Below, one piece after another: positions 1-63,055 of a stretch of 63,055 bases of DNA. Origin of the DNA: Bacteroidales bacterium (lineage in GTDB: Bacteria; Bacteroidota; Bacteroidia; Bacteroidales; Marinilabiliaceae). Made by a program: the position numbers and the translations under genes. The stretch is from the NCBI GenBank assembly GCA_017417385.1, contig JAFPZF010000018.1, forward strand, positions 1 to 63,055, written 5' to 3'. The notes beneath the pieces were generated by a model. The model did no database searches and had not been told where the DNA came from. It saw only the letters and a list, made by a program, of their open reading frames with translations. Numbering within the stretch: the stretch's first letter is position 1; each line of letters opens with the position of its first letter.

Positions 1-132
1 CTATTTTTGTCATGGCATTTGGGTCTTGTTGTTTGCTTTTGAATTCACACACCTATTTAGGTGATTTAAACGACATATCCAAATGCCTTTGTATTAATTA
101 GTTATAAATATTTCTGCTCGTTTGTTGCGGAT

Positions 133-396
133 TTAAGGTATCTCATCATAGCCTGCATGTTGTGAATGTGTCGGTATTGTCAGGTACTCAACTCCATTCT
201 CGGGATTCTCAACTAAGCGTATACACCTGTCATTGAGGTTTACGTCCGACGGAATCTCTATCTGCAACCTTGAGTCCGAGACTTCCAGCATCATAGAGTC
301 ATCAAAACTAGTATGCGACGTTTTGCTGCAGCCTACAATCGATACGACTACCAGTACCAAGCCCAGCATAATGCCGCCAAATGATATGCGCTTCAC
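133..396 (-). CDS. small lipoprotein of unknown function
   Basis: I do not recognise this 87-residue protein. Its first 22 residues form a lipoprotein signal peptide: Lys-Arg, a hydrophobic run, and a lipobox ending SIVGC with Cys23 as the lipidation site, so the mature protein should be membrane anchored. The rest is about 64 polar residues with no motif I can name. It stands alone, ahead of a repeat-rich spacer, and no promoter was obvious upstream on its strand. The main support is the convincing signal peptide; the length leaves some doubt. Confidence 0.6.
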   Translation of the reverse strand: MKRISFGGIMLGLVLVVVSIVGCSKTSHTSFDDSMMLEVSDSRLQIEIPSDVNLNDRCIRLVENPENGVEYLTIPTHSQHAGYDEIP

Positions 397-582
397 TTTC
401 CTAATTGTTGTTGATAAGTATTGCGAATTTACTACTTAAATACTCACCATCCAACATCAATCTTGCATCTTACGCACAGAATCTCCGCCCAATTTGAACA
501 TTATTAACAGTCCACCCCCGTTCACCGCAGTCCCCCTCCTCCGTTGAAAACATAAACCTAGGCTTCCACCTTGCAAAACCTC

Positions 583-942
583 CTCCTCTTCTCCGCTCCC
601 CTTTCGCCGAAGGCGTCCTCTGTGTCCTCTCCGTCCCTCTCTGTGCTCTCCCGTCGCCGCTAGGCGACCTCTCTGTGCCTCCGTGCCCTCTGTGTGAGGC
701 TAAAAAAACACCCTCCGTCCCCTCCGACAATTGCTAATTGGGTTAGACTTGTATTAGACCAGACACCTCTCCGACCCCAGACTCCTCATTGCTAATTCCT
801 CTCCTCTTCTCCGCTTCCTTTCGCCGAAGGCGCCCTCTGTGCTCTCTCCGTCGCAGTCCGGCGACCCCTCTGTGCCTCCGTGCCCTCTGTGTGAGGCTTA
901 AAAACCCCCTCCGTTCCCTCCGACAATTGCAAATTGCTAATT
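583..942. repeat. two imperfect ~150-bp direct repeats in the spacer 397-947
   Basis: Copy one runs about 583-740 and copy two about 800-942. Both carry, in order, CTCCTCTTCTCCGCT, TTTCGCCGAAGGCG, a variable palindrome-like segment, CTCTGTGCCTCCGTGCCCTC, TGTGTGAGGCT, a short A-run and CCTCCGACAATTGC. The text is pyrimidine-rich on the plus strand and holds no credible gene; a small minus-strand frame at 470-730 is low complexity. The segment between the copies contains a two-unit TTAGAC array. Confidence 0.75.
741..760 (+). repeat. two-unit TTAGAC array
   Basis: TTAGACTTGTA followed by TTAGACC gives two units of the 11-bp motif that also occurs at 11092-11135, 30990-31050, 42895-42970 and 50985-51050. 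This copy lacks the CTGCGAAT leader and sits between the two spacer repeats. Confidence 0.6.
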
Positions 943-947
943 GATTT

Positions 948-1619
948 CTATTTCTTTCTCGCCCGAAAATACAACATCGCCCCCTCGACCTCGAAATTTA
1001 CTATGTCATACTTTGGCTCTAACCTCCGACGAACATCTGCAACTCCGTCAAACGGCGGCGTGAACCACCCCATGCGAGCCATGAAATGCTTGGCAAGGAA
1101 ATCGGGAACCTTCTGCTCCCCCGCGACATAAAAGCATGCTATCAGCATTCCTCCAGCCTTAAGCGTCCGCAGTATCTCACTATACGCCCCTTCCTTGTTC
1201 GGAAAGACGTGCAACCCGTTCATGCAGAGGACGTAGTCGAAATGGCTGTCCGGGAATGGTAGCGACGCGACGTCACCCTGTTGCAACGTGACATTGCTGA
1301 CCTGCGCCTCCCGCAGACGCGCCTCCGCCCTCTGCAGCATGTCACGACTGTAGTCGAGGCCATAAATCTCCGCCCCCTTCATCCTCTTGTACTTCTCGAC
1401 AGTGAAGACTGCCGACCCGACAGGAACGTCGAGCATCCGTCCCGCAAAGTCGTAGGGTATCCACCGAAGCACTCGCCTCGCTATCTCTGTGTCGTCAACA
1501 CCTCCCCACAGGAGGTTGAAATAGAGCCTGCTCCACCAACTGCTCTGCGTGATGAAATCATCATAGAAGCTCCTGCTCATCCGATATGAACTGGTAATCT
1601 TGTCTGCCATAACCTTCAT
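948..1619 (-). CDS. class I SAM-dependent methyltransferase
   Basis: A 223-residue cytoplasmic protein with the Rossmann methyltransferase pattern of the Methyltransf_11 type. Motif I is MLDVPVGSA (residues 62-70), a variant of the usual D-V-G-C-G-T/S-G. An acidic residue follows in IYGLDYS (about 85-91), then QQGDVASLPFPD and FDYVLCMNGLHVF. The C-terminal part YDIVNFEVEGAMLYFRARKK is the usual closing strand region. The substrate cannot be told. The start could be Met1 or Met4 (MADKIT). It is transcribed away from the aminotransferase and appears to be a single-gene unit. Confidence 0.85.
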   Translation of the reverse strand: MKVMADKITSSYRMSRSFYDDFITQSSWWSRLYFNLLWGGVDDTEIARRVLRWIPYDFAGRMLDVPVGSAVFTVEKYKRMKGAEIYGLDYSRDMLQRAEARLREAQVSNVTLQQGDVASLPFPDSHFDYVLCMNGLHVFPNKEGAYSEILRTLKAGGMLIACFYVAGEQKVPDFLAKHFMARMGWFTPPFDGVADVRRRLEPKYDIVNFEVEGAMLYFRARKK

Positions 1620-1763
1620 TGTTTAAAATCACAGTGCAGAATTAGCAATTATCTCCTACAACCAAGTTGCAAACCCTAACGGAGACACGCAATGCCATCG
1701 AAAATCTTTCTACGAGTCCACCGTCCAAGAGTCGCTTAGTGAAAAAATGATAAGAAAAATAAC

Positions 1764-1771
1764 TACCTTTG
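1764..1771 (+). promoter_or_regulatory. Bacteroidetes -7 box for the aminotransferase gene
   Basis: TACCTTTG matches TAnnTTTG; no clear TTG box lies 19-21 bases upstream. If used, transcription starts near 1779, which puts the farthest upstream in-frame ATG (1769) before the transcript and favours 1901 or 1931 as the start. Confidence 0.45.
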
Positions 1772-1900
1772 CCTTCGAGTAGAAAGGACAATCCCCTCCA
1801 CTCACCAACTAACAGAGGTAAAAGGCACAAGTCGTCAGAATGCACACCTCCCCTCCCCCACCCTGACGCCGACGCCTTAAAACGTAGAAATTACAGAGCT

Positions 1901-3151
1901 ATGCCATCAATATCACAGCGCGGAGTCATAATGCCATCATCGCCTATACGAAAACTGGTCCCGTATTCCGACGCAGCTAAGGCGCGAGGACTAAGGGTGT
2001 TCCACCTCAACATTGGTCAGCCGGATATCCTGAGCCCCGAGGTCGCTCTGTCTGCCGTCAAGAACGCTAAGATCCCTATCATCGAGTATACTCACTCGGC
2101 TGGTATGCCCGAATACCGCCGTAAGCTGTCGAAATACTACGCCAGCGTCGGCATCGACATCTCCCCAGACCAGATGCTCGTGACCTGCGGCGGCTCCGAG
2201 GCTGTCCTCTTCGCCTTCATGAGCTGCCTCGACCCTCTCGACGAGATTATTATCCCCGAACCGTTCTACGCTAACTACGAGGCTTTCGCCGCTGCTGCAG
2301 GCGCCTGCGTCGTCCCGATAACGAGCACGATAGACAACGGCTTCACCCTCCCCTCTATCGAGGAGTTCGAGAAGGTCATCACGCACAAGACGAAGGCTAT
2401 CATGATCTGCAATCCGAACAACCCGACGGGCTACCTATACTCGGAAAAGGAGATGATGCAGCTGCGAGAACTGATCCTCAAGCACGACCTCTTCCTTATC
2501 TGCGATGAGGTCTACAGGGAGTTCTGCTACGACGGCGCTAAATACTTCTCGTCGATGTACCTCGAAGGGGTCGAACAGAATGTTGTCATGGTGGATAGCG
2601 TCTCGAAGCGCTACAGCGAGTGCGGCCTCCGTATCGGTCTGCTCGCTACGAAGAACAAGGACGTGATCGCCTCGTCGATGAAACTGGCTCAGGCACGCCT
2701 CTGCCCACCGACGTTCGGTCAGATTGCTGCTATGGCGTCCCTCGACGTCCCCGAGGAGTACTTTAGGGAGATGAACAAGGAGTACTGCAAGCGCAGAAAC
2801 TTCCTCCTCGATGGGCTCAACAAGATTCCGGGCGTCTTCTCGCCTATGCCGCGCGGCGCTTTCTATACTGTCGCCCGCCTGCCTATCGACGACTCTGAGA
2901 AGTTCTGCATCTGGCTGCTGTCGGACTTTAGCTACAACAATCAGACGGTCATGCTCGCCCCCGCCGCCGGCTTCTATTCTAATAGGACGCTCGGCAAGAA
3001 CGAGGTCCGTATTGCTTACTGTCTCAACTGCGAGGACCTCGCTATTGCTATCGACTTGCTCGCACGCGCTCTGAAACAGTACCCGGGGAGGACTCCCGAG
3101 AGTGGCTCGCCTCTCAACGAATACGAGAGACGTCTCCGCGGCGAGGAATAA
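1901..3151 (+). CDS. PLP-dependent class I/II aminotransferase
   Basis: A fold-type I aminotransferase of the aspartate-aminotransferase superfamily, about 416 residues from the chosen start. Visible family motifs are the N-terminal LNIGQPD, the substrate/PLP segment CNPNNPTGYLYS, CDEVYREF with the PLP-ring aspartate, and SVSKRYSECGLRIG, where Lys236 should form the Schiff base. The amino acid substrate is not evident. An ATG at 1769 is in frame but would add 44 low-quality residues and lies inside the likely promoter; ATG at 1931 is an alternative start. It is followed 32 bases later by the permease gene and may be co-transcribed with it. Confidence 0.88.
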   Translation: MPSISQRGVIMPSSPIRKLVPYSDAAKARGLRVFHLNIGQPDILSPEVALSAVKNAKIPIIEYTHSAGMPEYRRKLSKYYASVGIDISPDQMLVTCGGSEAVLFAFMSCLDPLDEIIIPEPFYANYEAFAAAAGACVVPITSTIDNGFTLPSIEEFEKVITHKTKAIMICNPNNPTGYLYSEKEMMQLRELILKHDLFLICDEVYREFCYDGAKYFSSMYLEGVEQNVVMVDSVSKRYSECGLRIGLLATKNKDVIASSMKLAQARLCPPTFGQIAAMASLDVPEEYFREMNKEYCKRRNFLLDGLNKIPGVFSPMPRGAFYTVARLPIDDSEKFCIWLLSDFSYNNQTVMLAPAAGFYSNRTLGKNEVRIAYCLNCEDLAIAIDLLARALKQYPGRTPESGSPLNEYERRLRGEE

Positions 3152-3183
3152 TTCGTGAATCGAGAGACTAGACGAGTAGAGCT

Positions 3184-4428
3184 ATGCTGAGCGGTCTGAC
3201 GACTTGGGTGGCACGCAAGCTGATGAAGGGCGGAAGTCAGGGTATGGCTGGCCCCGCTGTCAAGGTGGCAACGGCTGCCGTGGCTATGGGCGTCGCTATC
3301 ATGATTGTCTCCATTGCTGTCGGGACTGGCTTCAAGAGGGAGATTAGAAACAAGATTGTGGGCTTCGGCGGTCATCTCCAGATCGCAAGCCTCGACCTCA
3401 ACTCCTCGATGGAGACGAAGCCGCTGTCATGCGACACTGCCCTGCTCAACGAGATTGCCGGCATCGACGGCGTGGAGTCTGTCGAGACTTTCGCCACTAA
3501 GCCGGGCATCATAAAGACTGACGAGGCGTTTCTCGGCGTCGCACTCAAAGGCGTCAGCGAAGGCTACGACTGGAGGTTCATCAGCGACAACCTGACGGAG
3601 GGCAGCACGCTCTCGATAACTGACTCTGCTAAGACTGACGGTATTGTCCTCGGCGAGGTGGTATGCAAGCAGCTCGGACTGAAACTGGGCGACGCGGTGA
3701 GGGTCTTCTTCGTCGGCGATGGCGTGAGGGCTAGGAAATTCACTCTCGAAGGGATCTACAACACTCACCTCGAAGAATACGACAAGCAAATAGCGCTGGT
3801 TGACAGCAGGCACGTGGTCGCCCTCAACAACTGGAAGATGGGCCAGGTAAGCGGCTACGAGGTGAAACTGAAGGACTTCGAGCGCGTCGACGATATCGCT
3901 CAAGACGTGGTCTCGATGACGACTGTCCGCCTCTCTCAGGAAGACGAGATGATGAGGGTCCGGACTATCAAGGACCTGCAGCCGCAGATCTTCGGCTGGC
4001 TCGCCCTCCTCGACAAGAACATTGTCGTCATCCTCGTCCTGATTAGCGCCGTCGCAGGTCTCAACATGATCAGCGGCCTCCTGATTCTGATTCTCGAGCA
4101 TACTAACTCTATCGGCATCATGAAGGCTATCGGCATGAACAACAGTAAGTTGAGAGCTGTCTTCGTCAAGATTGCTCTCCGTATCGTGACGAAAGGTCTG
4201 TCGATTGGCTGCATTTCTGGCCTTGGTCTCTGCATCTGCCAGAAGCTCTTCAATGTTGTTAAGCTCGACCCCGAAAACTACTACCTCGACAGCGTCCCGA
4301 TTGATATTGTGTGGTGGCACGTCGCCGCCGTGTGCATCGGGACTCTCCTGGTCTCTGTCCTTATGCTGGTCGGCCCGAGCGGCATGGTGGCAAGCATAAG
4401 CCCTACGAAGTCGATTAAGTTCAGATAG
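3184..4428 (+). CDS. FtsX-family ABC permease (LolC/LolE-like)
   Basis: A 414-residue inner-membrane permease with the MacB/FtsX architecture: an N-terminal transmembrane helix (about residues 28-50), a large periplasmic domain (about 50-275), then three C-terminal helices with the FtsX-domain text SIGIMKAIGMNNSKLR between the second and third helix. This fits the lipoprotein-releasing LolC/E group, which works with a LolD-type ATPase; none is adjacent. The gene lies between the aminotransferase and miaA, with only 7 bases before miaA, suggesting one transcript. The assignment to Lol rather than another FtsX-type exporter is by family resemblance. Confidence 0.85.
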   Translation: MLSGLTTWVARKLMKGGSQGMAGPAVKVATAAVAMGVAIMIVSIAVGTGFKREIRNKIVGFGGHLQIASLDLNSSMETKPLSCDTALLNEIAGIDGVESVETFATKPGIIKTDEAFLGVALKGVSEGYDWRFISDNLTEGSTLSITDSAKTDGIVLGEVVCKQLGLKLGDAVRVFFVGDGVRARKFTLEGIYNTHLEEYDKQIALVDSRHVVALNNWKMGQVSGYEVKLKDFERVDDIAQDVVSMTTVRLSQEDEMMRVRTIKDLQPQIFGWLALLDKNIVVILVLISAVAGLNMISGLLILILEHTNSIGIMKAIGMNNSKLRAVFVKIALRIVTKGLSIGCISGLGLCICQKLFNVVKLDPENYYLDSVPIDIVWWHVAAVCIGTLLVSVLMLVGPSGMVASISPTKSIKFR

Positions 4429-4435
4429 TCTGGTC

Positions 4436-5338
4436 ATGGGCACCGAGAACTGGGGAGAACTGATTGTCATCTCGGGCGCAACGGCATCCGGCAAGACGGC
4501 TATGGCTATCGAACTGGCTGAGAGGCTGGGCTGCGAGATTGTCAACGCTGATAGCCGTCAGGTCTACAAGGAGATGCTGATCGGGACCGCAGCCCCTACC
4601 CCCGAGGAGATGAGGGGCATCACGCACCACATGGTACGCTACCGTTCGGTCAAGTGCCCGATGAACGCCTTCGACTACGAGCAGGAGGTCATGCGTCTCC
4701 TCCCAGACGCGATGAGACGTGGCAACGGCAGGGCTATCCTCGCCGGCGGCTCTATGATGTATATCGACGCTATTGTCAAGGGGATCGACGAGATGCCGAC
4801 GATAAGCGAAGAGACTCGTAAAATGGTCCTCGAGAGATACGAGGCTGAAGGGCTGCAGGCTATAACGGAATGGCTGCGCTCACTCGACGAGAAGTACTAC
4901 AACGAGGCGGACCTGAAGAACCCTCGTCGCGTGCTCCACGCTATCGAGATCTGTATCGAGAACGGCGGAAAAGTCAGCGACCTCCGTCTCGGCCGCGCAA
5001 AGGAGAGGCCCTTCTCTATCAGGAAGTTCTGCACGTCGATGGAACGCTCCGAGCTCTACAAGCGTATCGACTCCCGCGTCGACAAGATGATCGAGGCCGG
5101 CCTCGAAGAAGAGGTCCGCAGCCTGACGGGATTCCGTGACTCCTCGCCCCTTCTGACGGTGGGCTACCGCGAGATGATGGAATACCTCGACGGGAATATC
5201 TCTCTGGAAGAGGCCATCGCGAAGATTAAGCACAACACTCACCGCTACGCTAAGAAGCAGGAGACGTGGCTCAAGAGAGACGGCGACTATGTAGCGGTGT
5301 CGAGCCGTCAGGACGTCTGCAATCTCTGCGGTCTTTAG
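4436..5338 (+). CDS. miaA: tRNA dimethylallyltransferase
   Basis: MiaA adds a dimethylallyl group from DMAPP to N6 of A37 in tRNAs reading UNN codons. The P-loop GATASGKT is at residues 14-21, followed by the diagnostic NADSRQVYKEMLIGTAAP segment and AILAGGSMMYIDAIVKG; later blocks include a conserved VGYREMMEYLDG and KHNTHRYAKKQETW near the C-terminus. At 300 residues it has the normal length. It follows the permease gene after 7 bases. All core motifs are present, so the call is secure. Confidence 0.97.
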   Translation: MGTENWGELIVISGATASGKTAMAIELAERLGCEIVNADSRQVYKEMLIGTAAPTPEEMRGITHHMVRYRSVKCPMNAFDYEQEVMRLLPDAMRRGNGRAILAGGSMMYIDAIVKGIDEMPTISEETRKMVLERYEAEGLQAITEWLRSLDEKYYNEADLKNPRRVLHAIEICIENGGKVSDLRLGRAKERPFSIRKFCTSMERSELYKRIDSRVDKMIEAGLEEEVRSLTGFRDSSPLLTVGYREMMEYLDGNISLEEAIAKIKHNTHRYAKKQETWLKRDGDYVAVSSRQDVCNLCGL

Positions 5339-5394
5339 TCGAATACAAGTCCACCCCCTAAGAACAAAAGTATTACGTCTTGCAAGAAGGTGAT

Positions 5395-5402
5395 TATTTT
5401 TG
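5395..5402 (+). promoter_or_regulatory. possible -7 box for the AAA+ gene
   Basis: TATTTTTG fits TAnnTTTG, 72 bases before the start codon. A TTGCAAGA pair occurs nearby (around 5380 and 5401), but no TTG box sits at the expected spacing. Confidence 0.35.
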
Positions 5403-5474
5403 CAAGATGTAAAAAATGTATTAAATTCGCTAAGACAGAAAAATAGAACAATCAAAGAGTGAGAACAAAAGAAG

Positions 5475-7142
5475 ATGGAATGTGCTAAGAAGATGGCTAT
5501 TCTGCTAGCAGTCATGCAGTTTCTAGCCGCAACAACAGGTTTAATAATCGGTTTCATAGCAGACAGCACTGCAATGTGGGTCTACTCGCTCATCGGCGTC
5601 GTCGTCTCGGTGACCATGGGTGGTATAACTATCCGCGTCATATATACTTGCGACAAGGAGGAGAGCGGGACTGTCATCGACTCCGACGACAACGAAGGGG
5701 CTGAGGAGGCGTCTGCCCTCTCCAAGGCATCGACTATGGTGTCCGCTACGATAAGCGAGGAATACTACAAACTCTGCAAGGATACGGCCAACAGCATATA
5801 CTTGTTCGCCAACAGGCTCGACTCCAACAGTGCCCTGACGGAGAGGCTGGAGGAGATCAAGAGCAAGGAGACGCTGCAATACTATACTAACTTCAATGTC
5901 AACGACTTGCTATTCTCTCTCATCATGCACGACATGGCTCTTTGCTACAAGAAGCTCGGGCACGAGACGGGAGAGTATCGCAAGGAGATGCTGACAATGT
6001 CGATGCTCAAGATGCTCGGCATGAACGAGACGATAGACGAATACGGCGAGATGAGAGACCTCCACGCCAACACGCTCGAGGCCTGCAACTTGTTCATCGG
6101 TCTCGTAGACAACCTCGGCGACATCTCGACGAAGGACAAGGACGGCTTCACGATGTTCACCCTCCTCAAGGAATACGCCGAGGACTGCATAAGCGAATAC
6201 AACGTCCTGCTCTACCGCTTCTCCTCGCTCGTCGCCAAGGCCGACGACACGATAACGGAGCACGAGGCGCAGTTCCTCGAAAGCATCGCAAAACGGGATA
6301 CTAACATCAAGGTCGACTCGACGGTCGCCGAGGGAACTGAGAGCCCGACGGATAAGCTCGAGAAGCTGATAGGCCTCGGCAGCGTCAAGGAGGAGGTCTA
6401 CAAGCTAAGAGACTACGTCAAGATCATGCAGATGCGAGAGGAGCAGGGACTGAAGTCGGCCTCACTGTCCTACCACTGCGTCTTCACTGGCAACCCAGGC
6501 ACTGGCAAGACTACGATAGCGAGAATCCTGGCTGGGATATACAAGGACCTCGGCGTCGTCAAGGGCGGTCAGCTCGTCGAGACCGACAGGTCGGGTCTCG
6601 TGGCTGAATACGTCGGACAGACTGCCCCAAAGACTAACGCTATCATCGACAAGGCGCTCGACGGCATCCTGTTCATCGACGAGGCCTACTCACTCGTCCA
6701 GGGAAGCGAGAACGACTATGGCAACGAGGCGATAGCGACACTCCTCAAGAGGATGGAGGACGACAGGGATCGTCTTATCGTCATCCTCGCTGGCTACGAC
6801 GGCGAAATGCAACAGTTCATCGACTCCAACCCTGGACTGCAGTCGCGTTTCAACAGATACATCCACTTCAACGACTACTCTGCCGACGAACTGCTGGAGA
6901 TCTTCTCGCTGAACATGCGCAGTCACGACTACAAGATGAGCGACGAGACGAAGGAGTATGTCAGGGAGAGGCTCCAAGAGGCTGTCGCTAAGAAGGACAA
7001 GAACTTCGGCAACGGCAGGTTCGTACGAAACGTCTTCGAGAAGACAATAGAGGCACAGGCAGTAAGACTCGCGAGAGAGCCTAAGATCACGAAGGCAAAA
7101 CTTCAGGAAATCAAGGCTGAAGACGTGAGAAAGGCAATATAG
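5475..7142 (+). CDS. membrane-anchored CbxX/CfqX-type AAA+ ATPase
   Basis: A 555-residue protein with two predicted N-terminal membrane helices (about residues 10-30 and 35-57), a largely helical middle region (about 90-290), and a C-terminal AAA+ domain of the CbbX/EccA type. Walker A is GNPGTGKT (339-346), Walker B ILFIDEAY (about 397-404), and an arginine-finger region is in LQSRFNRYIHF. Family members remodel protein complexes such as inhibited Rubisco or secretion components, but nothing here identifies the client. The N-terminal membrane anchor is unusual compared with soluble CbbX. It is a separate unit after miaA and ends before a strong hairpin. Confidence 0.85.
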   Translation: MECAKKMAILLAVMQFLAATTGLIIGFIADSTAMWVYSLIGVVVSVTMGGITIRVIYTCDKEESGTVIDSDDNEGAEEASALSKASTMVSATISEEYYKLCKDTANSIYLFANRLDSNSALTERLEEIKSKETLQYYTNFNVNDLLFSLIMHDMALCYKKLGHETGEYRKEMLTMSMLKMLGMNETIDEYGEMRDLHANTLEACNLFIGLVDNLGDISTKDKDGFTMFTLLKEYAEDCISEYNVLLYRFSSLVAKADDTITEHEAQFLESIAKRDTNIKVDSTVAEGTESPTDKLEKLIGLGSVKEEVYKLRDYVKIMQMREEQGLKSASLSYHCVFTGNPGTGKTTIARILAGIYKDLGVVKGGQLVETDRSGLVAEYVGQTAPKTNAIIDKALDGILFIDEAYSLVQGSENDYGNEAIATLLKRMEDDRDRLIVILAGYDGEMQQFIDSNPGLQSRFNRYIHFNDYSADELLEIFSLNMRSHDYKMSDETKEYVRERLQEAVAKKDKNFGNGRFVRNVFEKTIEAQAVRLAREPKITKAKLQEIKAEDVRKAI

Positions 7143-7167
7143 GTGGTCATAACCACTGTGCGAACCC

Positions 7168-7209
7168 TTACGGGATGGTCATGGGCTTAGTCTCATGGCC
7201 GTCCCGTAA
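7168..7209 (+). terminator. hairpin after the AAA+ gene
   Basis: TTACGGGATGGTCATG pairs with CATGGCCGTCCCGTAA across a 10-base loop (16 pairs, two G-U). The following T-run is weak, so termination is likely but not certain. Confidence 0.65.
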
Positions 7210-8598
7210 CTGTTAAAATACCTTCTGCCGAACTACCGAGAACGGCAGGGAAAGAAATATATTTTCACGCAGAAAACACTAAAGAGGGCATCGCTGGCAG
7301 ATGCGGGCACAGCAAGCGCAATAGAGAGCAGAATTGCAAGATTCTATCGTGTAAAGCCTATCTATGAGGACTTCGCAGCAACAGTAGCAAAAGGTGTCGA
7401 GGTTGGAACTTTAACAAATGATGACTTGGCTACATTCGACGGCGATCTGCCTAAGATGGCTGCTGAAGATGTAAGGGTCTTGTGCTGGACTGTAAAGAAT
7501 TTCATAGCTGAGAATGTTGGCACATACGACGTGACAGACGTCCTTGTCAACCCAAGCTTCGAGAGCGGTGCAGCAGACGGATGGACATTTGAGAAATCAA
7601 CGGATTCTGGTGTCAAGTCTGCGACGAAGAACCCGTATCCTATGACAGGCTCTGACGGAGCATATCTGTTCAACATCTGGCCAGACGGCAACCCGTTGAC
7701 CCAGAATGTAAATCTTCCTGCCGGGAATTACAGGCTAAAGGCAGCTGTAGCATCAAGCACGGGCTTAAAGGTAAGTATGTTCGCAAGGAACAGCGAAGGA
7801 TATGAGACCGAGACAATAGTAGATGGTATTGCTGACGGCACAGGCATCGAGGCTTCTGTATTATTCTACACAAACGGAGAGACCACAATTGGCGTAAGGG
7901 GAGTAGGCAACTGGTACAATGTCGACAACTTCCACCTGTATAAAGTCGATGAGCCGTATCCGATAGCGATGACGAGCGAGGAGAAGAGCGGATGGATATG
8001 TCCGAACTATGCAGAGAGCGGAACCGCCGTCGTAGTCACATACAACGGCGACAAGACAGTGAAGAGAGTGACGGCGGAGGTCGTCGAGGGAGAGGATCAC
8101 ACATACGAGCTGACGAGCGAGAACGGGAAGACATGGACACTAGCGTCGATGCCGGAGACAGAGCTCGAGGTCTTCGTCGAGTACTACCAGGAGGGCAGCA
8201 TAGCGTATAAGACCACGAGCGTAGAGAAGACAGTCGGCGACGAGGCGTTCACGAACGGGCTGACCTTGACAGGCGACGGGACAGTCAGCTACAAGACGAG
8301 CGACGAGAAAGTAGCGACAGTCAGCGAGACCGGCGAAGTCACCATAGTAGGCGTCGGCGAGGCGACCATAACAGCGAGCGTCGAGAACGGTGAAGAGTAC
8401 AACTACAAGACCAAGACGGCGAAATACACAGTCAGAGTCAGTGCGACGACGAAGCTAGGCGAGACGCTGGCGGAGAGGGAAGAATGGGAAGAAAAGGAAG
8501 AAGGGCCGTGGTATGACATGACAGGCGCGGCACACACAGAGAAGCCGGCAAGAAAAGGCCTCTACATACACAACGGGAAGAAGACGTTAGTCCGATAG
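7210..8598 (+). pseudogene. 5'-truncated secreted protein remnant with CBM-like and Big_2 domains
   Basis: The frame is open from just after the hairpin (CTG at 7210) to 8598 but has no ATG near the front and no signal peptide; the first possible start is a TTG at 7426, inside what already reads as protein (KTLKRASLADAG..., RIARFYRVKPIYEDF). From there follow a jelly-roll carbohydrate-binding-like segment beginning LVNPSFESGAADGWTFE, a linker, a bacterial Ig-like Big_2 domain (TVGDEAFTNG to VGVGEATITASVENG), and a C-terminal tail DMTG...RKGLYIHNGKKTLVR typical of secreted Bacteroidales proteins. I infer loss of the N-terminus, so the product is probably not exported. An unannotated alternative start cannot be excluded. 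Confidence 0.65.
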
Positions 8599-8622
8599 AC
8601 AAAAACAGACAGGAGAGAATGC

Positions 8623-8658
8623 AGAAGCCTCGGTGGGGGAGACCCCTCCGAGGCTTCT
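8623..8658. terminator. hairpin between convergent genes
   Basis: AGAAGCCTCGG and CCGAGGCTTCT form an 11-bp stem enclosing a GGGG/CCCC inner pair. It separates the truncated secreted gene (+) and the chemoreceptor (-), so it could serve both strands; neither side has a long T-run. Confidence 0.7.
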
Positions 8659-8686
8659 GACGTTATTGGAATAATGGAAAACGGAA

Positions 8687-10525
8687 TCAGATAAGCTTGA
8701 ACTTCTCGACGACCGACCTCAGTCTGTCGGCAGTGCGGGAGAGTTCCTCGGCGCTAGCGGCGATCTCGTCAGCCTTAGCGGCAGACTCCTGAGTAACATT
8801 GTTGAGGTTGGAGATAGCCGTGTTGATCTGGTCGACGCCGAGACTCTGCTCCTTGCTACTCATCGTAATGTCGCGGAGCATCGAGGTGACCTGATGGAGC
8901 TGCGGGAGCGCCTCGTCGATGAGGGTGTTGATATCCTCGGCGCCGTCGATAGTCTTGGAAGCAGTGTCGCTGACATCCTGAGCAGTGTCTCGAGTCTGCT
9001 CAGCGAGGCGGCCGACCTCCTTAGCAACGACAGCGAAGCCACGACCGAGCGAGCCTGCGCGGGCAGCCTCGACAGAGGCGTTGAGACTAAGAATATTAGT
9101 CTGATTGACGAGGCCGTTGATAGCGCGGATAGAGCCGGCGATCTTCTGCGTGTTGTTCATATTCTCGGTAGCCTTGTCGCCGATATTCTGGACAGCCTTG
9201 TCGGCGAGTTCCATCATCTTGTCAGTCATGACAGCGTTCTCAGTATTCTGGTGGATATTGCCAGTCATCTCCTCGAGGTTGGAAGAGATTTCCTGGAGGC
9301 TAGCAGCCTGACGGTTAGCGCCCTCGGAGAGCATATTAGCAGCGACACTCAGTTCGGCGCTACTAGAGTTGAGGAGCTTAGAAGTATGGTTCATGTCGCT
9401 GATAGTAGAGACGAGGGAGCGGTGCATATACTTGATACCACGCGAGAGACGCTCGACCTCGTCGCCCGTCTGGAAGACAGCGACCTTCTCTGACATATCG
9501 CCGGAGGAGATCTGCTCGACAGTCTTCGTAATCACGTTGAGAGGGCGAGTCAGATTCTTGCGGAAATAGCGGAGCGTCAGGACGAGGAGGACGAAAGCGA
9601 TGACAGTCCCGAGGCCTGCGAGCGAGAGAAGAATATAGAACACGATAGTGTTAATAATCGTGATATCGATAGCGATATTGTAGATACCGAGGATAGCGCC
9701 ACGATAGTCGACAATCGGGACATAGACAGAGAGAAACTTAAACTGACCGAAATTAGCTACGTCGTAGTACACTTCGCCATTGAGGAGGACGGCGTCGCCG
9801 ATAGCATCCTTAGTGAGAGGGAACTCCTTGCCGGCGTTCTCCGTGCCAGCCTGGATAGCAGAAGCTACGCCCATACGGCCACGGAAGACCGAGGGGACGA
9901 TGCCGAGGATCTCGCCAGACTGCTTGAGATAGTTTTCATCCTCGAGGCGAGCCTGGACGACGACCACATAGGCAGCGATAGCGTTGCGTGCGTCAGTGAC
10001 AGCGTGAGCGGAGAGGATGCAGAAGCCCTGATTGAGGAAGTCGGCATAGCCCTCGTACTGGTACTTGTTCTCCTTCTTCATAAAGCCGATAAAATCGGAG
10101 ACAGAGGCCCACTGCTCATCGTCGAAGCCAGAGAAAGTAGTAGATACCAGTTCGCCATCGGTATTAGTGATGACATAGCCAGCGATGTCGTTGAGGGCGA
10201 CGCAGCCCTGAGAGACCTTGATAAGCTCCTCGTAGCTACCATTAGAAAGGTCCTCGTGGACGCTTGGGTAGAGGCGGTAGGAGGTCTGGACAAAGTTGGA
10301 GACATGACCGAGAGTCTCGAGGCCATACTTACGCTGGGACTCAATCTTATCGGCGAGCTGACGACGGAAGAGGTTAGTAAGAATAGAGTCGGTAGCCCAG
10401 TAGAGGCCGAAATCGCTAGCGACGACCTCGCAGATAGCGAAAAGAACGAGAGCCACAGCGACCTTACGGAGGACGCTGCCTTTGATTCTGGCTCTAAACC
10501 TGTTTATGATAGCCTTGAGTTCCAT
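8687..10525 (-). CDS. methyl-accepting chemotaxis protein with periplasmic sensor
   Basis: A 612-residue transmembrane chemoreceptor. It has one membrane helix near residues 20-45, a periplasmic region of about 240 residues that looks like a double Cache sensor domain, a second helix (about 290-315), a HAMP domain starting LTRPLNVITKTVEQIS, and the long cytoplasmic coiled-coil hairpin whose tip reads NQTNILSLNASVEAARAG followed by RGFAVVAKEVGRLAEQT. These are the residues that contact CheA and CheW in the family. No che or motility genes occur in this window and no C-terminal CheR-binding pentapeptide is evident. The ligand is unknown. Confidence 0.95.
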   Translation of the reverse strand: MELKAIINRFRARIKGSVLRKVAVALVLFAICEVVASDFGLYWATDSILTNLFRRQLADKIESQRKYGLETLGHVSNFVQTSYRLYPSVHEDLSNGSYEELIKVSQGCVALNDIAGYVITNTDGELVSTTFSGFDDEQWASVSDFIGFMKKENKYQYEGYADFLNQGFCILSAHAVTDARNAIAAYVVVVQARLEDENYLKQSGEILGIVPSVFRGRMGVASAIQAGTENAGKEFPLTKDAIGDAVLLNGEVYYDVANFGQFKFLSVYVPIVDYRGAILGIYNIAIDITIINTIVFYILLSLAGLGTVIAFVLLVLTLRYFRKNLTRPLNVITKTVEQISSGDMSEKVAVFQTGDEVERLSRGIKYMHRSLVSTISDMNHTSKLLNSSSAELSVAANMLSEGANRQAASLQEISSNLEEMTGNIHQNTENAVMTDKMMELADKAVQNIGDKATENMNNTQKIAGSIRAINGLVNQTNILSLNASVEAARAGSLGRGFAVVAKEVGRLAEQTRDTAQDVSDTASKTIDGAEDINTLIDEALPQLHQVTSMLRDITMSSKEQSLGVDQINTAISNLNNVTQESAAKADEIAASAEELSRTADRLRSVVEKFKLI

Positions 10526-11344
10526 AAGACATTAGATTTAGTTAGTTGCAAATAAGTTGGTTTCGCTTTTTCGTAAAAATCGTTGATAGGCGGGACTCAC
10601 GAAGACCTCCGGATAAGGGTCCTGTGGAAATCCGTCGATAGCGAAGATAAATATTTTCCAATATTCCAAATAAAATCGCCTTTTTTTTGAGAAATTTTGT
10701 AACAAAAGGCGGAAAGTGAGGTATAATGGGGGGTAGCGAGGGGTCGGGGTATTGACAAACGAGTGGTAAAGTGTGACGAATGGAAGGCGAGAAAGAGGGG
10801 TGTGACGAGGGAGAGGGGGCAAGAAAGGGGAGAGAAGGGGGAAGAGAAGGGGGCAAACAGGCAGGGGAAAGACGGGGAGAAGGGGAAGAGAGCGAGGTGA
10901 TAGAGGGGAAGAGAAGGGGTCGAGAAGGCAGAGAAGGGGAAGAGAAGGGGGAGAAAGGACGGTGAATAAGGGTTGAAAAGGGGTGGATATAGTTAAAAAA
11001 GAGGGGAGTTACCGCAATGCACGTATTTTTTGTGTAAATTTGTTGCAAAGTTGCAAGGTGCAGTCATGGCGAAAGGGGCGGAAAAGAGGGGTCAGGACTA
11101 ACCCAGGTCTAACCCAAGTCTAACCCAGGGCTAATAAAAAAGGCATAGAGAGCCGACCGACGAAAGCGGGAGAAGAGCAATCGGAGGGGAGCGAAGGGAG
11201 ACACAGGGAAGTGGAAGAAAAAGGGAGGGGAGAGAAGTGGAAGAGAAGGAAAGGGAAGGAAGAGAGCCAAAGACGGGAGCCGAGCGACGAAAGAAGAAAA
11301 GGAAAGACAAGATACGTATCATATAAAAAGCAATAAACCAACTA
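10526..11344. other. gene-free spacer with long polypurine tracts
   Basis: About 820 bases without a supported gene. About 10715-10965 and 11155-11310 are almost pure A/G on the plus strand, built from variants of GAAGGGGAAGAGAAGGGG. Frames on either strand here are low complexity and not credible. A TAAATTTG at 11035-11042 resembles a -7 box but is 300 bases from etfB. An 11-bp array lies at 11092-11135. Confidence 0.7.
11092..11135 (-). repeat. four-unit 11-bp TTAG array
   Basis: Read on the minus strand it is TTAGCCCTGGG, TTAGACTTGGG, TTAGACCTGGG, TTAGTCCTGAC: four head-to-tail 11-mers. It lies within the spacer ahead of etfB and is the longest array in the window. Confidence 0.8.
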
Positions 11345-12217
11345 ATGAGCTACAAGATCATAGTGCTGGCTAAGCAAGTTCCGGACACGCGTGCGGTAAG
11401 CAAGGATGCGATGACGCCGGAGGGCACGGTGAACCGTGCGGCGCTGCCTGCGATTTTCAATCCAGAGGACTTGAACGCCCTCGAAATGGCGCTCCAGATA
11501 AAGGACGCGAATCCTGGTTCGACAGTTAAGATAGTGACGATGGGACTGCCAAAGGCGGCGGAGGTCATCAGGGAAGGACTGTTCCGTGGAGCAGACGGCG
11601 GTGTCTTGCTGACAGACAGGGCGTTTGCGGGTGCGGATACGCTGGCGACATCGTACACGATAGCAACGGCGATCAAGAAGATAGGCGACTATGACATCAT
11701 CATCGGTGGTCGTCAGGCTATCGACGGCGACACGGCGCAGGTCGGTCCGCAGGTAGCGGAGAAGCTGGGCTTGCCACAGGTGACCTACGCAGAGAAGATC
11801 GAGAGTCTGGAGGGCAAGACCATCAGGATCAAGAGGGCCATCACGGGTGGTGTCGAGACCGTCGAGACGAAGCTACCGGTCGTCATCACCGTAAACGGAT
11901 CGGCAGACGCATGCAGGCCGAGGAATGCGAAGAACGTCATGAAGTACAAGTATGCTCAGACGCCGAGCGAGGCAGCTCAGAAGCCGACGCCATACGCAGC
12001 GATAGCAGACAGCAAGCCGTACCTCAAGATCGAGGAGTGGAACAATGCGACGATCAACGCAGACCTGCAGCAGTGCGGACTGAATGGATCGCCGACGAAG
12101 GTGAAGAACGTCGAGAGCATCGTCTTTGCGGCGAAGGAGAGCAAGACGTTCAGTGCGAGTGATGCTGACATCGAGGGCTTGATGGTAGAGTTGTTGGCAA
12201 ATCATACTATAGGTTAG
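11345..12217 (+). CDS. etfB: electron transfer flavoprotein beta subunit
   Basis: EtfB of 290 residues, partner of EtfA in the FAD-containing heterodimer that carries electrons to or from acyl-CoA dehydrogenases. The start YKIIVLAKQVPDTRAVS, the FNPEDLNALEMAL segment, GADTLATSYTIATAI and the nucleotide-site text GGRQAIDGDTAQVGPQVAE are typical. The ETF-beta recognition-loop region follows around VIVTVNGSADACRPRNAKN-like text at about 178-197. It opens an etfB-etfA-dehydrogenase operon, with a short inverted repeat between it and etfA. A bifurcating role would need a second FAD and cannot be decided by eye. Confidence 0.95.
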   Translation: MSYKIIVLAKQVPDTRAVSKDAMTPEGTVNRAALPAIFNPEDLNALEMALQIKDANPGSTVKIVTMGLPKAAEVIREGLFRGADGGVLLTDRAFAGADTLATSYTIATAIKKIGDYDIIIGGRQAIDGDTAQVGPQVAEKLGLPQVTYAEKIESLEGKTIRIKRAITGGVETVETKLPVVITVNGSADACRPRNAKNVMKYKYAQTPSEAAQKPTPYAAIADSKPYLKIEEWNNATINADLQQCGLNGSPTKVKNVESIVFAAKESKTFSASDADIEGLMVELLANHTIG

Positions 12218-12239
12218 TCGTCCTAAGGAACACAACATA

Positions 12240-12280
12240 GGGAACTTCTACAAATCGAGATTTGATTTCTAGAAATCCCC
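12240..12280. repeat. short inverted repeat matching the element termini
   Basis: GGGAACTTCTACAAATC and GATTTCTAGAAATCCCC face each other across a few bases between etfB and etfA. Both arms resemble the terminal repeats of the elements at 16061, 18024 and 46210. It may be a relic or minimal form, and as RNA would fold into a hairpin inside the etf transcript. Confidence 0.65.
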
Positions 12281-12301
12281 AACAATAAGGAAAAAGAAGT
12301 A

Positions 12302-13324
12302 ATGAACAACGTATTTATATATTGTGAGATAGAGGACGGCGTAGTAGCCGATGTCAGTCTCGAGCTGCTGACGAAGGGCAGGACCCTTGCTGCGAAGCTA
12401 GGCGTAGACGTAGAGGCGATAGCGATAGGCACGGGCATCGAGGGCGTCGTCGAGAAGCAGATCTTCCCATACGGGGCGAAGAGGATACACCTCTTTGACG
12501 CTCCGGGCTTGTCGCCATACACGACGTTGCCACATGCGTCGATAGTCTGCAAGCTCTTCAAGGAGGAGCAGCCGCAGATATGCCTGATGGGTGCAACCGT
12601 CATAGGACGTGACCTTGGACCACGAGTATCGTCGGCATTGACGAGCGGACTGACGGCAGACTGCACGGCGCTGGAGATAGGCGAGTTTGAGGACAAGAAG
12701 AATCAGAAGGTATATAAGGACCTCCTGTATCAGATACGTCCGGCATTCGGCGGCAGCATCGTCGCAACGATTGTCAACCCGGACCACAGGCCACAGATGG
12801 CGACCGTGCGTGACGGCGTCATGAAGAAAGAGATACTGGACCCGAACTTCAAGGGCGAGGTCGTCAAGCATGACGTCTCGAAGTACGTCAGCCAGGCGGA
12901 CATGGTCGTCAGCGTCATCGAGAGGCAGGTAGCGAAGGCGAAGAACAACCTGAAGAATGCTCCGATCATCGTAGCGGGCGGATATGGCGTCGGCTCGAAG
13001 GAGAACTTCAAGCTCCTCCAGGACCTGGCGAAGACGCTGGGCGCAGAGATAGGCGCGAGCCGTGCGGCAGTCGATGCAGGGTGGATAGACCACGACAGGC
13101 AGATAGGTCAGACGGGCGTCACCGTAAGGCCGAAGCTGTACATCGCATGCGGCATCAGCGGTCAGATCCAGCACATAGCGGGCATGCAGGACAGTTCGCT
13201 GATCATCTCGGTGAACAGTGACCCACAGGCGCCGATCAACACGATAGCCGACTACGTCATCAACGGCACCATCGAGGAGGTATTGCCGAAGATGATCAAG
13301 TATTTCAAGAAGAACTCGAAGTAA
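12302..13324 (+). CDS. etfA: electron transfer flavoprotein alpha subunit
   Basis: EtfA of 340 residues. The C-terminal FAD-binding domain shows the family signatures: VAGGYGVGSKENFKLL (about 221-236), GASRAAVDAGW, and the strongly conserved QIGQTGVTVRPKLYIACGISG followed by IQHIAGMQDS and NSDPQAPINTIADYVI. The N-terminal half is the usual alpha/beta adenine-nucleotide-like fold. It lies 84 bases after etfB and 18 bases before the acyl-CoA dehydrogenase, so the three products should be made together. Confidence 0.96.
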   Translation: MNNVFIYCEIEDGVVADVSLELLTKGRTLAAKLGVDVEAIAIGTGIEGVVEKQIFPYGAKRIHLFDAPGLSPYTTLPHASIVCKLFKEEQPQICLMGATVIGRDLGPRVSSALTSGLTADCTALEIGEFEDKKNQKVYKDLLYQIRPAFGGSIVATIVNPDHRPQMATVRDGVMKKEILDPNFKGEVVKHDVSKYVSQADMVVSVIERQVAKAKNNLKNAPIIVAGGYGVGSKENFKLLQDLAKTLGAEIGASRAAVDAGWIDHDRQIGQTGVTVRPKLYIACGISGQIQHIAGMQDSSLIISVNSDPQAPINTIADYVINGTIEEVLPKMIKYFKKNSK

Positions 13325-13342
13325 TTTCCAGGAAAAGCAACT

Positions 13343-15067
13343 ATGGCAAATTTTTTCACAGATACACCGGAACTGAAGTATCACCTGAGCCATCCCCTGA
13401 TGAAGAGGATCGTAGAGCTCAAGGAGAGGGACTTTGCAGACAAGGACAAGTATGACTATGCGCCTCAGAACTTCGAGGACGCGATGGACAACTACGAGAG
13501 AGTCCTGGAGATAGTCGGCGAGATATGCGGCGAGATCATTGCGCCGAACGCCGAGGGAGTTGACCATGAGGGTCCGAAGTGCGAGAACGGTCGCGTCACG
13601 TACGCATCTGGCACGGATAAGAACCTCGAGGCTACGAGGAGGGCAGGTCTGATGGGCATGGCGATGCCGAGGAGGTTTGGCGGACTGAACTTCCCAATCG
13701 TCCCTTACATCATGGCAGCCGACATGGTCAGCCGTTCGGATGCAGGATTTGAGAACCTCTGGGGTCTCCAGGACTGTGCAGAGACGCTGTATGAGTTCGG
13801 CGACGAGGACCAGAAGCAGAGGTTCCTGACGAGAGTCTGTGCTGGCGAGACCATGTCTATGGACCTGACAGAGCCGGACGCAGGATCGGACCTGCAGAGC
13901 GTCATGCTGAAGGCCACATACTCTGAGAAGGACGGATGCTGGCTCTTGAACGGCGTGAAGAGATTCATCACCAACGGAGACAGCGACATACACCTCGTCC
14001 TGGCGCGCTCGGAGGAGGGCACGAGGGATGGCCGAGGCCTCTCCATGTTCATCTATGACAAGAGGCAGGGGGGAGTCAACGTCCGCCGCATCGAGAACAA
14101 GATGGGCATCAAGGGTTCGCCGACGTGTGAGCTCGTCTATAAGAACGCCAAGGCGGAGCTCTGTGGCGACAGGAAGCTGGGACTCATCAAGTACGTCATG
14201 GCGCTGATGAACGGTGCACGACTGGGCATCGCAGCGCAGGGTGTCGGACTGAGCCAGGCAGCATACTACGAGGCGCTCAGCTATGCCAAGGACAGGAAGC
14301 AGTTCGGCAAGGCGATAGTAGAGTTCCCGGCAGTAGCAGACATGCTCAGACTGATGAAGGCGAAGACCGACGCGTCGAGGGCACTCCTGTATGAGACAGC
14401 GAGGTACGTCGATATCTACAAGGCGCTTGACGACATCAGCAAGGAGAGGAAGCTGACGCCAGAGGAGAGGGCTGAGCAGAAGAAGTTCGCGAAGCTCGCC
14501 GACTCGTTCACGCCACTCGGCAAGAGCATGGGCAGCGAGTTTGCGAACCAGAACACATACGACTGCATCCAGATCCATGGTGGTTCGGGCTTCATGAAGG
14601 ACTACACGTGCGAGAGACTGTATAGGGATGCACGCATCACATCTATCTATGAGGGCACGACGCAGCTACAGGTTGTCGCAGCAATCCGCTACGTCACGAC
14701 TGGGGCATACCTTGCGAGGATACGCGAGTATGAGCAGGACGAGACGAGCAGCGAGCTGGCAGGGCTGAAGGCGAGGGTCGTCAAGATGGCGGACAAGCTG
14801 GAGGAGGTCGTTGCTAAGGTGACGGAGCCGAAGAACCAGGAGTATCTCGACTTCATGGCGAGGAGACTCGTCGAGATGTCGGCACACACCATCATGTGCC
14901 ACTTGCTGTTGAGAGGTGCGAGCGAGGCTAAGGAGTTGTTCGAGACGTCGGCCAAAGTATACGTCAGGTATGCAGAGGCAGAGGTCGAGAAGCACTACTC
15001 GTACATCAAGAGCTTCGAGATAGAGAGCCTGGCGGACTATAGGGTTGCGGAGAGCGCTGCCGAGTAG
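13343..15067 (+). CDS. acyl-CoA dehydrogenase (long form, ~574 aa)
   Basis: A flavoprotein that oxidises or, with a bifurcating ETF, may help reduce acyl-CoA thioesters. Visible motifs are the FAD/substrate segment MDLTEPDAGSDLQSV, RFITNGDSD, NGARLGIAAQGVGLSQAAY, and IYEGTTQLQ with Glu437 in the place of the catalytic base. A C-terminal helical extension of about 110 residues follows, as in the longer acyl-CoA dehydrogenases. It closes the etf operon and ends before a clear hairpin. Chain-length preference and direction (beta-oxidation or crotonyl-CoA reduction for butyrate) cannot be read from the sequence. Confidence 0.94.
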   Translation: MANFFTDTPELKYHLSHPLMKRIVELKERDFADKDKYDYAPQNFEDAMDNYERVLEIVGEICGEIIAPNAEGVDHEGPKCENGRVTYASGTDKNLEATRRAGLMGMAMPRRFGGLNFPIVPYIMAADMVSRSDAGFENLWGLQDCAETLYEFGDEDQKQRFLTRVCAGETMSMDLTEPDAGSDLQSVMLKATYSEKDGCWLLNGVKRFITNGDSDIHLVLARSEEGTRDGRGLSMFIYDKRQGGVNVRRIENKMGIKGSPTCELVYKNAKAELCGDRKLGLIKYVMALMNGARLGIAAQGVGLSQAAYYEALSYAKDRKQFGKAIVEFPAVADMLRLMKAKTDASRALLYETARYVDIYKALDDISKERKLTPEERAEQKKFAKLADSFTPLGKSMGSEFANQNTYDCIQIHGGSGFMKDYTCERLYRDARITSIYEGTTQLQVVAAIRYVTTGAYLARIREYEQDETSSELAGLKARVVKMADKLEEVVAKVTEPKNQEYLDFMARRLVEMSAHTIMCHLLLRGASEAKELFETSAKVYVRYAEAEVEKHYSYIKSFEIESLADYRVAESAAE

Positions 15068-15102
15068 GACGGAATGGTAGAGCAATAAATAAAGATGATA
15101 AT

Positions 15103-15135
15103 AAGCCCCGCTGCTGAAAAGTGGCGGGGCTATTA
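15103..15135 (+). terminator. terminator of the etf operon
   Basis: AAGCCCCGC pairs with GCGGGGCTATT across a GCTGAAAAGT-type loop, 36 bases after the dehydrogenase stop, followed by an AT-rich stretch. Confidence 0.8.
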
Positions 15136-15271
15136 TAAAAATAGGATTCAGACACATATAGAGTATGGGAAAGAAAGGGGGACGAGGTGATGATTATCCG
15201 AATGCGTGGTATGTGATGGGGAACTGGGAGTATATAGAGAGTAGTAAAAGAATGATGTTCATCAATTTGGA

Positions 15272-15757
15272 ATGCAAACGATAGTACGGATAATGCTGGT
15301 CATTGCGATTGGCATGGCGATGACATCGTGCAGCAGCTACAAGTATGTAGGGAAGCTGTACATGGACTTTTGGGGATGCTATAGTGAATACATTGGGGAC
15401 AACGTAACAAGAGTCAATGCGAAGGGGGAGCCGTATTATAATCCGAAACTTAAAGACCCTGGGGGCCTCGGGAAAAAAGAGTTTATAGACGATTTCACGA
15501 GGATGCCATACTTAGCGGACTTCATCTATGTAACTCCAGACGAATGGAAGGGAGGCAAGTATAATATTTACTTGATAAAAGACAGTGACGAGACAAGGCA
15601 TGTTTACACCATAACCATAGTCCTAAAGAGACGGTATCTAAACATGGGGAAAGCGTACTGTGTAAGAGACTCATACCCCAAAGCATACCATGAAGGGAAA
15701 AAGATCAATGGGTGTAGAGGAGTACCAGACCACGTGATACTATGCACATACGAGTGA
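15272..15757 (+). CDS. small lipoprotein, first of three tandem paralogs
   Basis: Unrecognised 161-residue lipoprotein. The signal peptide ends in a lipobox MAMTSC (Cys20), followed by SSYKYVGKLYMDFWGCYSE. Shared blocks in all copies are NVTRVNAKGEPYYNPKLKDP, GGLGKKE, YVTPDEWK, and a C-terminal GKAYC...YHEGKKINGCRG region. Its end overlaps the start of the second copy by 16 bases; the identical join sequence recurs between copies two and three, which indicates tandem duplication. No function can be assigned. Confidence 0.7.
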   Translation: MQTIVRIMLVIAIGMAMTSCSSYKYVGKLYMDFWGCYSEYIGDNVTRVNAKGEPYYNPKLKDPGGLGKKEFIDDFTRMPYLADFIYVTPDEWKGGKYNIYLIKDSDETRHVYTITIVLKRRYLNMGKAYCVRDSYPKAYHEGKKINGCRGVPDHVILCTYE

Positions 15758-16435
15758 ATGGAATACAGATAATGCTGGTCATTACGATTGGCATGGTGGC
15801 AATGACGTCGTGCAGCAACTACAAGTATGCAGGGAAACTGTACATGGACTTTATGGGGTGCTATAGTGAATACATTGGGGACAACGTAACAAGAGTCAAC
15901 GCTAAGGGGGAGCCGTATTATAATCCGAAACTTAAAGATCCTGGGGGCCTCGGGAAAGAAGAGTATATAGACGATTTCACGTGGAAGCCATGCTTAGCTG
16001 ACTTCATCTATGTAACTCCAGACGAATGGAAAAGAGGGGTAAGAACAATATATACTTGAGGTGACTTCTATAAATTGCTTTTTCTGCGTTGGCGTTGCCT
16101 TCATTCCTCACGCTCGGCAATAGGAGCAAGCTCCATTGCTCTCGCTTAATCGGAATGTTGCACTTCGGTCGTTGAAATCCTCATGTACGCCAGTACACTC
16201 CGGTGTTCAACGCCTTGTGCGCCTTGAAAAATCTAATTTCTAGAAGTCCCCTTATTAATAAGGTGATGAGACAAGGCATGTGTACACCATAACCAGAGTC
16301 CTAAAGAGAAGGTATCTAAACATGGGGAAAGCGTACTGTGTAAGAGACTCATACCCCAAAGCATACCATGAAGGGAAAAAGATCAATGGGTGTAGAGGGT
16401 TACCAAACCACGTGATACTATGCACATACGAATGA
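15742..16435 (+). pseudogene. second lipoprotein paralog, interrupted by an inserted element
   Basis: The 5' part (15742-16059) encodes the lipoprotein signal (MTSC) and the blocks seen in copy one up to the DEWK segment, then shifts frame and stops. The 3' part (from about 16262) resumes with GDETRHVYTI and runs intact to a stop at 16433-16435, matching the C-terminus of copy one almost base for base. Between them lies a 194-bp element. A small extra shift relative to the paralogs (ATATATAC for ATATTTAC) may be a later change. The gene is therefore split and almost certainly not functional as the full-length protein. Confidence 0.85.
16061..16254 (+). mobile_element. terminal-inverted-repeat element, copy 1
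   Basis: Starts GTGACTTCTATAAATTGC and ends GATTT-type AATTTCTAGAAGTCCCC, which is an imperfect inverted repeat of the start. Inside are a hairpin GGAGCAAGCTCC, the tail CTCTCGCTTAATCGG, and CACTTCGGTCGTTGAAATCCTCATGTA. It carries no gene and splits the second lipoprotein paralog. A clean target duplication is not visible here; GGTGA flanks both sides but may be coincidence. Confidence 0.75.
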
Positions 16436-16938
16436 ATGGAATACAGATAATGCTGGTCATTACGATTGGCATGGCAATGACATCGTGCAGCAGCTACAAG
16501 TATGTAGGTACATTCGAATTATATTTTTGGGACTGTGACGGAGAGGATATAGGGGAGACGGTCACTCGTCTTGATGACAAGGGGCAACCATATAACAATC
16601 CGAAACTAAAAGACCCAGGAGGCCTCGGGAAGAAGGAATACATCAACACCTTCACTGGGAAGCCATACCCGATTGACTGCATATATCTGGCGCCTGACGA
16701 ATGGAAAGATGGTGTCCAAATGGTATACCTCATAAGAGATGGTGACACGAGGTGGATAGACACAGTAAGAGTCGAATATGAGACGAGACGATGGAATATT
16801 GCCAAAGCATATTGCGACAAAGACGACGAAAGCGGACATAAAAGTGTGTATCATAATGGGATGAGGGTTAATGGCTTCGTCGGCATCAATAATCACATAG
16901 TGATGTGTCACGAAAAGGGAAGGAGACGCGTCAGATAA
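16420..16938 (+). CDS. small lipoprotein, third tandem paralog
   Basis: A 172-residue paralog of the two genes upstream, more diverged: the lipobox MAMTSC (Cys23) and blocks NNPKLKDPGGLGKKEYI, APDEWKDG, AKAYC and a C-terminal NGFVGINNHIVMCHE are recognisable. The start may instead be the ATG at 16432, two codons after the previous reading frame ends. It lacks the frameshift and insertion of copy two. Function unknown; lipidation implies an envelope location. Confidence 0.7.
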   Translation: MHIRMNGIQIMLVITIGMAMTSCSSYKYVGTFELYFWDCDGEDIGETVTRLDDKGQPYNNPKLKDPGGLGKKEYINTFTGKPYPIDCIYLAPDEWKDGVQMVYLIRDGDTRWIDTVRVEYETRRWNIAKAYCDKDDESGHKSVYHNGMRVNGFVGINNHIVMCHEKGRRRVR

Positions 16939-17111
16939 AACTATGTGCATACGTAATACGATGTGTGTAGGGAAGGGGAAGAAGGGAAGGGGAAGAAGGG
17001 AAGGGAAATGAAAAAAAACATGAGGTAGATGTCACCTTTAGGGCAGGAAGGCTGTTATATAAGTGAACTAGTTCAGAAACAAATAGTCGAACATTATAAA
17101 ACAGAAAGACA

Positions 17112-17552
17112 ATGTACTTATTCCAGATCGTATCAGTCGTCCTATGTGGATTTGCCCTCCCCATCATCATGGTGTACATCAGTTATCGCCAGAAGATGAA
17201 CGACAACAAGATGCGCACCCAGATAGTCCTTGCGGCACTCGAGAAGAACCCGGGGATAGACGTCGAGGAGCTACTCAGGAAGGTGACGCCAGAGAGCAAG
17301 CCCAAGCTACTGAAGGAGAAGCTACTCACGAAGCTGTTGTGGGGTAGCATCCTGACAATCATGGGAGCAGGGTTCCTAATCACGCAGCTATTCGACATGG
17401 ACCACAAAGTCTTAACCCTCTTTGAATTAGCTGGAGTGCCATTGTTGGCGGTGGGGATAGCGTTGCTCGTCAACTACTATGTAGGCAAGAAGACCTTGGC
17501 GAAAGAGATGGAGGCCGAGGAGAGGGCCATGCAAGAGAAGGCAGACAAGTGA
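17112..17552 (+). CDS. DUF6249-like membrane protein
   Basis: A 146-residue protein with an N-terminal membrane helix (about residues 3-22), a charged segment with a helical EKNPGIDVEELLRKVTPE region, two more helices (about 78-95 and 102-122) and a charged C-terminus. This layout matches small DUF6249-type proteins found beside ECF sigma factors in Bacteroidetes; I make that family call from the pattern only. Its TGA overlaps the GTG start of the sigma gene, so the two are translationally coupled. A role in signalling to the sigma factor is inference from position. Confidence 0.75.
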   Translation: MYLFQIVSVVLCGFALPIIMVYISYRQKMNDNKMRTQIVLAALEKNPGIDVEELLRKVTPESKPKLLKEKLLTKLLWGSILTIMGAGFLITQLFDMDHKVLTLFELAGVPLLAVGIALLVNYYVGKKTLAKEMEAEERAMQEKADK

Positions 17553-18034
17553 CACGCGAAGAATTCACGGACCACGTAGAGCGAGAGCAGGCGGCATTGC
17601 GAGGCTTCCTGCTCGCGCTCTGCTGCGGGAACAGGGATGAGGCGGACGACATAGCGCAGGACGCGCTAGTCAGGGCGTATCTCTCGTTGCCGACGTACAG
17701 GGACCAGGGGCGATTCCGTTCGTGGCTCTTCAAGATAGCTCACAACACATTCCTCAACCACAAGGCGAGCGTGAAGGTGACGGAGAGCATCGAGGAGGCG
17801 CGGCAGATAGCAGGTCAGGCAGCTGCGGACTCGTCGTTTGAGCATCAGGACCTGTATCTTGCACTGCGGACGCTGCCTCCCAAGGAGCGGTCGGCGATAA
17901 CGCTGTACTACCTCAGCGGGTACAACATCGAGGAGATAGCGAAGATAACGGATGCGACAGAAGATGCGGTGAAGAAGCAGATGTCGAGAGGGCGAGAGAA
18001 ACTAAAAGAGAAACTAAAAGAGAAACTTCTATAA
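17549..18034 (+). CDS. ECF-type RNA polymerase sigma factor, 3' end altered by an inserted element
   Basis: A 161-residue sigma-70 family member of the ECF type. Sigma region 2 covers about residues 27-75 (ADDIAQDALVRAYLSLPTYR, FRSWLFKIAHNTFLNHKA) and region 4 about 105-158 (LPPKERSAITLYYLSGYNIE, EIAKITDATEDAVKKQMSRG). The start GTG overlaps the stop of the preceding gene (GTGA). Its last two Leu codons and TAA stop lie in the inserted element. If the element and one copy of the flanking CTAAAAGAGA are removed, the frame instead runs on to KERLRL and a TGA overlapping the ATG of the next gene. The current protein is thus only slightly changed. Confidence 0.93.
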   Translation: MTREEFTDHVEREQAALRGFLLALCCGNRDEADDIAQDALVRAYLSLPTYRDQGRFRSWLFKIAHNTFLNHKASVKVTESIEEARQIAGQAAADSSFEHQDLYLALRTLPPKERSAITLYYLSGYNIEEIAKITDATEDAVKKQMSRGREKLKEKLKEKLL

Positions 18035-18360
18035 ATTGCTTTTTCGGCGTGACACTTCGGTCGTTGAAATCCTCATGTAGCTGCGCTGACCTTTCTCACG
18101 CTAGCTTCGCTGACTATTCTCACGTTGACTTCGTCGACTTTTCTCTCGCTCGGCAGATTTCAAGCAAGCTTGATCTGCTCTCGCTTAATCGAAAAGTTGG
18201 CGTAGCCTTCATTCCTCACGCTCGGAAATTGGAGCAAGCTCCATTCCTCTCGCTTAATCGGAATGTTCAGCAAAACGAGCAAGCTCGTTCTGCATTCGCT
18301 TAATCGAAAGTATGCACTCGCTTAATCGCACAAGTGAAAAAACTAATTTCTAGAAGTCCC
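18024..18360 (+). mobile_element. terminal-inverted-repeat element, copy 2, with target duplication
   Basis: Begins AACTTCTATAAATTGCTTTT and ends CTAATTTCTAGAAGTCCC. It is flanked by direct repeats CTAAAAGAGA at 18014-18023 and 18361-18370. The interior is a string of hairpin modules: three ~24-bp units (AGCTGCGCT, AGCTTCGCT, GACTTCGTC cores, each ending TTCTCACG or TTCTCTCG) and three larger ones (CAAGCAAGCTTG, GGAGCAAGCTCC, CGAGCAAGCTCG), each followed by TCGCTTAATCG. No gene inside. It separates the sigma factor from its presumed anti-sigma factor. Confidence 0.85.
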
Positions 18361-18380
18361 CTAAAAGAGAGATTGAGACT

Positions 18381-18773
18381 ATGAACGAAGATAAAGAAAT
18401 AGAGAAGCTGTTTCGGACGAGCACGCCACAGTTTGACGACAGTCGGGACTTCATGGCGAGGCTCGGTAAGCGGCTCGAGGCAGTAGAATACATCAAGAAG
18501 CATCAAGAGGCTACGCTACGGCGGTATAAGATGGCGGTCGTGGCGGCATTCGTCGTCGGCATCATCAGTGGTGGCGTGACGATAGGAGTCGTGAACGGCA
18601 TGACGCTAGACACGACGGCACTTGACATACAGGTGCAGGCGCTGACATTGTCGGTGAACCTCGACAGCGTGCGGCCGATAGTCACGGGAGGGCTGTCACT
18701 GCTCATGACGATGGGGCTGCTCGGGGTGGTCAGGAACGTGACGGACATAATAGAGATGAGAGGGAGAAATTGA
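18381..18773 (+). CDS. putative anti-sigma factor, two membrane helices
   Basis: A 130-residue protein with a soluble N-terminus of about 50 residues (acidic, containing FDDSRDFMARLGKRLEAVEY) and two membrane helices (about 52-75 and 95-118). The layout is like small Bacteroidetes proteins encoded right after ECF sigma factors and thought to hold them at the membrane. The reconstructed pre-insertion sequence has an ATGA overlap with the sigma gene, which strengthens the pairing. No zinc-binding HxxxCxxC motif is seen, so it is not a ZAS-type anti-sigma factor. Function is inferred from position and topology. Confidence 0.7.
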   Translation: MNEDKEIEKLFRTSTPQFDDSRDFMARLGKRLEAVEYIKKHQEATLRRYKMAVVAAFVVGIISGGVTIGVVNGMTLDTTALDIQVQALTLSVNLDSVRPIVTGGLSLLMTMGLLGVVRNVTDIIEMRGRN

Positions 18774-18862
18774 TTTTGGAAATTAAGGTGGAAATGGTTA
18801 AGTTTGTTAAAGAGGAGAGGGATGGGAGTGCTTGCCCTCGATATTAAACAAAAAGAATAAAT

Positions 18863-19099
18863 ATGGAAGTGAGTTATGAACATATAGCACGGCTTGAGTT
18901 GATGGACGCATTGAAGAACATCGGCTCGGAAGAGGAGTTGAACGAGTTCAAGGACTTGATTGCTAATTATTTTGCAGAAAAAGCCCAGAAAGCGATAGAC
19001 AAGCTATGGGACGAGGGAGTGATAGACGAGGAGACGATAGAAAAATGGGGTGCGGAGCATCTACGTAAACCATACGGATATGCGTCGAGTCGTTCTTGA
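18863..19099 (+). CDS. probable antitoxin partner of the PIN toxin
   Basis: A 78-residue acidic, mainly helical protein (ARLELMDALKNIGSEEELNE, then FAEKAQKAIDKLWDEG). It ends inside the next gene, overlapping the PIN-domain start by 20 bases, the normal arrangement of a type II toxin-antitoxin pair. I do not recognise the family; the antitoxin role follows from size, charge, order and overlap. Confidence 0.65.
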   Translation: MEVSYEHIARLELMDALKNIGSEEELNEFKDLIANYFAEKAQKAIDKLWDEGVIDEETIEKWGAEHLRKPYGYASSRS

Positions 19100-19499
19100 C
19101 ACGAACTGCCTACTACAATCATTGCCAAGCATGAGTCCGTATCACAAGATATGGAAGAATGTGCTATCGGGTAACATCTGCCTATGCGTTAACACAGAGA
19201 TTCTGTATGAATACGAAGAGATAATTGCAGAAAAAACGACACGCGAAATTGCACATAATGTAGTAGAAGCCATAGCCAGACTACATTCGACAATCTATCA
19301 AGAAACGTATATTCATTTCGGGCTGATAGAAGCGGACGCAGACGACAACAAGTTTGTAGACTGCGCAGTGGCAGCAAACGCAGAATTTATAGTAACCAAC
19401 GACAAGCATTTCGACATTCTCAAACATATCAATTGGCCGAAAGTGAGTGTCATCGCAATAAAAGAGTTTTTGCTTCAAATAAACGACAATACACCTTGA
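19080..19499 (+). CDS. PIN-domain toxin/ribonuclease
   Basis: A 139-residue PIN-domain protein from ATG 19080, which gives the normal start MRRVVLDTNCLLQS; an in-frame ATG at 19050 would add ten residues within the antitoxin. The acidic metal-binding residues are visible: Asp7 in VLDTN, Glu in TEILYEYEE, Asp residues in EADADDNKFVDCAVAANAEF, and the closing TNDKHF. Proteins of this group (putative toxin, PIN family, PF13470-like) cleave RNA. Overlaps its presumed antitoxin by 20 bases. Confidence 0.85.
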   Translation: MRRVVLDTNCLLQSLPSMSPYHKIWKNVLSGNICLCVNTEILYEYEEIIAEKTTREIAHNVVEAIARLHSTIYQETYIHFGLIEADADDNKFVDCAVAANAEFIVTNDKHFDILKHINWPKVSVIAIKEFLLQINDNTP

Positions 19500-19562
19500 G
19501 TTCTCCAATAGTTCGTACGCACGGCATATTCGATTCATAGTAGTTACCCAAAGAGAAAGGAC

Positions 19563-20015
19563 ATGCAGTATCCGACGATAGACGAATACATATCCTCGAT
19601 AACGACAGAGGAGGATTTCAAGACGCTGAGAGGCCTAACGCCCGAATTGGACAGAGAAGGGAGGCCGATACTGAACAGTGGAAACTTTGTCGTAGTCTTC
19701 AAGATGAGGGACACGAAGACGGGGAAGCTTCATGCGATAAAGTGCTTCATCAAAGAGCAAGAGGGAAGGATACCCAATAGCGTAATGTGGATAGAGAACA
19801 GCGCATTTAAAGGGTGCATTAATTTGCAGACAGTATGGATGTCGAATAACGTGATGTGGATTGGGCAAGAAGCATTTAGAGATTGCAACTTTTTACAGAC
19901 AATTGAAATACCGGAGGAAGCGACAAATATAGAATGTAAGGCATTTTGGGGATGCTGGAGTTTACCCAAATCAGTAGAAGAAAAAATAAGAAGAATAAAC
20001 CAGTTCGCACTTTGA
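19563..20015 (+). CDS. chimera of a protein-kinase N-lobe fragment and BspA-type leucine-rich repeats
   Basis: A 150-residue protein in two unlike parts. Residues 1 to about 68 match the start of Bacteroidetes serine/threonine kinase-like proteins: YPTIDEYISSI, then SGNFVVVFKMRD and HAIKCFIKEQEGR, containing the glycine-rich-loop equivalent and the ATP-site Lys. From about 69 the text switches to BspA/LRR_5 repeats (IPNSVMWIENSAFKGC, WIGQEAFRDCNFLQTIEIP, AFWGC). The rest of a kinase (HRD, DFG) is missing, so it cannot be an active kinase. No signal peptide. It may be a functional fusion or a decaying recombinant. Confidence 0.7.
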   Translation: MQYPTIDEYISSITTEEDFKTLRGLTPELDREGRPILNSGNFVVVFKMRDTKTGKLHAIKCFIKEQEGRIPNSVMWIENSAFKGCINLQTVWMSNNVMWIGQEAFRDCNFLQTIEIPEEATNIECKAFWGCWSLPKSVEEKIRRINQFAL

Positions 20016-20162
20016 TACGTTATGAAGATTTGGGAAGAAGGGGACGGAAGAGAAGGGGAAGAGAAGAGGGACGGAAGGGAGTGGGAGATTGGGGATATTT
20101 TTGTAAATTTGGAGGTTCAAAAAGGGAAGGAAAAAGAGAAACCTCTTCAAAGGAAAGCGACA

Positions 20163-20927
20163 ATGAAGACAAAGGAAGAGATAATAGCGAACTGGCTGCC
20201 GAGGTACACTGGGCGGCCGCTAGAGGAGTTTCCTCAGCACATACTGCTGACGAACTTCATGAATTACGTTGAGATGTTTGCGGAGATGTTCCACGTCGAG
20301 ATAAAGGGCGGGAACATGCCGAACGCGATGACGGACGAGCTCGGGATAATAAACTTCGGGATGGGGAGTCCTAACGCGGCGACGATAATGGACCTGCTGC
20401 AGGCGATACACCCGAAGGCGGTGCTATTCCTCGGCAAGTGTGGAGGAATCAAGAAGAAGAACAACCTGGGCGACTTCATACTGCCACTGGCGGCAATAAG
20501 GGGAGAGGGTACGAGCAACGACTACCTGCCCCCCGAGGTGCCGGCACTGCCGGCGTTCTCGCTGCAGAGGGCAGTATCGAGTGCGATACGAGACGAAGGG
20601 TACGACTATTGGACAGGCACAGTATATACAACGAACAGGCGCGTATGGGAGCATGACGACAACTTCAAGCACAAGCTGGAGGAGGTCAGGGCTATGGCTG
20701 TCGACATGGAGACGGCGACGCTCTTCACAGTCGGGTTCCACAACGAGATACCGACGGGAGCTCTGCTGCTCGTCAGTGACCAGCCGATGATCCCGGAGGG
20801 AGTCAAGACGACGGCGAGTGACAAGCACGTCACGGCGCAGTATGTCCGTCCGCACCTCGAGATAGGGGCGAGGGCACTGCTCGACATCAAGCACAACGGC
20901 AACTCAGTCAAGCACCTGAAGTTTTAA
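20163..20927 (+). CDS. amn: AMP nucleosidase, short form
   Basis: A 254-residue nucleoside-phosphorylase-fold enzyme that hydrolyses AMP to adenine and ribose 5-phosphate. It corresponds to the short Bacteroidetes form, lacking the N-terminal domain of the E. coli enzyme. Signatures are INFGMGSPNAATIMDLLQAI, VLFLGKCGGIKKKNNLGDFI, the ribose/phosphate segment AIRGEGTSNDYLPPEVPALP, YTTNRRVWEHDDNF, AVDMETATLFTVGF and LLVSDQPMIPEGVKT. A frame extends upstream to 20022 but that stretch is low-complexity polypurine leader, so ATG 20163 (MKTKEEIIANWLPRYTG) is chosen. Confidence 0.95.
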   Translation: MKTKEEIIANWLPRYTGRPLEEFPQHILLTNFMNYVEMFAEMFHVEIKGGNMPNAMTDELGIINFGMGSPNAATIMDLLQAIHPKAVLFLGKCGGIKKKNNLGDFILPLAAIRGEGTSNDYLPPEVPALPAFSLQRAVSSAIRDEGYDYWTGTVYTTNRRVWEHDDNFKHKLEEVRAMAVDMETATLFTVGFHNEIPTGALLLVSDQPMIPEGVKTTASDKHVTAQYVRPHLEIGARALLDIKHNGNSVKHLKF

Positions 20928-20989
20928 GGGTGGCGAGAGATTGCCGAGCAGCAGAAAGTGCCAAATAGAAACCGAGAAGACAGGAAGAG

Positions 20990-22033
20990 ATGGGACAGAT
21001 GACATCTGACGACGTGATGAAAGAGCTCCGGGCGGGGAAGTACCGACCGGTGTACTTGCTGATGGGCGAGGAGACGTACCCGACAGATCTCATCTCGGAC
21101 TACATAGAGAAGAACGCCCTCCCGGCAGACCAGCAGGGGTTCAACCAGATAGTCGTCTATAAGAGGGACACGACGTATAAGCAGATAGCGATGGAGTGCG
21201 ACCAGTATCCGACATTTGCGGAGCGGAGGGTCGTCATCCTGAAGGAGGCTCAGGCCACGTCGGAGTCGAGGAGTGACACCATCGACGACCTGGAGGGCTA
21301 TTGCAACCATGCGTTGGCGACGACAGTCCTCGTCATCTGCTACAAGTACAAGAGCGTCGACAAGAGGAAGAAAGTCGTCAAAGCCATAGAGAAGTGCGGC
21401 GGGGCGATAGTCGAGAGCAAGAAGCTGTATGACAACCAGATGGGGCCATGGATCACGCAGATGGTGCGTGGCTATGGATACTCGATAGAGGACAAGGCCG
21501 TCTCGCTGCTCGTCGAGAGCATAGGGACAGACCAGACGAATGCCGCGAAGGCGATAGGCAAGATACGGTCGGCAGTCGGTGAGAGCCTGAGGACCATAAC
21601 AGCCGAGATGGTATATGAGCACGTCGGGGTCAGCAGGGAGTATAACGCTTTCGAGCTGTGCAATGCTCTGTTCAGGCGTGACAAGGTGAAAGTGTATGAG
21701 ATAGTCAAGGCGTTCGGCTCGAACGAGAAGCAGTATCCGCTGCCGCCGACGCTTGCGGCACTCCACTTCTCATTCCAGAGACTATTCCTATTCTGCTACG
21801 TCAAGGCAACGACGAGAGACATAGCGCAAGCTGCGGCAGCGGCAGGCGAGAGGAGCGAATATAACATAAAGACGAGGCTTCTGCCGGCGGCGGAGAACTA
21901 CAGCGCCGTCAAGTGCATGAAGGCGCTGGAGCTAATCAACGAATATGACATGCGGTCGAAGGGATTTGGCGGCGGCACACAGACAACAAACAGAGACATG
22001 CTGATAGAGTTAGTAGCGAAAATAATGCAATAG
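20990..22033 (+). CDS. holA: DNA polymerase III delta subunit
   Basis: HolA, 347 residues, the clamp-loader subunit that opens the beta clamp. The N-terminal AAA+-like domain begins YRPVYLLMGEETYPTDLISD and continues TFAERRVVILKEAQ; the C-terminal part shows the helical collar domain including FELCNALFRRDKVKVYEIVK and LAALHFSFQRLFLFCYVKA. Delta subunits lack a functional P-loop, and none is seen. It sits 6 bases before mutS, so the two repair/replication genes are probably co-transcribed. Confidence 0.93.
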   Translation: MGQMTSDDVMKELRAGKYRPVYLLMGEETYPTDLISDYIEKNALPADQQGFNQIVVYKRDTTYKQIAMECDQYPTFAERRVVILKEAQATSESRSDTIDDLEGYCNHALATTVLVICYKYKSVDKRKKVVKAIEKCGGAIVESKKLYDNQMGPWITQMVRGYGYSIEDKAVSLLVESIGTDQTNAAKAIGKIRSAVGESLRTITAEMVYEHVGVSREYNAFELCNALFRRDKVKVYEIVKAFGSNEKQYPLPPTLAALHFSFQRLFLFCYVKATTRDIAQAAAAAGERSEYNIKTRLLPAAENYSAVKCMKALELINEYDMRSKGFGGGTQTTNRDMLIELVAKIMQ

Positions 22034-22038
22034 GGGGG

Positions 22039-24672
22039 ATGGCTAAGAGTTTCATAGACACGCCGCTCATGCGGCAATACATGACGATCAAGGCCAAGCA
22101 TCCTGATGCCTTGCTGCTGTTCAGGGTCGGGGACTTCTACGAGACATACATGGAAGATGCGCCGATAGCGGCGAAGATACTTGGCATAACCCTGACACAG
22201 AGGAGCGGGACGAACCCCGAACTCGGGGCGCTGGCGGGATTCCCGTATCATGCGCTCGACACATACCTCCCGAAGCTCGTCAGGGCTGGGCTGAGGGTGG
22301 CGGTGTGCGACCAGCTCGAAGACCCCAAGACAGCGAAAGGAATAGTCAAGCGAGGGATAACAGAGCTCGTGACACCGGGCGTCGCGCTATCGGACGGAGT
22401 CCTCGACATACACGAGAACAACTTCCTGTGTGCAGTCAACCTCAGGAACAGCAGGGAGATAGGCATAGCATTCCTCGACATCACGACGGGAGAATTCATG
22501 ATGGGCCAGGGGAACGAGCTATACGTCGACAGACTACTGGCGACATTCAGGCCCAAAGAGATACTATTCGAGAAAGGCAAGCGGCAGAGCTTCGTAGAGG
22601 CGTTCGGCTCGAAGTGGGTGACATATCCGTTTGACGACTGGGCGTTCGTAGACACGTCGGCGAAGGACAGACTCCTGAAGCACTTCGGCACGCAGAGCCT
22701 CAAAGGATTCGGCGTCGAAGACCTGCAGGCGGGAGTGACGGCGGCAGGAGCAATCATGTACTATCTCGACGTCACGGAGCACAACGGGGTATCGCACATC
22801 GGGAGACTCCAGAGAATCGACGAGCAGGACTACGTCGGACTCGACAGGTATTCCATAAGAAACCTCGAACTATTCTCGGACGGGAGAGACGGGACGACGT
22901 CGCTCTCGGACATCATAGACAGGAGCACGACGCCGATGGGAAGCCGCCTCCTGAAGAGGTGGCTGACGATGCCGCTCAGGGACAGGCAGCAGATAGAGGC
23001 ACGTCAGGACATAGTCGAGCAGATAGTCGGTGACAGCGAGCTCAGGGACAACCTGACAGAGACGCTCAAAGAGATAGGCGACCTCGAGAGACTCGTCGGC
23101 AAGATAGCGGCGAGGAGGATAATGCCGAGGGAGCTGCTAATCCTCAGGAGGGCGCTGAACGCAATACCGAAGCTGAAGGAGCTGACAGGCAACGACACAG
23201 CACTGGGGAAGAAGACATCGACACTGACCGACTGCACTGCTGTCGCAGACAAGATAGGGCACACCATATCGCCTGAGCCACCTACGACACCACAGAAGCC
23301 GGGAGTCATAGGTCAGGGAGTCTCGAAGGAGCTCGACGAGCTGCGAGACATTGCGACATCTGGCAAAGACTATCTCGACAGACTCCAGCAGAAGCTGATA
23401 GACGAGACGGGGATAACGTCTCTGAAAGTCGGATACACCAACGTGTATGGATATTATCTCGAGGTCAGGAACACACACAAGGACAAGGTGCCTCCGACGT
23501 GGGTCAGGAAGCAGACCCTGACAGGTGCGGAGAGATACGTCGACGAAGAGCTGAAGGCACTCGAGGAGAAGATAGTCTCGGCAGAGAGCCAGATAGCAGT
23601 GCTGGAGCTCCAGATATACACCAACCTGATAGAAGAGCTCGGGAGCCACCTGAGCGTGATACAGGCCAATGCCGTCAGGATAGCGGAGATAGACGTGCTA
23701 CACACTTTTGCGAGGAACGCCATCGACTACGAGTACTGCAAGCCGAAGATAGTCGACGCAGACGTCATAGACATCAAGGGCGGGAGGCATCCCGTCATCG
23801 AGCGACTCATGAAGGACGGGGAGGAGTACGTCAGCAACGACGTGCGGCTCGACAAGGAGGAGCAGCAGATAGTCATAGTCACCGGTCCGAACATGGCAGG
23901 CAAGAGCGCACTGCTACGGCAGACCGCCTTGATAGTGCTACTAGCACAATGCGGGTCTTACATACCAGCGGAAGGTGGCGAGATAGGGATAGTCGACAAG
24001 ATATTCACGAGAGTCGGAGCTAACGACAACCTGTCTCAAGGCGAGTCGACGTTCATGGTCGAGATGACGGAGGCGGCGAACATACTGAACAATGCGACGA
24101 CGAGGAGCCTCGTACTATTTGACGAACTCGGGCGAGGGACCAGCACATACGACGGAATCTCACTGGCATGGGCGATAGTAGAATACCTCCACAACAGCGA
24201 GAGGGCGAGAGCGAAGACATTGTTCGCCACTCACTATCATGAGCTGAACGACATGGAAAACATGTATGACAGGATAAAAAACTACAACGTCAGTGTGCGG
24301 GAAGCTGGAGGAAAAGTAATATTTTTGCGCAAGCTAGTCAGAGGCGGGTCGGAGCACAGTTTCGGCATCCACGTAGCTAAGCTGGCGGGGATGCCGAGGA
24401 GTGTCGTCGACAGGGCTGGCGAGATACTGACGAAGCTCGAGAAGGAGAGGGATACGGCGAACTCGGAGGGCGCGACAACGACAAACGTCAAAGACGCCAA
24501 GCCGAGCAACAAGGAGGCAAAGAAAAGCGAGTATGGCATGCAGCTCAGCTTCTTCCAGCTCGACGACCCGGTCCTCATGAGCGTCAGGGATGCCATCCTG
24601 AACGTAGACATAGACAGGCTGACGCCATTGGAGGCGTTGAACAAACTGAACGAAATAAAAAGACTTCTGTAG
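22039..24672 (+). CDS. mutS: DNA mismatch repair ATPase MutS
   Basis: Full-length MutS, 877 residues. The mismatch-sensing Phe-X-Glu is F33-Y34-E35 (VGDFYETYMEDAP). Domains II-IV follow, with the ATPase at the C-terminal third: Walker A GPNMAGKS from residue 616 (Ala where many have Ser), SYIPAEGGEIGIVDKIFTRV, the STFMVEM segment, Walker B LVLFDELGRGTSTYDG, and the ATHYHEL switch. The tail ends with the usual helix-turn-helix dimer region (LTPLEALNKLNEIKRLL). It overlaps nothing but the next gene begins three bases after its stop. Confidence 0.98.
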   Translation: MAKSFIDTPLMRQYMTIKAKHPDALLLFRVGDFYETYMEDAPIAAKILGITLTQRSGTNPELGALAGFPYHALDTYLPKLVRAGLRVAVCDQLEDPKTAKGIVKRGITELVTPGVALSDGVLDIHENNFLCAVNLRNSREIGIAFLDITTGEFMMGQGNELYVDRLLATFRPKEILFEKGKRQSFVEAFGSKWVTYPFDDWAFVDTSAKDRLLKHFGTQSLKGFGVEDLQAGVTAAGAIMYYLDVTEHNGVSHIGRLQRIDEQDYVGLDRYSIRNLELFSDGRDGTTSLSDIIDRSTTPMGSRLLKRWLTMPLRDRQQIEARQDIVEQIVGDSELRDNLTETLKEIGDLERLVGKIAARRIMPRELLILRRALNAIPKLKELTGNDTALGKKTSTLTDCTAVADKIGHTISPEPPTTPQKPGVIGQGVSKELDELRDIATSGKDYLDRLQQKLIDETGITSLKVGYTNVYGYYLEVRNTHKDKVPPTWVRKQTLTGAERYVDEELKALEEKIVSAESQIAVLELQIYTNLIEELGSHLSVIQANAVRIAEIDVLHTFARNAIDYEYCKPKIVDADVIDIKGGRHPVIERLMKDGEEYVSNDVRLDKEEQQIVIVTGPNMAGKSALLRQTALIVLLAQCGSYIPAEGGEIGIVDKIFTRVGANDNLSQGESTFMVEMTEAANILNNATTRSLVLFDELGRGTSTYDGISLAWAIVEYLHNSERARAKTLFATHYHELNDMENMYDRIKNYNVSVREAGGKVIFLRKLVRGGSEHSFGIHVAKLAGMPRSVVDRAGEILTKLEKERDTANSEGATTTNVKDAKPSNKEAKKSEYGMQLSFFQLDDPVLMSVRDAILNVDIDRLTPLEALNKLNEIKRLL

Positions 24673-24674
24673 AG

Positions 24675-26177
24675 ATGAAGACAAAGAATGCCGTAGCGAT
24701 AGAGACGGCGGATATAGAGATGACAGACTACAACGACTTCTATGCGAAGATAGTCGAGAAGACATCGGAGCGCAGGAGACACGTGGTCAGTATGTTTTCG
24801 CCGAAGAAGGACGTCATCCTGGCCTTCGTCGCTGACGACGAGGACCATACGATAGAGGCGTTCGGCTGCAAGATAGACGGAGGCAGCGCACTACCGTCGC
24901 TCACGGCAGAACGGCTGTCGCTACACGCATACGAGAGAGACATACACGAGCGCTGGGGGACAGAGTATAGCAACCACCCGTGGCTCAAGCCGCTGAGGTC
25001 TCCCGCATGCTCGGGGAAGTCGATATACGACTACCCTTATTATGACATTGAGGGTGAGGCGCTGCATCAGGTCGGAGTCGGCCCGATACATGCTGGCATC
25101 ATAGAGCCTGGGCACTTCCGCTTCATCTGCGAGGGAGAGACAGTACTTCATCTCGAGATACAGCTCGGATGGCAGAGGAGAGGTGTCGTCGACGAGATAC
25201 TAAAGAGCGACAACGGCCTCAAGAGGGCGATACTCAGCGAGCAGATAGCAGGAGACAGCACCGTCGCTTACTCTGTCGCGATGGCAAAGACCTTTGAAGC
25301 CTTGGCGGGATTGGGAACTGCACCAATAGTAGCGATAGACAGGGCGATAGCTATCGAGCAGGAGAGGATAGCGATACACACTGGCGACCTGTCGGCGATT
25401 TGCACAGACATCGGCTACCAGCTGGGCTCGGCAGTATTCGGAAGGCTGAGGACACCTATCATCAACCATTTCCAGAAGTGGAGCGGGAGCAGATTCGCTA
25501 GGGCGTTGGTGCGCCCGGTAGGGTCGCACTTCCCGCTGACAGACAAGCTGATAGGCGAATGGAAGGAGACTATCAGCAAGTATCTCCCTGACTTCAAGCA
25601 GATGGCGACGGAGATGTTCGACCTGCCAAGCGTCCTATCGAGGATTGAGAGGACTGGCATAGTCAGCGAGGAGACGGCAGAAAAGATAGGCTTAGTCGGC
25701 ATGGCGGCAAGAGCCTCGAACCTAAAGAGAGACGTCAGGAAGAGTCACCCGACATTCCCTTATGACATATTAGACTTAGAGACGGAGGAGGGCTTGAGGT
25801 GCGGAGACGTCTACTCGAGAGCTCACCTCAGGTATGAGGAAGTCTTGCAGAGCATTGAGCTGATAGACAGACTCATGAAGAAGCGGCAGGAGGAATATGT
25901 GGGAGGCCTCTCGGATGGCCTCATCTACCCTTCCCCAGACTACGACCTGGAGTTGGAGCCAAACAAGACAGTGTGCACAATGGTTGAAGGCTGGAGGGGA
26001 CAGATAGTCGTCGTGGCACAGACTGACAGCAACGGGAAACTGTCGTCTCTCGACGTCGTAGACCCGAGCGTCCACAACTGGATGGGCTTACAGATGGCTG
26101 TCAGAGGCGCAGCGATATCGGACTTTCCTATATGCAACAAGAGTTTCGACCTTAGCTATTGCGGTCACGACTTATAA
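24675..26177 (+). CDS. hydrogenase-4/NuoCD-like large subunit lacking the NiFe ligands
   Basis: A 500-residue protein of the HyfG/HycE/NuoCD family: an N-terminal 30-kDa-subunit-like part (to about residue 135, with DIHERWGTEYSNHPWLKPLR) and a 49-kDa/large-subunit part (GVGPIHAGIIEPGHFRF, GWQRRGVVDE). In true [NiFe] hydrogenases two CxxC pairs bind the metal. Here the first site reads EQIAGDSTVAYSVA with no cysteine, and the C-terminal site reads DFPICNKSFDLSYCGHD, not DPCxxC. It therefore resembles the energy-converting hydrogenase-related group rather than a working hydrogenase. No partner subunits lie nearby; it sits immediately after mutS. Confidence 0.85.
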   Translation: MKTKNAVAIETADIEMTDYNDFYAKIVEKTSERRRHVVSMFSPKKDVILAFVADDEDHTIEAFGCKIDGGSALPSLTAERLSLHAYERDIHERWGTEYSNHPWLKPLRSPACSGKSIYDYPYYDIEGEALHQVGVGPIHAGIIEPGHFRFICEGETVLHLEIQLGWQRRGVVDEILKSDNGLKRAILSEQIAGDSTVAYSVAMAKTFEALAGLGTAPIVAIDRAIAIEQERIAIHTGDLSAICTDIGYQLGSAVFGRLRTPIINHFQKWSGSRFARALVRPVGSHFPLTDKLIGEWKETISKYLPDFKQMATEMFDLPSVLSRIERTGIVSEETAEKIGLVGMAARASNLKRDVRKSHPTFPYDILDLETEEGLRCGDVYSRAHLRYEEVLQSIELIDRLMKKRQEEYVGGLSDGLIYPSPDYDLELEPNKTVCTMVEGWRGQIVVVAQTDSNGKLSSLDVVDPSVHNWMGLQMAVRGAAISDFPICNKSFDLSYCGHDL

Positions 26178-26184
26178 AGAACTG

Positions 26185-27783
26185 ATGAGACTGAACGGCG
26201 AGCATAGCGGTGTAATTTGGCGAACTACGGCGATAGGAGTCGTAGTCGCGTTGCTCATGCCGATGCTCGTCAGATGTCAGAAAGAAGATGTAATCATCAA
26301 AAAAGAGCAGGAGAAGCCAAAAGTCCAGGCGGACAGCTTGATAACCGTCCGAGACAGGACGGCTTACAGTGCAACGATAGAGGGCATATTCTTCGAGGAT
26401 GCGAAAGAAGACGAGAAGATTGGCATCAAGTTCTCTCTCCAGAACAACAAGTACATCAGGACGGCTGGCATAGACTCTGTCGCAACTTGGATAGGCAACG
26501 GCCGCCACAGGGTTGAGTTAAGCGGGCTATACACAGACACGACTTATTACTTCTGCACCTACAGGACGAAGGGCGACCTGACAACTCACTCCGACGTCAT
26601 GTCGTTCCGGACAACGAGGGTGTCTGTCGTAACTGATAGTGCGACAGACATCTATGCTTACGGAGCACAACTGGGATTAAGGCTTAGCGAACCTCTCGAC
26701 AAGAAACAGTTCAGGGGACGATGGGGTGTCTTCTACTCGACTCGTCCAAGAGCCATTAGGGAGTACTCCGCAATATGCGACTCGATATTATACTCTGACG
26801 GACTGACTTACGCCTATCTGGCTAAAGGCATGAGGGCTCACACGACATACTACTACAAAGCTTTCATCGTCTATCAGACTGCATATCAGCAAGACGTATA
26901 TGTGCACGGCGACTGTCTCGAAATGAAAACGGCAGGCGTAGGCGTCGAGACTCGTGGCTCTCAAGACATAGGTGTCTACGACGCGAGGGTGAACGGCTAC
27001 GCTAATGTGTATTTCAGAGACATGGAGGACTATGGATTCCTGATCTTCACGAGGCCAAGAGAGGTGACGATCGACAGCGTAGGCTCCAAGACAACGGATC
27101 AGAAGATATGGATTGTCCGCCCAGACAAGCTTGCAGAAAAGGGAAGAGGCGAGTTCTCGGCGAAGATTACGGGTCTCGACTCGAAGACTAGATATTTCTT
27201 CAGGGCCTTCGCAAGAAACACAGAGGTTATCGGAGGCATCCCCTACACTGACATGTTCTATGGGAAAGTCGACACTCTTCAGACCGCTCCTCTGACTATC
27301 AGCACAGAAGGTGACGTGGACCTGGGGCTCTCTGTCTTGTGGTCTGCCAAGAACGTCGGCGCTAGCAAAGAGACTGAGATTGGAACGGAGTCTGCTTTCA
27401 GCAACCGTGAGTCTATAGCCTTCGCCGAGGGTGAGAGACTGCCGACAAGCGAGGAAGCTAAGGAACTTGTCGACTCGTGCGTGTGGACTTGGATAACTCT
27501 TAGAAAACAACCTGGCGTCGCAATAACGGGGAAAAACGGCAACTCTATATTTCTCCCAGCAACACGAAAGATGGAGGGCGCCAACAAGTACGTCTGGGGC
27601 GCATACATGGTCAATGGCGAAGTCGAAGCTAACAAGGCCGCCGACACGACTTATTACTTCGTAGACATTATCCGCTTCGGAGCTGACGAGATGAGGGATA
27701 ACCAGGCGGCAAAAACCGCTGAGGCTACAACTCTGATAGACTTCAAGACGGGCGTCCGCCCAGTCCGAGATAAACAACAGTAG
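26185..27783 (+). CDS. large lipoprotein with FN3-like repeats and a FISUMP-type domain
   Basis: A 532-residue surface or periplasmic protein. An N-terminal hydrophobic segment ends in LVRC, a weak lipobox (Cys about 31), so lipidation is likely. Three or four beta-rich repeats follow, each closing with TTYYFCTYRTKG-like or TRYFFRAFARN-like text, which recalls fibronectin type III-like repeats of Bacteroidetes lipoproteins. The C-terminal 150 residues (VDLGLSVLWSAKNVGA, LPTSEEAKELVDSC, GNSIFLPATRKM, VWGAYMVNG) match the Fibrobacter-major-paralog (FISUMP) pattern. Substrate or partner unknown. Three bases separate it from the SGNH hydrolase gene, so they likely form a pair. Confidence 0.75.
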   Translation: MRLNGEHSGVIWRTTAIGVVVALLMPMLVRCQKEDVIIKKEQEKPKVQADSLITVRDRTAYSATIEGIFFEDAKEDEKIGIKFSLQNNKYIRTAGIDSVATWIGNGRHRVELSGLYTDTTYYFCTYRTKGDLTTHSDVMSFRTTRVSVVTDSATDIYAYGAQLGLRLSEPLDKKQFRGRWGVFYSTRPRAIREYSAICDSILYSDGLTYAYLAKGMRAHTTYYYKAFIVYQTAYQQDVYVHGDCLEMKTAGVGVETRGSQDIGVYDARVNGYANVYFRDMEDYGFLIFTRPREVTIDSVGSKTTDQKIWIVRPDKLAEKGRGEFSAKITGLDSKTRYFFRAFARNTEVIGGIPYTDMFYGKVDTLQTAPLTISTEGDVDLGLSVLWSAKNVGASKETEIGTESAFSNRESIAFAEGERLPTSEEAKELVDSCVWTWITLRKQPGVAITGKNGNSIFLPATRKMEGANKYVWGAYMVNGEVEANKAADTTYYFVDIIRFGADEMRDNQAAKTAEATTLIDFKTGVRPVRDKQQ

Positions 27784-27785
27784 AC

Positions 27786-28445
27786 ATGATTAAAAGATTT
27801 GCTATTATGGCAATCGCGGCGATGTCTTTCGTCGCTTGCACCGAGAAAAGAGACCTCCGCATAGCTTGCGTAGGCGACTCGATAACTGAGGGTATGGGCA
27901 TCGAATGGCAGAGCGAAAACTCCTACCCCGCCCAGCTCGACAAGAAACTAGGCGACGGCTTCGAGGTGATGAACCTCGGCAGAAGCTCGACGACTATGAT
28001 GATCGACGGCGACTTCCCCTACTGGTCTGCCAAGGAGTTCACCGACGTGTTCCGCTACCACCCAGACCTGATTATCATCAAGCTCGGCACCAACGACGCT
28101 AAGCTCAAGCAGTGGAACCCTGCGAAGTATCGCGAGTCCTACCAGCATACTATCGACACCTTCCTGACGATAACACCCAAGCCTGACATCATGCTCTGCA
28201 AGGCTGTCCCACCTCAACAGACTAGATGGGAGATAACTGACTCGATTGTCAACGGCGAAGTCAACCCGATTGTCGAGGAACTAGCTAAGAAGAATAACCT
28301 GAAACTGATCGACCTCTACGAGGCTGTCGGTCACAAGGAGGAGCTGTTCGTGAAGGACGGCATCCACCCTAACGCCGCTGGCGCCGCCGTCATGGCCGAG
28401 GAAGTGGCTAAGTTCGTCAGGGACTTTGCGAAAAGCAAAAAGTAA
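27786..28445 (+). CDS. SGNH/GDSL-family lipoprotein hydrolase
   Basis: A 219-residue esterase-fold lipoprotein. The signal peptide ends SFVAC (Cys18). Block I is GDSITEG with the nucleophile Ser32, block III is LGTNDAK with Asn103, and block V is DGIHPNAAG with Asp191 and His194, so the catalytic set is complete. Family members deacetylate or de-esterify sugars, lipids or peptidoglycan; the substrate is not shown. It directly follows the FN3/FISUMP lipoprotein gene, suggesting action on the same surface material. Confidence 0.9.
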   Translation: MIKRFAIMAIAAMSFVACTEKRDLRIACVGDSITEGMGIEWQSENSYPAQLDKKLGDGFEVMNLGRSSTTMMIDGDFPYWSAKEFTDVFRYHPDLIIIKLGTNDAKLKQWNPAKYRESYQHTIDTFLTITPKPDIMLCKAVPPQQTRWEITDSIVNGEVNPIVEELAKKNNLKLIDLYEAVGHKEELFVKDGIHPNAAGAAVMAEEVAKFVRDFAKSKK

Positions 28446-28610
28446 CTGTCTATAAGTTTCTGAAGTTTTCTAGAAGAGTGAATAGCTTCTCACAATAAGG
28501 GACCTATTCTCTCTTCTTTTTCTTATTATGATAGCAGAAATTGATATGACGGGCAGCAACATCTAATATGCCCCTCTATTACAATCTAATGTGTATATAA
28601 CTGTAGTGTC

Positions 28611-29792
28611 ATGAAGGTAGCTATTGTCGGTGGTGGAGCTGCTGGTTTCTTCGCAGCTGTAAGCATCAAGGAGATGAGACGCGACATCGAGGTCTGTATC
28701 CTCGAGAAGGGTGAGAGGGTCCTCCGTAAGGTGGAGATATCCGGCGGAGGAAGGTGCAACTGCACTAACTCTTTCGAGCACGTCAGCAACCTTCAGGATG
28801 TCTACCCGAGAGGCCACAGGCTGATGAAAAGGCTGCTCGGCATCTTCGGACAACGTGAGACGATGGAATGGTTCGAGAACCACGGCGTACCTCTCGTCAC
28901 GCAAGACGACGACTGTGTCTTCCCTAAGTCTCAGGACTCCCACTCTATCACCGACTGTCTCATGGAGTCCGCAAGAGCGTTAGACGTAAACGTCCTCAAA
29001 GGCACTAAGGTCGACAGTCTGGACGATGTGATGCGCCGGTTCGACAAGGTGATATTCGCGACTGGCGGCGGAAGAAGCGACGAGCACTACCGCCTCCTCT
29101 CCGACGCTGGCATCGAGATTGTTAAGCCTGTCCCCTCTCTCTACTCCCTCGCTATCAACGATGAGAGTCTCAACGCTATGAGCGGCATCGTGGCACAAGG
29201 CGTCACCATCTCCTATACTGGCGAGAAGATAAAGGCATTTGGCGACCTGCTGCTGACTCACAAGGGTATCAGCGGACCTGCCGCCATGAGACTGACTAGC
29301 TACGCCGCAAGAGAATGGGCTGCCGCAGGCTTCTGTCACGACATCGCTATCAACTGGACTGGCACCAACGAGGATAGGATTAGGGAGGAGATCTCTAGGG
29401 CTGTCAAGGACCAGGGCGCCAAGATGATTGCTAACATCCGTATCGAAGGCCTCTCAGCCCGACTATGGGAGCACATCACCCGCCGCAGCGGCATCGATGG
29501 TGACAAACGTATGAAGGACCTCGGTAAGAAGGATATCAACAAGCTGACTGAATGTCTGACTAACGATAGATATCTCGTCTCGGGTCGAGCTATGTCAGGC
29601 GACGAGATTGTCACGTGCGGCGGCGTCTCGCTCAAGGAGTTCGACAGTAAGTCTTTGGAATGTAAGAAAATCCCTGGTCTGTTCTTCGCTGGCGAGGTGA
29701 CCGATGTCGACGGCGTGACTGGCGGCTTCAACCTCCAGGCTGCATGGAGTATGGCAAGAGCTGCAGCAACGGCTGTCGCATCAGCTACGTAG
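28611..29792 (+). CDS. HI0933/BaiN-family FAD-dependent oxidoreductase
   Basis: A 393-residue flavoprotein. It begins with the dinucleotide-binding VGGGAAGFFAAVSIKE, then the family signature EISGGGRCNCTNS, and ends with the FAD segment GLFFAGEVTDVDGVTGGFNL followed by QAAWSMARAAATA. This is the aminoacetone-oxidase/YhiN/BaiN group, whose physiological substrates are mostly unknown. It stands alone after a 165-base spacer in which I see no strong promoter. The assignment to the family is secure; the reaction is not. Confidence 0.92.
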   Translation: MKVAIVGGGAAGFFAAVSIKEMRRDIEVCILEKGERVLRKVEISGGGRCNCTNSFEHVSNLQDVYPRGHRLMKRLLGIFGQRETMEWFENHGVPLVTQDDDCVFPKSQDSHSITDCLMESARALDVNVLKGTKVDSLDDVMRRFDKVIFATGGGRSDEHYRLLSDAGIEIVKPVPSLYSLAINDESLNAMSGIVAQGVTISYTGEKIKAFGDLLLTHKGISGPAAMRLTSYAAREWAAAGFCHDIAINWTGTNEDRIREEISRAVKDQGAKMIANIRIEGLSARLWEHITRRSGIDGDKRMKDLGKKDINKLTECLTNDRYLVSGRAMSGDEIVTCGGVSLKEFDSKSLECKKIPGLFFAGEVTDVDGVTGGFNLQAAWSMARAAATAVASAT

Positions 29793-29845
29793 GCTCCTGT
29801 CCCGCCCTCTCTCCTCTGATAATGTCCGAGCCAAGAACTCGCCCC

Positions 29846-30880
29846 CTACTTCCGCTGTTTCTTTTCGAGCCGGTAGTCTTCTATCAGTCCCTCTGATATC
29901 CAGCGCGCCATGGCCTCCCTGTTCTTGGCTATGAGGAACCTCTGACGGTCAAGGCTGTTCTGGAGGTTGCCGAGCTCTAGAAAGACGCCGACGGGATTGG
30001 TCTCCCTCAAGACGTACAGGTTCCGCTCCTTGACGGTCCCCGTGAAGCCTCTGTTCGGCTGATGCTTCTTGTACTTCTGCTCCATCTTGTCGCGGAGGAT
30101 GTTCGCAAGCCGCTCACCTCTGACGCTCTTCATGAAGTGATAGAAGAAGATGTCTATCCGCTCGTCTTTCGACCGGCTGTCGATATGGATAAAGACTGAA
30201 CGGCAATAGCCCTTGCGCTCTGTCTTATACAATCCGTCTATGCTGTCTGCCCGCTGCCCTAGTCGCTGGACCTGGTCGAGCGGTATCTCAGCCCCGAGGC
30301 AGGTCTCATGATCGTCATTGGCGAGGACAGCGTCATCTCTTATCCCGTCATCGGGGTCGCGTATGACGACGTGGACGAGCGCCTGATGGCTGATGAGGTA
30401 ACGCGCCAGCCTGAGTATGACGTCGTATGCGTACTCGTCCTCGCTGAGGACTGCTTCTCCATAGTTGGTCTGCGCCCCGGGGTCTGGCCCTCCATGCCCA
30501 CTGACGAGGTAATATGTCGCCCCCTTCAGCTTGTCGTCGACATAATCTACATGCTCATACGCCTTACCGAATATGGGGACTATCTGATACTTCTTTGGCT
30601 TGGGTGGCGTGGGGTTCGCCGGGAGGTCTGACTTCTCGGGTAACGAATATTTGACTCCGAGGAGCAACTGGTTGTCCTTCCCGAGCCGCGTCTTGTTTAT
30701 CCTTATGAACGGCTCGGAATACACCGCCGGGTCAAGCCCCGCCCGACGTAGTAGCACATCAATACGGTCACCGTCCTTCGGAGTGACGGTCTTCCGCTTT
30801 ACGTCCGCGAAAGCCGCCATGCAAAAGGTCAGGCAACAGATAAGGGAGAAGACGCGTATGAGAGAAATTCTGATTCTCAA
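29846..30880 (-). CDS. N-acetylmuramoyl-L-alanine amidase (Amidase_3)
   Basis: A secreted zinc amidase, 344 residues, that cleaves the bond between MurNAc and the stem peptide. A signal peptide (about residues 1-26, ending CMAAFA) precedes a LysM-like or AMIN-substitute segment and a proline-rich linker. The catalytic domain starts YYLVSGHGGPDPGA with zinc ligand His129; further expected ligands are Glu in VLSEDEYAYDV and His in SVFIHIDSRSK, and the catalytic Glu in GVFLELGNLQN. Text resembles AmiC-type enzymes, with HIDSRS in place of the common HAN. A good promoter lies just upstream. Confidence 0.9.
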   Translation of the reverse strand: MRIRISLIRVFSLICCLTFCMAAFADVKRKTVTPKDGDRIDVLLRRAGLDPAVYSEPFIRINKTRLGKDNQLLLGVKYSLPEKSDLPANPTPPKPKKYQIVPIFGKAYEHVDYVDDKLKGATYYLVSGHGGPDPGAQTNYGEAVLSEDEYAYDVILRLARYLISHQALVHVVIRDPDDGIRDDAVLANDDHETCLGAEIPLDQVQRLGQRADSIDGLYKTERKGYCRSVFIHIDSRSKDERIDIFFYHFMKSVRGERLANILRDKMEQKYKKHQPNRGFTGTVKERNLYVLRETNPVGVFLELGNLQNSLDRQRFLIAKNREAMARWISEGLIEDYRLEKKQRK

Positions 30881-30891
30881 AAAAATGTGTC

Positions 30892-30933
30892 TTTTGTCAT
30901 GACAAAAATATACAGAATCTGTTGGATATACAA
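30892..30933 (-). promoter_or_regulatory. amidase promoter overlapped by a perfect palindrome
   Basis: On the minus strand a TTG box (30933-30931), a 20-base spacer and -7 box TATTTTTG (30910-30903) match the Bacteroidetes promoter. The perfect 16-bp palindrome TTTTGTCATGACAAAA (30892-30907) covers the downstream half of the -7 box and the likely start point near 30897, as a repressor site would. Confidence 0.65.
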
Positions 30934-30989
30934 CTGTGTCACGTCCTCCCGACGAGAAAAGTGGTGTTTTCCGCCTCTTTCCGCCCCCA

Positions 30990-31050
30990 CCTGCGAATGG
31001 CTCTCCATTCCTTCCATCCCTATGCCCGTGGTTAGACTTCTATTAGCGTT
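30990..31050 (+). repeat. CTGCGAAT-led TTAG array
   Basis: CTGCGAATGGCTCTCC, about 20 bases of spacer, then TGCCCGTGG and the units TTAGACTTCTA, TTAGCGTTGGT, ATAGCGTTCCC. The last two units are degenerate. It lies between the amidase gene and the TlpA-like gene. Confidence 0.7.
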
Positions 31051-31137
31051 GGTATAGCGTTCCCAACTCCCCGAGTATGATGATTTCTGTCCCTTCACAT
31101 CCTCCGCCTCCCGTCTCCCCCTTCCTGTATATATGCA

Positions 31138-31171
31138 AAGATGCGCACCACCCTCCGGCAATGCGCATCTT
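31138..31171 (-). terminator. terminator of the TlpA-like gene
   Basis: AAGATGCGCA pairs perfectly with TGCGCATCTT across a 14-base loop, 23 bases past the stop of the minus-strand gene; on that strand it is followed by a short T-run (TTTGCATAT). Confidence 0.8.
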
Positions 31172-31193
31172 CTCTCTAACTACCTACTCTCCC

Positions 31194-33527
31194 CTACTCT
31201 ATTCTCTCTATCAATTCTTTCAGGCTCTCTATCTGTCTCGCATCTACTTTGATGTCAAGCAGTTTCCCTTTTTTGTCGATAAGCCGGTAGCTCGGGTAAC
31301 TGCGGACTCCGAGATAGTGCTCGACTGCTTCCTGCTGACCCCGAGGCAGGTTATAGTGAACTACGTTCTCCCCAATGACGTTATACTCCTTGATGATGTT
31401 CTTCCAGCTCTCCTCGTCGCTGTTGTTCGCGAGATACATATAGACTATGTCATGACCCGCCAGCTCTCTATACTCCTCCTCGAACTTCGCTATCGCCCTC
31501 TTGCATGGCATGCACCACGTCCCCCATACGTCTATCAGCACTATCCTCCCCTCGTAGGGCTCAAGTATCTTCCGGAGTATCTGCCCCCCGTCTGTCATCT
31601 CTGCCAACTCTCCATTGCTCTTCAGGCTGCTGTTCCCCGTGATGTCTCTTCCTGACAGCTCTACGTACTTCCTGTTCTCTGCCATGACTATCTCCCTCAG
31701 CGCTTCGGTCTCTATCCCCTCAGCCACCTTCATCGTCTTGTCTCTCAACGGCTTATGTGTATGCATTATCTCGTTGCAGACGACCGCCGCCTTCGCTACG
31801 TCCCTCAATGCGCTGTTGTCTCTATACATGGAGTCTACTATCGCTATCTTGATGGTTATCGGGTCCAAGACGTCCTCGATATACTGTCGGACATCCTGCC
31901 GTCCCTCGAGCTTATTCAGCGCTTCTATGTCAGCTGAGTATTTCTCTAGTAGCTTCACGACCTTCTCGCGCTCGCCCCCTGCCGCCTGAAACTCTTTGTC
32001 TATCTCGATGAACTTCTTCAGTAGCACCACGTCCGCCTCGCTAAGGTTTATCTCGCCCTTCTCGCCCTTCCGGATTACATCCTTGTACTTAGCTATCTTC
32101 TGTGTCTTCCCGCTCACCTTCTCCGCCTCATACTGCGAGTAATACATGTACCATCCGAACTCTCTGCTCAGTGTATATGGCGTCCTGACGTTCTTCGCCA
32201 TCTCCCCCTCGACGTACTCCATTACTTCCTTCGGCGTCTGCTCTGTGTGAAACGAGCATGTCATCATGACTCTCTCACCCATATTGCTTGCTATCCCCAT
32301 CCTGTGAAAGTCCTCAAATCTCTTCGAGACGTTCGGATGCTTGCTCATTATGGCGTCGAGTCTCCTCAACGTCTTCTCATACGCCTTCCTCCATTCGCCT
32401 GCATACTCCTTTGCCTGCTCCTCTGTCAATTGTTTCTCTTTTGGTGGCCTACTGTGTACGTATTCTAAAGTATTTGCTATAAGCTCGTTCTGGACCCTGC
32501 TATTACTACCCATGAAGAGTCTCTTCCCTGTCTTATAGTCTATGACGAGGACGTATGTCTCCCCAGGCTCCACGACACTCCGCAGATGCGAGCGCCGCCA
32601 GTCTATATACACTTCCTGAGTGTTCTCTACTGGCATCTTGACGACGAACTGTCCCTCCTTGTCTATCTTCCCGTACGCACTGATCTCTTCCCTCGACATC
32701 ACTATGCTGTTTGCCGTGACGCCAAACTCCGGACTTATCATCAGCTCTATCTTCGGACAGTTCTTCAACCATCCTATGATGGTCACCGTGTCGCCCATCT
32801 TGTAACCATTGTCCCTCCACTCGCTCATGTCCTTGGTCGGATACTCTGGCAGTGCCTCGCCAGCTATCTTGCTGCACGCCATGGTCCTCCCGCCTATCTT
32901 TATCTTTCTCTGCCCCTCGCTCCCTCGCTTCTCTTTCCCTATCTCGACCTTCGTTCCCTGCTCTGTCTCTATTTTCCACTCGTCGCCCTTGTTCGTCATC
33001 TTCGCTATCTTCTCTATCCTGTTGTTGACGACGACATGTCTCTCCGCGACTCCGAGCACCCAGTCCCCGCTCGCCTCGTCCCTCCAGTACGTGTCGACGA
33101 CGCCGGTCTCCTTCCCGCCTTCCCGTATCGCATAGATTCTCAGCCCATACTGATCTCTCATGTTGAACATCTTGACGTCCTCCCCTATCGGCTCAAACTC
33201 TATCGTGAACTTCTTGTTCGTCATGTTGACGCCTAGGTCGACTTGCTTCCCGAGCTCTATTCCCCTCGCTCCCTTCGCTGCATACTGTGCGTCTCCTGCT
33301 TCGAGGGCTACCTTCTCCCCTATTCCGATCCTGCCCCTCGCCCTAACGTCCATATCGACCTCAGTCCTGTCTGTGTAATGTCGGACTTGCTCGACCTTGA
33401 TCTCATCCGGCTTCCCGCCCGTCACGACCTCGCTCCACGTCGCCCGTAGCATCGCCGCCTCCTGTCCGCTCACGACCGTGCTGACTACTATCGCCACTGC
33501 CATGGCTGCCAATACTCTTATTCTCAT
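31194..33527 (-). CDS. large periplasmic TlpA-type thioredoxin-domain protein
   Basis: A 777-residue exported protein. A signal peptide (about 1-21) precedes more than 600 residues of beta-rich then helical text I cannot name, and the last 140 residues are a TlpA/ResA-like thioredoxin fold: VLIDVWGTWCMPCKRA holds the redox pair Cys-Met-Pro-Cys (about 668-671), followed by YNLPRGQQEAVEHYLGVRSY and PSYRLIDKKGKLL with the cis-proline. Such proteins reduce envelope disulfides, often for cytochrome c assembly. Genes of this kind, with long N-terminal domains, are frequent in Bacteroidetes. It is divergent from tsaD. Confidence 0.85.
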   Translation of the reverse strand: MRIRVLAAMAVAIVVSTVVSGQEAAMLRATWSEVVTGGKPDEIKVEQVRHYTDRTEVDMDVRARGRIGIGEKVALEAGDAQYAAKGARGIELGKQVDLGVNMTNKKFTIEFEPIGEDVKMFNMRDQYGLRIYAIREGGKETGVVDTYWRDEASGDWVLGVAERHVVVNNRIEKIAKMTNKGDEWKIETEQGTKVEIGKEKRGSEGQRKIKIGGRTMACSKIAGEALPEYPTKDMSEWRDNGYKMGDTVTIIGWLKNCPKIELMISPEFGVTANSIVMSREEISAYGKIDKEGQFVVKMPVENTQEVYIDWRRSHLRSVVEPGETYVLVIDYKTGKRLFMGSNSRVQNELIANTLEYVHSRPPKEKQLTEEQAKEYAGEWRKAYEKTLRRLDAIMSKHPNVSKRFEDFHRMGIASNMGERVMMTCSFHTEQTPKEVMEYVEGEMAKNVRTPYTLSREFGWYMYYSQYEAEKVSGKTQKIAKYKDVIRKGEKGEINLSEADVVLLKKFIEIDKEFQAAGGEREKVVKLLEKYSADIEALNKLEGRQDVRQYIEDVLDPITIKIAIVDSMYRDNSALRDVAKAAVVCNEIMHTHKPLRDKTMKVAEGIETEALREIVMAENRKYVELSGRDITGNSSLKSNGELAEMTDGGQILRKILEPYEGRIVLIDVWGTWCMPCKRAIAKFEEEYRELAGHDIVYMYLANNSDEESWKNIIKEYNVIGENVVHYNLPRGQQEAVEHYLGVRSYPSYRLIDKKGKLLDIKVDARQIESLKELIERIE

Positions 33528-33555
33528 ATCTGTTTCTATTTATTAGTTTATTAGA

Positions 33556-33614
33556 GTAGTGTAATACACGAGTATTATACTACAAAGTAAGATCCTTTTT
33601 TTGACTCTCGCAAA
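33556..33614 (-). promoter_or_regulatory. promoter of the TlpA-like gene with inverted repeat at its start point
   Basis: Minus strand: TTTG at 33614-33611, a 20-base spacer, and TTACTTTG (33590-33583), one base off TAnnTTTG. The inverted repeat GTAGTGTAATAC/GTATTATACTAC (33556-33567 and 33572-33583, 11 of 12 pairs, loop ACGA) starts at the last base of the -7 box and covers the expected start point. It could be an operator or a 5' stem-loop in the mRNA. Confidence 0.6.
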
Positions 33615-33686
33615 TATTTATTTGAAATAATTTCTATTCCCCCTCCCCTCTGCCTTTCTATTGTTCCTTCCTATCCAAGAAAACAC

Positions 33687-33694
33687 TAACTTTG
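33687..33694 (+). promoter_or_regulatory. -7 box of the tsaD operon
   Basis: TAACTTTG, 24 bases before ATG 33719. The -33 box is poor (a TTG at 33661-33663, spacing 23). It overlaps an upstream in-frame ATG at 33692, which supports the later start. Confidence 0.55.
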
Positions 33695-33718
33695 CATAGG
33701 ACTAATATTGTATTTTCT

Positions 33719-34732
33719 ATGCCGGTAAATATTCTCGCTATCGAATCTTCGTGCGATGACACGTCGGCGGCCGTCATGCAAGATGGTCGTGTTCTTTCTA
33801 ACGTCACCGCGAGTCAGGCTGTGCACCTCCGCTACGGCGGCGTAGTGCCCGAATTGGCGTCTCGCGCCCACGAACAGAACATCGTACCGGTCGTCGACAA
33901 GGCTCTTGCCGATGCTGGCATAGACCGCAAGGACTTGAACGCCGTCGCCTTCACTCGCGGACCTGGTCTGATGGGGTCCCTCCTCGTCGGCGTATCTTTC
34001 GCCAAGAGCTTTGCCCTCTCCCTCGGACTCCCTATTATCGAGGTCAACCACCTGCAGGCGCATATCTCGGCGCATTTCATCCCTGAGGACGACCGTCCGA
34101 CGCCTTCTTTCCCGTTCCTCTGCCTCCTCGTCTCGGGCGGCAATAGTCAGATTGTTCTCGTCAAGGACTATCTGGATATGGAGATTATCGGTCAGACTAT
34201 CGACGACGCCGCTGGCGAGGCTTTCGACAAGTGCGCCAAGGTGATGGGTCTCGGCTACCCGGGCGGCCCTGTCATAGACAAACTGGCTAAGGAGGGCAAC
34301 AAGGACGCCTTCTCCTTCGCTCACCCAGCTATCCCCGGCTACAACTATAGCTTCAGCGGTCTCAAGACGTCTTTCCTCTATACGCTCCGCGACGAACTGA
34401 AACTGAATCCTAACTTTATCGAGGAACGTAAGAACGACCTCTGCGCCTCCCTACAGAAGACGGTCATTGAGATTCTGATGAAGAAGTTCATCTCGGCCGC
34501 CAAGGACAAGAAAATTAAGACTATCGCTGTCGCCGGTGGCGTAAGCGCCAACTCCGCCCTCCGCGAGGCTATGCAGGTCGAGGGCGGCAAGCGTGGCTGG
34601 CAGGTCTATATCCCTCGCTTCGCCTATACGACTGACAATGCCGCTATGGTCGGCGCCGCAGCCTATCGTAAGTATCTCGCCGGCATCTTCGCCGACCAGA
34701 GTGTCGCACCTTATTCTAAGACTACTCTATGA
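33719..34732 (+). CDS. tsaD: tRNA N6-threonylcarbamoyladenosine synthase subunit TsaD
   Basis: The ASKHA-fold protein that transfers threonylcarbamoyl to A37 of ANN-decoding tRNAs with TsaB and TsaE. It begins VNILAIESSCDDTSAAV, has the metal-binding pair in VNHLQAHISAH (about residues 110 and 114), the nucleotide segment LLVSGGNSQIVLV, DDAAGEAFDKCAKVMGLGYP and the closing VAGGVSANSALREAM. ATG 33719 is preferred because an upstream ATG (33692) falls in the promoter. Its TGA overlaps the ATG of the following PqqD-like gene, an unusual coupling of a housekeeping gene to an accessory operon. Confidence 0.97.
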   Translation: MPVNILAIESSCDDTSAAVMQDGRVLSNVTASQAVHLRYGGVVPELASRAHEQNIVPVVDKALADAGIDRKDLNAVAFTRGPGLMGSLLVGVSFAKSFALSLGLPIIEVNHLQAHISAHFIPEDDRPTPSFPFLCLLVSGGNSQIVLVKDYLDMEIIGQTIDDAAGEAFDKCAKVMGLGYPGGPVIDKLAKEGNKDAFSFAHPAIPGYNYSFSGLKTSFLYTLRDELKLNPNFIEERKNDLCASLQKTVIEILMKKFISAAKDKKIKTIAVAGGVSANSALREAMQVEGGKRGWQVYIPRFAYTTDNAAMVGAAAYRKYLAGIFADQSVAPYSKTTL

Positions 34733-35043
34733 GCCGCTTCTTTAGGTCTCTGGACAACTACGCCGTCAGCAACATTGGCGACGAAGCTGTCCTCGTCCCG
34801 ACGTCCTCCGGCGTCGCTCAGATGAGCGATATGCTGAACTTGAACTCTACGGCCGCCTTCATCCTCCGACTCCTCGAAGAGGGACGCTCCGACGATGATA
34901 TTGTCGCCAGTGTCTTGGATGAGTATGACGCCCCCGACGCTGATACGGTGCGAGAGGATGTCGACGCCTTCATATCTGAACTTATATCAAGAGGCTTTTT
35001 TAAACTCATAACGGAGGGCGATTCTTCAAGTGGCAATGGCTGA
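34729..35043 (+). CDS. PqqD-family peptide-recognition protein
   Basis: A 104-residue PqqD-like protein: SNIGDEAVLVPTSSGVAQMS forms the beta-strand part, LNSTAAFILRLLEEGRSDDD and AFISELISRGFF the helices. PqqD proteins are the RiPP recognition element that presents a precursor peptide to modifying enzymes. The ATG overlaps the tsaD stop (ATGA), and the gene runs into the HprK-like gene by 8-14 bases. No precursor peptide gene was found next to it. It could also act on a non-RiPP peptide or protein. Confidence 0.85.
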   Translation: MSRFFRSLDNYAVSNIGDEAVLVPTSSGVAQMSDMLNLNSTAAFILRLLEEGRSDDDIVASVLDEYDAPDADTVREDVDAFISELISRGFFKLITEGDSSSGNG

Positions 35044-35959
35044 AACTGTCGAGGCGGAAGTTGCTGGCATAGGTTTCCGCTTTGTCAGCAAGTCAAAACC
35101 TTTCTCAACGGAGTCCCGTTGCTTGAAGGGCTTCGCTGTCAATGCTCTCCGTCTCGATGACGTGGTCTCTGTCAACTGCCGCGAGGTCAAGGCTCTGGAT
35201 GCTATCCCGCTGGTCTCGGAGTTCTCTGCCGTCCAGTCCGAGGACTGCTTCGACCCGTGCCGCTGGTCTGTCGGCAGGTCTGCCGATGGCTCCGAGGTGA
35301 TAAGGGTGGACTATTTTGACCATACCCGCCGCCTTCTGTCTGTCCAGTGCATACTGACGTCCCCCTCCTCTGCCGACGTCTCCCTCGTTCAGTCTGCTGA
35401 CTGCGACGTGCTGCACATCTACAGCTTCCCGTTCTTCAATCTGCTGCTGTCCCGTCTGCTTCTCCGCCGAGATGGCTTCTTGATTCACTCTTCCGCCGTC
35501 CGCTATGCTGGTCGCGGGCTTCTTTTCACTGCCCAGTCTGGCACCGGCAAGAGTACTATGGCAAGGCTCTGGGCAAATCGGGGTGCCTCTATCGTCAACG
35601 ACGATATGAACGCTGTCCGTTCATATTCTTCTGACTCTGGCTGCCGCACCGCTGTCTACAACATCCCGATGCCAGCCTACAATCAGCATCCGCGAGAGGC
35701 TGAACTGGCCTGCGCCTTTAGGATATCTCAGTCCCCAGACAACCATCTCTCTCCCCTCAAGGGCATTCAAGTTCTTAGCGCTGTCATGCCCGGCGTCATC
35801 CAGCAGCCTTTCGACAAGGCTTCGACGCTCTCGACTGTCAAGTCTGTCTCTTCTGCCCTGCAGTCGGTCTCTTCTGCCGCCGTCGGCTTCAATCTGTCGA
35901 CCGACCCTGATTCCGACATCGTGTCCGCGGTTGTCAACTTCTATGGTCTGAATGTATGA
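35030..35959 (+). CDS. HprK/PEPCK-fold serine kinase-like protein
   Basis: A 309-residue protein whose C-terminal half is a P-loop kinase of the HPr-kinase type. The core is GFLIHSSAVRYAGRGLLFTA with Walker A QSGTGKST (about 169-176), then the acidic GASIVNDDMNAV. HprK-like proteins in modified-peptide clusters phosphorylate a serine of the precursor; this is family knowledge, not shown here. The N-terminal 140 residues are not recognised. Start GTG 35030 or ATG 35036, overlapping the PqqD-like gene; its TGA overlaps the ATG of the peptidase gene. Confidence 0.82.
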   Translation: MAMAETVEAEVAGIGFRFVSKSKPFSTESRCLKGFAVNALRLDDVVSVNCREVKALDAIPLVSEFSAVQSEDCFDPCRWSVGRSADGSEVIRVDYFDHTRRLLSVQCILTSPSSADVSLVQSADCDVLHIYSFPFFNLLLSRLLLRRDGFLIHSSAVRYAGRGLLFTAQSGTGKSTMARLWANRGASIVNDDMNAVRSYSSDSGCRTAVYNIPMPAYNQHPREAELACAFRISQSPDNHLSPLKGIQVLSAVMPGVIQQPFDKASTLSTVKSVSSALQSVSSAAVGFNLSTDPDSDIVSAVVNFYGLNV

Positions 35960-36414
35960 TGGACGCCTCTTCCTCAACCATAGTCGTTCGCGAACTGCTC
36001 TCAAAGGGACAGGCTATCGAACTGAGGGCGCGCGGTCTGAGTATGTTGCCTTCGATTTGGCCCGGTCAGTGGCTGCGCGTCGTCCCCTGTAATTTTTCGG
36101 ACGTCAAGGTTGCCGACGTGGTCCTCTCGGTCAACGTCTCCCGCCTGCTGGCTCATCGAGTCTTCTCCCTGTCCCCAGACTCCACTATGCTCACGACGTG
36201 GGGCGACGCCAACAAGCTCTCCGACGAGCCAACTCCTTCTTCCGACCTACTTGGCCGGGTGTCACATCATACGCTGTTCCGCCACCATCTCTGGGTCCCG
36301 ACATCCAGTCTTTACGGACGGGCGTTTCTGTCCCTTTCGTTCCTCGCTCGCCCTTGCTCCTGTCTCCTCGGTCGGCTTATGGGATTTCTCGTCCGTCACA
36401 AATCAATACTATAG
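35956..36414 (+). CDS. S24/S26-family signal-peptidase-like protein
   Basis: A 152-residue protein with the signal peptidase core: RARGLSMLPSIWPGQWLRVV, where Ser in GLSMLP is the expected nucleophile, and VADVVLSVNVSRLLAHRVFS, where AHR offers a His general base as in Ser-His type (SipW/Sec11-like) enzymes. A hydrophobic C-terminal tail (about 120-145) could anchor it. It overlaps the kinase gene by ATGA and precedes the exporter by 12 bases. In this setting it may trim a leader peptide before export, which is inference. Confidence 0.8.
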   Translation: MMDASSSTIVVRELLSKGQAIELRARGLSMLPSIWPGQWLRVVPCNFSDVKVADVVLSVNVSRLLAHRVFSLSPDSTMLTTWGDANKLSDEPTPSSDLLGRVSHHTLFRHHLWVPTSSLYGRAFLSLSFLARPCSCLLGRLMGFLVRHKSIL

Positions 36415-36426
36415 GGAGGTGTCGCC

Positions 36427-38151
36427 ATGTCTACATCGAATAATGTCAAAGTGCATTTCAAGCTGAGTTACATCTTCCGCGCTCTGAAGATCGTCTGGGA
36501 TTGTAGCAAGCCCCTCGCCATTGCTAACGCACTCTCTGTCATCCTCAGCGCTCTCCTCCCGCTCCTCACTCTGTGGGTGATGGGGCGCCTGGTCGACGAG
36601 TCGCTCTCTGCCTTCTCTGCCGACGGTGCGGCATTCGAAAACCCCTCCGTCCGCTACTGGCTCATACTCCTTGGTTTAGCGCTCTTCTTCGAGGCAGTGA
36701 TGATGTCTCTGACTAATCGGCTCTCCGACGTGCTTGCCGAGCGTCTCCGCCTCACCGTCGCCAACCTCCTTCACTCTCAGATGCTCAGTGTCTCATACCA
36801 GACTCTTCTCGACCCTGCTTTCCTGACGGACACCTTCAGGGCAACTTCCGGCTCTACCGAGCGTCCGATTCGTGTCTTCCTCTCTACTATTCAGCTGGTC
36901 CAGACTGTGCTGACTCTGTTTGCTATGTGTATCATGCTCTGCGGTGTCGAGTGGTGGCTCCCGTTCGTGGTTGTCGCCGCCGGGCTTCCCCTAGTTGTCG
37001 CAAGGCTCTTCGGCTCCAGCATGGCCTTCTCTCACAGTCAGTCCCGTGCCGCAGACGAACGCCGTGAGAACTACTGCAACTCGGTACTCGTCGGTCAGCA
37101 TTTCGCCCCAGAGGTCCGTCTCTTCGGCCTCCAGTCCTACTTTTCTAGTCTGTTCGATGCTATCTACCTCCGCCTCTCGCGCGAGCGCATCGCTGTCGGT
37201 CGTCGCAACGAGATTCTTCACGACTCCTGCCTGCTGATTTCGATCGCCCTGATTGTCTGCGTTTGCTACTACGTGGTCACCCGCGTCGGCGTCGGCACTC
37301 TGTCTGTCGGCTCCCTCGCTATGTATCTGATGGCTGTCCGCCGTTGCGAACGTGGCGTCAGGGATACTGCCTCCCGCTTCGCCCTTCTCCATAGCAACAG
37401 TCTCTATATCGCCTCCTTCTTTGCCTTCCTCGACGCTCCGCGCGCCCTTTCGGAATCGCGCCGAGAGATGTTCCCCGCCGACTACGATTCGGTCTCTCTG
37501 TCCGGCGTGTCTTTCTCCTACCCTAATTCGCGACGCCACGCCCTGACTGACTTCTCGATTAGGGTGACACGTGGCGAAGTCGTCGCCCTTCGTGGGAGCA
37601 ACGGGAGTGGCAAGAGTACTGTGGTAAAACTTCTTTGTGGTCTCCTCCTCCCCGAGAAGGGCAACGTCCGCATCGGCAACACAGATGTCGGTGCTATCAG
37701 CGAGTCCGAACTGTCAGCCCACGTCTGCGCTGTATTCCAGGACTTCCGTCTCTACTGCGTCAGCGCCGCCGATAATATCTGGTTTGGAGACACTTCCCGC
37801 CCTAAGGATATGGATCGTATTGTCGAGGCTGCCAAGGACGCTGATATCGACGCCCTCTTCTCACGTCTTCCCAATGGCTACGATACTATCCTCGGCAACC
37901 AGTTCGAGGGCTCCGAGATGTTCAGCCGCGGCGAATGGCAGAAGATTGCTATCGCACGCGTGATGTATTCTGATGCCGACATTATTCTCCTCGACGAGCC
38001 TGCCAGCTCCCTCGACGAACTGGCTCGCGAGACGCTCAAGAAGTGCGTCGCTAAACTGAAGTCCCGCGGCAAGACGATTATCCTCGTCACTCACCACTCT
38101 GCCACCGCCGAGCTTGCCGACCGTATCGTCTGGATGCCCGAGAAGAAATAA
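36427..38151 (+). CDS. ABC exporter, fused membrane and ATPase domains
   Basis: A 574-residue type IV exporter half-transporter. Membrane helices occupy about residues 20-320, and the nucleotide-binding domain has Walker A LRGSNGSGKST (about 390-400), a signature loop changed to MFSRGEWQKIAIARV (FSRGE for LSGGQ), and Walker B ADIILLDEPASSLDE, with the switch His in LVTHHS. There is no C39 leader-peptidase domain, which fits with a separate peptidase gene just upstream. It ends the tsaD-linked operon and is convergent with the GldA-like gene, four bases apart. Confidence 0.93.
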   Translation: MSTSNNVKVHFKLSYIFRALKIVWDCSKPLAIANALSVILSALLPLLTLWVMGRLVDESLSAFSADGAAFENPSVRYWLILLGLALFFEAVMMSLTNRLSDVLAERLRLTVANLLHSQMLSVSYQTLLDPAFLTDTFRATSGSTERPIRVFLSTIQLVQTVLTLFAMCIMLCGVEWWLPFVVVAAGLPLVVARLFGSSMAFSHSQSRAADERRENYCNSVLVGQHFAPEVRLFGLQSYFSSLFDAIYLRLSRERIAVGRRNEILHDSCLLISIALIVCVCYYVVTRVGVGTLSVGSLAMYLMAVRRCERGVRDTASRFALLHSNSLYIASFFAFLDAPRALSESRREMFPADYDSVSLSGVSFSYPNSRRHALTDFSIRVTRGEVVALRGSNGSGKSTVVKLLCGLLLPEKGNVRIGNTDVGAISESELSAHVCAVFQDFRLYCVSAADNIWFGDTSRPKDMDRIVEAAKDADIDALFSRLPNGYDTILGNQFEGSEMFSRGEWQKIAIARVMYSDADIILLDEPASSLDELARETLKKCVAKLKSRGKTIILVTHHSATAELADRIVWMPEKK

Positions 38152-38155
38152 TCTT

Positions 38156-39082
38156 CTACTCTGTTTTGGTTGTCACCTCGTGGAAGACTCTCTCGAGGTC
38201 TGCCTTCTCTGTCCGCATCTCGAGTATCGGATTGTCTGTCTGACTTGCATACCTGAACAGCAGCAGTCTGATGTCGTCATCTGCTTGCGACGCACTGACT
38301 CTGTACTCGTGCTCGCCTATTCTCTTTATCCTGACGCCTAGTTCCTTCTCGACTCGCGCCCGATTCTCTATCTCTGCAAAGAACTCTACATCAACTATCT
38401 GACCTCCCTTTGCAATGGTCAAGACTTCATTGATCGGTCCCTGCGCCTTGATGTCCCCCCTGTCCAGTATGACGAGGTGGTCACACACGGCCTCCACCTC
38501 CTGCATGATATGTGTCGACAATACTACGGTCCTCTCCTTTCCGAGTTCCTTGATCAACTGCCTGATGTCTACTATCTGGTTTGGGTCCAGCCCTGTCGTC
38601 GGCTCGTCGAGTATGACGACTTTCGGGTCGCATATCAAGGCCTGCGCTATCCCGACTCTCTGACGATAGCCCTTAGAGAGCGCTCCTATCTTCTTATGTG
38701 CCTCTCGCCCCAGCCCGGTCATCTCGACCATCTCGTCCGCCTTCTTTCTTCTTACGCTACCGTCGCTGACTCCATACATCCCGGAGACCATCTCGAGATA
38801 CTCCCTGACGTACATCTCTGTATAGAGTGGATTATGCTCTGGCAGGTACCCTATCAGCTGACGTACGACCTTGGGCTCCTCTATTATGTCATGTCCACAT
38901 ACTCTGACGCTCCCCGCATCCGCCGAGACATACCCGGTGACGATCTTCATCAGCGTCGACTTCCCCGCTCCATTGGGCCCAAGCAACCCGACGACCCACC
39001 CGTCCTCTATGTCTATCGAGACGTTGTTCAAGGCTGTCTGGCTCCCATATCTCTTCGTTATGCTATTTATGCTTAGCGACAT
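38156..39082 (-). CDS. gldA: GldA-like ABC ATPase
   Basis: A 308-residue ATP-binding subunit. Walker A GLLGPNGAGKST, the strongly GldA-like RQLIGYLPEHNPLYTEMYVR and EYLEMVSGMYGV, signature LSKGYRQRVGIAQALI, Walker B KVVILDEPTTGLDPNQ, and switch STHIMQEVEAVCD are all visible. In gliding Bacteroidetes GldA works with GldF/GldG, but homologues occur in non-gliding members, and no GldFG genes are next to it here. A general efflux-type ABC-2 ATPase is the alternative. Confidence 0.8.
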   Translation of the reverse strand: MSLSINSITKRYGSQTALNNVSIDIEDGWVVGLLGPNGAGKSTLMKIVTGYVSADAGSVRVCGHDIIEEPKVVRQLIGYLPEHNPLYTEMYVREYLEMVSGMYGVSDGSVRRKKADEMVEMTGLGREAHKKIGALSKGYRQRVGIAQALICDPKVVILDEPTTGLDPNQIVDIRQLIKELGKERTVVLSTHIMQEVEAVCDHLVILDRGDIKAQGPINEVLTIAKGGQIVDVEFFAEIENRARVEKELGVRIKRIGEHEYRVSASQADDDIRLLLFRYASQTDNPILEMRTEKADLERVFHEVTTKTE

Positions 39083-39111
39083 GTCTTTCCCCCTCTTTTG
39101 TTTAAATATGA

Positions 39112-39147
39112 CAGCGCACCACCTGTTTCTCCCCAGGCGATGCGCTG
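39112..39147 (-). terminator. hairpin after the TSKGK lipoprotein gene
   Basis: CAGCGCA pairs with TGCGCTG, with an inner CCTG/CAGG pairing, 53 bases past the stop of the minus-strand lipoprotein gene. It sits just ahead of gldA, so it may separate the two. Confidence 0.5.
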
Positions 39148-39199
39148 CTCTGTTACTCTCTATCAGTTGTCTCTATTGGCTATCAGCCACAGGACTCGC

Positions 39200-39565
39200 T
39201 TACTTTGCCTGCTTCTTTCCCTTGCTCGTGACTTCGTCTGTCGTCGTTGTGCCCGTCGTCCCAGACTGCTTCTTCCCCTTGCTCGTCACCTCACTCGTGT
39301 CCCCAGCCTGGGTCTTGCCCTTGCTCGAGTCGGAACTCTGCGTGCTGCTTGTGTTCGTCGTCGTCGACTGTGACTGTGTCTTGCCCTTCGACGTCGAACC
39401 ATTATTGCTCGACTTGTTTCCGCCTGTCGAACTGCTGGTCTTCGTTGTCGTAGTCGTCGATGTCCTTGTCGTCGTCGACGTGCCTGCTGCGGCATTTAGC
39501 AGCTCTGCACATCCGCTGAGCGACAGCATAGCCGCCGCCATCAGCATATATATCGTCTTTCCCAT
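39200..39565 (-). CDS. Ser/Thr-rich low-complexity lipoprotein
   Basis: A 121-residue lipoprotein. The signal peptide ends LSLSGC (Cys19). The mature chain is almost all Thr, Ser, Gly, Lys, Gln and Asn, with a recurring short motif TSKGK(K/T)Q (four times, the last at the C-terminus). No fold is expected; it may be a flexible surface tether. The repeats are visible at DNA level as TTGCCCTTGCTCG-like blocks. It follows the papain-like protease gene by 52 bases and is probably in its operon. Confidence 0.7.
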   Translation of the reverse strand: MGKTIYMLMAAAMLSLSGCAELLNAAAGTSTTTRTSTTTTTKTSSSTGGNKSSNNGSTSKGKTQSQSTTTNTSSTQSSDSSKGKTQAGDTSEVTSKGKKQSGTTGTTTTDEVTSKGKKQAK

Positions 39566-39617
39566 CTCTTCCCTGTTTTGTCGTTTCTCTTTTCGCGCCA
39601 GCTCTTCTGTCTATGTT

Positions 39618-41399
39618 CTAGAAGTTCTGCGCACTCTGCTTCTTATGCTTCGAGAGAACTGCCCTGCCGTCTGCACTGCTTGCCCACTCGAGAGCCTTGT
39701 TCCTGAGCCGCCCGCTCTTCTTCTCATGATTGATGAGAGCCGCTATCTCCTCCGGAGTGTATGTGTTTGGCATGCTGCCGCTGACTGCTGTCTCCGATGG
39801 CGAAGCCTGATTCTTCTTCGGCTTAGATGTCGCAGTTGCCTTGACGGACTTGTTTCCGAGTGCCGAGTCCTGAATGATGCCGTTCTTCAGCGTCAAAGGC
39901 TTCCCCTCCGAGTTCGTTATGAAGTAGTAGTTGTTCTCCTCGTTGCTCTCGCTGACTCCACTGAATGCATCGGCTATCAGGACGAGGAAATAGCTGCCCG
40001 TCACGTCCGGCATCTTATACGACCACTCGAACGGATTGTCGTTGGTTCCATACACTGCATACGCTACGCTCTGTCCGCCCGGGACGTCTATATGATTCCA
40101 GCTATACCCCTGCGACTGGATTCCTATGACCTGAAGAGCCTCGTTCTTGTCCCAGTCTGAAACCATGTGGTCCTCATTGTCATAGTCGTCGGTGTAGAAG
40201 TCGAAGAGCAGCACCTGATACTCATTGGCATTATACGCGTTATACAGCAGATAGCCGATGACCCAGTCGTTCGAGCATGGGACGGTCTCCTCGCCTGCAT
40301 TGTGCACCGCATACTTCGCAGTCCTCCACCTCGGGTCGTCCGAGTCTGCATCTCCTGCCGTGTAATAGTCGTCATCCTTCGCCGAGGTGACAACGAGGTC
40401 CATGCCAGACGTCTGATCTACGACGGTGTTGGTGTTCTCGTCGACCTTAACCTCCTCGTCACTTCCGTATGCTACAAATCCGCAGTTCGCAAAGTCTCCA
40501 CCGCAGAAGAAGTTGTAGTCTACCCAGATGTAGCCTTTGTCTCCCCAGTTCGGTCCCCACGAGTTTACGACTCTGAATGCGCCATTCCTTCCCTTCGTGT
40601 CGTCATACCCCGAACAGATTATAGCATGATATGCATGCATTCCCGTCGTGTTGAACGATGTCTGATTGTAGAGCACTGTCGCATCATTGCTGTTCATGAA
40701 CTCGTCGCCGAGCCTAGCACCGAAGGCTATAAGCCTACCGTCCGCCAGATACCTCTTGACGGTGTTGACGTTCGTGATGTCTATCTCGCGGTACGACTTG
40801 ATCTTGAAGTTCGACGCCTCCGAGTTCTGTGCACTCGACGGACTGTAGTCGCACTGCGAACTGTTATTCAGGACGCCAGACGTCGCCTGAGTCGCCACGC
40901 CTCGAGAGACCATCTGGTCAAACGCATACCTGATATTCGTTCCCTGGCAGTTCCTGTTCTTATACTGCGCCGGGATCGCCTGGAATATGTCCTTCGCACT
41001 GAATATGTTGTTGTCCCCGAGCTGGTTGGTATTGAGTCCCTTGGACTTCGCATACAACCACGTCCTGTAATTGTAAGCCGTAGTCCAAGCGACACACGTG
41101 CCAAACTGCCCCTGGTCACCTATGCTCGGCAGGTTCTTCGTCAGGTCAACTCTCTTCGGCATCTCGCCCGGCAGCGCATCGTCGGCATCATCGACGATGT
41201 TGATGTCGTCCTCGATTGTCTCGGTGTGCTCGTCGCTCGCAAGCCATCCCGTGCCTATCTCCGACCCGTCCGAGAGAACTATCGACGCTATGTTCAATAT
41301 CGTACTCAGCGTGTCACTCCCGCACGACGTGAGCGCCGCACCACCACCTATCGCTATCGTGGCGGCTGCTCCTACCGCAAATATCTTATTCTTCCTCAT
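39618..41399 (-). CDS. papain-like (C1) cysteine peptidase lipoprotein
   Basis: A 593-residue exported peptidase. The signal sequence ends LTSC (Cys26), indicating a lipoprotein. The C1 domain spans about residues 80-310: DQGQFGTCVAWTTA holds the nucleophile Cys102 with the oxyanion Gln before it, MHAYHAIICSGYDD gives the catalytic His (His258), and VVNSWGPNWGDKGY gives Asn279. A beta-rich CARDB-like region follows (about 330-500), then a basic tail. No long propeptide is seen. It overlaps the pentapeptide gene by one base, so both are made together; the substrate is unknown. Confidence 0.92.
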   Translation of the reverse strand: MRKNKIFAVGAAATIAIGGGAALTSCGSDTLSTILNIASIVLSDGSEIGTGWLASDEHTETIEDDINIVDDADDALPGEMPKRVDLTKNLPSIGDQGQFGTCVAWTTAYNYRTWLYAKSKGLNTNQLGDNNIFSAKDIFQAIPAQYKNRNCQGTNIRYAFDQMVSRGVATQATSGVLNNSSQCDYSPSSAQNSEASNFKIKSYREIDITNVNTVKRYLADGRLIAFGARLGDEFMNSNDATVLYNQTSFNTTGMHAYHAIICSGYDDTKGRNGAFRVVNSWGPNWGDKGYIWVDYNFFCGGDFANCGFVAYGSDEEVKVDENTNTVVDQTSGMDLVVTSAKDDDYYTAGDADSDDPRWRTAKYAVHNAGEETVPCSNDWVIGYLLYNAYNANEYQVLLFDFYTDDYDNEDHMVSDWDKNEALQVIGIQSQGYSWNHIDVPGGQSVAYAVYGTNDNPFEWSYKMPDVTGSYFLVLIADAFSGVSESNEENNYYFITNSEGKPLTLKNGIIQDSALGNKSVKATATSKPKKNQASPSETAVSGSMPNTYTPEEIAALINHEKKSGRLRNKALEWASSADGRAVLSKHKKQSAQNF

Positions 41400-42298
41400 T
41401 ATTCTATCTTTATTTCGGTTTCTGGAATTAGTTTGTTGCCTTCTTGCTCGTATGCAAAATCCTTGCCTTTTTTCATCAACGTAAAGTCAGGCTTCCTCGC
41501 AAATACGTTCTCTGTAACTATCAGCAGCCCTGCAAACTGTGCATTGACAAGCGAGAACTTGCCGAGAAATAGGCTCTGCGTAAATGTCACCTGGTCCATG
41601 AACTCGCTCTTCGCCATCTGCAACGCAGAGAGGCAACGAACGCTCTGGAACAATGTCCTGCCAAAGAACTTGCAGTTCGTGAAGTCGGTCTGGTCGTCAA
41701 ACCTCGCTTTGCTGAAGTCTGTATAACCCCCAAACTTGCTGTCCGTCAGCATCACCATGTTCTCAAATCCTGCATACTGGAATATGACGTCTCCAGAGAA
41801 GGTCACCCCGACCATCCCCGTGCGCCCCCTGAACGTCGAGCTTACGAACATCACCTGCTTCTCGAAGTTCGACTTGTTCAGCGCCGCTCCTGCATTGAAC
41901 GTCGCACCACTGAAGTCCGCCTCTCCGCTCACTCCGCAGTTGTTCAGCGTCAACGGCGCATTGTATGTCGTCTGCTTGACCACGACCTTTCCCTTGAAGA
42001 TGCAGTCCGTGAACGTCACCGCACCATTAAATGTCGTGCCCTCCGAGGCCGTCACGTCCCCTGCAAACGTGCAGTTGCTGAACGTCAGCCGCCGTCCGCA
42101 CACGCCGTCCTCCCCCATCTCCGTGAGGTTCAAAGCATCGACTATCGTCTGACCTTCTATGTTTACCGGCTGTCCTTTCTTCGCCTTCTTCACTATCTCT
42201 GCCGACTTCATCTCGCTCGACTTCTCGCTCGCCCCGTTGCACGCATACGAGACGCCAAGCAACAGCACTGCCGAAAGTATTAGTTTTGTCAGTTTCAT
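41399..42298 (-). CDS. pentapeptide-repeat lipoprotein
   Basis: A 299-residue protein with a lipoprotein signal ending GVSYAC (Cys20) and a right-handed beta-helix of loose pentapeptide repeats over about residues 70-270 (for example LTFSNCTFAGDV, VTFTDCIFKGK, ADFSGATFNAG, TDFSKARFDDQTDFTNCKFF). Such helices act as scaffolds or, in some cases, DNA mimics; here an exported form favours a structural or binding role. It shares one base with the papain-like protease gene and lies 47 bases after the thioesterase gene. Confidence 0.88.
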   Translation of the reverse strand: MKLTKLILSAVLLLGVSYACNGASEKSSEMKSAEIVKKAKKGQPVNIEGQTIVDALNLTEMGEDGVCGRRLTFSNCTFAGDVTASEGTTFNGAVTFTDCIFKGKVVVKQTTYNAPLTLNNCGVSGEADFSGATFNAGAALNKSNFEKQVMFVSSTFRGRTGMVGVTFSGDVIFQYAGFENMVMLTDSKFGGYTDFSKARFDDQTDFTNCKFFGRTLFQSVRCLSALQMAKSEFMDQVTFTQSLFLGKFSLVNAQFAGLLIVTENVFARKPDFTLMKKGKDFAYEQEGNKLIPETEIKIE

Positions 42299-42344
42299 AT
42301 TCTTCTCCTGATTATTGTCCTCACGCCTCTTCTGTCCGTCCTCT

Positions 42345-42734
42345 CTAATGAGACGTCTGGCTTATCTTCGACTCGAACTTGTCTTTGTTCACTATGACCC
42401 GCGCATGCTCAGCATGAGCTATCTCGTTCCCATTGTCCTTCGCGACGACCTCAAACCTGAGCATCCTCCCCTCCGCCGAGACTAGCGTCGCCTCGACTTC
42501 TATCTTGTTCCCGACTGCCGACGGACGCTCGTGCGTCAACTTTATCTCTGTCCCGACTGTCGTCTCACCGTCTCCGAGTCCCGGGACGACGAGCTTCCAG
42601 CACGCCTGCTCGACCATCGCCACAAGGCTCGGCGTCGACAGCCCGCTGACTTCGCCACTCCCCATCGACCTCGCCGACATCGCACCCTCTACGTCAAAAC
42701 TTCCACGCCACGTCTTCTCGTGAAATCTTTCCAT
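42345..42734 (-). CDS. FlK-like hotdog thioesterase
   Basis: A 129-residue single-hotdog-domain protein resembling fluoroacetyl-CoA thioesterase FlK. Residues in the position of the FlK catalytic triad are present: Thr34 (LSTPSLVAM), Glu42 (VEQACWK) and His68 (KLTHERPSAVG), followed by the family's late motif AHAEHARVIV. In most bacteria such proteins act on other acyl-CoA thioesters, so fluoroacetate resistance is not implied. A matching promoter lies 66 bases upstream, and it may head the transcript of the pentapeptide and protease genes. Confidence 0.82.
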   Translation of the reverse strand: MERFHEKTWRGSFDVEGAMSARSMGSGEVSGLSTPSLVAMVEQACWKLVVPGLGDGETTVGTEIKLTHERPSAVGNKIEVEATLVSAEGRMLRFEVVAKDNGNEIAHAEHARVIVNKDKFESKISQTSH

Positions 42735-42799
42735 CTCTTCTTTGTTTTCTGCTCCTCTGCCTATGCCAAATTCTATGCCATTGGCTCTTCTTTATCACT

Positions 42800-42833
42800 C
42801 AAAGGTACTAATTTTTCTTTCGTACCTGCAAAA
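42800..42833 (-). promoter_or_regulatory. promoter of the thioesterase gene
   Basis: Minus strand: TTTTG (about 42833-42829), a 21-base spacer, and TACCTTTG (42807-42800). Confidence 0.6.
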
Positions 42834-42894
42834 ACTATTACTATTTTATTTATTCCTTTCACTCCACACCCTCTTTCGCTTCTCACTACCCTAC

Positions 42895-42970
42895 CCTGCG
42901 AATGGCTCTCCTGCCTTCACTTTCCACTGCCCGTGGTTAGACTTGGGTTAGACTTGAATTAGACCTGACA
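42895..42970 (+). repeat. CTGCGAAT-led TTAG array
   Basis: CCTGCGAATGGCTCTCC, spacer, TGCCCGTGG, then TTAGACTTGGG, TTAGACTTGAA, TTAGACCTGAC. It is the clearest plus-strand copy, in the 364-base spacer 42735-43098 that otherwise holds the thioesterase promoter and a hairpin. Confidence 0.8.
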
Positions 42971-42993
42971 TAGTTTCGTCAAGCCTTTATGCC

Positions 42994-43035
42994 AAGACCT
43001 CGACGGGACGTCTTTCTCTCGCCCGCCGAGGTCTT
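42994..43035. terminator. strong hairpin in the 42735-43098 spacer
   Basis: AAGACCTCGACGGG pairs with CCCGCCGAGGTCTT (13 of 14). It is 64 bases past the stop of the minus-strand membrane gene; the T-run (TTTTCTTG) is on the plus-strand side, so direction is unclear. Confidence 0.65.
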
Positions 43036-43098
43036 TTCTTGTATCTTATCTTCTCTATGTCTTCAGACTGCCATCGCCACGGCCTCACTCGCCTTTCC

Positions 43099-43698
43099 TC
43101 AGCTGTTCTTAGACAGCCACCGCCCCTTGATGAGCCATGCGGTGCCAAACAACAGCAGCTCCACGGTCTCGCACCAGAACACTTTCATGTCCCCACCTAA
43201 CAGGATTATCGGCACTGGCAGCACTACCATCGCCCCACTGATGATGTAATACCACTTGTTGTTGTCGCTGTGCCCGAGTGTGAAGTTGAAGCAGATGTTG
43301 ACCATGAAACTGGTGAACAGCAGTATGGCCGCCGTGCAATGGATTATGTTGCTGACGTCCTTCGGGAGGTTGAAGATCCCGACGTTGTCTCCGACCCAGT
43401 CGACGGAGCACGGGAAAATGGCTACGGTCAACGCCGCTATCGCACTTGTCTTGTTGACTATCCTGTCTCGCAGGTCATAACCTTCATACGTGAAGAGGAA
43501 GCACGATACGATGCTGAGCACCATCGGCAGCACTGGCGACAAGTGATACGTCGCCGACAGGCTCTCGCACCATCCCTCGGGCTTGTCTGGCGTCGGCAGG
43601 CACGACAGCCAGCACAGTAACGGCAGTAAGATGCCGGTGATTCCTATCGCCCTCCGCTCCTTCAGGTACGACTCTTTGATGAGCTCTTCGTTGTCCAT
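43099..43698 (-). CDS. integral membrane protein, unknown function
   Basis: A 199-residue protein with about six membrane helices: near residues 18-36, 53-71, 82-98, 115-135, 145-165 and 170-188. The first short loop contains LPTPDKPEGWCESLSATYHL, and later loops are short and polar. The layout recalls DUF998-type proteins but I cannot confirm that. It forms a single-gene unit between a hairpin and a putative promoter (43780-43787). Nothing else indicates its role. Confidence 0.75.
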   Translation of the reverse strand: MDNEELIKESYLKERRAIGITGILLPLLCWLSCLPTPDKPEGWCESLSATYHLSPVLPMVLSIVSCFLFTYEGYDLRDRIVNKTSAIAALTVAIFPCSVDWVGDNVGIFNLPKDVSNIIHCTAAILLFTSFMVNICFNFTLGHSDNNKWYYIISGAMVVLPVPIILLGGDMKVFWCETVELLLFGTAWLIKGRWLSKNS

Positions 43699-43779
43699 TT
43701 GTAGTCTGTTTTTTGTTCGTTATCCTTTGCTGCCGACTTTCTCCGGTGCCGACTTCCCGTTTCTTTCTATCCTTCACTA

Positions 43780-43787
43780 CAAAGGTA
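43780..43787 (-). promoter_or_regulatory. -7 box of the membrane-protein gene
   Basis: Minus strand TACCTTTG, 82 bases before the start codon. No TTG at the usual distance. Confidence 0.4.
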
Positions 43788-43907
43788 CTGCTCGCTTTCT
43801 AAAAACTATCGTCCCCCAGCCATTTTTAACCTCTCTGTTCCTCAAATATGCTCAGACAGCCCTCCCGAAATGCTATTTCCCGACTACTATGGACTTTCTC
43901 CTCTCCT

Positions 43908-46124
43908 CTAACTGTTCGCATACGAGTGCAGACCGCCGAGTAGGAAGTTGACCCCGAAGTATGTCATCAGGACGCTCAAAAATGCTACTACGAGATACAC
44001 ATGCAGAACTCTGCTCCGCCTGAACATCGGCAGGCTCTCTCCGTGCAGCGGCACGGCATACACCATCATTGTTATCAGCGCCCACGTCTCCTTGGGGTCC
44101 CATCCCCAATACCTGCCCCACGACTGGTTCGCCCAGACTGCTCCTATGAAGATCCCGGCTGTCAAGAGGAATACTGCCGGCGTCAGCATCAGTCTGCTCA
44201 CCTGCCCGAGAGCCTCGACCTTGCCCTCGTTTCGCCCTCCGCGCCCGACGACCATCGCCGTCACGCCGTTTATCATCATCAACGCCAACAGGCTGTAAGC
44301 CACCATTATGACGCACACGTGTAGGCTGAGCAACGGCGACGAGAGCACCGGCATCAGGTTCGTTATCTGCGGATTGCTCTCCCCCATCATGGACACCATC
44401 ATGCTGAGCCCTGCTATCAACAATCCGAACGGCTGTATCAAGACGAACTTCCTCGACAACGCCAACGTCACTCCCAACGTGACTATCGCCATGAATTGCA
44501 TGGTCTCATGCCCGTTCGCCAGCGGCACATGCCCGCCTGCTATCCATCTCAACACGAACAGCCCCATCGTATAAGCCGTCAGCAGTCCGACTATTGCGCT
44601 GACTGTCACCCTTGTCGCCTTCGAGATTCCCTTGTCTCCTGCCCATCTTACTGTGTACCAGACGAGAAGCACCAATGACGCCATTACTGTCACTATCCCG
44701 ACTTCCTTGGTCTTGCTCATCTTTAGATACGCCCGTTCCGACGCGACTCTCACTGCGCTCGGGAGCTCGCCCCCTGCCTCCTTGACCTGATATTTCGCTA
44801 TCTTCCCGACGATGTACCGGAGTCTCTCGCTGTCGCCTCTCTCTATCTCCTCACCGACGATACTCATCGCCCGCCTGACAAAGATGAACTGATCCTGCGG
44901 CATCTCAGCCGGGAGGTTGTCACTGCTGCTGTACCACGCTACTCCACCACCCTGCTTGTACGGGAAGATTTTTGTCATTCTCCCCTCTATCAGCATCTTG
45001 AAGACTCCGACTCTCTCGTCCGCCTCCTCTATCGACCGCGCTCTCTTGTCGCTCGCTCCGCGTCCTCCACGTCCTATCTTCCTGAGCTCCCCGTCGAGTT
45101 TATAGTCTCCCCCGCGTCCGAAGAAGTCTTCATACGAGACTTTCTTCCCTGTCTTCCCCAGTATCTCCGCCACCTCTGCCGAGACTTTTATTATCTCTGC
45201 CTTAGCCCACTCCTGTGGCTCTGTCATTATGCCGACGTATATCTGGTTCGACGTCTGCCCGCCTACGCTCGCCTTGCCTGTTATCTTGACGACGACGTCC
45301 CTTGCGACGCTCTCTAGCGGACTCACTCTCCCGTTATGATACGCCATCAGCCTGCAGATGCTGTCCGCATCCGCTGCCCCGACGGTCTCCGGCAGTTGGT
45401 CGACACGCCCGCAACTGCTCATCGCTATGCCGATAGCCAACGCCCCCAATACGCTGCTCCGCCGGACTTCTCTTATGGCTCTCCTGAATCCTCCTTCTTT
45501 CGATAGTAAGACCATCAGCATGCTTATAGCCAACAGTCCATATCCGGCATACGTGAGTCCTATGCCTATCGGGTCATGCGTCATCGAGAGATACGTGCCT
45601 CTCTCGTCCTCGTCATAGCCTGACTGGTACAGTCTATATGTCTTGTGCTCGCCTATCTTGTTCATCGAGACTCGTATCTGTCTCTCCCCATCTACTGTTA
45701 TGCAACTGACGTAGTCCCTGTGAGATACGGTCCCGGCATACCTCTCTATCGAGAAACTGTCAAGCCGCAGGCTGAACGGGAGCTCTATCTCCCCTCCATC
45801 CTCTGTCTCGCATTTCGTGACGGTCTCCCCTGCCCTGACGTGGATTCTCCCGCTCTCGCTCAAGACGTGCGTCGCCAGCGCACCAAGCAGGATGAGCAGG
45901 AAGGAGACGTGAAGCAAGAAAACCGTCACCCGCCTGTTCATCTTCTGCTTTAGCATGTACGCCAGGGCACTCACGGCAAGTATTGCCCACAGCGCACAAA
46001 ACCACGCTGATGTGTATATCCCTGTCTCGCCGGTCACCTTCTCGACTATCGTCGCTCCTGCCATGCTGACGACTACCGAGACGTACGCCCCGAGAGCTAC
46101 TACTCCTATTGTCTTTCCTCTCAT
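43908..46124 (-). CDS. system II cytochrome c biogenesis protein, ResB-CcsA fusion
   Basis: A 738-residue inner-membrane protein combining a ResB/CcsB-like N-terminal part (helices near 5-25, 40-60, 68-88, periplasmic region with FSLRLDSFSIERYAGT, helix about 190-210) and a CcsA C-terminal part of about eight helices. CcsA's haem-handling WWD segment is clear: NQSWGRYWGWDPKETWAL (about 660-677). It delivers and attaches haem to CXXCH cytochromes at the outer face of the membrane. It lies behind the gene of a CXXCH di-haem protein, which would be its client, with a repeat element between them. Confidence 0.93.
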   Translation of the reverse strand: MRGKTIGVVALGAYVSVVVSMAGATIVEKVTGETGIYTSAWFCALWAILAVSALAYMLKQKMNRRVTVFLLHVSFLLILLGALATHVLSESGRIHVRAGETVTKCETEDGGEIELPFSLRLDSFSIERYAGTVSHRDYVSCITVDGERQIRVSMNKIGEHKTYRLYQSGYDEDERGTYLSMTHDPIGIGLTYAGYGLLAISMLMVLLSKEGGFRRAIREVRRSSVLGALAIGIAMSSCGRVDQLPETVGAADADSICRLMAYHNGRVSPLESVARDVVVKITGKASVGGQTSNQIYVGIMTEPQEWAKAEIIKVSAEVAEILGKTGKKVSYEDFFGRGGDYKLDGELRKIGRGGRGASDKRARSIEEADERVGVFKMLIEGRMTKIFPYKQGGGVAWYSSSDNLPAEMPQDQFIFVRRAMSIVGEEIERGDSERLRYIVGKIAKYQVKEAGGELPSAVRVASERAYLKMSKTKEVGIVTVMASLVLLVWYTVRWAGDKGISKATRVTVSAIVGLLTAYTMGLFVLRWIAGGHVPLANGHETMQFMAIVTLGVTLALSRKFVLIQPFGLLIAGLSMMVSMMGESNPQITNLMPVLSSPLLSLHVCVIMVAYSLLALMMINGVTAMVVGRGGRNEGKVEALGQVSRLMLTPAVFLLTAGIFIGAVWANQSWGRYWGWDPKETWALITMMVYAVPLHGESLPMFRRSRVLHVYLVVAFLSVLMTYFGVNFLLGGLHSYANS

Positions 46125-46172
46125 GTTGTTGTCTATGTCGCTTCCCTTCTGCTTCCCTCTCGCTTTTCCCGA

Positions 46173-46192
46173 GGGAACTTCTAGAAATTAGA
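46173..46192. repeat. isolated element terminus
   Basis: GGGAACTTCTAGAAATTAGA, a half copy of the terminal repeat just outside the larger element at 46210-46469. Confidence 0.6.
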
Positions 46193-46209
46193 TTATTATG
46201 CCTTGTCAT

Positions 46210-46469
46210 GGGGGCTTCTAGAAATTAGATTTTTCAAGGCTTGCGAGTTTTTGAATACCGGAGTGTACTGTAGGAAACCTTTCGATTAAGCGAGTGCAAT
46301 GGAGCTTGCTCCAATTGCCGAGCGCGAGAAAGGTCAGCGCAGCTACATGAGGATTTCAAAAATGAGCGTAACATTCCGATTAAGCGAGAGAAATGGAGCT
46401 TGCTCCAATTTCCGAGCGTGAGGAATGAAGGCATCGCCAACGCAGAAAAAGCAATTTATAGAAGTCCCC
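46210..46469 (-). mobile_element. terminal-inverted-repeat element, copy 3
   Basis: Read on the minus strand it starts GGGGACTTCTATAAATTGC directly after the stop codon of the di-haem peroxidase gene and ends AATTTCTAGAAGCCCCC. Inside are two GGAGCAAGCTCC hairpins, TCGCTTAATCG repeats and the AGCTGCGCTGACC module also seen in copy 2. Orientation relative to the upstream gene is the same as in copies 1 and 2. No gene, and no target duplication I can see. Confidence 0.75.
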
Positions 46470-48095
46470 CTATATTGCGTCTATGAACGCTACCAGCGCC
46501 TCCCTCTCCTCCTTATTTAGCTTCCTGAATCGCTCAACAGCCCATCGTGCATCGCTCTCCTTGTTCCCGTGCCACATTATCGCCTCTATGACGTTCTTCG
46601 CCCTGCAGTCGTGGAGTCTGTCCTCCCTTCCCGTGCATAGCTTGCTGAGCCCTCGCCCCCATAGCGGCGTCGTCCTGCACCATCCCGTCCTGATGTCGTT
46701 CTCCATGTAGAGCTTGTGCTGGACCATGTCTGTATATGGCCATATTGTCTGCTTCGGATACCTCGGCATGTTGCTGTTGTTGCAGAGTCCGTTGTTCGGG
46801 TCCTGGACGTCGTCGTCACCGGTCGTCCAGCTTGGCCTGTGGCACGTCGCACAGCCTATCTCCCTGAATATCTGATGCCCCTTCTTGATCTGCGGATTGT
46901 CGAGGTTCCTCGCCGCCGGGACTGCCAGTCCCCTGTGCCATACCATGAAGTTCACGAAGTCCGCATCTGCCATCTCTGCCTCCGCGACGTTCTTTCCCTC
47001 CTTGTCTTTGCCCATGAGGTAGTGGTATATGTCCTCCTCGACTGTCCCATACTTCTTCTCGTTGGGGAAGTACGTGTAGAAGTCTTTCTGGACGTCTGGG
47101 TCCTTCGACGCTGTCTCGGCGTATGCCGCCGTCATGTAGTGATACTTCCTGTCTCTCCTCGTGACGTTCGTGATGTTCCATACTGCGTTAGCCCCAGGCC
47201 CGTCCGCCAGGCTGCTCCTCGTCAGTGCGTATGTGTAGCGCTTGACTCTAGCGACTCCGTCGAGTCCTTTATACATCGACGCCCAGTCTCCGCCTGCCCA
47301 TATAGCTGGGTTAAGCTTGACCCTGCCCGCCTTCTCGTATTTCAGATACTGCGCCTTGATAGAGTCGTCGGGTATCGCGTCGAGTAGCCCCGTGCCATAT
47401 ATGCCTATGGTGCTCTCTAGTCTTACCCCGACCTCGCTGACTGGTATCTCGCCCCTGCTCGATAATAGCGGGACGTAATACGCTGTCTCGGGTATGGTCA
47501 CCTCTGGGTACGTCAGCTCATAGCTCTCGCCGTCGTCAAAGGTGTTACCCCACTCGTCTGTGTACTGTTTCCACTCTATCTTGATCTGGCTCTCGTCTAT
47601 AGGGGCCTTGAACGGCGGGACGGCCTTGGTCTGTGGCATGCCCGTCAGGGATGTTAGGTACCCGTCGGTCTGCTTGTCATAGACGACGAGCAGATACCCG
47701 TTCCCCATGTCGCTCGCCTTATATCTCTCCATCTTCTTTCCATGCCCATACGCGGGATGGCAGTATAGGCACCCGCTCCTGATGTATAGCGGACCGAGAC
47801 CCGTGAAGGCCCCACTCTCGTTGGTGTTGAAATCCCTCTCGAAGAAGTACTCCCCGAACTGGAACGCCTGCCCGAATCCCTGCTGCTCGACGGCTGGCGT
47901 GGGCTGCTCGTACGCACTCGCCCCGACTACGAAGCTCGTCCCGAGCTTGCCTCCCGTATACGTCTCCTCGCCTGTGTTTATCTCTATCGACTCCCACTCC
48001 GCCGGATACTGCGACGTTTTTACGTCGTCGTCACTACAGGACGCCATCAGTACCATTGCTGCCGCTGTCGCCCATATTGCGCTCGTTTTTCTCAT
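46470..48095 (-). CDS. di-haem peroxidase-like (thiol oxidoreductase, COG3488) lipoprotein
   Basis: A 541-residue exported protein with signal peptide ending LMASC (Cys20). Two c-type haem motifs are present: CLYCH at 109-113 and CATCH at about 412-418, with surrounding text GLGPLYIRSG and GHQIFREIG typical of the di-haem oxidoreductive peroxidase/COG3488 family. In many genomes this family is encoded with imelysin and porin-like genes, as here, and is thought to take part in iron acquisition. Haem attachment would need the CcsBA protein encoded downstream. The stop codon touches the inserted element. Confidence 0.92.
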   Translation of the reverse strand: MRKTSAIWATAAAMVLMASCSDDDVKTSQYPAEWESIEINTGEETYTGGKLGTSFVVGASAYEQPTPAVEQQGFGQAFQFGEYFFERDFNTNESGAFTGLGPLYIRSGCLYCHPAYGHGKKMERYKASDMGNGYLLVVYDKQTDGYLTSLTGMPQTKAVPPFKAPIDESQIKIEWKQYTDEWGNTFDDGESYELTYPEVTIPETAYYVPLLSSRGEIPVSEVGVRLESTIGIYGTGLLDAIPDDSIKAQYLKYEKAGRVKLNPAIWAGGDWASMYKGLDGVARVKRYTYALTRSSLADGPGANAVWNITNVTRRDRKYHYMTAAYAETASKDPDVQKDFYTYFPNEKKYGTVEEDIYHYLMGKDKEGKNVAEAEMADADFVNFMVWHRGLAVPAARNLDNPQIKKGHQIFREIGCATCHRPSWTTGDDDVQDPNNGLCNNSNMPRYPKQTIWPYTDMVQHKLYMENDIRTGWCRTTPLWGRGLSKLCTGREDRLHDCRAKNVIEAIMWHGNKESDARWAVERFRKLNKEEREALVAFIDAI

Positions 48096-48130
48096 GTTTA
48101 TATCTGTTTGGGTTTATCTTCCTACGGCTA

Positions 48131-48164
48131 AGTCACTAAGCGCGTTTTCCCGCGCCTAGTGACT
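48131..48164. terminator. hairpin between imelysin and di-haem genes
   Basis: AGTCACTAAGCGCG and CGCGCCTAGTGACT form a 14-bp stem with one mismatch and a 6-base loop. No T-run follows, so it may lower read-through or stabilise the upstream mRNA rather than stop transcription. Confidence 0.6.
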
Positions 48165-48217
48165 GCCAACAATCTTATAACTATTCTTTTTTGTCGTCTG
48201 TCGTCTCTGCTTAAGTC

Positions 48218-49432
48218 CTACTCCCTAAGCTTCTCTATCATCTTGTCTATAGCCTCCTCCAGAGGGTCAAGACCTTCCATAGCCGCCCTCGCACTCTCGT
48301 CGGTGTAGTTGAGCACGAACGGCGCCTTCATCGCTGCTATCTTCGCCAGCGCACTGACGAGCGCGGTGTTGACGTCCTTCATGGCCTCCGTATGCGTCAG
48401 CATACCGTATGCGTTAAGAGACTTCGCGACGCTCGCTGCCTTGTCTATCTGCGCCCCGTCTGTTATCTCCATCGTACCATAGATGGCATGTACACAGCTG
48501 ATGATGTTGTCATAGAAGTCCTGTATGGAGTTGTACGAGAACGGGCTCTCGATGTACTCTGTGTTCGTGCCCTCTACTGCCGAGCCTATCTTCGCATCCC
48601 TGACCTCGCCGATGATGTCGTTAGCACCCTCGAGTATCTGGACGAGGGCTATCGTCGGACTCTTATACCTCGACCCTGCCTTGCCTGCGTTCTTGAACTC
48701 CTCGCCATAGTTCGAGAGGCCGAACTCGTTCTTCTCGCTGTCATAGTACTCGCCGTCCTCCAATATCTCGAGGTGGCTCTTCGCTATCTTGTTCTCTGCC
48801 CTCCACGACGCCTCAAGTCTGCACGACGAGAGGAACAAGTCCTCAGAGACTGCCTGCAGGAAGAACAGCTCGTCGTCTGTTATCTCCTCTACGTTCCTCG
48901 CCTGCCCATTGGCAAAGATGACATACTCCATGGCATGAAATCCTGTCAGGTTCTGGCTCGTCACGACGCTCTCTATCACGATCGCCGAGTCCTTCGCCGC
49001 CTTCTCAGACTTGCTGAAGTTCGCCATCATCTGGTTGAACGCCGTCTGGTCAAATGGCCATGTGTCGATGTGCGGGTCTATCGAGTAGTCCGCTGCCGCT
49101 CCAAATAGGAACGCCTCGCTCCACTCCCAATACTTCCTCGCCCTCTTCCACTCGTCACACACCTTCTGCAGGTTCACCTGTGTCTTGCTCTCGCTGAGCT
49201 TCTCGACGTCGTCCATCAGCGTCTCCGCACTGTTCGCAAGGCTGTTGTACGTCTTGAAGACTACGTTGTCTACGTAGTTGTCAAGAATTCCCGCAGCATT
49301 TATGGCTACGTCCTGCGCCGTCCAGCCATTATTCTCGTTGTCATCGTCATCGTCTTTGCAAGACGTCATCCCGCCTGCGACTATCGCCCCGAGCATCATC
49401 ATGCCCGCCAGGCTCTTCCATGTCTTTTGCAT
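48218..49432 (-). CDS. imelysin-family iron-regulated lipoprotein
   Basis: A 404-residue imelysin-like protein (M75 family). The signal peptide ends GGMTSC (Cys25) followed by an Asp-rich stretch. The family's GxHxxE motif is GFHAMEYVIF (about 165-174), and the helical core shows VCDEWKRARKYWEWSEAFLF and IDTWPFDQTAFNQMM. Imelysins resemble EfeO-type proteins and are iron-regulated; peptidase activity is doubtful for the family. It sits between the porin and the di-haem protein genes in one direction, consistent with a joint iron or haem role at the envelope. Confidence 0.93.
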   Translation of the reverse strand: MQKTWKSLAGMMMLGAIVAGGMTSCKDDDDDNENNGWTAQDVAINAAGILDNYVDNVVFKTYNSLANSAETLMDDVEKLSESKTQVNLQKVCDEWKRARKYWEWSEAFLFGAAADYSIDPHIDTWPFDQTAFNQMMANFSKSEKAAKDSAIVIESVVTSQNLTGFHAMEYVIFANGQARNVEEITDDELFFLQAVSEDLFLSSCRLEASWRAENKIAKSHLEILEDGEYYDSEKNEFGLSNYGEEFKNAGKAGSRYKSPTIALVQILEGANDIIGEVRDAKIGSAVEGTNTEYIESPFSYNSIQDFYDNIISCVHAIYGTMEITDGAQIDKAASVAKSLNAYGMLTHTEAMKDVNTALVSALAKIAAMKAPFVLNYTDESARAAMEGLDPLEEAIDKMIEKLRE

Positions 49433-49493
49433 TGTATATTATTTTGTTATTGTTTTCTTTATTAGGACTTCTTCGTTAGAGGCTTCTTCGTTA

Positions 49494-49514
49494 GGAACTT
49501 CTAGAAATTAGGGG
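49494..49514. repeat. isolated element terminus after the porin gene
   Basis: GGAACTTCTAGAAATTAGGGG, a single terminal-repeat-like site five bases past the porin stop codon; preceded by a doubled GGCTTCTTCGTTAG-like text. Confidence 0.5.
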
Positions 49515-49519
49515 TTATC

Positions 49520-50833
49520 TTACTTAAACCACCCGCTATAGGCTATCCCCATAGATAGGCTCGGCTCGTCGTTATACGGGCTCTCGAACATCCTCTTCGA
49601 CCACTCGCACTTGACGACTATCTCCTTCATCGGCTGATAGTTGACTCCGAATGCCATGACTCTCTTCTCACACCATGCGTACGTGCTCTTCGTGTTCCCC
49701 TTCCTCATCCCGTTGTAATACTCATACCTCCCGAATACTACTAGGCTCTGATTGTTCGCCCTCATACGCTCACTGCCGCTCAAGACGTTATACCCTATCT
49801 CTCCGCCTGCCGTCATCGCATCACTGCCGACGGGCTGATGCTTGCTCGGACTTCCGTCCTGTCCCGTGTGCTTCGGGAAACTGTTGTTGAACTTCGATAT
49901 CTCGCTCGCATCACTCAGGTGCGCCCAGTCGAAGTTTCCCCTCGCTATGACTCCGCCTTTCTTCAGTCTGAAATCTACGGTGCCTATCTTTAGCGCCCCC
50001 TCGACTCCGTCATAGTTCGTCCCTATCTTCCTCAATGTGTTTCTGAACGTCCGCCCTGCATACCCAGACACGCTCAATGTTAGTCCTGGTATGGAGTTGT
50101 TATCGACTCGTACCGCCGCCGCATACTTGTTCCCTATCTTGAACTCATACGCGCTCGTCGCCCCGTAATGTACGAAGCAGTCCGCACCAAACCTCTCACT
50201 GTCGAGCCCCGGCAGGAACTGCACCTCATACTTCCATTTCCCGACTCTCCCATATATGCTGACTCCGACCTGATGCCACGTGCATGGGAATAGCGTCATC
50301 TCTCCCTCCGGCCTATATACGGTGAAGAACTCTGTCGGCATGTGGTGCGCGTTCGTCGCACCGACGGGGACGACTATCTCGCCCGCCCTCAATACTATCT
50401 CTTTGCAAAACGTCTTCTCGATCCAGAACTGCTCGAGCGCTACCTCTCCGCCCTTCTCTGTCTCCGCCTCATACTCCCCGCTCTCGTCCGCATCCACCTC
50501 GACCGCACTTTCCGTCCCTCCATGCTCGAACTCTATCTCCATCCCGGTCTTCCATCCCCTCCCGAAGTCATACCCGAGGTTCAAGACTACGTGCGGCAAG
50601 TCAAACCTCCCGTGGCTGTCGTCATCCTTATACTGCTCCGGAAACTTATACCTGTTGAAATGGTCGGAATAGAAATTCCTGCTCATCACTGCCTCTCCAT
50701 ACCCTCCTATGCTCAGCCTGCTTATGGCCTTCTGTATCGGCGTCAGCCGTGTGCTGTCTACCTGTGCCGCCATGTCGCTCGCCATGCCTGCCGTCATCGT
50801 GGCTGCGAGGATTATACCTAACTTACTTTTCAC
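49520..50833 (-). CDS. outer-membrane beta-barrel porin
   Basis: A 437-residue outer-membrane protein. A signal peptide ending DMAAQ (about 1-23) is followed by alternating polar/hydrophobic strands of a barrel, for example LSIGGYGEAVMSRNF, FDLPHVVLNLGYDFGRGWKT, VEFEHGG-like text and RAGEIVVPVGATNAHH, and it ends in an aromatic strand, SMGIAYSGWFK. It belongs with the phosphate-selective/OprP-like or DUF-type porins of Bacteroidetes. As first gene of the porin-imelysin-di-haem group it probably supplies the outer-membrane step. A -7-like TAATTTTG lies at 50864-50857 on its strand. Confidence 0.85.
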   Translation of the reverse strand: MKSKLGIILAATMTAGMASDMAAQVDSTRLTPIQKAISRLSIGGYGEAVMSRNFYSDHFNRYKFPEQYKDDDSHGRFDLPHVVLNLGYDFGRGWKTGMEIEFEHGGTESAVEVDADESGEYEAETEKGGEVALEQFWIEKTFCKEIVLRAGEIVVPVGATNAHHMPTEFFTVYRPEGEMTLFPCTWHQVGVSIYGRVGKWKYEVQFLPGLDSERFGADCFVHYGATSAYEFKIGNKYAAAVRVDNNSIPGLTLSVSGYAGRTFRNTLRKIGTNYDGVEGALKIGTVDFRLKKGGVIARGNFDWAHLSDASEISKFNNSFPKHTGQDGSPSKHQPVGSDAMTAGGEIGYNVLSGSERMRANNQSLVVFGRYEYYNGMRKGNTKSTYAWCEKRVMAFGVNYQPMKEIVVKCEWSKRMFESPYNDEPSLSMGIAYSGWFK

Positions 50834-50984
50834 TTCTGCTCGTTATTTTTCACGTGCAAAATTATCCCGCCCCTCCCTCTACCGAAATACACATTTCTTT
50901 CTATTATTTCCTCCTCCTTCCCCCTTTCCCTTTTTCTCAATACTCACTTATGACTATTTAGACCACATTACCTTCTTCTCCCTC

Positions 50985-51050
50985 CCCTGCGAATACCCCT
51001 CCAAACCTTCCTTTCCCCCGCCCGTGGTTAGCCCTGTATTAGACTTGATA
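50985..51050 (+). repeat. CTGCGAAT-led TTAG array
   Basis: CCTGCGAATACCCCTCC, spacer, CGCCCGTGG, then TTAGCCCTGTA and TTAGACTTGAT. It lies in the 363-base spacer between the divergent porin and XRE genes, preceded by a polypyrimidine tract. Confidence 0.7.
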
Positions 51051-51116
51051 CCCCTCCGCCCTACTGTTTCTTCCCGCTCCATTCTGTCAACGGACGCTCA
51101 TTGCGAAACCTACATT

Positions 51117-51175
51117 TTGTCAAAATCATTTTGACAAGCCTATTATTGCAGATTACAACCCGGCTACTACCTTTG
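51117..51175 (+). promoter_or_regulatory. XRE gene promoter with a perfect palindromic operator
   Basis: A TTG box (51146-51148), a 19-base spacer and TACCTTTG (51168-51175) form a textbook Bacteroidetes promoter 21 bases before the XRE start codon. The perfect palindrome TTGTCAAAAT-C-ATTTTGACAA (51117-51137) ends eight bases upstream of the -33 box. Confidence 0.8.
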
Positions 51176-51196
51176 CAGCAGTAATTATTTACGATT

Positions 51197-51817
51197 ATGA
51201 ACAAGTTTCACTTAGGTAGTCTTATTAAAGACGAAGTTTCACGACAGAAAAGGAACATAACTAAGTTTGCTGATGAGATTTCTGTCACTAGACAAAATAT
51301 ATACGACATATTCAGTAGGACGTCTACAACTACAGATTTGCTTGCAAGAATATCTAAAACCCTAAATCACAACTTCTTTCGTGATTTAGCAGATCAGTTT
51401 GACAAAGATAACGATTCTTGCTGCGACGTGTTTGATACTACTCCAGATCAGAACAGCAAGGCTGTAGCACAATTCTTCTGTGTTATACCGAACGTTCTCT
51501 CTGACCTCGGCTTCGACACAACAATTGTATTTGTTCCTCACGAAGACAAAGACATCCTTCCCGACTTTGGCTTAGGTGACTTCCCTATCTTCTTCACGAT
51601 AGGAGAATCCCTTTGGGAACGCTACAATGGTAATCCTGATAAATATCTATCGCGCGAAGTTTATGTTTCTGCTGATGGTTCCCAAAGTATAGACTTATGG
51701 GGAAGTCAAGGATGTGATAGAGTCTTTTGTGACATAAAACTTGATTATAAGTCATACGAAGAATGGCTCAATATCATGACCTTTGTCCGCGACGAGATTC
51801 TTACTCTTCTCAAATAA
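51197..51817 (+). CDS. XRE-type helix-turn-helix regulator
   Basis: A 206-residue protein. The N-terminal domain (about residues 5-68) has a lambda-repressor-like HTH: ITKFADEISVTRQNIYDIFS with a recognition helix, then TTTDLLARISKTLNHNFF. The remaining 140 residues form an unrecognised domain (PNVLSDLGFDTTIVFVPHED, GSQSIDLWGSQ), possibly a sensor. Lower GC and different codon use (AAA, ACA, TTA) set it and the next gene apart from neighbours and suggest later arrival. The palindrome upstream is a good candidate for autoregulation. Confidence 0.8.
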   Translation: MNKFHLGSLIKDEVSRQKRNITKFADEISVTRQNIYDIFSRTSTTTDLLARISKTLNHNFFRDLADQFDKDNDSCCDVFDTTPDQNSKAVAQFFCVIPNVLSDLGFDTTIVFVPHEDKDILPDFGLGDFPIFFTIGESLWERYNGNPDKYLSREVYVSADGSQSIDLWGSQGCDRVFCDIKLDYKSYEEWLNIMTFVRDEILTLLK

Positions 51818-51827
51818 ACATGATTCG

Positions 51828-52841
51828 ATGCACTCTTATTCATTGATAAACGATTTCACTTCCGTTAGGGAATGTGACTATAGAGGCGAGCATTACTCTG
51901 TTCGTGACAATGGTGCTGTCATGCGTCACTCTCCTGCCTCCTGTCGTAACCGCAAATGCGACAACACCTGGACTTTTGGCAGAAAAGGTAATGGCGGATA
52001 CCTGTTCGTCTCGCAACATCAAGTCCATAGAATTGTAGCTTATGCATTTCTTGGCGCTCCTGCATCTGATGACATGATTGTAGACCACATAGATACAAAT
52101 CGATGTAACAATAGACCCGAAAACCTCAGATGGGTCACCAAACTTGAAAATGCTTTAAGTAACCCCATCACAAGAAAAAGGATTACTATGCTTGTCGGTG
52201 GGGACTTTAATAGGTTCTTGGAAGACCCTTCTTGCCTAAGGGATTTGACAGGCACAAATAAAGATATCGCTTGGATGCGAACAGTTTCAAAAGATGAAGC
52301 AATGTTCGCTTATCTGCGAATGATGTCTTGGGCAAATGACAATAAAGAGAACCATACCCCCAACAAGAACAGCATTGGCGAATGGTTATTCACGAAGCCT
52401 AAAAGGCAATTTGACATTCCTACTTCGCAACATACATTTGACGTTCAGTCAAATAACTTAATTGACAGCTTAACACCTAATGCTGTTCAGAAGGATTGGA
52501 AAACGCCTACTCTTTTCCCTCTGTGCCCTTCTTCCTTCGTCAATCCTATAGATGAGTACGCCAATAATCTTCATGAGAATGCAGTATTCTCTGCAGACAA
52601 GTACAAATCAACACGCGTGTACAGATTTGGTGTAACAGCTAATAATACGCTTATCGTTTTGACAGAATCCGACAATGAGCAAACAAAGCCATGGTATTTG
52701 ACTGAAATCGAATACTCCAATGATAAGTTTGTCCACTCCAATCTCGGTAGTTTCTTTAAAAAGGCTGGTGCCGAAAAACAATTCTGTATGTTATTAGGAC
52801 TAGAATGGACTGGCGAAGATGCAATAGATAACTATTGTTGA
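51828..52841 (+). CDS. HNH endonuclease-like protein
   Basis: A 337-residue protein from ATG 51828; an earlier ATG (51783) overlaps the XRE gene and would add 15 residues. An N-terminal NUMOD4-like segment (DFTSVRECDYRGEHYSVRDN) precedes an HNH motif of the homing type: VHRIVAYAFLG, then VDHIDTNRCNNRPENLRWV (about 84-102), then ENALSN. The C-terminal 200 residues are not recognised. Proteins starting the same way are common in Bacteroides as free-standing accessory genes. It follows the XRE gene by 10 bases and shares its atypical composition, so the pair probably moved together. Confidence 0.82.
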   Translation: MHSYSLINDFTSVRECDYRGEHYSVRDNGAVMRHSPASCRNRKCDNTWTFGRKGNGGYLFVSQHQVHRIVAYAFLGAPASDDMIVDHIDTNRCNNRPENLRWVTKLENALSNPITRKRITMLVGGDFNRFLEDPSCLRDLTGTNKDIAWMRTVSKDEAMFAYLRMMSWANDNKENHTPNKNSIGEWLFTKPKRQFDIPTSQHTFDVQSNNLIDSLTPNAVQKDWKTPTLFPLCPSSFVNPIDEYANNLHENAVFSADKYKSTRVYRFGVTANNTLIVLTESDNEQTKPWYLTEIEYSNDKFVHSNLGSFFKKAGAEKQFCMLLGLEWTGEDAIDNYC

Positions 52842-52876
52842 CTTTCTCCCCCTTCACTCTCTTCCTCTTCCCCTCT

Positions 52877-55057
52877 CTAAAACTCTATCCCGACCATGCT
52901 GATGTCGTCCACCTGCTCGCTGTCCTTCTTCCACCCGACTATCCTGCTGTGTATCTCTATCCCCTGCTCCTCTATGCTGAGGCCCTTCACGTCCTCTATC
53001 CACTGACGCACTCCAGAGTTCTTCAGTCTCTTCTCGACACCCCCGTTCTGCTCCTTGCCGCCGAACTGGTCCGCTATGCCGTCCGAGCACATATACAGCG
53101 TGTCTCCCTTCGAGACGCTCACCTCGACTGTCTCAAACTCCGCCGTGCATATCACTATGTCTCTCTCCCCTATGCTCCGCTTCGTGCCCTTTATCTCTCT
53201 TAGCTCCCCGCCTTGCCTGATGTACACCGGCCTTCTCGCCGACGCTATCTGCAGGCTCCTCGTCTCTGGCTTGTACACGGCTATCGAGATGTCCATCCCG
53301 TCCTTGCTGTCCTTCCCGTTGCTCTGACTGAGCTGATACTTGAGCCTCTTGTCCAGCTCCTCCAATATCTGCCCTGCCCTCAGCATCTGCTCCACGTTGC
53401 TGATATCTGTCAGCAGCGTCGAACCTATCATCGACATCAGCGCTCCAGGCACCCCGTGCCCCGTGCAGTCCGCACATACGAATATCTGGCAGTCCCCTTG
53501 CTCCCGCGCCCAGTAGAAGTCTCCACTGACTATCTTATATGGGATTAGGATCGTGAAGACTCCCGCTATCCCGCCCTCATGGACGTACGTCCTCAGGTCA
53601 GGCAATATCGACGCCTGTATCGTCGACGCATAGTTTATGCTGTCCGTGAGGTCCTTGTTTATCTGACTGATGATGTCGTTCTGCTTCTCGAGCTGCTCGT
53701 TCTGCACCTCTATCTCCTCCTTCTGCGCCTCGAGTTCTACGTTCTGCCTCTCGAGTTTCACGTTCTGCGTCGCTATCTCCTCCTTCTGATCCTCGAGCTC
53801 CTTGTTCTTCTTGACGAGCTCCGCTGTCTTGCGCTTTACCTCCTCCTCGAGCAGCCTCTTCTGCTCCTGCAGTCTCCGTCTCTTCGCTATCCCGTTCACG
53901 ATGACTACACCGACTATCAATAGCACTATCGCACCAAGGCTCCCGAAGAGTATTATCCTGTTGTGAGTCTCCAGCTCCGCCTTCTCGAGACGCAGCTTGA
54001 CATTGTTCAGCTCCGCATCCTTCTCAGCCATCGTCTCGCTCTGCGTGATAGCCTTCACGGAGTCCTGCCACTCGACCATCATCTCACCAAACTTATACGC
54101 ACTCTCCCAGTCTTTCAGTCGGATATACACGCATTGCCTTGCCCACTTCCTGTTTGTTTCGTCCTCTATCGAGTCAGCATACTCCAGCGCCCTCGCCCGG
54201 TCTCCCTTCGCAGCATAGTAGTTCGCCAGCATCCACCAATACGCGTCTTGACCGACGATGTCCTCGATGCTGCATTCGTTCCTCAGTCGCTCAAATGTCT
54301 CTATGTATTCCTTGTCGCTGATTTCTAGGCATTTGAAGGATAGCTTATGCGCCAATAGTGCATTGACGTACGTCTGAGCGTTCGCCTGCGTGCATATCTC
54401 TATCGCCCTGTCTATTGCCCTTTCGCATTCCTCCTTCTCCTCCAGCCACTCATAGCAGTACGCCATCTGCAGATACCCGTTTACCATCTCCCTCTTATGC
54501 CCGTTCGCCTCGGCTATATCGACCGCTTTCTTGTGCATCTGCAGTCCCGTGGCTATATTCTGTGTCGCCTGATATATCGCTCCGAGATTATAATATCCCG
54601 CCGCTATCATCTCTGTATTCCCTGTCTTCTGCGCCGTCTCGATGAGTTTGCTCGCGAGCCTCTCCGCATCTTTGTAATCATCTATCGATATCTTCACCGA
54701 GATGTAATATGTGTATACGATGCCGAGAGCCCCCTCATACTCCTCTTTCGCGCCTATAAGCTCTTCGACTATGGTAAATGTCGAGTCCGACTTCTCCAGC
54801 TCCCCAACTCCTCGATAAGCATTCGCCTTCACAAATAGTCCTGCTCCCATCTCGCCTACGTCCTGATGACGCCGTCCCTCCCGACACAGCGAGTCCCCTC
54901 GTTCTATGTTCTCCGGATTGTATGGCGATCTTATCATCTCTTCAAATACTCTCGCAGTCTCTCCCTGCAACTTAAAGTCCTCAGACAAGCTCGCCGCACT
55001 CACCACCATCTGCAGCACAAACAGCAACCATATTGCTATCGCTATGTATCGTGTCAT
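52877..55057 (-). CDS. TPR-containing SpoIIE-type protein phosphatase
   Basis: A membrane protein of about 726 residues from ATG 55057 (MTRYIAIAIW). A signal peptide or first helix precedes several tetratricopeptide repeats (for example MIAAGYYNLGAIYQATQNIA and VNGYLQMAYCYEWLEEKEE), then a membrane helix (RIILFGSLGAIVLLIVGVVI), a long coiled coil rich in QKEEIEVQNEQLEKQN, and a C-terminal PP2C/SpoIIE domain with VSGDFYWA, CADCTGHGVPGALMSM and a late DDISMVGI, which carry the metal aspartates. It likely dephosphorylates an anti-sigma-antagonist-like partner. The longer frame to 55114 starts inside its promoter. Confidence 0.92.
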   Translation of the reverse strand: MTRYIAIAIWLLFVLQMVVSAASLSEDFKLQGETARVFEEMIRSPYNPENIERGDSLCREGRRHQDVGEMGAGLFVKANAYRGVGELEKSDSTFTIVEELIGAKEEYEGALGIVYTYYISVKISIDDYKDAERLASKLIETAQKTGNTEMIAAGYYNLGAIYQATQNIATGLQMHKKAVDIAEANGHKREMVNGYLQMAYCYEWLEEKEECERAIDRAIEICTQANAQTYVNALLAHKLSFKCLEISDKEYIETFERLRNECSIEDIVGQDAYWWMLANYYAAKGDRARALEYADSIEDETNRKWARQCVYIRLKDWESAYKFGEMMVEWQDSVKAITQSETMAEKDAELNNVKLRLEKAELETHNRIILFGSLGAIVLLIVGVVIVNGIAKRRRLQEQKRLLEEEVKRKTAELVKKNKELEDQKEEIATQNVKLERQNVELEAQKEEIEVQNEQLEKQNDIISQINKDLTDSINYASTIQASILPDLRTYVHEGGIAGVFTILIPYKIVSGDFYWAREQGDCQIFVCADCTGHGVPGALMSMIGSTLLTDISNVEQMLRAGQILEELDKRLKYQLSQSNGKDSKDGMDISIAVYKPETRSLQIASARRPVYIRQGGELREIKGTKRSIGERDIVICTAEFETVEVSVSKGDTLYMCSDGIADQFGGKEQNGGVEKRLKNSGVRQWIEDVKGLSIEEQGIEIHSRIVGWKKDSEQVDDISMVGIEF

Positions 55058-55083
55058 GTATTCCCGTATCTTGTTAGCTTTAA

Positions 55084-55114
55084 CAAACATATACTTTCCC
55101 CTCGTATTTTCCAA
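55084..55114 (-). promoter_or_regulatory. promoter of the SpoIIE phosphatase gene
   Basis: Minus strand: TTG (55114-55112), a 20-base spacer, TATGTTTG (55091-55084). It places the transcript start near 55077 and so selects ATG 55057 as the start codon. Confidence 0.75.
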
Positions 55115-55208
55115 CTACTTACACCATTTAACTGCCTATCCCCCACTCATTCTCCCCTCATTAAGGCATTTTAACGCTCCATTTACAATTACTTACTACT
55201 ACCCTTGC

Positions 55209-55216
55209 TAACTTTG
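55209..55216 (+). promoter_or_regulatory. -7 box of fabI
   Basis: TAACTTTG, 26 bases before the fabI start codon; the -33 region is not clear. Confidence 0.55.
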
Positions 55217-55242
55217 CACCCGAAAACTTAAATATCGTCAGA

Positions 55243-56082
55243 ATGATACAGAACCTTTTGGAAGGTAAGCGCGGAATTATCTTCGGCGCACTCAACGACA
55301 AGTCTATCGCTTGGAAGGTCGCTGAAAAGGCTAAGCAGCAGGGCGCTGTCTTCACCCTCTCCAACACCGCAGCAGCTTGCCGTATGGGAGAGGTCAGGCA
55401 GCTTAGCGAACTGACAGGTGCCGAACTCATCCCTGCCGATGCTACTAGCGTCGAGGACCTTACGACGGTCTTCTCTCGCTCTCAGGAGATACTCGGCGGT
55501 AAGATCGACTTCGTGCTCCATTCCATCGGAATGTCTCTCAACGTCCGTAAGAAACATCTATACAACGACCTCGACTACAACTTCCTCGATAAGACCCTCG
55601 ACATCTCGGCTATCTCCTTCCACAAGATGCTCCAGGTCGCCTACAAGCTCGACGCTATCGCCGAATGGGGCTCCGTCGTAGCTCTCACCTACGTCGCCGC
55701 TCAGCGTACTCTCTTCGGCTACAACGACATGGCTGACGCTAAGGCCCTCCTCGAGAGTATCGGTCGTAGCTTCGGATATATCTACGGCTGCGAGAAGAAG
55801 GTCCGTATCAATACGATCTCTCAGTCCCCGACGATGACTACCGCCGGCTCCGGCGTCGCTGGCTTCGACGGACTTATGGACTTCTCCGACCGTATGAGCC
55901 CGCTCGGCAACGCTTCCGCTGAGGATTGCGCCAACTTCTGCGTCACGATGTTCTCCGACCTTACTCGCAAGATCACGATGCAGAACCTCTTCCACGATGG
56001 CGGCTTCTCTTCTATGGGTATGAGCGAACGCGCTATGAGTCAGTACAACAAGAGCTTCGAGGCTAACGACAGCCAGAAGTAA
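55243..56082 (+). CDS. fabI: enoyl-[acyl-carrier-protein] reductase (NADH), FabI
   Basis: A 279-residue short-chain-dehydrogenase-fold enzyme that reduces the enoyl-ACP double bond in fatty acid elongation. It starts LLEGKRGIIFGALNDKSIAW, the FabI type of NADH site, then HSIGMSLNVRKKHLYNDLDY; the catalytic Tyr160 and Lys167 sit in FGYNDMADAKALLE (Tyr-X6-Lys, as in FabI). Codon choice is biased to CGT, ATC and CTC, as in highly expressed genes. It has its own promoter and ends at a strong terminator, so it is monocistronic. Confidence 0.95.
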   Translation: MIQNLLEGKRGIIFGALNDKSIAWKVAEKAKQQGAVFTLSNTAAACRMGEVRQLSELTGAELIPADATSVEDLTTVFSRSQEILGGKIDFVLHSIGMSLNVRKKHLYNDLDYNFLDKTLDISAISFHKMLQVAYKLDAIAEWGSVVALTYVAAQRTLFGYNDMADAKALLESIGRSFGYIYGCEKKVRINTISQSPTMTTAGSGVAGFDGLMDFSDRMSPLGNASAEDCANFCVTMFSDLTRKITMQNLFHDGGFSSMGMSERAMSQYNKSFEANDSQK

Positions 56083-56105
56083 AGATCTTCATATTCTTCA
56101 TTCTT

Positions 56106-56150
56106 GTTCTCGGCAGGCGGTATCCAACCCCTGCCGAGAACTCTTTTATT
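56106..56150 (+). terminator. fabI terminator
   Basis: GTTCTCGGCAGG pairs perfectly with CCTGCCGAGAAC across a 12-base loop, followed by TCTTTTATTTTCT. Confidence 0.9.
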
Positions 56151-56247
56151 TTCTCCCCTACTCTACTGAAAAAATGTTGTCGTCTTTTGTAACAATTACT
56201 GCACCCCAATCGTAAAATCATGTTGTAATCCTTTAAGAATTTACAAA

Positions 56248-57159
56248 ATGGAAAACCTTGATTTGTCCGCGATATGGAACACCGTGCTCAATAGCACCAA
56301 GCAGTCTGAAAACAAGGACGGCTCCCTCGACTCCAACGCTCTCCAGAATCTCGCCACATCTGTCGTGGCTAGCGCCGTAGCTCCAGAGCAGCCTCAGCAG
56401 CAGAAAGGTCAGCTCAAAGGCGCTCACGGCTTCGCCGGCGGTGATGTCCTCGGCGGCCTCGCTGGCTCTATCCTTGGCGGTGGTCAGCAGTCTCAGCAGA
56501 ACTCCGCCCTCGGCTCTATCCTCGGCGGTCTCGCTGGCTCCATCCTCGCTGGTGGCGCTGGTCAGCAGCAACAGCCTCAGCAACAAGCTGGCGGAGCTGG
56601 CTCCGTACTCGGCTCGGTCCTCGGTTCTGTACTCGCAGGCGGCGCCCAGCAGCAACAGCCTCAGCAACAAGCTGGCGGAGCTGGCTCCGTACTCGGCTCG
56701 GTCCTCGGTTCTGTACTCGCCGGCGGCGCAAGTCAGCAGCAACAGCCTCAGCAACAGAGTGGTGGCGCAGGCTCGGTCCTCGGCTCAGTTCTTGGCTCTG
56801 TCCTCGCTGGTGGCGCAGGTCAGCAACAACAGGCTCAGCAGCAGAGCGGTGGCGGTCTCGGCAGCATCCTCTCAGCTGGCACGCTCATCGGTATTGCTTC
56901 CCAGCTTATGAGTCTCTACGAGAAGTTCAAGGGTAGCTCCGACAAGACGGAGGTCCAGGCTGCCAACAATGTCAAGCAGATCTCTGATGTCATCGGAGCT
57001 CTTGGCGGCGACAAGAGTAGCATGACTAGCGCAGCTATCAGTGTCCTCACTGGCCTCGCTGCCAACAAGTCTCAAGCCGCTCCTCAGCAGTCTAACGCTG
57101 GCCCTGACATTCTCTCCGCCGGTGCAAGTATCCTCGGCGGTATTCTCGGCAAGAAGTAA
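56248..57159 (+). CDS. Gln/Gly-rich internal-repeat protein
   Basis: A 303-residue protein I do not recognise. The N-terminus (about 1-50) and C-terminus (about 215-303) are ordinary helical text. The middle holds four units of the form GSVLGSVLGSVLAGGA followed by a QQQQPQQQ linker (28-29 residues each; the first unit reads GSILGGLAGSILAGGA). At DNA level two units at about 56571-56640 and 56655-56725 are nearly identical. No signal peptide, so likely cytoplasmic. Codon use resembles fabI (CTC, GGC, GTC), hinting at high expression. It is monocistronic with its own terminator. GxxxG-rich repeats suggest helix packing or self-assembly, which is only inference. Confidence 0.82.
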   Translation: MENLDLSAIWNTVLNSTKQSENKDGSLDSNALQNLATSVVASAVAPEQPQQQKGQLKGAHGFAGGDVLGGLAGSILGGGQQSQQNSALGSILGGLAGSILAGGAGQQQQPQQQAGGAGSVLGSVLGSVLAGGAQQQQPQQQAGGAGSVLGSVLGSVLAGGASQQQQPQQQSGGAGSVLGSVLGSVLAGGAGQQQQAQQQSGGGLGSILSAGTLIGIASQLMSLYEKFKGSSDKTEVQAANNVKQISDVIGALGGDKSSMTSAAISVLTGLAANKSQAAPQQSNAGPDILSAGASILGGILGKK

Positions 57160-57179
57160 CACATCTGTATAAATAGTAG

Positions 57180-57216
57180 TCGCGGCAAGCTCAAGTATAT
57201 CTTCAGCTTGCCGCGA
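57180..57216. terminator. bidirectional terminator
   Basis: TCGCGGCAAGCT pairs perfectly with AGCTTGCCGCGA between the convergent repeat-protein and pepD genes; TTTCTGTATT follows on the plus strand. Confidence 0.85.
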
Positions 57217-57251
57217 TTTCTGTATTCTATCTCTGCGTAAGACTCTAGTCC

Positions 57252-58688
57252 CTACCCCTTCAGGATTCTCTTCAGTATCTCCCAGAATCTGTTGACGGTC
57301 TCTATGTTGACCTTCTCCGATGGCGAATGTGGATGCCTGATCGTCGGGCCAAAGGACGCCATGTCAAGACCTTCATACTTCGCACCGATAATTCCGCACT
57401 CGAGCCCCGCATGTACTGCCGTGATCTTCGGCTCCCTTCCGAGAACTTCCTTCATCGCTGCCCCGACCATCTCGACGGCCTTCGACTCCGTCCTCGGCTT
57501 CCACCCTGGATAGTCCCCGTTGAACTCTACGCTCGCCCCTGCCAACTTGTATATGCTGTCTATAGTCGACGCTACATCCTCCTTCTCGCTCTCTACTGAA
57601 CTCCTGATGAGGAACACGACCTTTATCTCGTCACCTTCGGTCTTCACCATCGCAAGGTTCACCGACGTCTCTACGAGTCCCGCCACTGTCGCACTCATCT
57701 TCAATGGACCACATGGCGAACCCTGCAACGCATTGATCAGGTCGTCTGTCGTCTCCTCATAGAAGACTGTCGACGGCGTTTCGACTTTCTCCGCCGTAAA
57801 CGTCAACCCTGGCTCCGTCTCCGCAAACTCTGAGCGGAACATGTCCTCGAACTCTACGACGGCCTCCATGAAGTCCTCCTCGTCCTCCGAGTCTATCGTC
57901 AACACGGCTGTCGCATCCCTCGGGATCGCATTACGCATGTTCCCACCCTGAACATCAGCCAGCATCGACTCGTAATTCGCAGCCGCAAACTTCAGGAACC
58001 TCGCCATCAGCTTGTTTGCATTAGCCCTGCCTAGGTTGATGTCCATCCCAGAGTGTCCTCCCCTTAGCCCGCTCAGGCTGACTTTGATGGCTATGTCGGT
58101 GTCGGCGGTCTCTACCTTCGTCCCCTTGAACGTAGCGTCAACGTCCAGTCCACCTGCACAACCGATGTATATCTCTCCCTCCTCCTCCGAGTCGAGGTTC
58201 AATAGTATCTTTCCCCGCAGTACCCCAGCCTGCAACGCATTGGCTCCGCCCATGCACGTCTCCTCTTCCCTCGTGGCGAGTATCTCTATCGCCGGGTGTG
58301 AGACGCTTTTGTCTGTTATGACCGCCAATGCTGCCGAGATTCCTATACCGTTGTCGGCTCCGAGGGTCGTCCCCTTTGCCTTGAGCCACCCGTCTACTTC
58401 CTCAGTCTCTATCGGGTCCTTCGTCCACTCATGCTTGACGTCGGGATCGTTCTGCGGGACCATGTCTGCATGTCCCTGAAGTATTATCGCGGGGTCGTTC
58501 TCTCTCCCTGCTGTCGCCTTCGCTCGTATGATGACTCCTACCTTGGGGTCGCTGATGACTTCACATCCTGCCTCACGTCCTACTTTTGCTATGTAGTCCA
58601 GCGCTCCCTGCTCGTGCCCCGACGGACGCGCTATCTTGTTCAGCTCACTGAAGTGACGCCACAACTCACCCTCTCTTGTCTTTGCCAT
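57252..58688 (-). CDS. pepD: aminoacyl-histidine dipeptidase (cytosol non-specific dipeptidase)
   Basis: A 478-residue M20/M28-type metallopeptidase that splits many dipeptides, including Xaa-His. Metal and catalytic residues are visible: LQGHADMVPQ (His), LGADNGIGI (bridging Asp), ATREEETCMGG (catalytic and metal Glu), LLNLDSEEEGE (Asp) and IRHPHSPSEKV (last His). The insertion domain has RGGHSGMDINLGRANANKL. Length and order match PepD of the M20C group. It is a single gene, convergent with the repeat protein. Confidence 0.96.
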   Translation of the reverse strand: MAKTREGELWRHFSELNKIARPSGHEQGALDYIAKVGREAGCEVISDPKVGVIIRAKATAGRENDPAIILQGHADMVPQNDPDVKHEWTKDPIETEEVDGWLKAKGTTLGADNGIGISAALAVITDKSVSHPAIEILATREEETCMGGANALQAGVLRGKILLNLDSEEEGEIYIGCAGGLDVDATFKGTKVETADTDIAIKVSLSGLRGGHSGMDINLGRANANKLMARFLKFAAANYESMLADVQGGNMRNAIPRDATAVLTIDSEDEEDFMEAVVEFEDMFRSEFAETEPGLTFTAEKVETPSTVFYEETTDDLINALQGSPCGPLKMSATVAGLVETSVNLAMVKTEGDEIKVVFLIRSSVESEKEDVASTIDSIYKLAGASVEFNGDYPGWKPRTESKAVEMVGAAMKEVLGREPKITAVHAGLECGIIGAKYEGLDMASFGPTIRHPHSPSEKVNIETVNRFWEILKRILKG

Positions 58689-58733
58689 TATCTTTCGTTC
58701 TATTTATTCCTTAGCTTTTTCTTGCTCACTCTT

Positions 58734-60794
58734 CTATCGTATGCCTATGACTTTATACGTGTTCTTGCCCTCCTCGCTCTCTGTAAGTACTCCGACCTCT
58801 GTCGCCGAATACCTGCTGACGAGGACTATTTCCTTGACTCCCTCTCCATGTCTCTTCGTCTCCCCGACTGTACCATCTGCCGACACCTTGACTGTCATGA
58901 GATTTCCGTCCTGCCCTATGCCTATGACGACATACCCGTCTGTCATCGGCTCGACCTGCTTGACGCTCCTGAGCATCGTGAGCCCTGTCTCGAACGCCTT
59001 CACGCCGAGGCTGTCCGTCCCGCTTATCTCTGGCTTCCCCTCTGCATTACCCGTCGTCCAGTATATCCGCCCGCTGACTGCATCGACTCCCATGACGTCG
59101 GTTACCTCTTTCTTCATCTCGACGCTCACTATCTCCTGCCCGTCTCCGCCTATCCTGATTAGGCACGGCTTCAGCGCCCTTATAGCATTCACTATACACC
59201 CCTCTGTCTGCGTCTCGACACTCGTCACCGAGTTGACGTTCTTCAGCGCAGTCACCCACTCTGTCACTCCCGTGGCACTTATTCCCCCTACAAACCAGCT
59301 CTTGTTGTTGGCCTTCATGTAACCCGAGACGTGACGTATCCTCTGCTGCCTGTCGCGCCCTACGCACGTCGTGACATGCTTCGTCGTCAGGCTCTTCGGG
59401 TCTATGCTCACCCACATTGCCAACTGTGGCTGCTTGGCTGTCGCCGTGCTGTAGATGTCGGTCGCCTCGCGCCTCTTCTGCTCGACTTCCTTCTTGTATG
59501 CCGCCGTGGCTTTTGCTGTCTCTTCTATGACGCCCCTGCAATATGTCTCGTCCTCTTCTGCGAACTTCTTCAGTCCCTCTGCTCCTCCATAGTTCTTGCT
59601 GAAGAACTCTGCAAAGCGCGCGACTCTCTGGTCTGTTATCATCGAGAGCAACGCCTCACGCTTCTTGCTGATCTCCGCCATCTGCTGCTCCATCTTGTAC
59701 AACCTCCTCATCTTCCGCGCCTCCAGCGTCTCAGACCATACGATGTTCCGCCCGAGCGAGTCCCCGCCCATATCGACGAGCTCCCTCGTGGCATCAAGAT
59801 ATGCGAATAGCGGCCTCACTACGCTCGCATTGTCCCAGTGTCCGAGCCGGAACAAAAACAACTCGTCATACCCAGCCTTCGCATTCATCTCGCTGGACGT
59901 CTTGCCCTTCTCGAAGTCCTCTCTCCCTCTCATGTACCTGTCGTTGATGTCCGCTATCTCTTTCCTGAGTGGCAATATACTCTCCTTCAGCGTCTTATAG
60001 TATTCGTCAGCCCACTTCCTGTAGTCCCACATTGTAAACCTGTTGTTGTAGAAGTCGCTGTTCGTCAACCCGTCGAGTCTGAACGTCTCTATCTCCTTCA
60101 TCTCATAGAACTGCTTGTAGTTCATTACGGGATATAGCTTGGTTAGTCTCTTGTACTCGTTGAACTCCTTGACGCACTCGTCCATGTTCTTCCCGATCTT
60201 CTCTATCCGCTTGTCCAGCTCTGGCGAGTTCCTGAGCAAGAGGTCGTTCATGTCTATGTAGTCGTTGCAGATGGACTTGAACTCCATCAGGCACATGTCA
60301 TAGTTGAACTTCGACCGCTCTATCGCCGAATATATGAGCGTCGTTGTGTCGCTATGATTCTTGCAGAGGTCGCTATGTAGCTTCACGTACGCCCACATGT
60401 CGTCGTCCTCGGCCCTCTTCCCGCTATACGGGATGTGCAGGTTCTCATAGTAGTCCCACTGCGACTTGATGTCCCCAGGCTTGTAATAGACTTTCAGGTT
60501 GCCATAGAATAGCAACGCGTTCTGCGCCCAGAACCGTACCGACTCGTTGTCCTTCAGCGGGTCGAAGAGTATCATCCTCTTCTCGCAGATGCTTCCCAAC
60601 TGGATATAGGTGTTCGGGAAGTACGGATTGCTCTTCTGGAAGTCAAGCAAGACGTTATACTGCTGGTCGAGCGTCATGTTCGGCAGCCCGTCATATATGT
60701 CGCTGTACTTCTGACCCTCCACGACTGTCGCCGCCATTAGTCCCATGGCTACGACGGCCAGTCGCATATCTGTTATTCTACTTCTTGTCCTCAT
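58734..60794 (-). CDS. secreted protein of unknown function, partner of the OmpA-family gene
   Basis: A 686-residue exported protein (signal peptide about 1-28, ending VVEGQ). The first 450 residues are mostly helical and rich in Tyr, Lys and Glu (LDQQYNVLLDFQKSNPYF, DMWAYVKLHSDLCKNHSD). The last 230 look like a beta-propeller or stacked beta sheets (VGGISATGVTEWVTALKNVN, TDGYVVIGIGQDGNLMTVKV). I do not recognise the family. It starts 21 bases after the PD40/OmpA gene and must share its transcript, so a joint role at the outer membrane-peptidoglycan interface is likely. Confidence 0.75.
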   Translation of the reverse strand: MRTRSRITDMRLAVVAMGLMAATVVEGQKYSDIYDGLPNMTLDQQYNVLLDFQKSNPYFPNTYIQLGSICEKRMILFDPLKDNESVRFWAQNALLFYGNLKVYYKPGDIKSQWDYYENLHIPYSGKRAEDDDMWAYVKLHSDLCKNHSDTTTLIYSAIERSKFNYDMCLMEFKSICNDYIDMNDLLLRNSPELDKRIEKIGKNMDECVKEFNEYKRLTKLYPVMNYKQFYEMKEIETFRLDGLTNSDFYNNRFTMWDYRKWADEYYKTLKESILPLRKEIADINDRYMRGREDFEKGKTSSEMNAKAGYDELFLFRLGHWDNASVVRPLFAYLDATRELVDMGGDSLGRNIVWSETLEARKMRRLYKMEQQMAEISKKREALLSMITDQRVARFAEFFSKNYGGAEGLKKFAEEDETYCRGVIEETAKATAAYKKEVEQKRREATDIYSTATAKQPQLAMWVSIDPKSLTTKHVTTCVGRDRQQRIRHVSGYMKANNKSWFVGGISATGVTEWVTALKNVNSVTSVETQTEGCIVNAIRALKPCLIRIGGDGQEIVSVEMKKEVTDVMGVDAVSGRIYWTTGNAEGKPEISGTDSLGVKAFETGLTMLRSVKQVEPMTDGYVVIGIGQDGNLMTVKVSADGTVGETKRHGEGVKEIVLVSRYSATEVGVLTESEEGKNTYKVIGIR

Positions 60795-60815
60795 CTTTTC
60801 CTAACCCCTACTTTC

Positions 60816-62852
60816 CTACTCCGTGAACCCTGTTATTATGAACTCTACTCGCCTGTTCAGCGCCCTGTTCTCCTCACTGTCGTTGGGCACCTTCGGCTTC
60901 GTCTTACCATATCCTTTGCTCTGTAGTCGCTCCGCAGGGACTCCATTGTCGACCAGATAGTCTACCGCCGACGCCGCCCTACGCTCACTGAGCTTCAAGT
61001 TGTACTGCGCATTGCCTCTGTCGTCCGTGTGAGCCGCTATCTCGACTATCAGCTTCGGATTGTTCTTCATCAGCTCGACGACCTGGTCAAGCTCGGAGTA
61101 CGACTCTGTAAGCAAGTACGACTGCGCCGACTCGAATAGCACTTCCTTCAGCTCTAGAGTCTCGCCTATGACGAGTGGCATCAGCTCTATCGTCAGCTCT
61201 TCCTCCTTATACGTGTTCATGTCGATGTTGGTCTTCGCAAAGGCATATCCTGTCTCCGGGAACGCCAAGACTGCATAGCTGTCTCCCTCGCGTAGCTTCA
61301 CCTCGCTGGCTCCCTCCGACTTCCTGACCTTCTCGTCCCTCATCTGGTTGTCGAAGAGGACTGGCGACTTTATCTCGCCCTTCGTCCTCATGTCGAGGAC
61401 CTTGACCTTCAGGTCGCGCTTCTTCGGCGTCAACGGCAGCTTCCTCTCGTATGCGTTGAACGTGATGTCGCCGCCTAACTTGAATAGGAACTTCGACTCG
61501 TCGAAGTTCTTCGCCGTCGCTACTATGTTATAGTCGCTCCCGAGCGGCAGCCTGAACTTATACCACCCCGGCTGGTCCTGTGTCGACCTGAATACTTTCT
61601 TGTCGGACTGCCGTATGGCTATCACCTTCCCGTCTATCGGCTTGAAGATCTCGCTGTCGTATGCGGTGACTCCTATCTGTATGGTGTCAAAGAGCTCTAC
61701 GTCCTTCGGGATCAACGGCTTCCCGCTACCGTCATACATGAGGTAGTAAGACGCAAATGACTGGTTGTCACTCCTGACCTCTACTATGTAGCTCTTCTTG
61801 TCGAGGTTGACTATGTGAAATCCTCCGTCCTTCCCGTCCGACTTATACTGCCCCATCACCTTGTGCGTCGTCGGGTCATAGACGGTCATGTCCGCCACGA
61901 TTGGTTTCCCGTTCCAGAGCGACTTGACGTGTCCGCTCTCCGTGACTGTCGCCTTGGCCTTGTACTTTGGGTCTGTTATCTTGGTCCTGTATATCTGTCC
62001 GACTCTCTTCTTCCCCTCTCCCTTGATGTAGACGAGGTTCTGCTCTGTCGCCTGTATCGAGAAGAAGTCATTGTCCTCGTCCGCTATCAGTGTTTCCGGG
62101 AGCAGCCACGAGTCGCCAAGTCCTCGCCTCGAGAATGTCGGGACTGAGTGCTTCCTCTTGTCCTGTCGTACGCAGTAGTAGAACGAGACGCCGTCACTAG
62201 CTATCCTCGCATCCTGCACATATCCGAACGTGACCGCCTTGTTTATTGGCTCAGAGTGTCCCCAATCCTTCTTCTTGTGGTCTTTCTCGGCGTAGTATAT
62301 TGTCATCTTCTCCTTCTCTCTCTTCTCCTGCTTCTCGTCCGAGACTACCTGATGTCTGAGGAAGTATATTCCCTCCTCGCCCGGCACTACCGACGGATAC
62401 GTGTCGTCACCATTCGTGCATATTTTGTCACACCTGACTGGCTTCCCCCATTCGCCATTCTCCCTCGACGAGTAAAAGATGTCATACCCCATGTCCGACC
62501 CTTCTCGTGTGGCATGGAAATATATCCGCTTCTCGTCGTCCGTCATGAAGAGTCCGCCGACTGTCGCCTCTGCCATGACTTCGTTTATCGCCTTGATGGG
62601 CTTCGGCGTATCCCATCCCCTGCCGTTATGCCGAGCCTCATACGCACGCTCCCGTCCATCAGTACCTATCTGACTGAATACTACGTAGTTCTCTGCTTTG
62701 TTTATTGTAAAACTGCTGACGTTCTGCCACGGCGCCACCAGCGTCATTATCGGCTTCATGTCCTGCCCCTGGGCCTCTCCTGCCCCGACAGCCAACGCCG
62801 CCCCTATCATCCCGAGATAGAGGCCCCTACGCCACCTTTTTGCTCCTGCCAT
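60816..62852 (-). CDS. PD40-propeller/OmpA-family outer-membrane lipoprotein-like protein
   Basis: An exported protein of about 678 residues from ATG 62852, which opens a signal peptide ending EAQGQ; the frame extends 33 residues farther but that part is not signal-like. Domains in order: PD40/WD40-like propeller blades (about 40-300, with EKRIYFHATREGSDMGYDIF), a carboxypeptidase-regulatory-like beta domain (about 330-530) and a C-terminal OmpA peptidoglycan-binding domain (IVEIAAHTDDRGNAQYNLKL, ERRAASAVDYL, NRRVEFIITG). The order resembles PorE of the type IX secretion system, minus its TPRs. No other such secretion genes are in the window, so that link is only a suggestion. Confidence 0.9.
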   Translation of the reverse strand: MAGAKRWRRGLYLGMIGAALAVGAGEAQGQDMKPIMTLVAPWQNVSSFTINKAENYVVFSQIGTDGRERAYEARHNGRGWDTPKPIKAINEVMAEATVGGLFMTDDEKRIYFHATREGSDMGYDIFYSSRENGEWGKPVRCDKICTNGDDTYPSVVPGEEGIYFLRHQVVSDEKQEKREKEKMTIYYAEKDHKKKDWGHSEPINKAVTFGYVQDARIASDGVSFYYCVRQDKRKHSVPTFSRRGLGDSWLLPETLIADEDNDFFSIQATEQNLVYIKGEGKKRVGQIYRTKITDPKYKAKATVTESGHVKSLWNGKPIVADMTVYDPTTHKVMGQYKSDGKDGGFHIVNLDKKSYIVEVRSDNQSFASYYLMYDGSGKPLIPKDVELFDTIQIGVTAYDSEIFKPIDGKVIAIRQSDKKVFRSTQDQPGWYKFRLPLGSDYNIVATAKNFDESKFLFKLGGDITFNAYERKLPLTPKKRDLKVKVLDMRTKGEIKSPVLFDNQMRDEKVRKSEGASEVKLREGDSYAVLAFPETGYAFAKTNIDMNTYKEEELTIELMPLVIGETLELKEVLFESAQSYLLTESYSELDQVVELMKNNPKLIVEIAAHTDDRGNAQYNLKLSERRAASAVDYLVDNGVPAERLQSKGYGKTKPKVPNDSEENRALNRRVEFIITGFTE

Positions 62853-62952
62853 CACCTTTCTGTCTTTTTGTCTTCTGAGACTTATAATTTGCAAAAATAT
62901 CAAAATTCGCTTTCCCTTATCCTTATATCTATGAAAAATAACGCTTTTCACA

Positions 62953-63055
62953 CCTACCTCGCGCCCCCCGTCTTCCCTTCCCTTTCGTCTCCTCCCCTTC
63001 TCCTCCCCGTCTCCTCCCCTTCTCTCCCCTCCCCGCCTGCGGCGAAGGGCACCCA
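62953..63055. other. polypyrimidine tract at the window end
   Basis: From about 62960 the plus strand is almost all C/T (repeats of CTCCCCTTCTC), ending CCTGCGGCGAAGGGC. This is a sense-strand polypurine tract for the PD40/OmpA gene, as at several other 5' regions. No gene seen. Confidence 0.6.

Follow-up and report, generated by a model that had tools for sequence, protein, structure and literature searches.

A non-autonomous MITE at the junction of an ECF sigma factor gene and a probable anti-sigma gene in a Bacteroidales genome

In the genome of a Bacteroidales bacterium of the family Marinilabiliaceae, the ATGA junction between an ECF sigma factor gene and its downstream neighbour, a probable anti-sigma gene, has very probably been invaded by a non-autonomous MITE. 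This reading, which comes from comparison of sequences, is supported by relatives that have the gene pair without the MITE and by the membership of the insert in a repeated, transposon-like family. The window, i.e., the whole stretch of DNA that was analysed (63,055 nucleotides; contig JAFPZF010000018.1), contains the following features.

16060..16251, + strand, second MITE copy, 192 bp, inside a lipoprotein-like gene (family comparison, paralog alignment)
17112..17552, + strand, upstream small gene, DUF6249-like (PF19762), whose TGA overlaps the sigma GTG
17549..18034, + strand, ECF sigma factor gene with a GTG start and a TAA stop at 18032-18034 that comes from the MITE (Pfam, sequence)
17999..18022, + strand, two tandem 12-bp units AAACTAAAAGAG (repeat search, ortholog comparison)
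18014..18023, + strand, left flanking direct repeat CTAAAAGAGA (repeat search)
18021..18361, + strand, MITE copy, 341 bp in the end register of the family, placed earlier at 18024-18360 (family comparison)
18025..18044, + strand, left terminal inverted repeat (repeat search; 115 genome matches to the left-end 21-mer)
18140..18199, + strand, internal hairpin module with ACTTTTC...GAAAAGT arms (module match, 80% identity)
18197..18267, + strand, internal hairpin module with CATTCC...GGAATG arms (module match, 96% identity)
18338..18357, + strand, right terminal inverted repeat (repeat search; 85 genome matches to the right-end 25-mer)
18361..18370, + strand, right flanking direct repeat CTAAAAGAGA (repeat search)
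18381..18773, + strand, putative anti-sigma gene encoding 130 aa without a recognised domain (relative in 78 of 80 ortholog loci)
46210..46469, - strand, third MITE copy, 260 bp (family comparison)

Judged by its domains, the sigma factor is an ordinary member of the ECF group: sigma-70 region 2 (PF04542, E 1.2e-14) and region 4 (PF08281, E 1.2e-15) are both found, and both matches exceed their cut-offs. The product of the upstream gene matches PF19762 with an E value of 3.4e-7 and 30.6 bits, under the cut-off of 33, and a relative of this gene is present in 77 of the 80 ortholog loci; a literature search for DUF6249 matched only a plant gene family. The downstream gene looks intact, because its 130-aa frame is open and aligns with 33 ortholog proteins (taken from 61 distinct downstream proteins that passed in the ortholog loci) at 40-55% identity, with 13 columns invariant across the 34. 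No family in Pfam or NCBIfam matched the downstream protein at E 1e-3, and no anti-sigma domain was detected in the downstream proteins, of which 34 members were compared with Pfam and two with NCBIfam. The top weak Pfam match was DUF2207_C, seen in 22 of the 34 members with an E value of 0.0038 at best, and comparison with the PDB gave two marginal matches (E 0.031 and 0.49). The adjacency of the downstream gene to the sigma gene is conserved, with a 4-nt overlap in 63 of the 80 orthologous loci and a relative somewhere in 78, and by this position the downstream gene probably encodes an anti-sigma factor.

In the present sequence, the sigma frame ends in SRGREKLKEKLKEKLL (KEKLL and a stop) with its TAA within the left end of the MITE, and 346 nt lie between this stop and the next ATG. 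The repeat search located CTAAAAGAGA at 18002-18011, 18014-18023 and 18361-18370, and the last two flank the insert, as the first-pass annotation had noted. Joining the flanks in silico, i.e., deleting the insert and one repeat, gives a sigma tail of SRGREKLKEKLKERLRL (KERLRL and a stop), the TGA of which overlaps the ATG at 18381 by 4 nt as ATGA; the reconstruction proposed in that annotation is thus reproduced. The sigma GTG overlaps the TGA of the upstream gene by 4 nt as well (window 17549-17552), and the reconstructed operon therefore has two 4-nt overlaps. The accompanying proposal that the element replaced the C-terminus and stop codon of the sigma factor is right about the stop, a TAA supplied by the MITE, but only the last few residues differ (KERLRL to KEKLL).

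The comparison with related genomes that the first-pass annotation had called for does yield empty sites. In a genus search of 15 genomes, the window's own included, two others (G013 and G002) hold both the sigma and downstream genes, neither has the MITE there, and neither has a single MITE left end. The G013 junction is an ATGA overlap, whereas G002, the nearer relative, has TGA-CT-ATG, a 2-nt gap with no overlap, at a place where one contig stops just past the ATG and the downstream gene starts on another. Orthologous sigma loci were taken from species genomes as the best 80 of 336 relatives found, and overlap was counted to the first ATG of the next frame of at least 90 codons. The 4-nt ATGA overlap is present in 63 of these 80, spacers of 12-68 nt in 11, and overlaps of 14 or 29 nt in two; L137 has an ATGA junction, but its next frame is 64 codons. 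Three junctions lie too close to a contig end; one of them (L097) equals the G002 contig in length and in sigma identity and is probably that record. The other 77 junctions are readable, and a comparable insert is absent from all of them. A different junction in relatives had been named as evidence against the reconstruction; G013 and the 63 loci show the reconstructed overlap, and G002 and the 11 loci with spacers show another junction. Because 63 of the 80 orthologs overlap while 11 carry spacers, ATGA is, on these sequences, the prevailing junction, yet not an essential one. Several of the spacers resemble slipped short repeats (L109, L123, L129, L145). Three orthologous operons (L121, L134, L165) have a near-identical 55-nt spacer between the sigma stop and the next ATG, which represents an independent loss of the overlap.

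Retention of the 4-nt overlap in 63 of 80 orthologs suggests that translational coupling of the sigma/downstream pair is usually favoured. Insertion of the MITE would abolish translational re-initiation via ATGA, the downstream gene would then rely on its own A/G-rich leader (TAAAAGAGAGATTGAGACT), and the folded, untranslated spacer may lower downstream expression, leaving more sigma factor per inhibitor. Of the claim that a regulator had been uncoupled from its inhibitor, the loss of the overlap is borne out, but the supposed inhibitor matches no anti-sigma family. Lower downstream translation is to be expected from the sequence, although the effect may well be mild or absent, because 11 orthologs have shorter spacers and the downstream gene is intact; the chances that the ratio of the two proteins has really shifted appear evenly balanced. 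A circuit left unaffected by a real insertion, in which the downstream gene uses its own start and the products stay balanced, is possible but rather doubtful. The spacers of 12-68 nt in 11 orthologs, the conservation of the downstream gene and the local fold, which leaves the leader before ATG 18381 unpaired and the ATG in a weak 3-bp stem, are all consistent with it, whereas the overlap kept in 63 orthologs argues against it.

That the insert is a mobile element is indicated by its family. A search of the window genome with the insert returned 124 matching pieces, and the left-end 21-mer (up to three mismatches) and the right-end 25-mer occur at 115 and 85 places, respectively, against none for the controls (for the left end, the reversed pattern). 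Delimiting copies in the fetched loci gave first 44 and finally 69 complete ones, 121-595 bp long, against 115 left ends in the whole genome; a copy counts as complete if the fetched sequence contains its two ends and 12 nt or more of flank. The copies have the hallmarks of a MITE. Terminal inverted repeats are present, those of the junction copy (18025-18044 and 18338-18357) being 20 nt long and 85% complementary. An exact 4-bp flanking repeat is found in 17 of the 69 copies, compared with a mean of 2.22 and a maximum of 8 in 2000 shuffles, which marks a target-site duplication of 4 bp for the family; flanking repeats of 2, 3 or 5 bp are not in excess in that register, one of 6 bp occurs in 1 of the 69 copies, and 52 copies, including the one at 16060-16251, have no exact 4-bp repeat in register. 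Over its first four positions, the right flank is 91% A/T. An internal transposase is absent: no copy longer than 620 bp was found though end pairing allowed 3500 bp, and no complete copy fits a transposase. No autonomous IS or other transposase-bearing partner with the MITE ends was found in the fetched sequence, most of which extends 1.5-2.6 kb beyond an end and which takes in part of the ends in a genome of 97 contigs. Carriage by phage was rejected, as viral contigs gave no exact left-end 21-mer.

Copies also meet one another. L068, flanked by TATA, lies within the left end of a different copy, and L081, also flanked by TATA, apparently does so too, its outer copy being less clear. L049, L204 and L208 are very short forms of ~36 bp in total, with hardly any sequence between their left and right ends. 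By simple ORF calling, which was made without a control, copies adjoin many different ORFs, and no retained ORF extends across a copy; gene 3' ends facing the MITE left end are at a median distance of 13 nt (28 cases, -14 to 446) and those facing the right end at 34 nt (24 cases). The sigma gene fits the pattern of a 3' end near a left end.

As RNA, the junction copy folds into a branched structure better than 100 shuffles (z -3.17); as single-stranded DNA, its fold is unremarkable (z -1.23), and 9 of 100 shuffles fold equally well. This strong RNA fold, together with sigma and downstream genes that are both open and conserved, would suit a domesticated regulator, the transcript of which acts as an attenuator or processing site setting the amount of the downstream protein. 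Such a role is unlikely, since the region 17900-18500 has one terminator-like site against 0.6 expected and no sigma-70-like promoter, no TAnnTTTG box occurs on either strand of 17951-18400, and no such insert is found at the 77 readable ortholog junctions. Promoter donation was rejected on the lack of sigma-70-like sites and on the scarcity of the TAnnTTTG box, which each strand (+ and -) carries in 1 of the 69 copies. A clear intrinsic terminator was rejected on the count given above, and a known RNA family on the finding of no Rfam match above the gathering score within the window.

The flanks of the junction copy are unusual. Its 10-bp flanking repeat is the longest among the 69 copies (at most 8 bp in the others), and it has no 4-bp duplication in register. 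Since the family duplicates 4 bp, CTAAAAGAGA is not, from its sequence, a plain 10-bp target duplication, and the left junction appears to have been reworked. TAAA/TAAAA adjoins both ends of the copy if 1-2 nt were gained at the left end. The present 10-bp repeat may have arisen through a TAAA duplication with the addition of 1-2 bases at the MITE left end (AGAGAAACTTC versus the usual GGGAACTTC), followed by 12-bp slippage. The tandem AAACTAAAAGAG units occupy 17999-18010 and 18011-18022, and the left CTAAAAGAGA copy is part of them. In the ATGA orthologs listed, the KLKE-like unit at this position is mostly single and the sigma tail mostly resembles SRGRDKLKERLKL before its stop. After deletion of the MITE and one 10-bp repeat, the window sigma tail is still four residues longer than in these orthologs, and further deletion of one AAACTAAAAGAG unit gives SRGREKLKERLRL and a stop, the usual length. 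As ATGA orthologs have one unit, the extra one is most simply a slippage product in the window lineage, and slippage is its likely origin. The first-pass annotation had read the direct repeats as a mark of insertion, with the caveat that they might belong to a longer ancestral tandem. The family does duplicate its target, but by 4 bp and not 10; the left copy does lie in a tandem, but probably not an ancestral one, the ATGA orthologs having mostly one unit.

The 10-bp flanking repeats, with their exceptional length in the family, also underlie the conjecture, improbable on present sequences, that the MITE is a hairpin-forming, removable spacer which replication slippage could excise exactly, with a population switching between the uncoupled and coupled operon, in an order-wide family that gains and loses interchangeable ~70-nt hairpin modules. 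Growth of the whole spacer by local slippage, with a secondary likeness to an insertion, can be set aside as extremely improbable: the short, tandem-like spacers that several orthologs (L109, L123, L129, L145) have at this junction and the 12-bp tandem in the window recall such a process, but it is refuted by the match of the insert to genome-wide copies with defined ends beside many different ORFs.

The second copy in the window splits a lipoprotein-like gene (15742-16419), for which a continuous paralog (15272-15757) provides the empty site. The left part of the split gene corresponds to paralog residues 5-100 (83.5%) and the right part to residues 106-156 (94%), and the DNA match ends exactly at the left end of the MITE and restarts 11 bp past its right end. 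Around the third copy (46173-46469, minus strand), an extra right-end sequence is situated 37 bp outside the first, which suggests that this copy is nested or compound.

The commonest short complete form of the family is a 121-bp scaffold, and many sizes step up from it by ~70 bp. Of the 69 copies, 43 can be read as this scaffold, either bare or lengthened at one or more of three slots (left, apex and right), and all eight slot combinations are seen (none, 9; left, 6; apex, 4; right, 4; left and apex, 4; left and right, 7; apex and right, 1; all three, 8); 26 copies, including that at the window junction, could not be placed. A search pattern consisting of the core CACGCTCGG...CTCGCTTAATCG, with some letters free and the arms outside it, retrieved 91 modules, the arms of which are complementary at 519 of 546 positions, compared with a mean of 358.5 and a maximum of 403 for permuted partners, and 20 distinct arm pairs give 107 of 120 against a mean of 80.9 and a maximum of 100; related copies are not independent, and these statistics are guides rather than probabilities. 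The module arms thus stay complementary while their sequence changes.

The scaffold occurs in 16 of 393 genomes of the order, the window genome included, and in 15 of 206 genera, where the 393 were drawn from a larger group and at most two candidates per genome were scored. In an alignment of 17 scaffolds, which leaves out L248, L249 and L250 (one genome each) and places without a locus, 11 of 29 predicted pairs keep pairing through two-sided changes in at least one sequence, a count made without a control, and the covariation energy term is small (-0.8). In L250 (144-268), from another genus, the scaffold apex holds the palindrome CCCGATATCTATCGGG, at the place where some copies in the window genome have a ~70-bp module. 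Of 61 relatives, two gave module matches, namely the window genome and, weakly, G009. The left-end 21-mer (up to three mismatches) was found in 21 of the 61 genomes, mostly one to three times and at about the control rate; counts stand clear of the control only in the window genome (115) and in G048 (18, with 2-3 mismatches; controls, 0). The 18 ACTTCTAAAAACTGCTTTTTC-like places in G048, a genome of the same family with no control matches, are probably a sister form of the MITE.

The BOX element is modular. BOX, RUP and SPRITE of Streptococcus pneumoniae are, like the present MITE, small repeats that insert into one another, a behaviour that a review of prokaryotic MITEs describes (PMC10969869); however, their host phylum is unrelated, and the likeness is one of descriptions. 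The closest described element found is BrickBuilt of Porphyromonas gingivalis (PMC4596501). It is an intergenic Bacteroidota MITE of a leader, repeated units and a tail, without a transposase, and strains with and without the insertion reveal a 4-bp GAAA duplication at one copy. It shares with the present MITE the phylum, the repeated internal units, a 4-bp duplication and the lack of a transposase, but its units are 23-nt tandem direct repeats and its ends GAGACCTTCGCA-like (IS5-like), whereas the present MITE has ~70-nt paired-arm hairpins and GGGAACTTCTATAAATT-like ends and falls outside the BrickBuilt definition. REP palindromes resemble the modules as short repeated palindromes outside genes, but they are units of 20-40 bp, whereas the modules are internal to an element that ends in inverted repeats and makes a 4-bp duplication (PMC3733652). 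For the gene pair, EcfO-Reo, CirY-CirZ and Das-Dma of Bacteroidota likewise have an ECF sigma gene beside an anti-sigma gene; in the published descriptions, by which the comparison was made, Reo and Dma span both membranes, whereas the present protein has 130 aa and no family match (PMC13114119, PMC13088901). The MITE family was not found in print by searches that included the strings CGCTTAATCG and AAAAATCTAATTTTTAGAA and covered mostly literature outside subscription, which argues weakly for its novelty.

The locus offers a clear example from nature of a MITE lodged within an overlapping regulator pair for which dozens of relatives supply the empty site, and it makes the value of ATGA coupling for the balance of sigma and anti-sigma factors directly testable. 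The family itself is unusual in combining a hairpin scaffold shared across the order with modules whose arms remain complementary despite sequence change. Both the growth of palindromic mobile DNA and the protection that tight gene overlaps may afford become inviting subjects of study.
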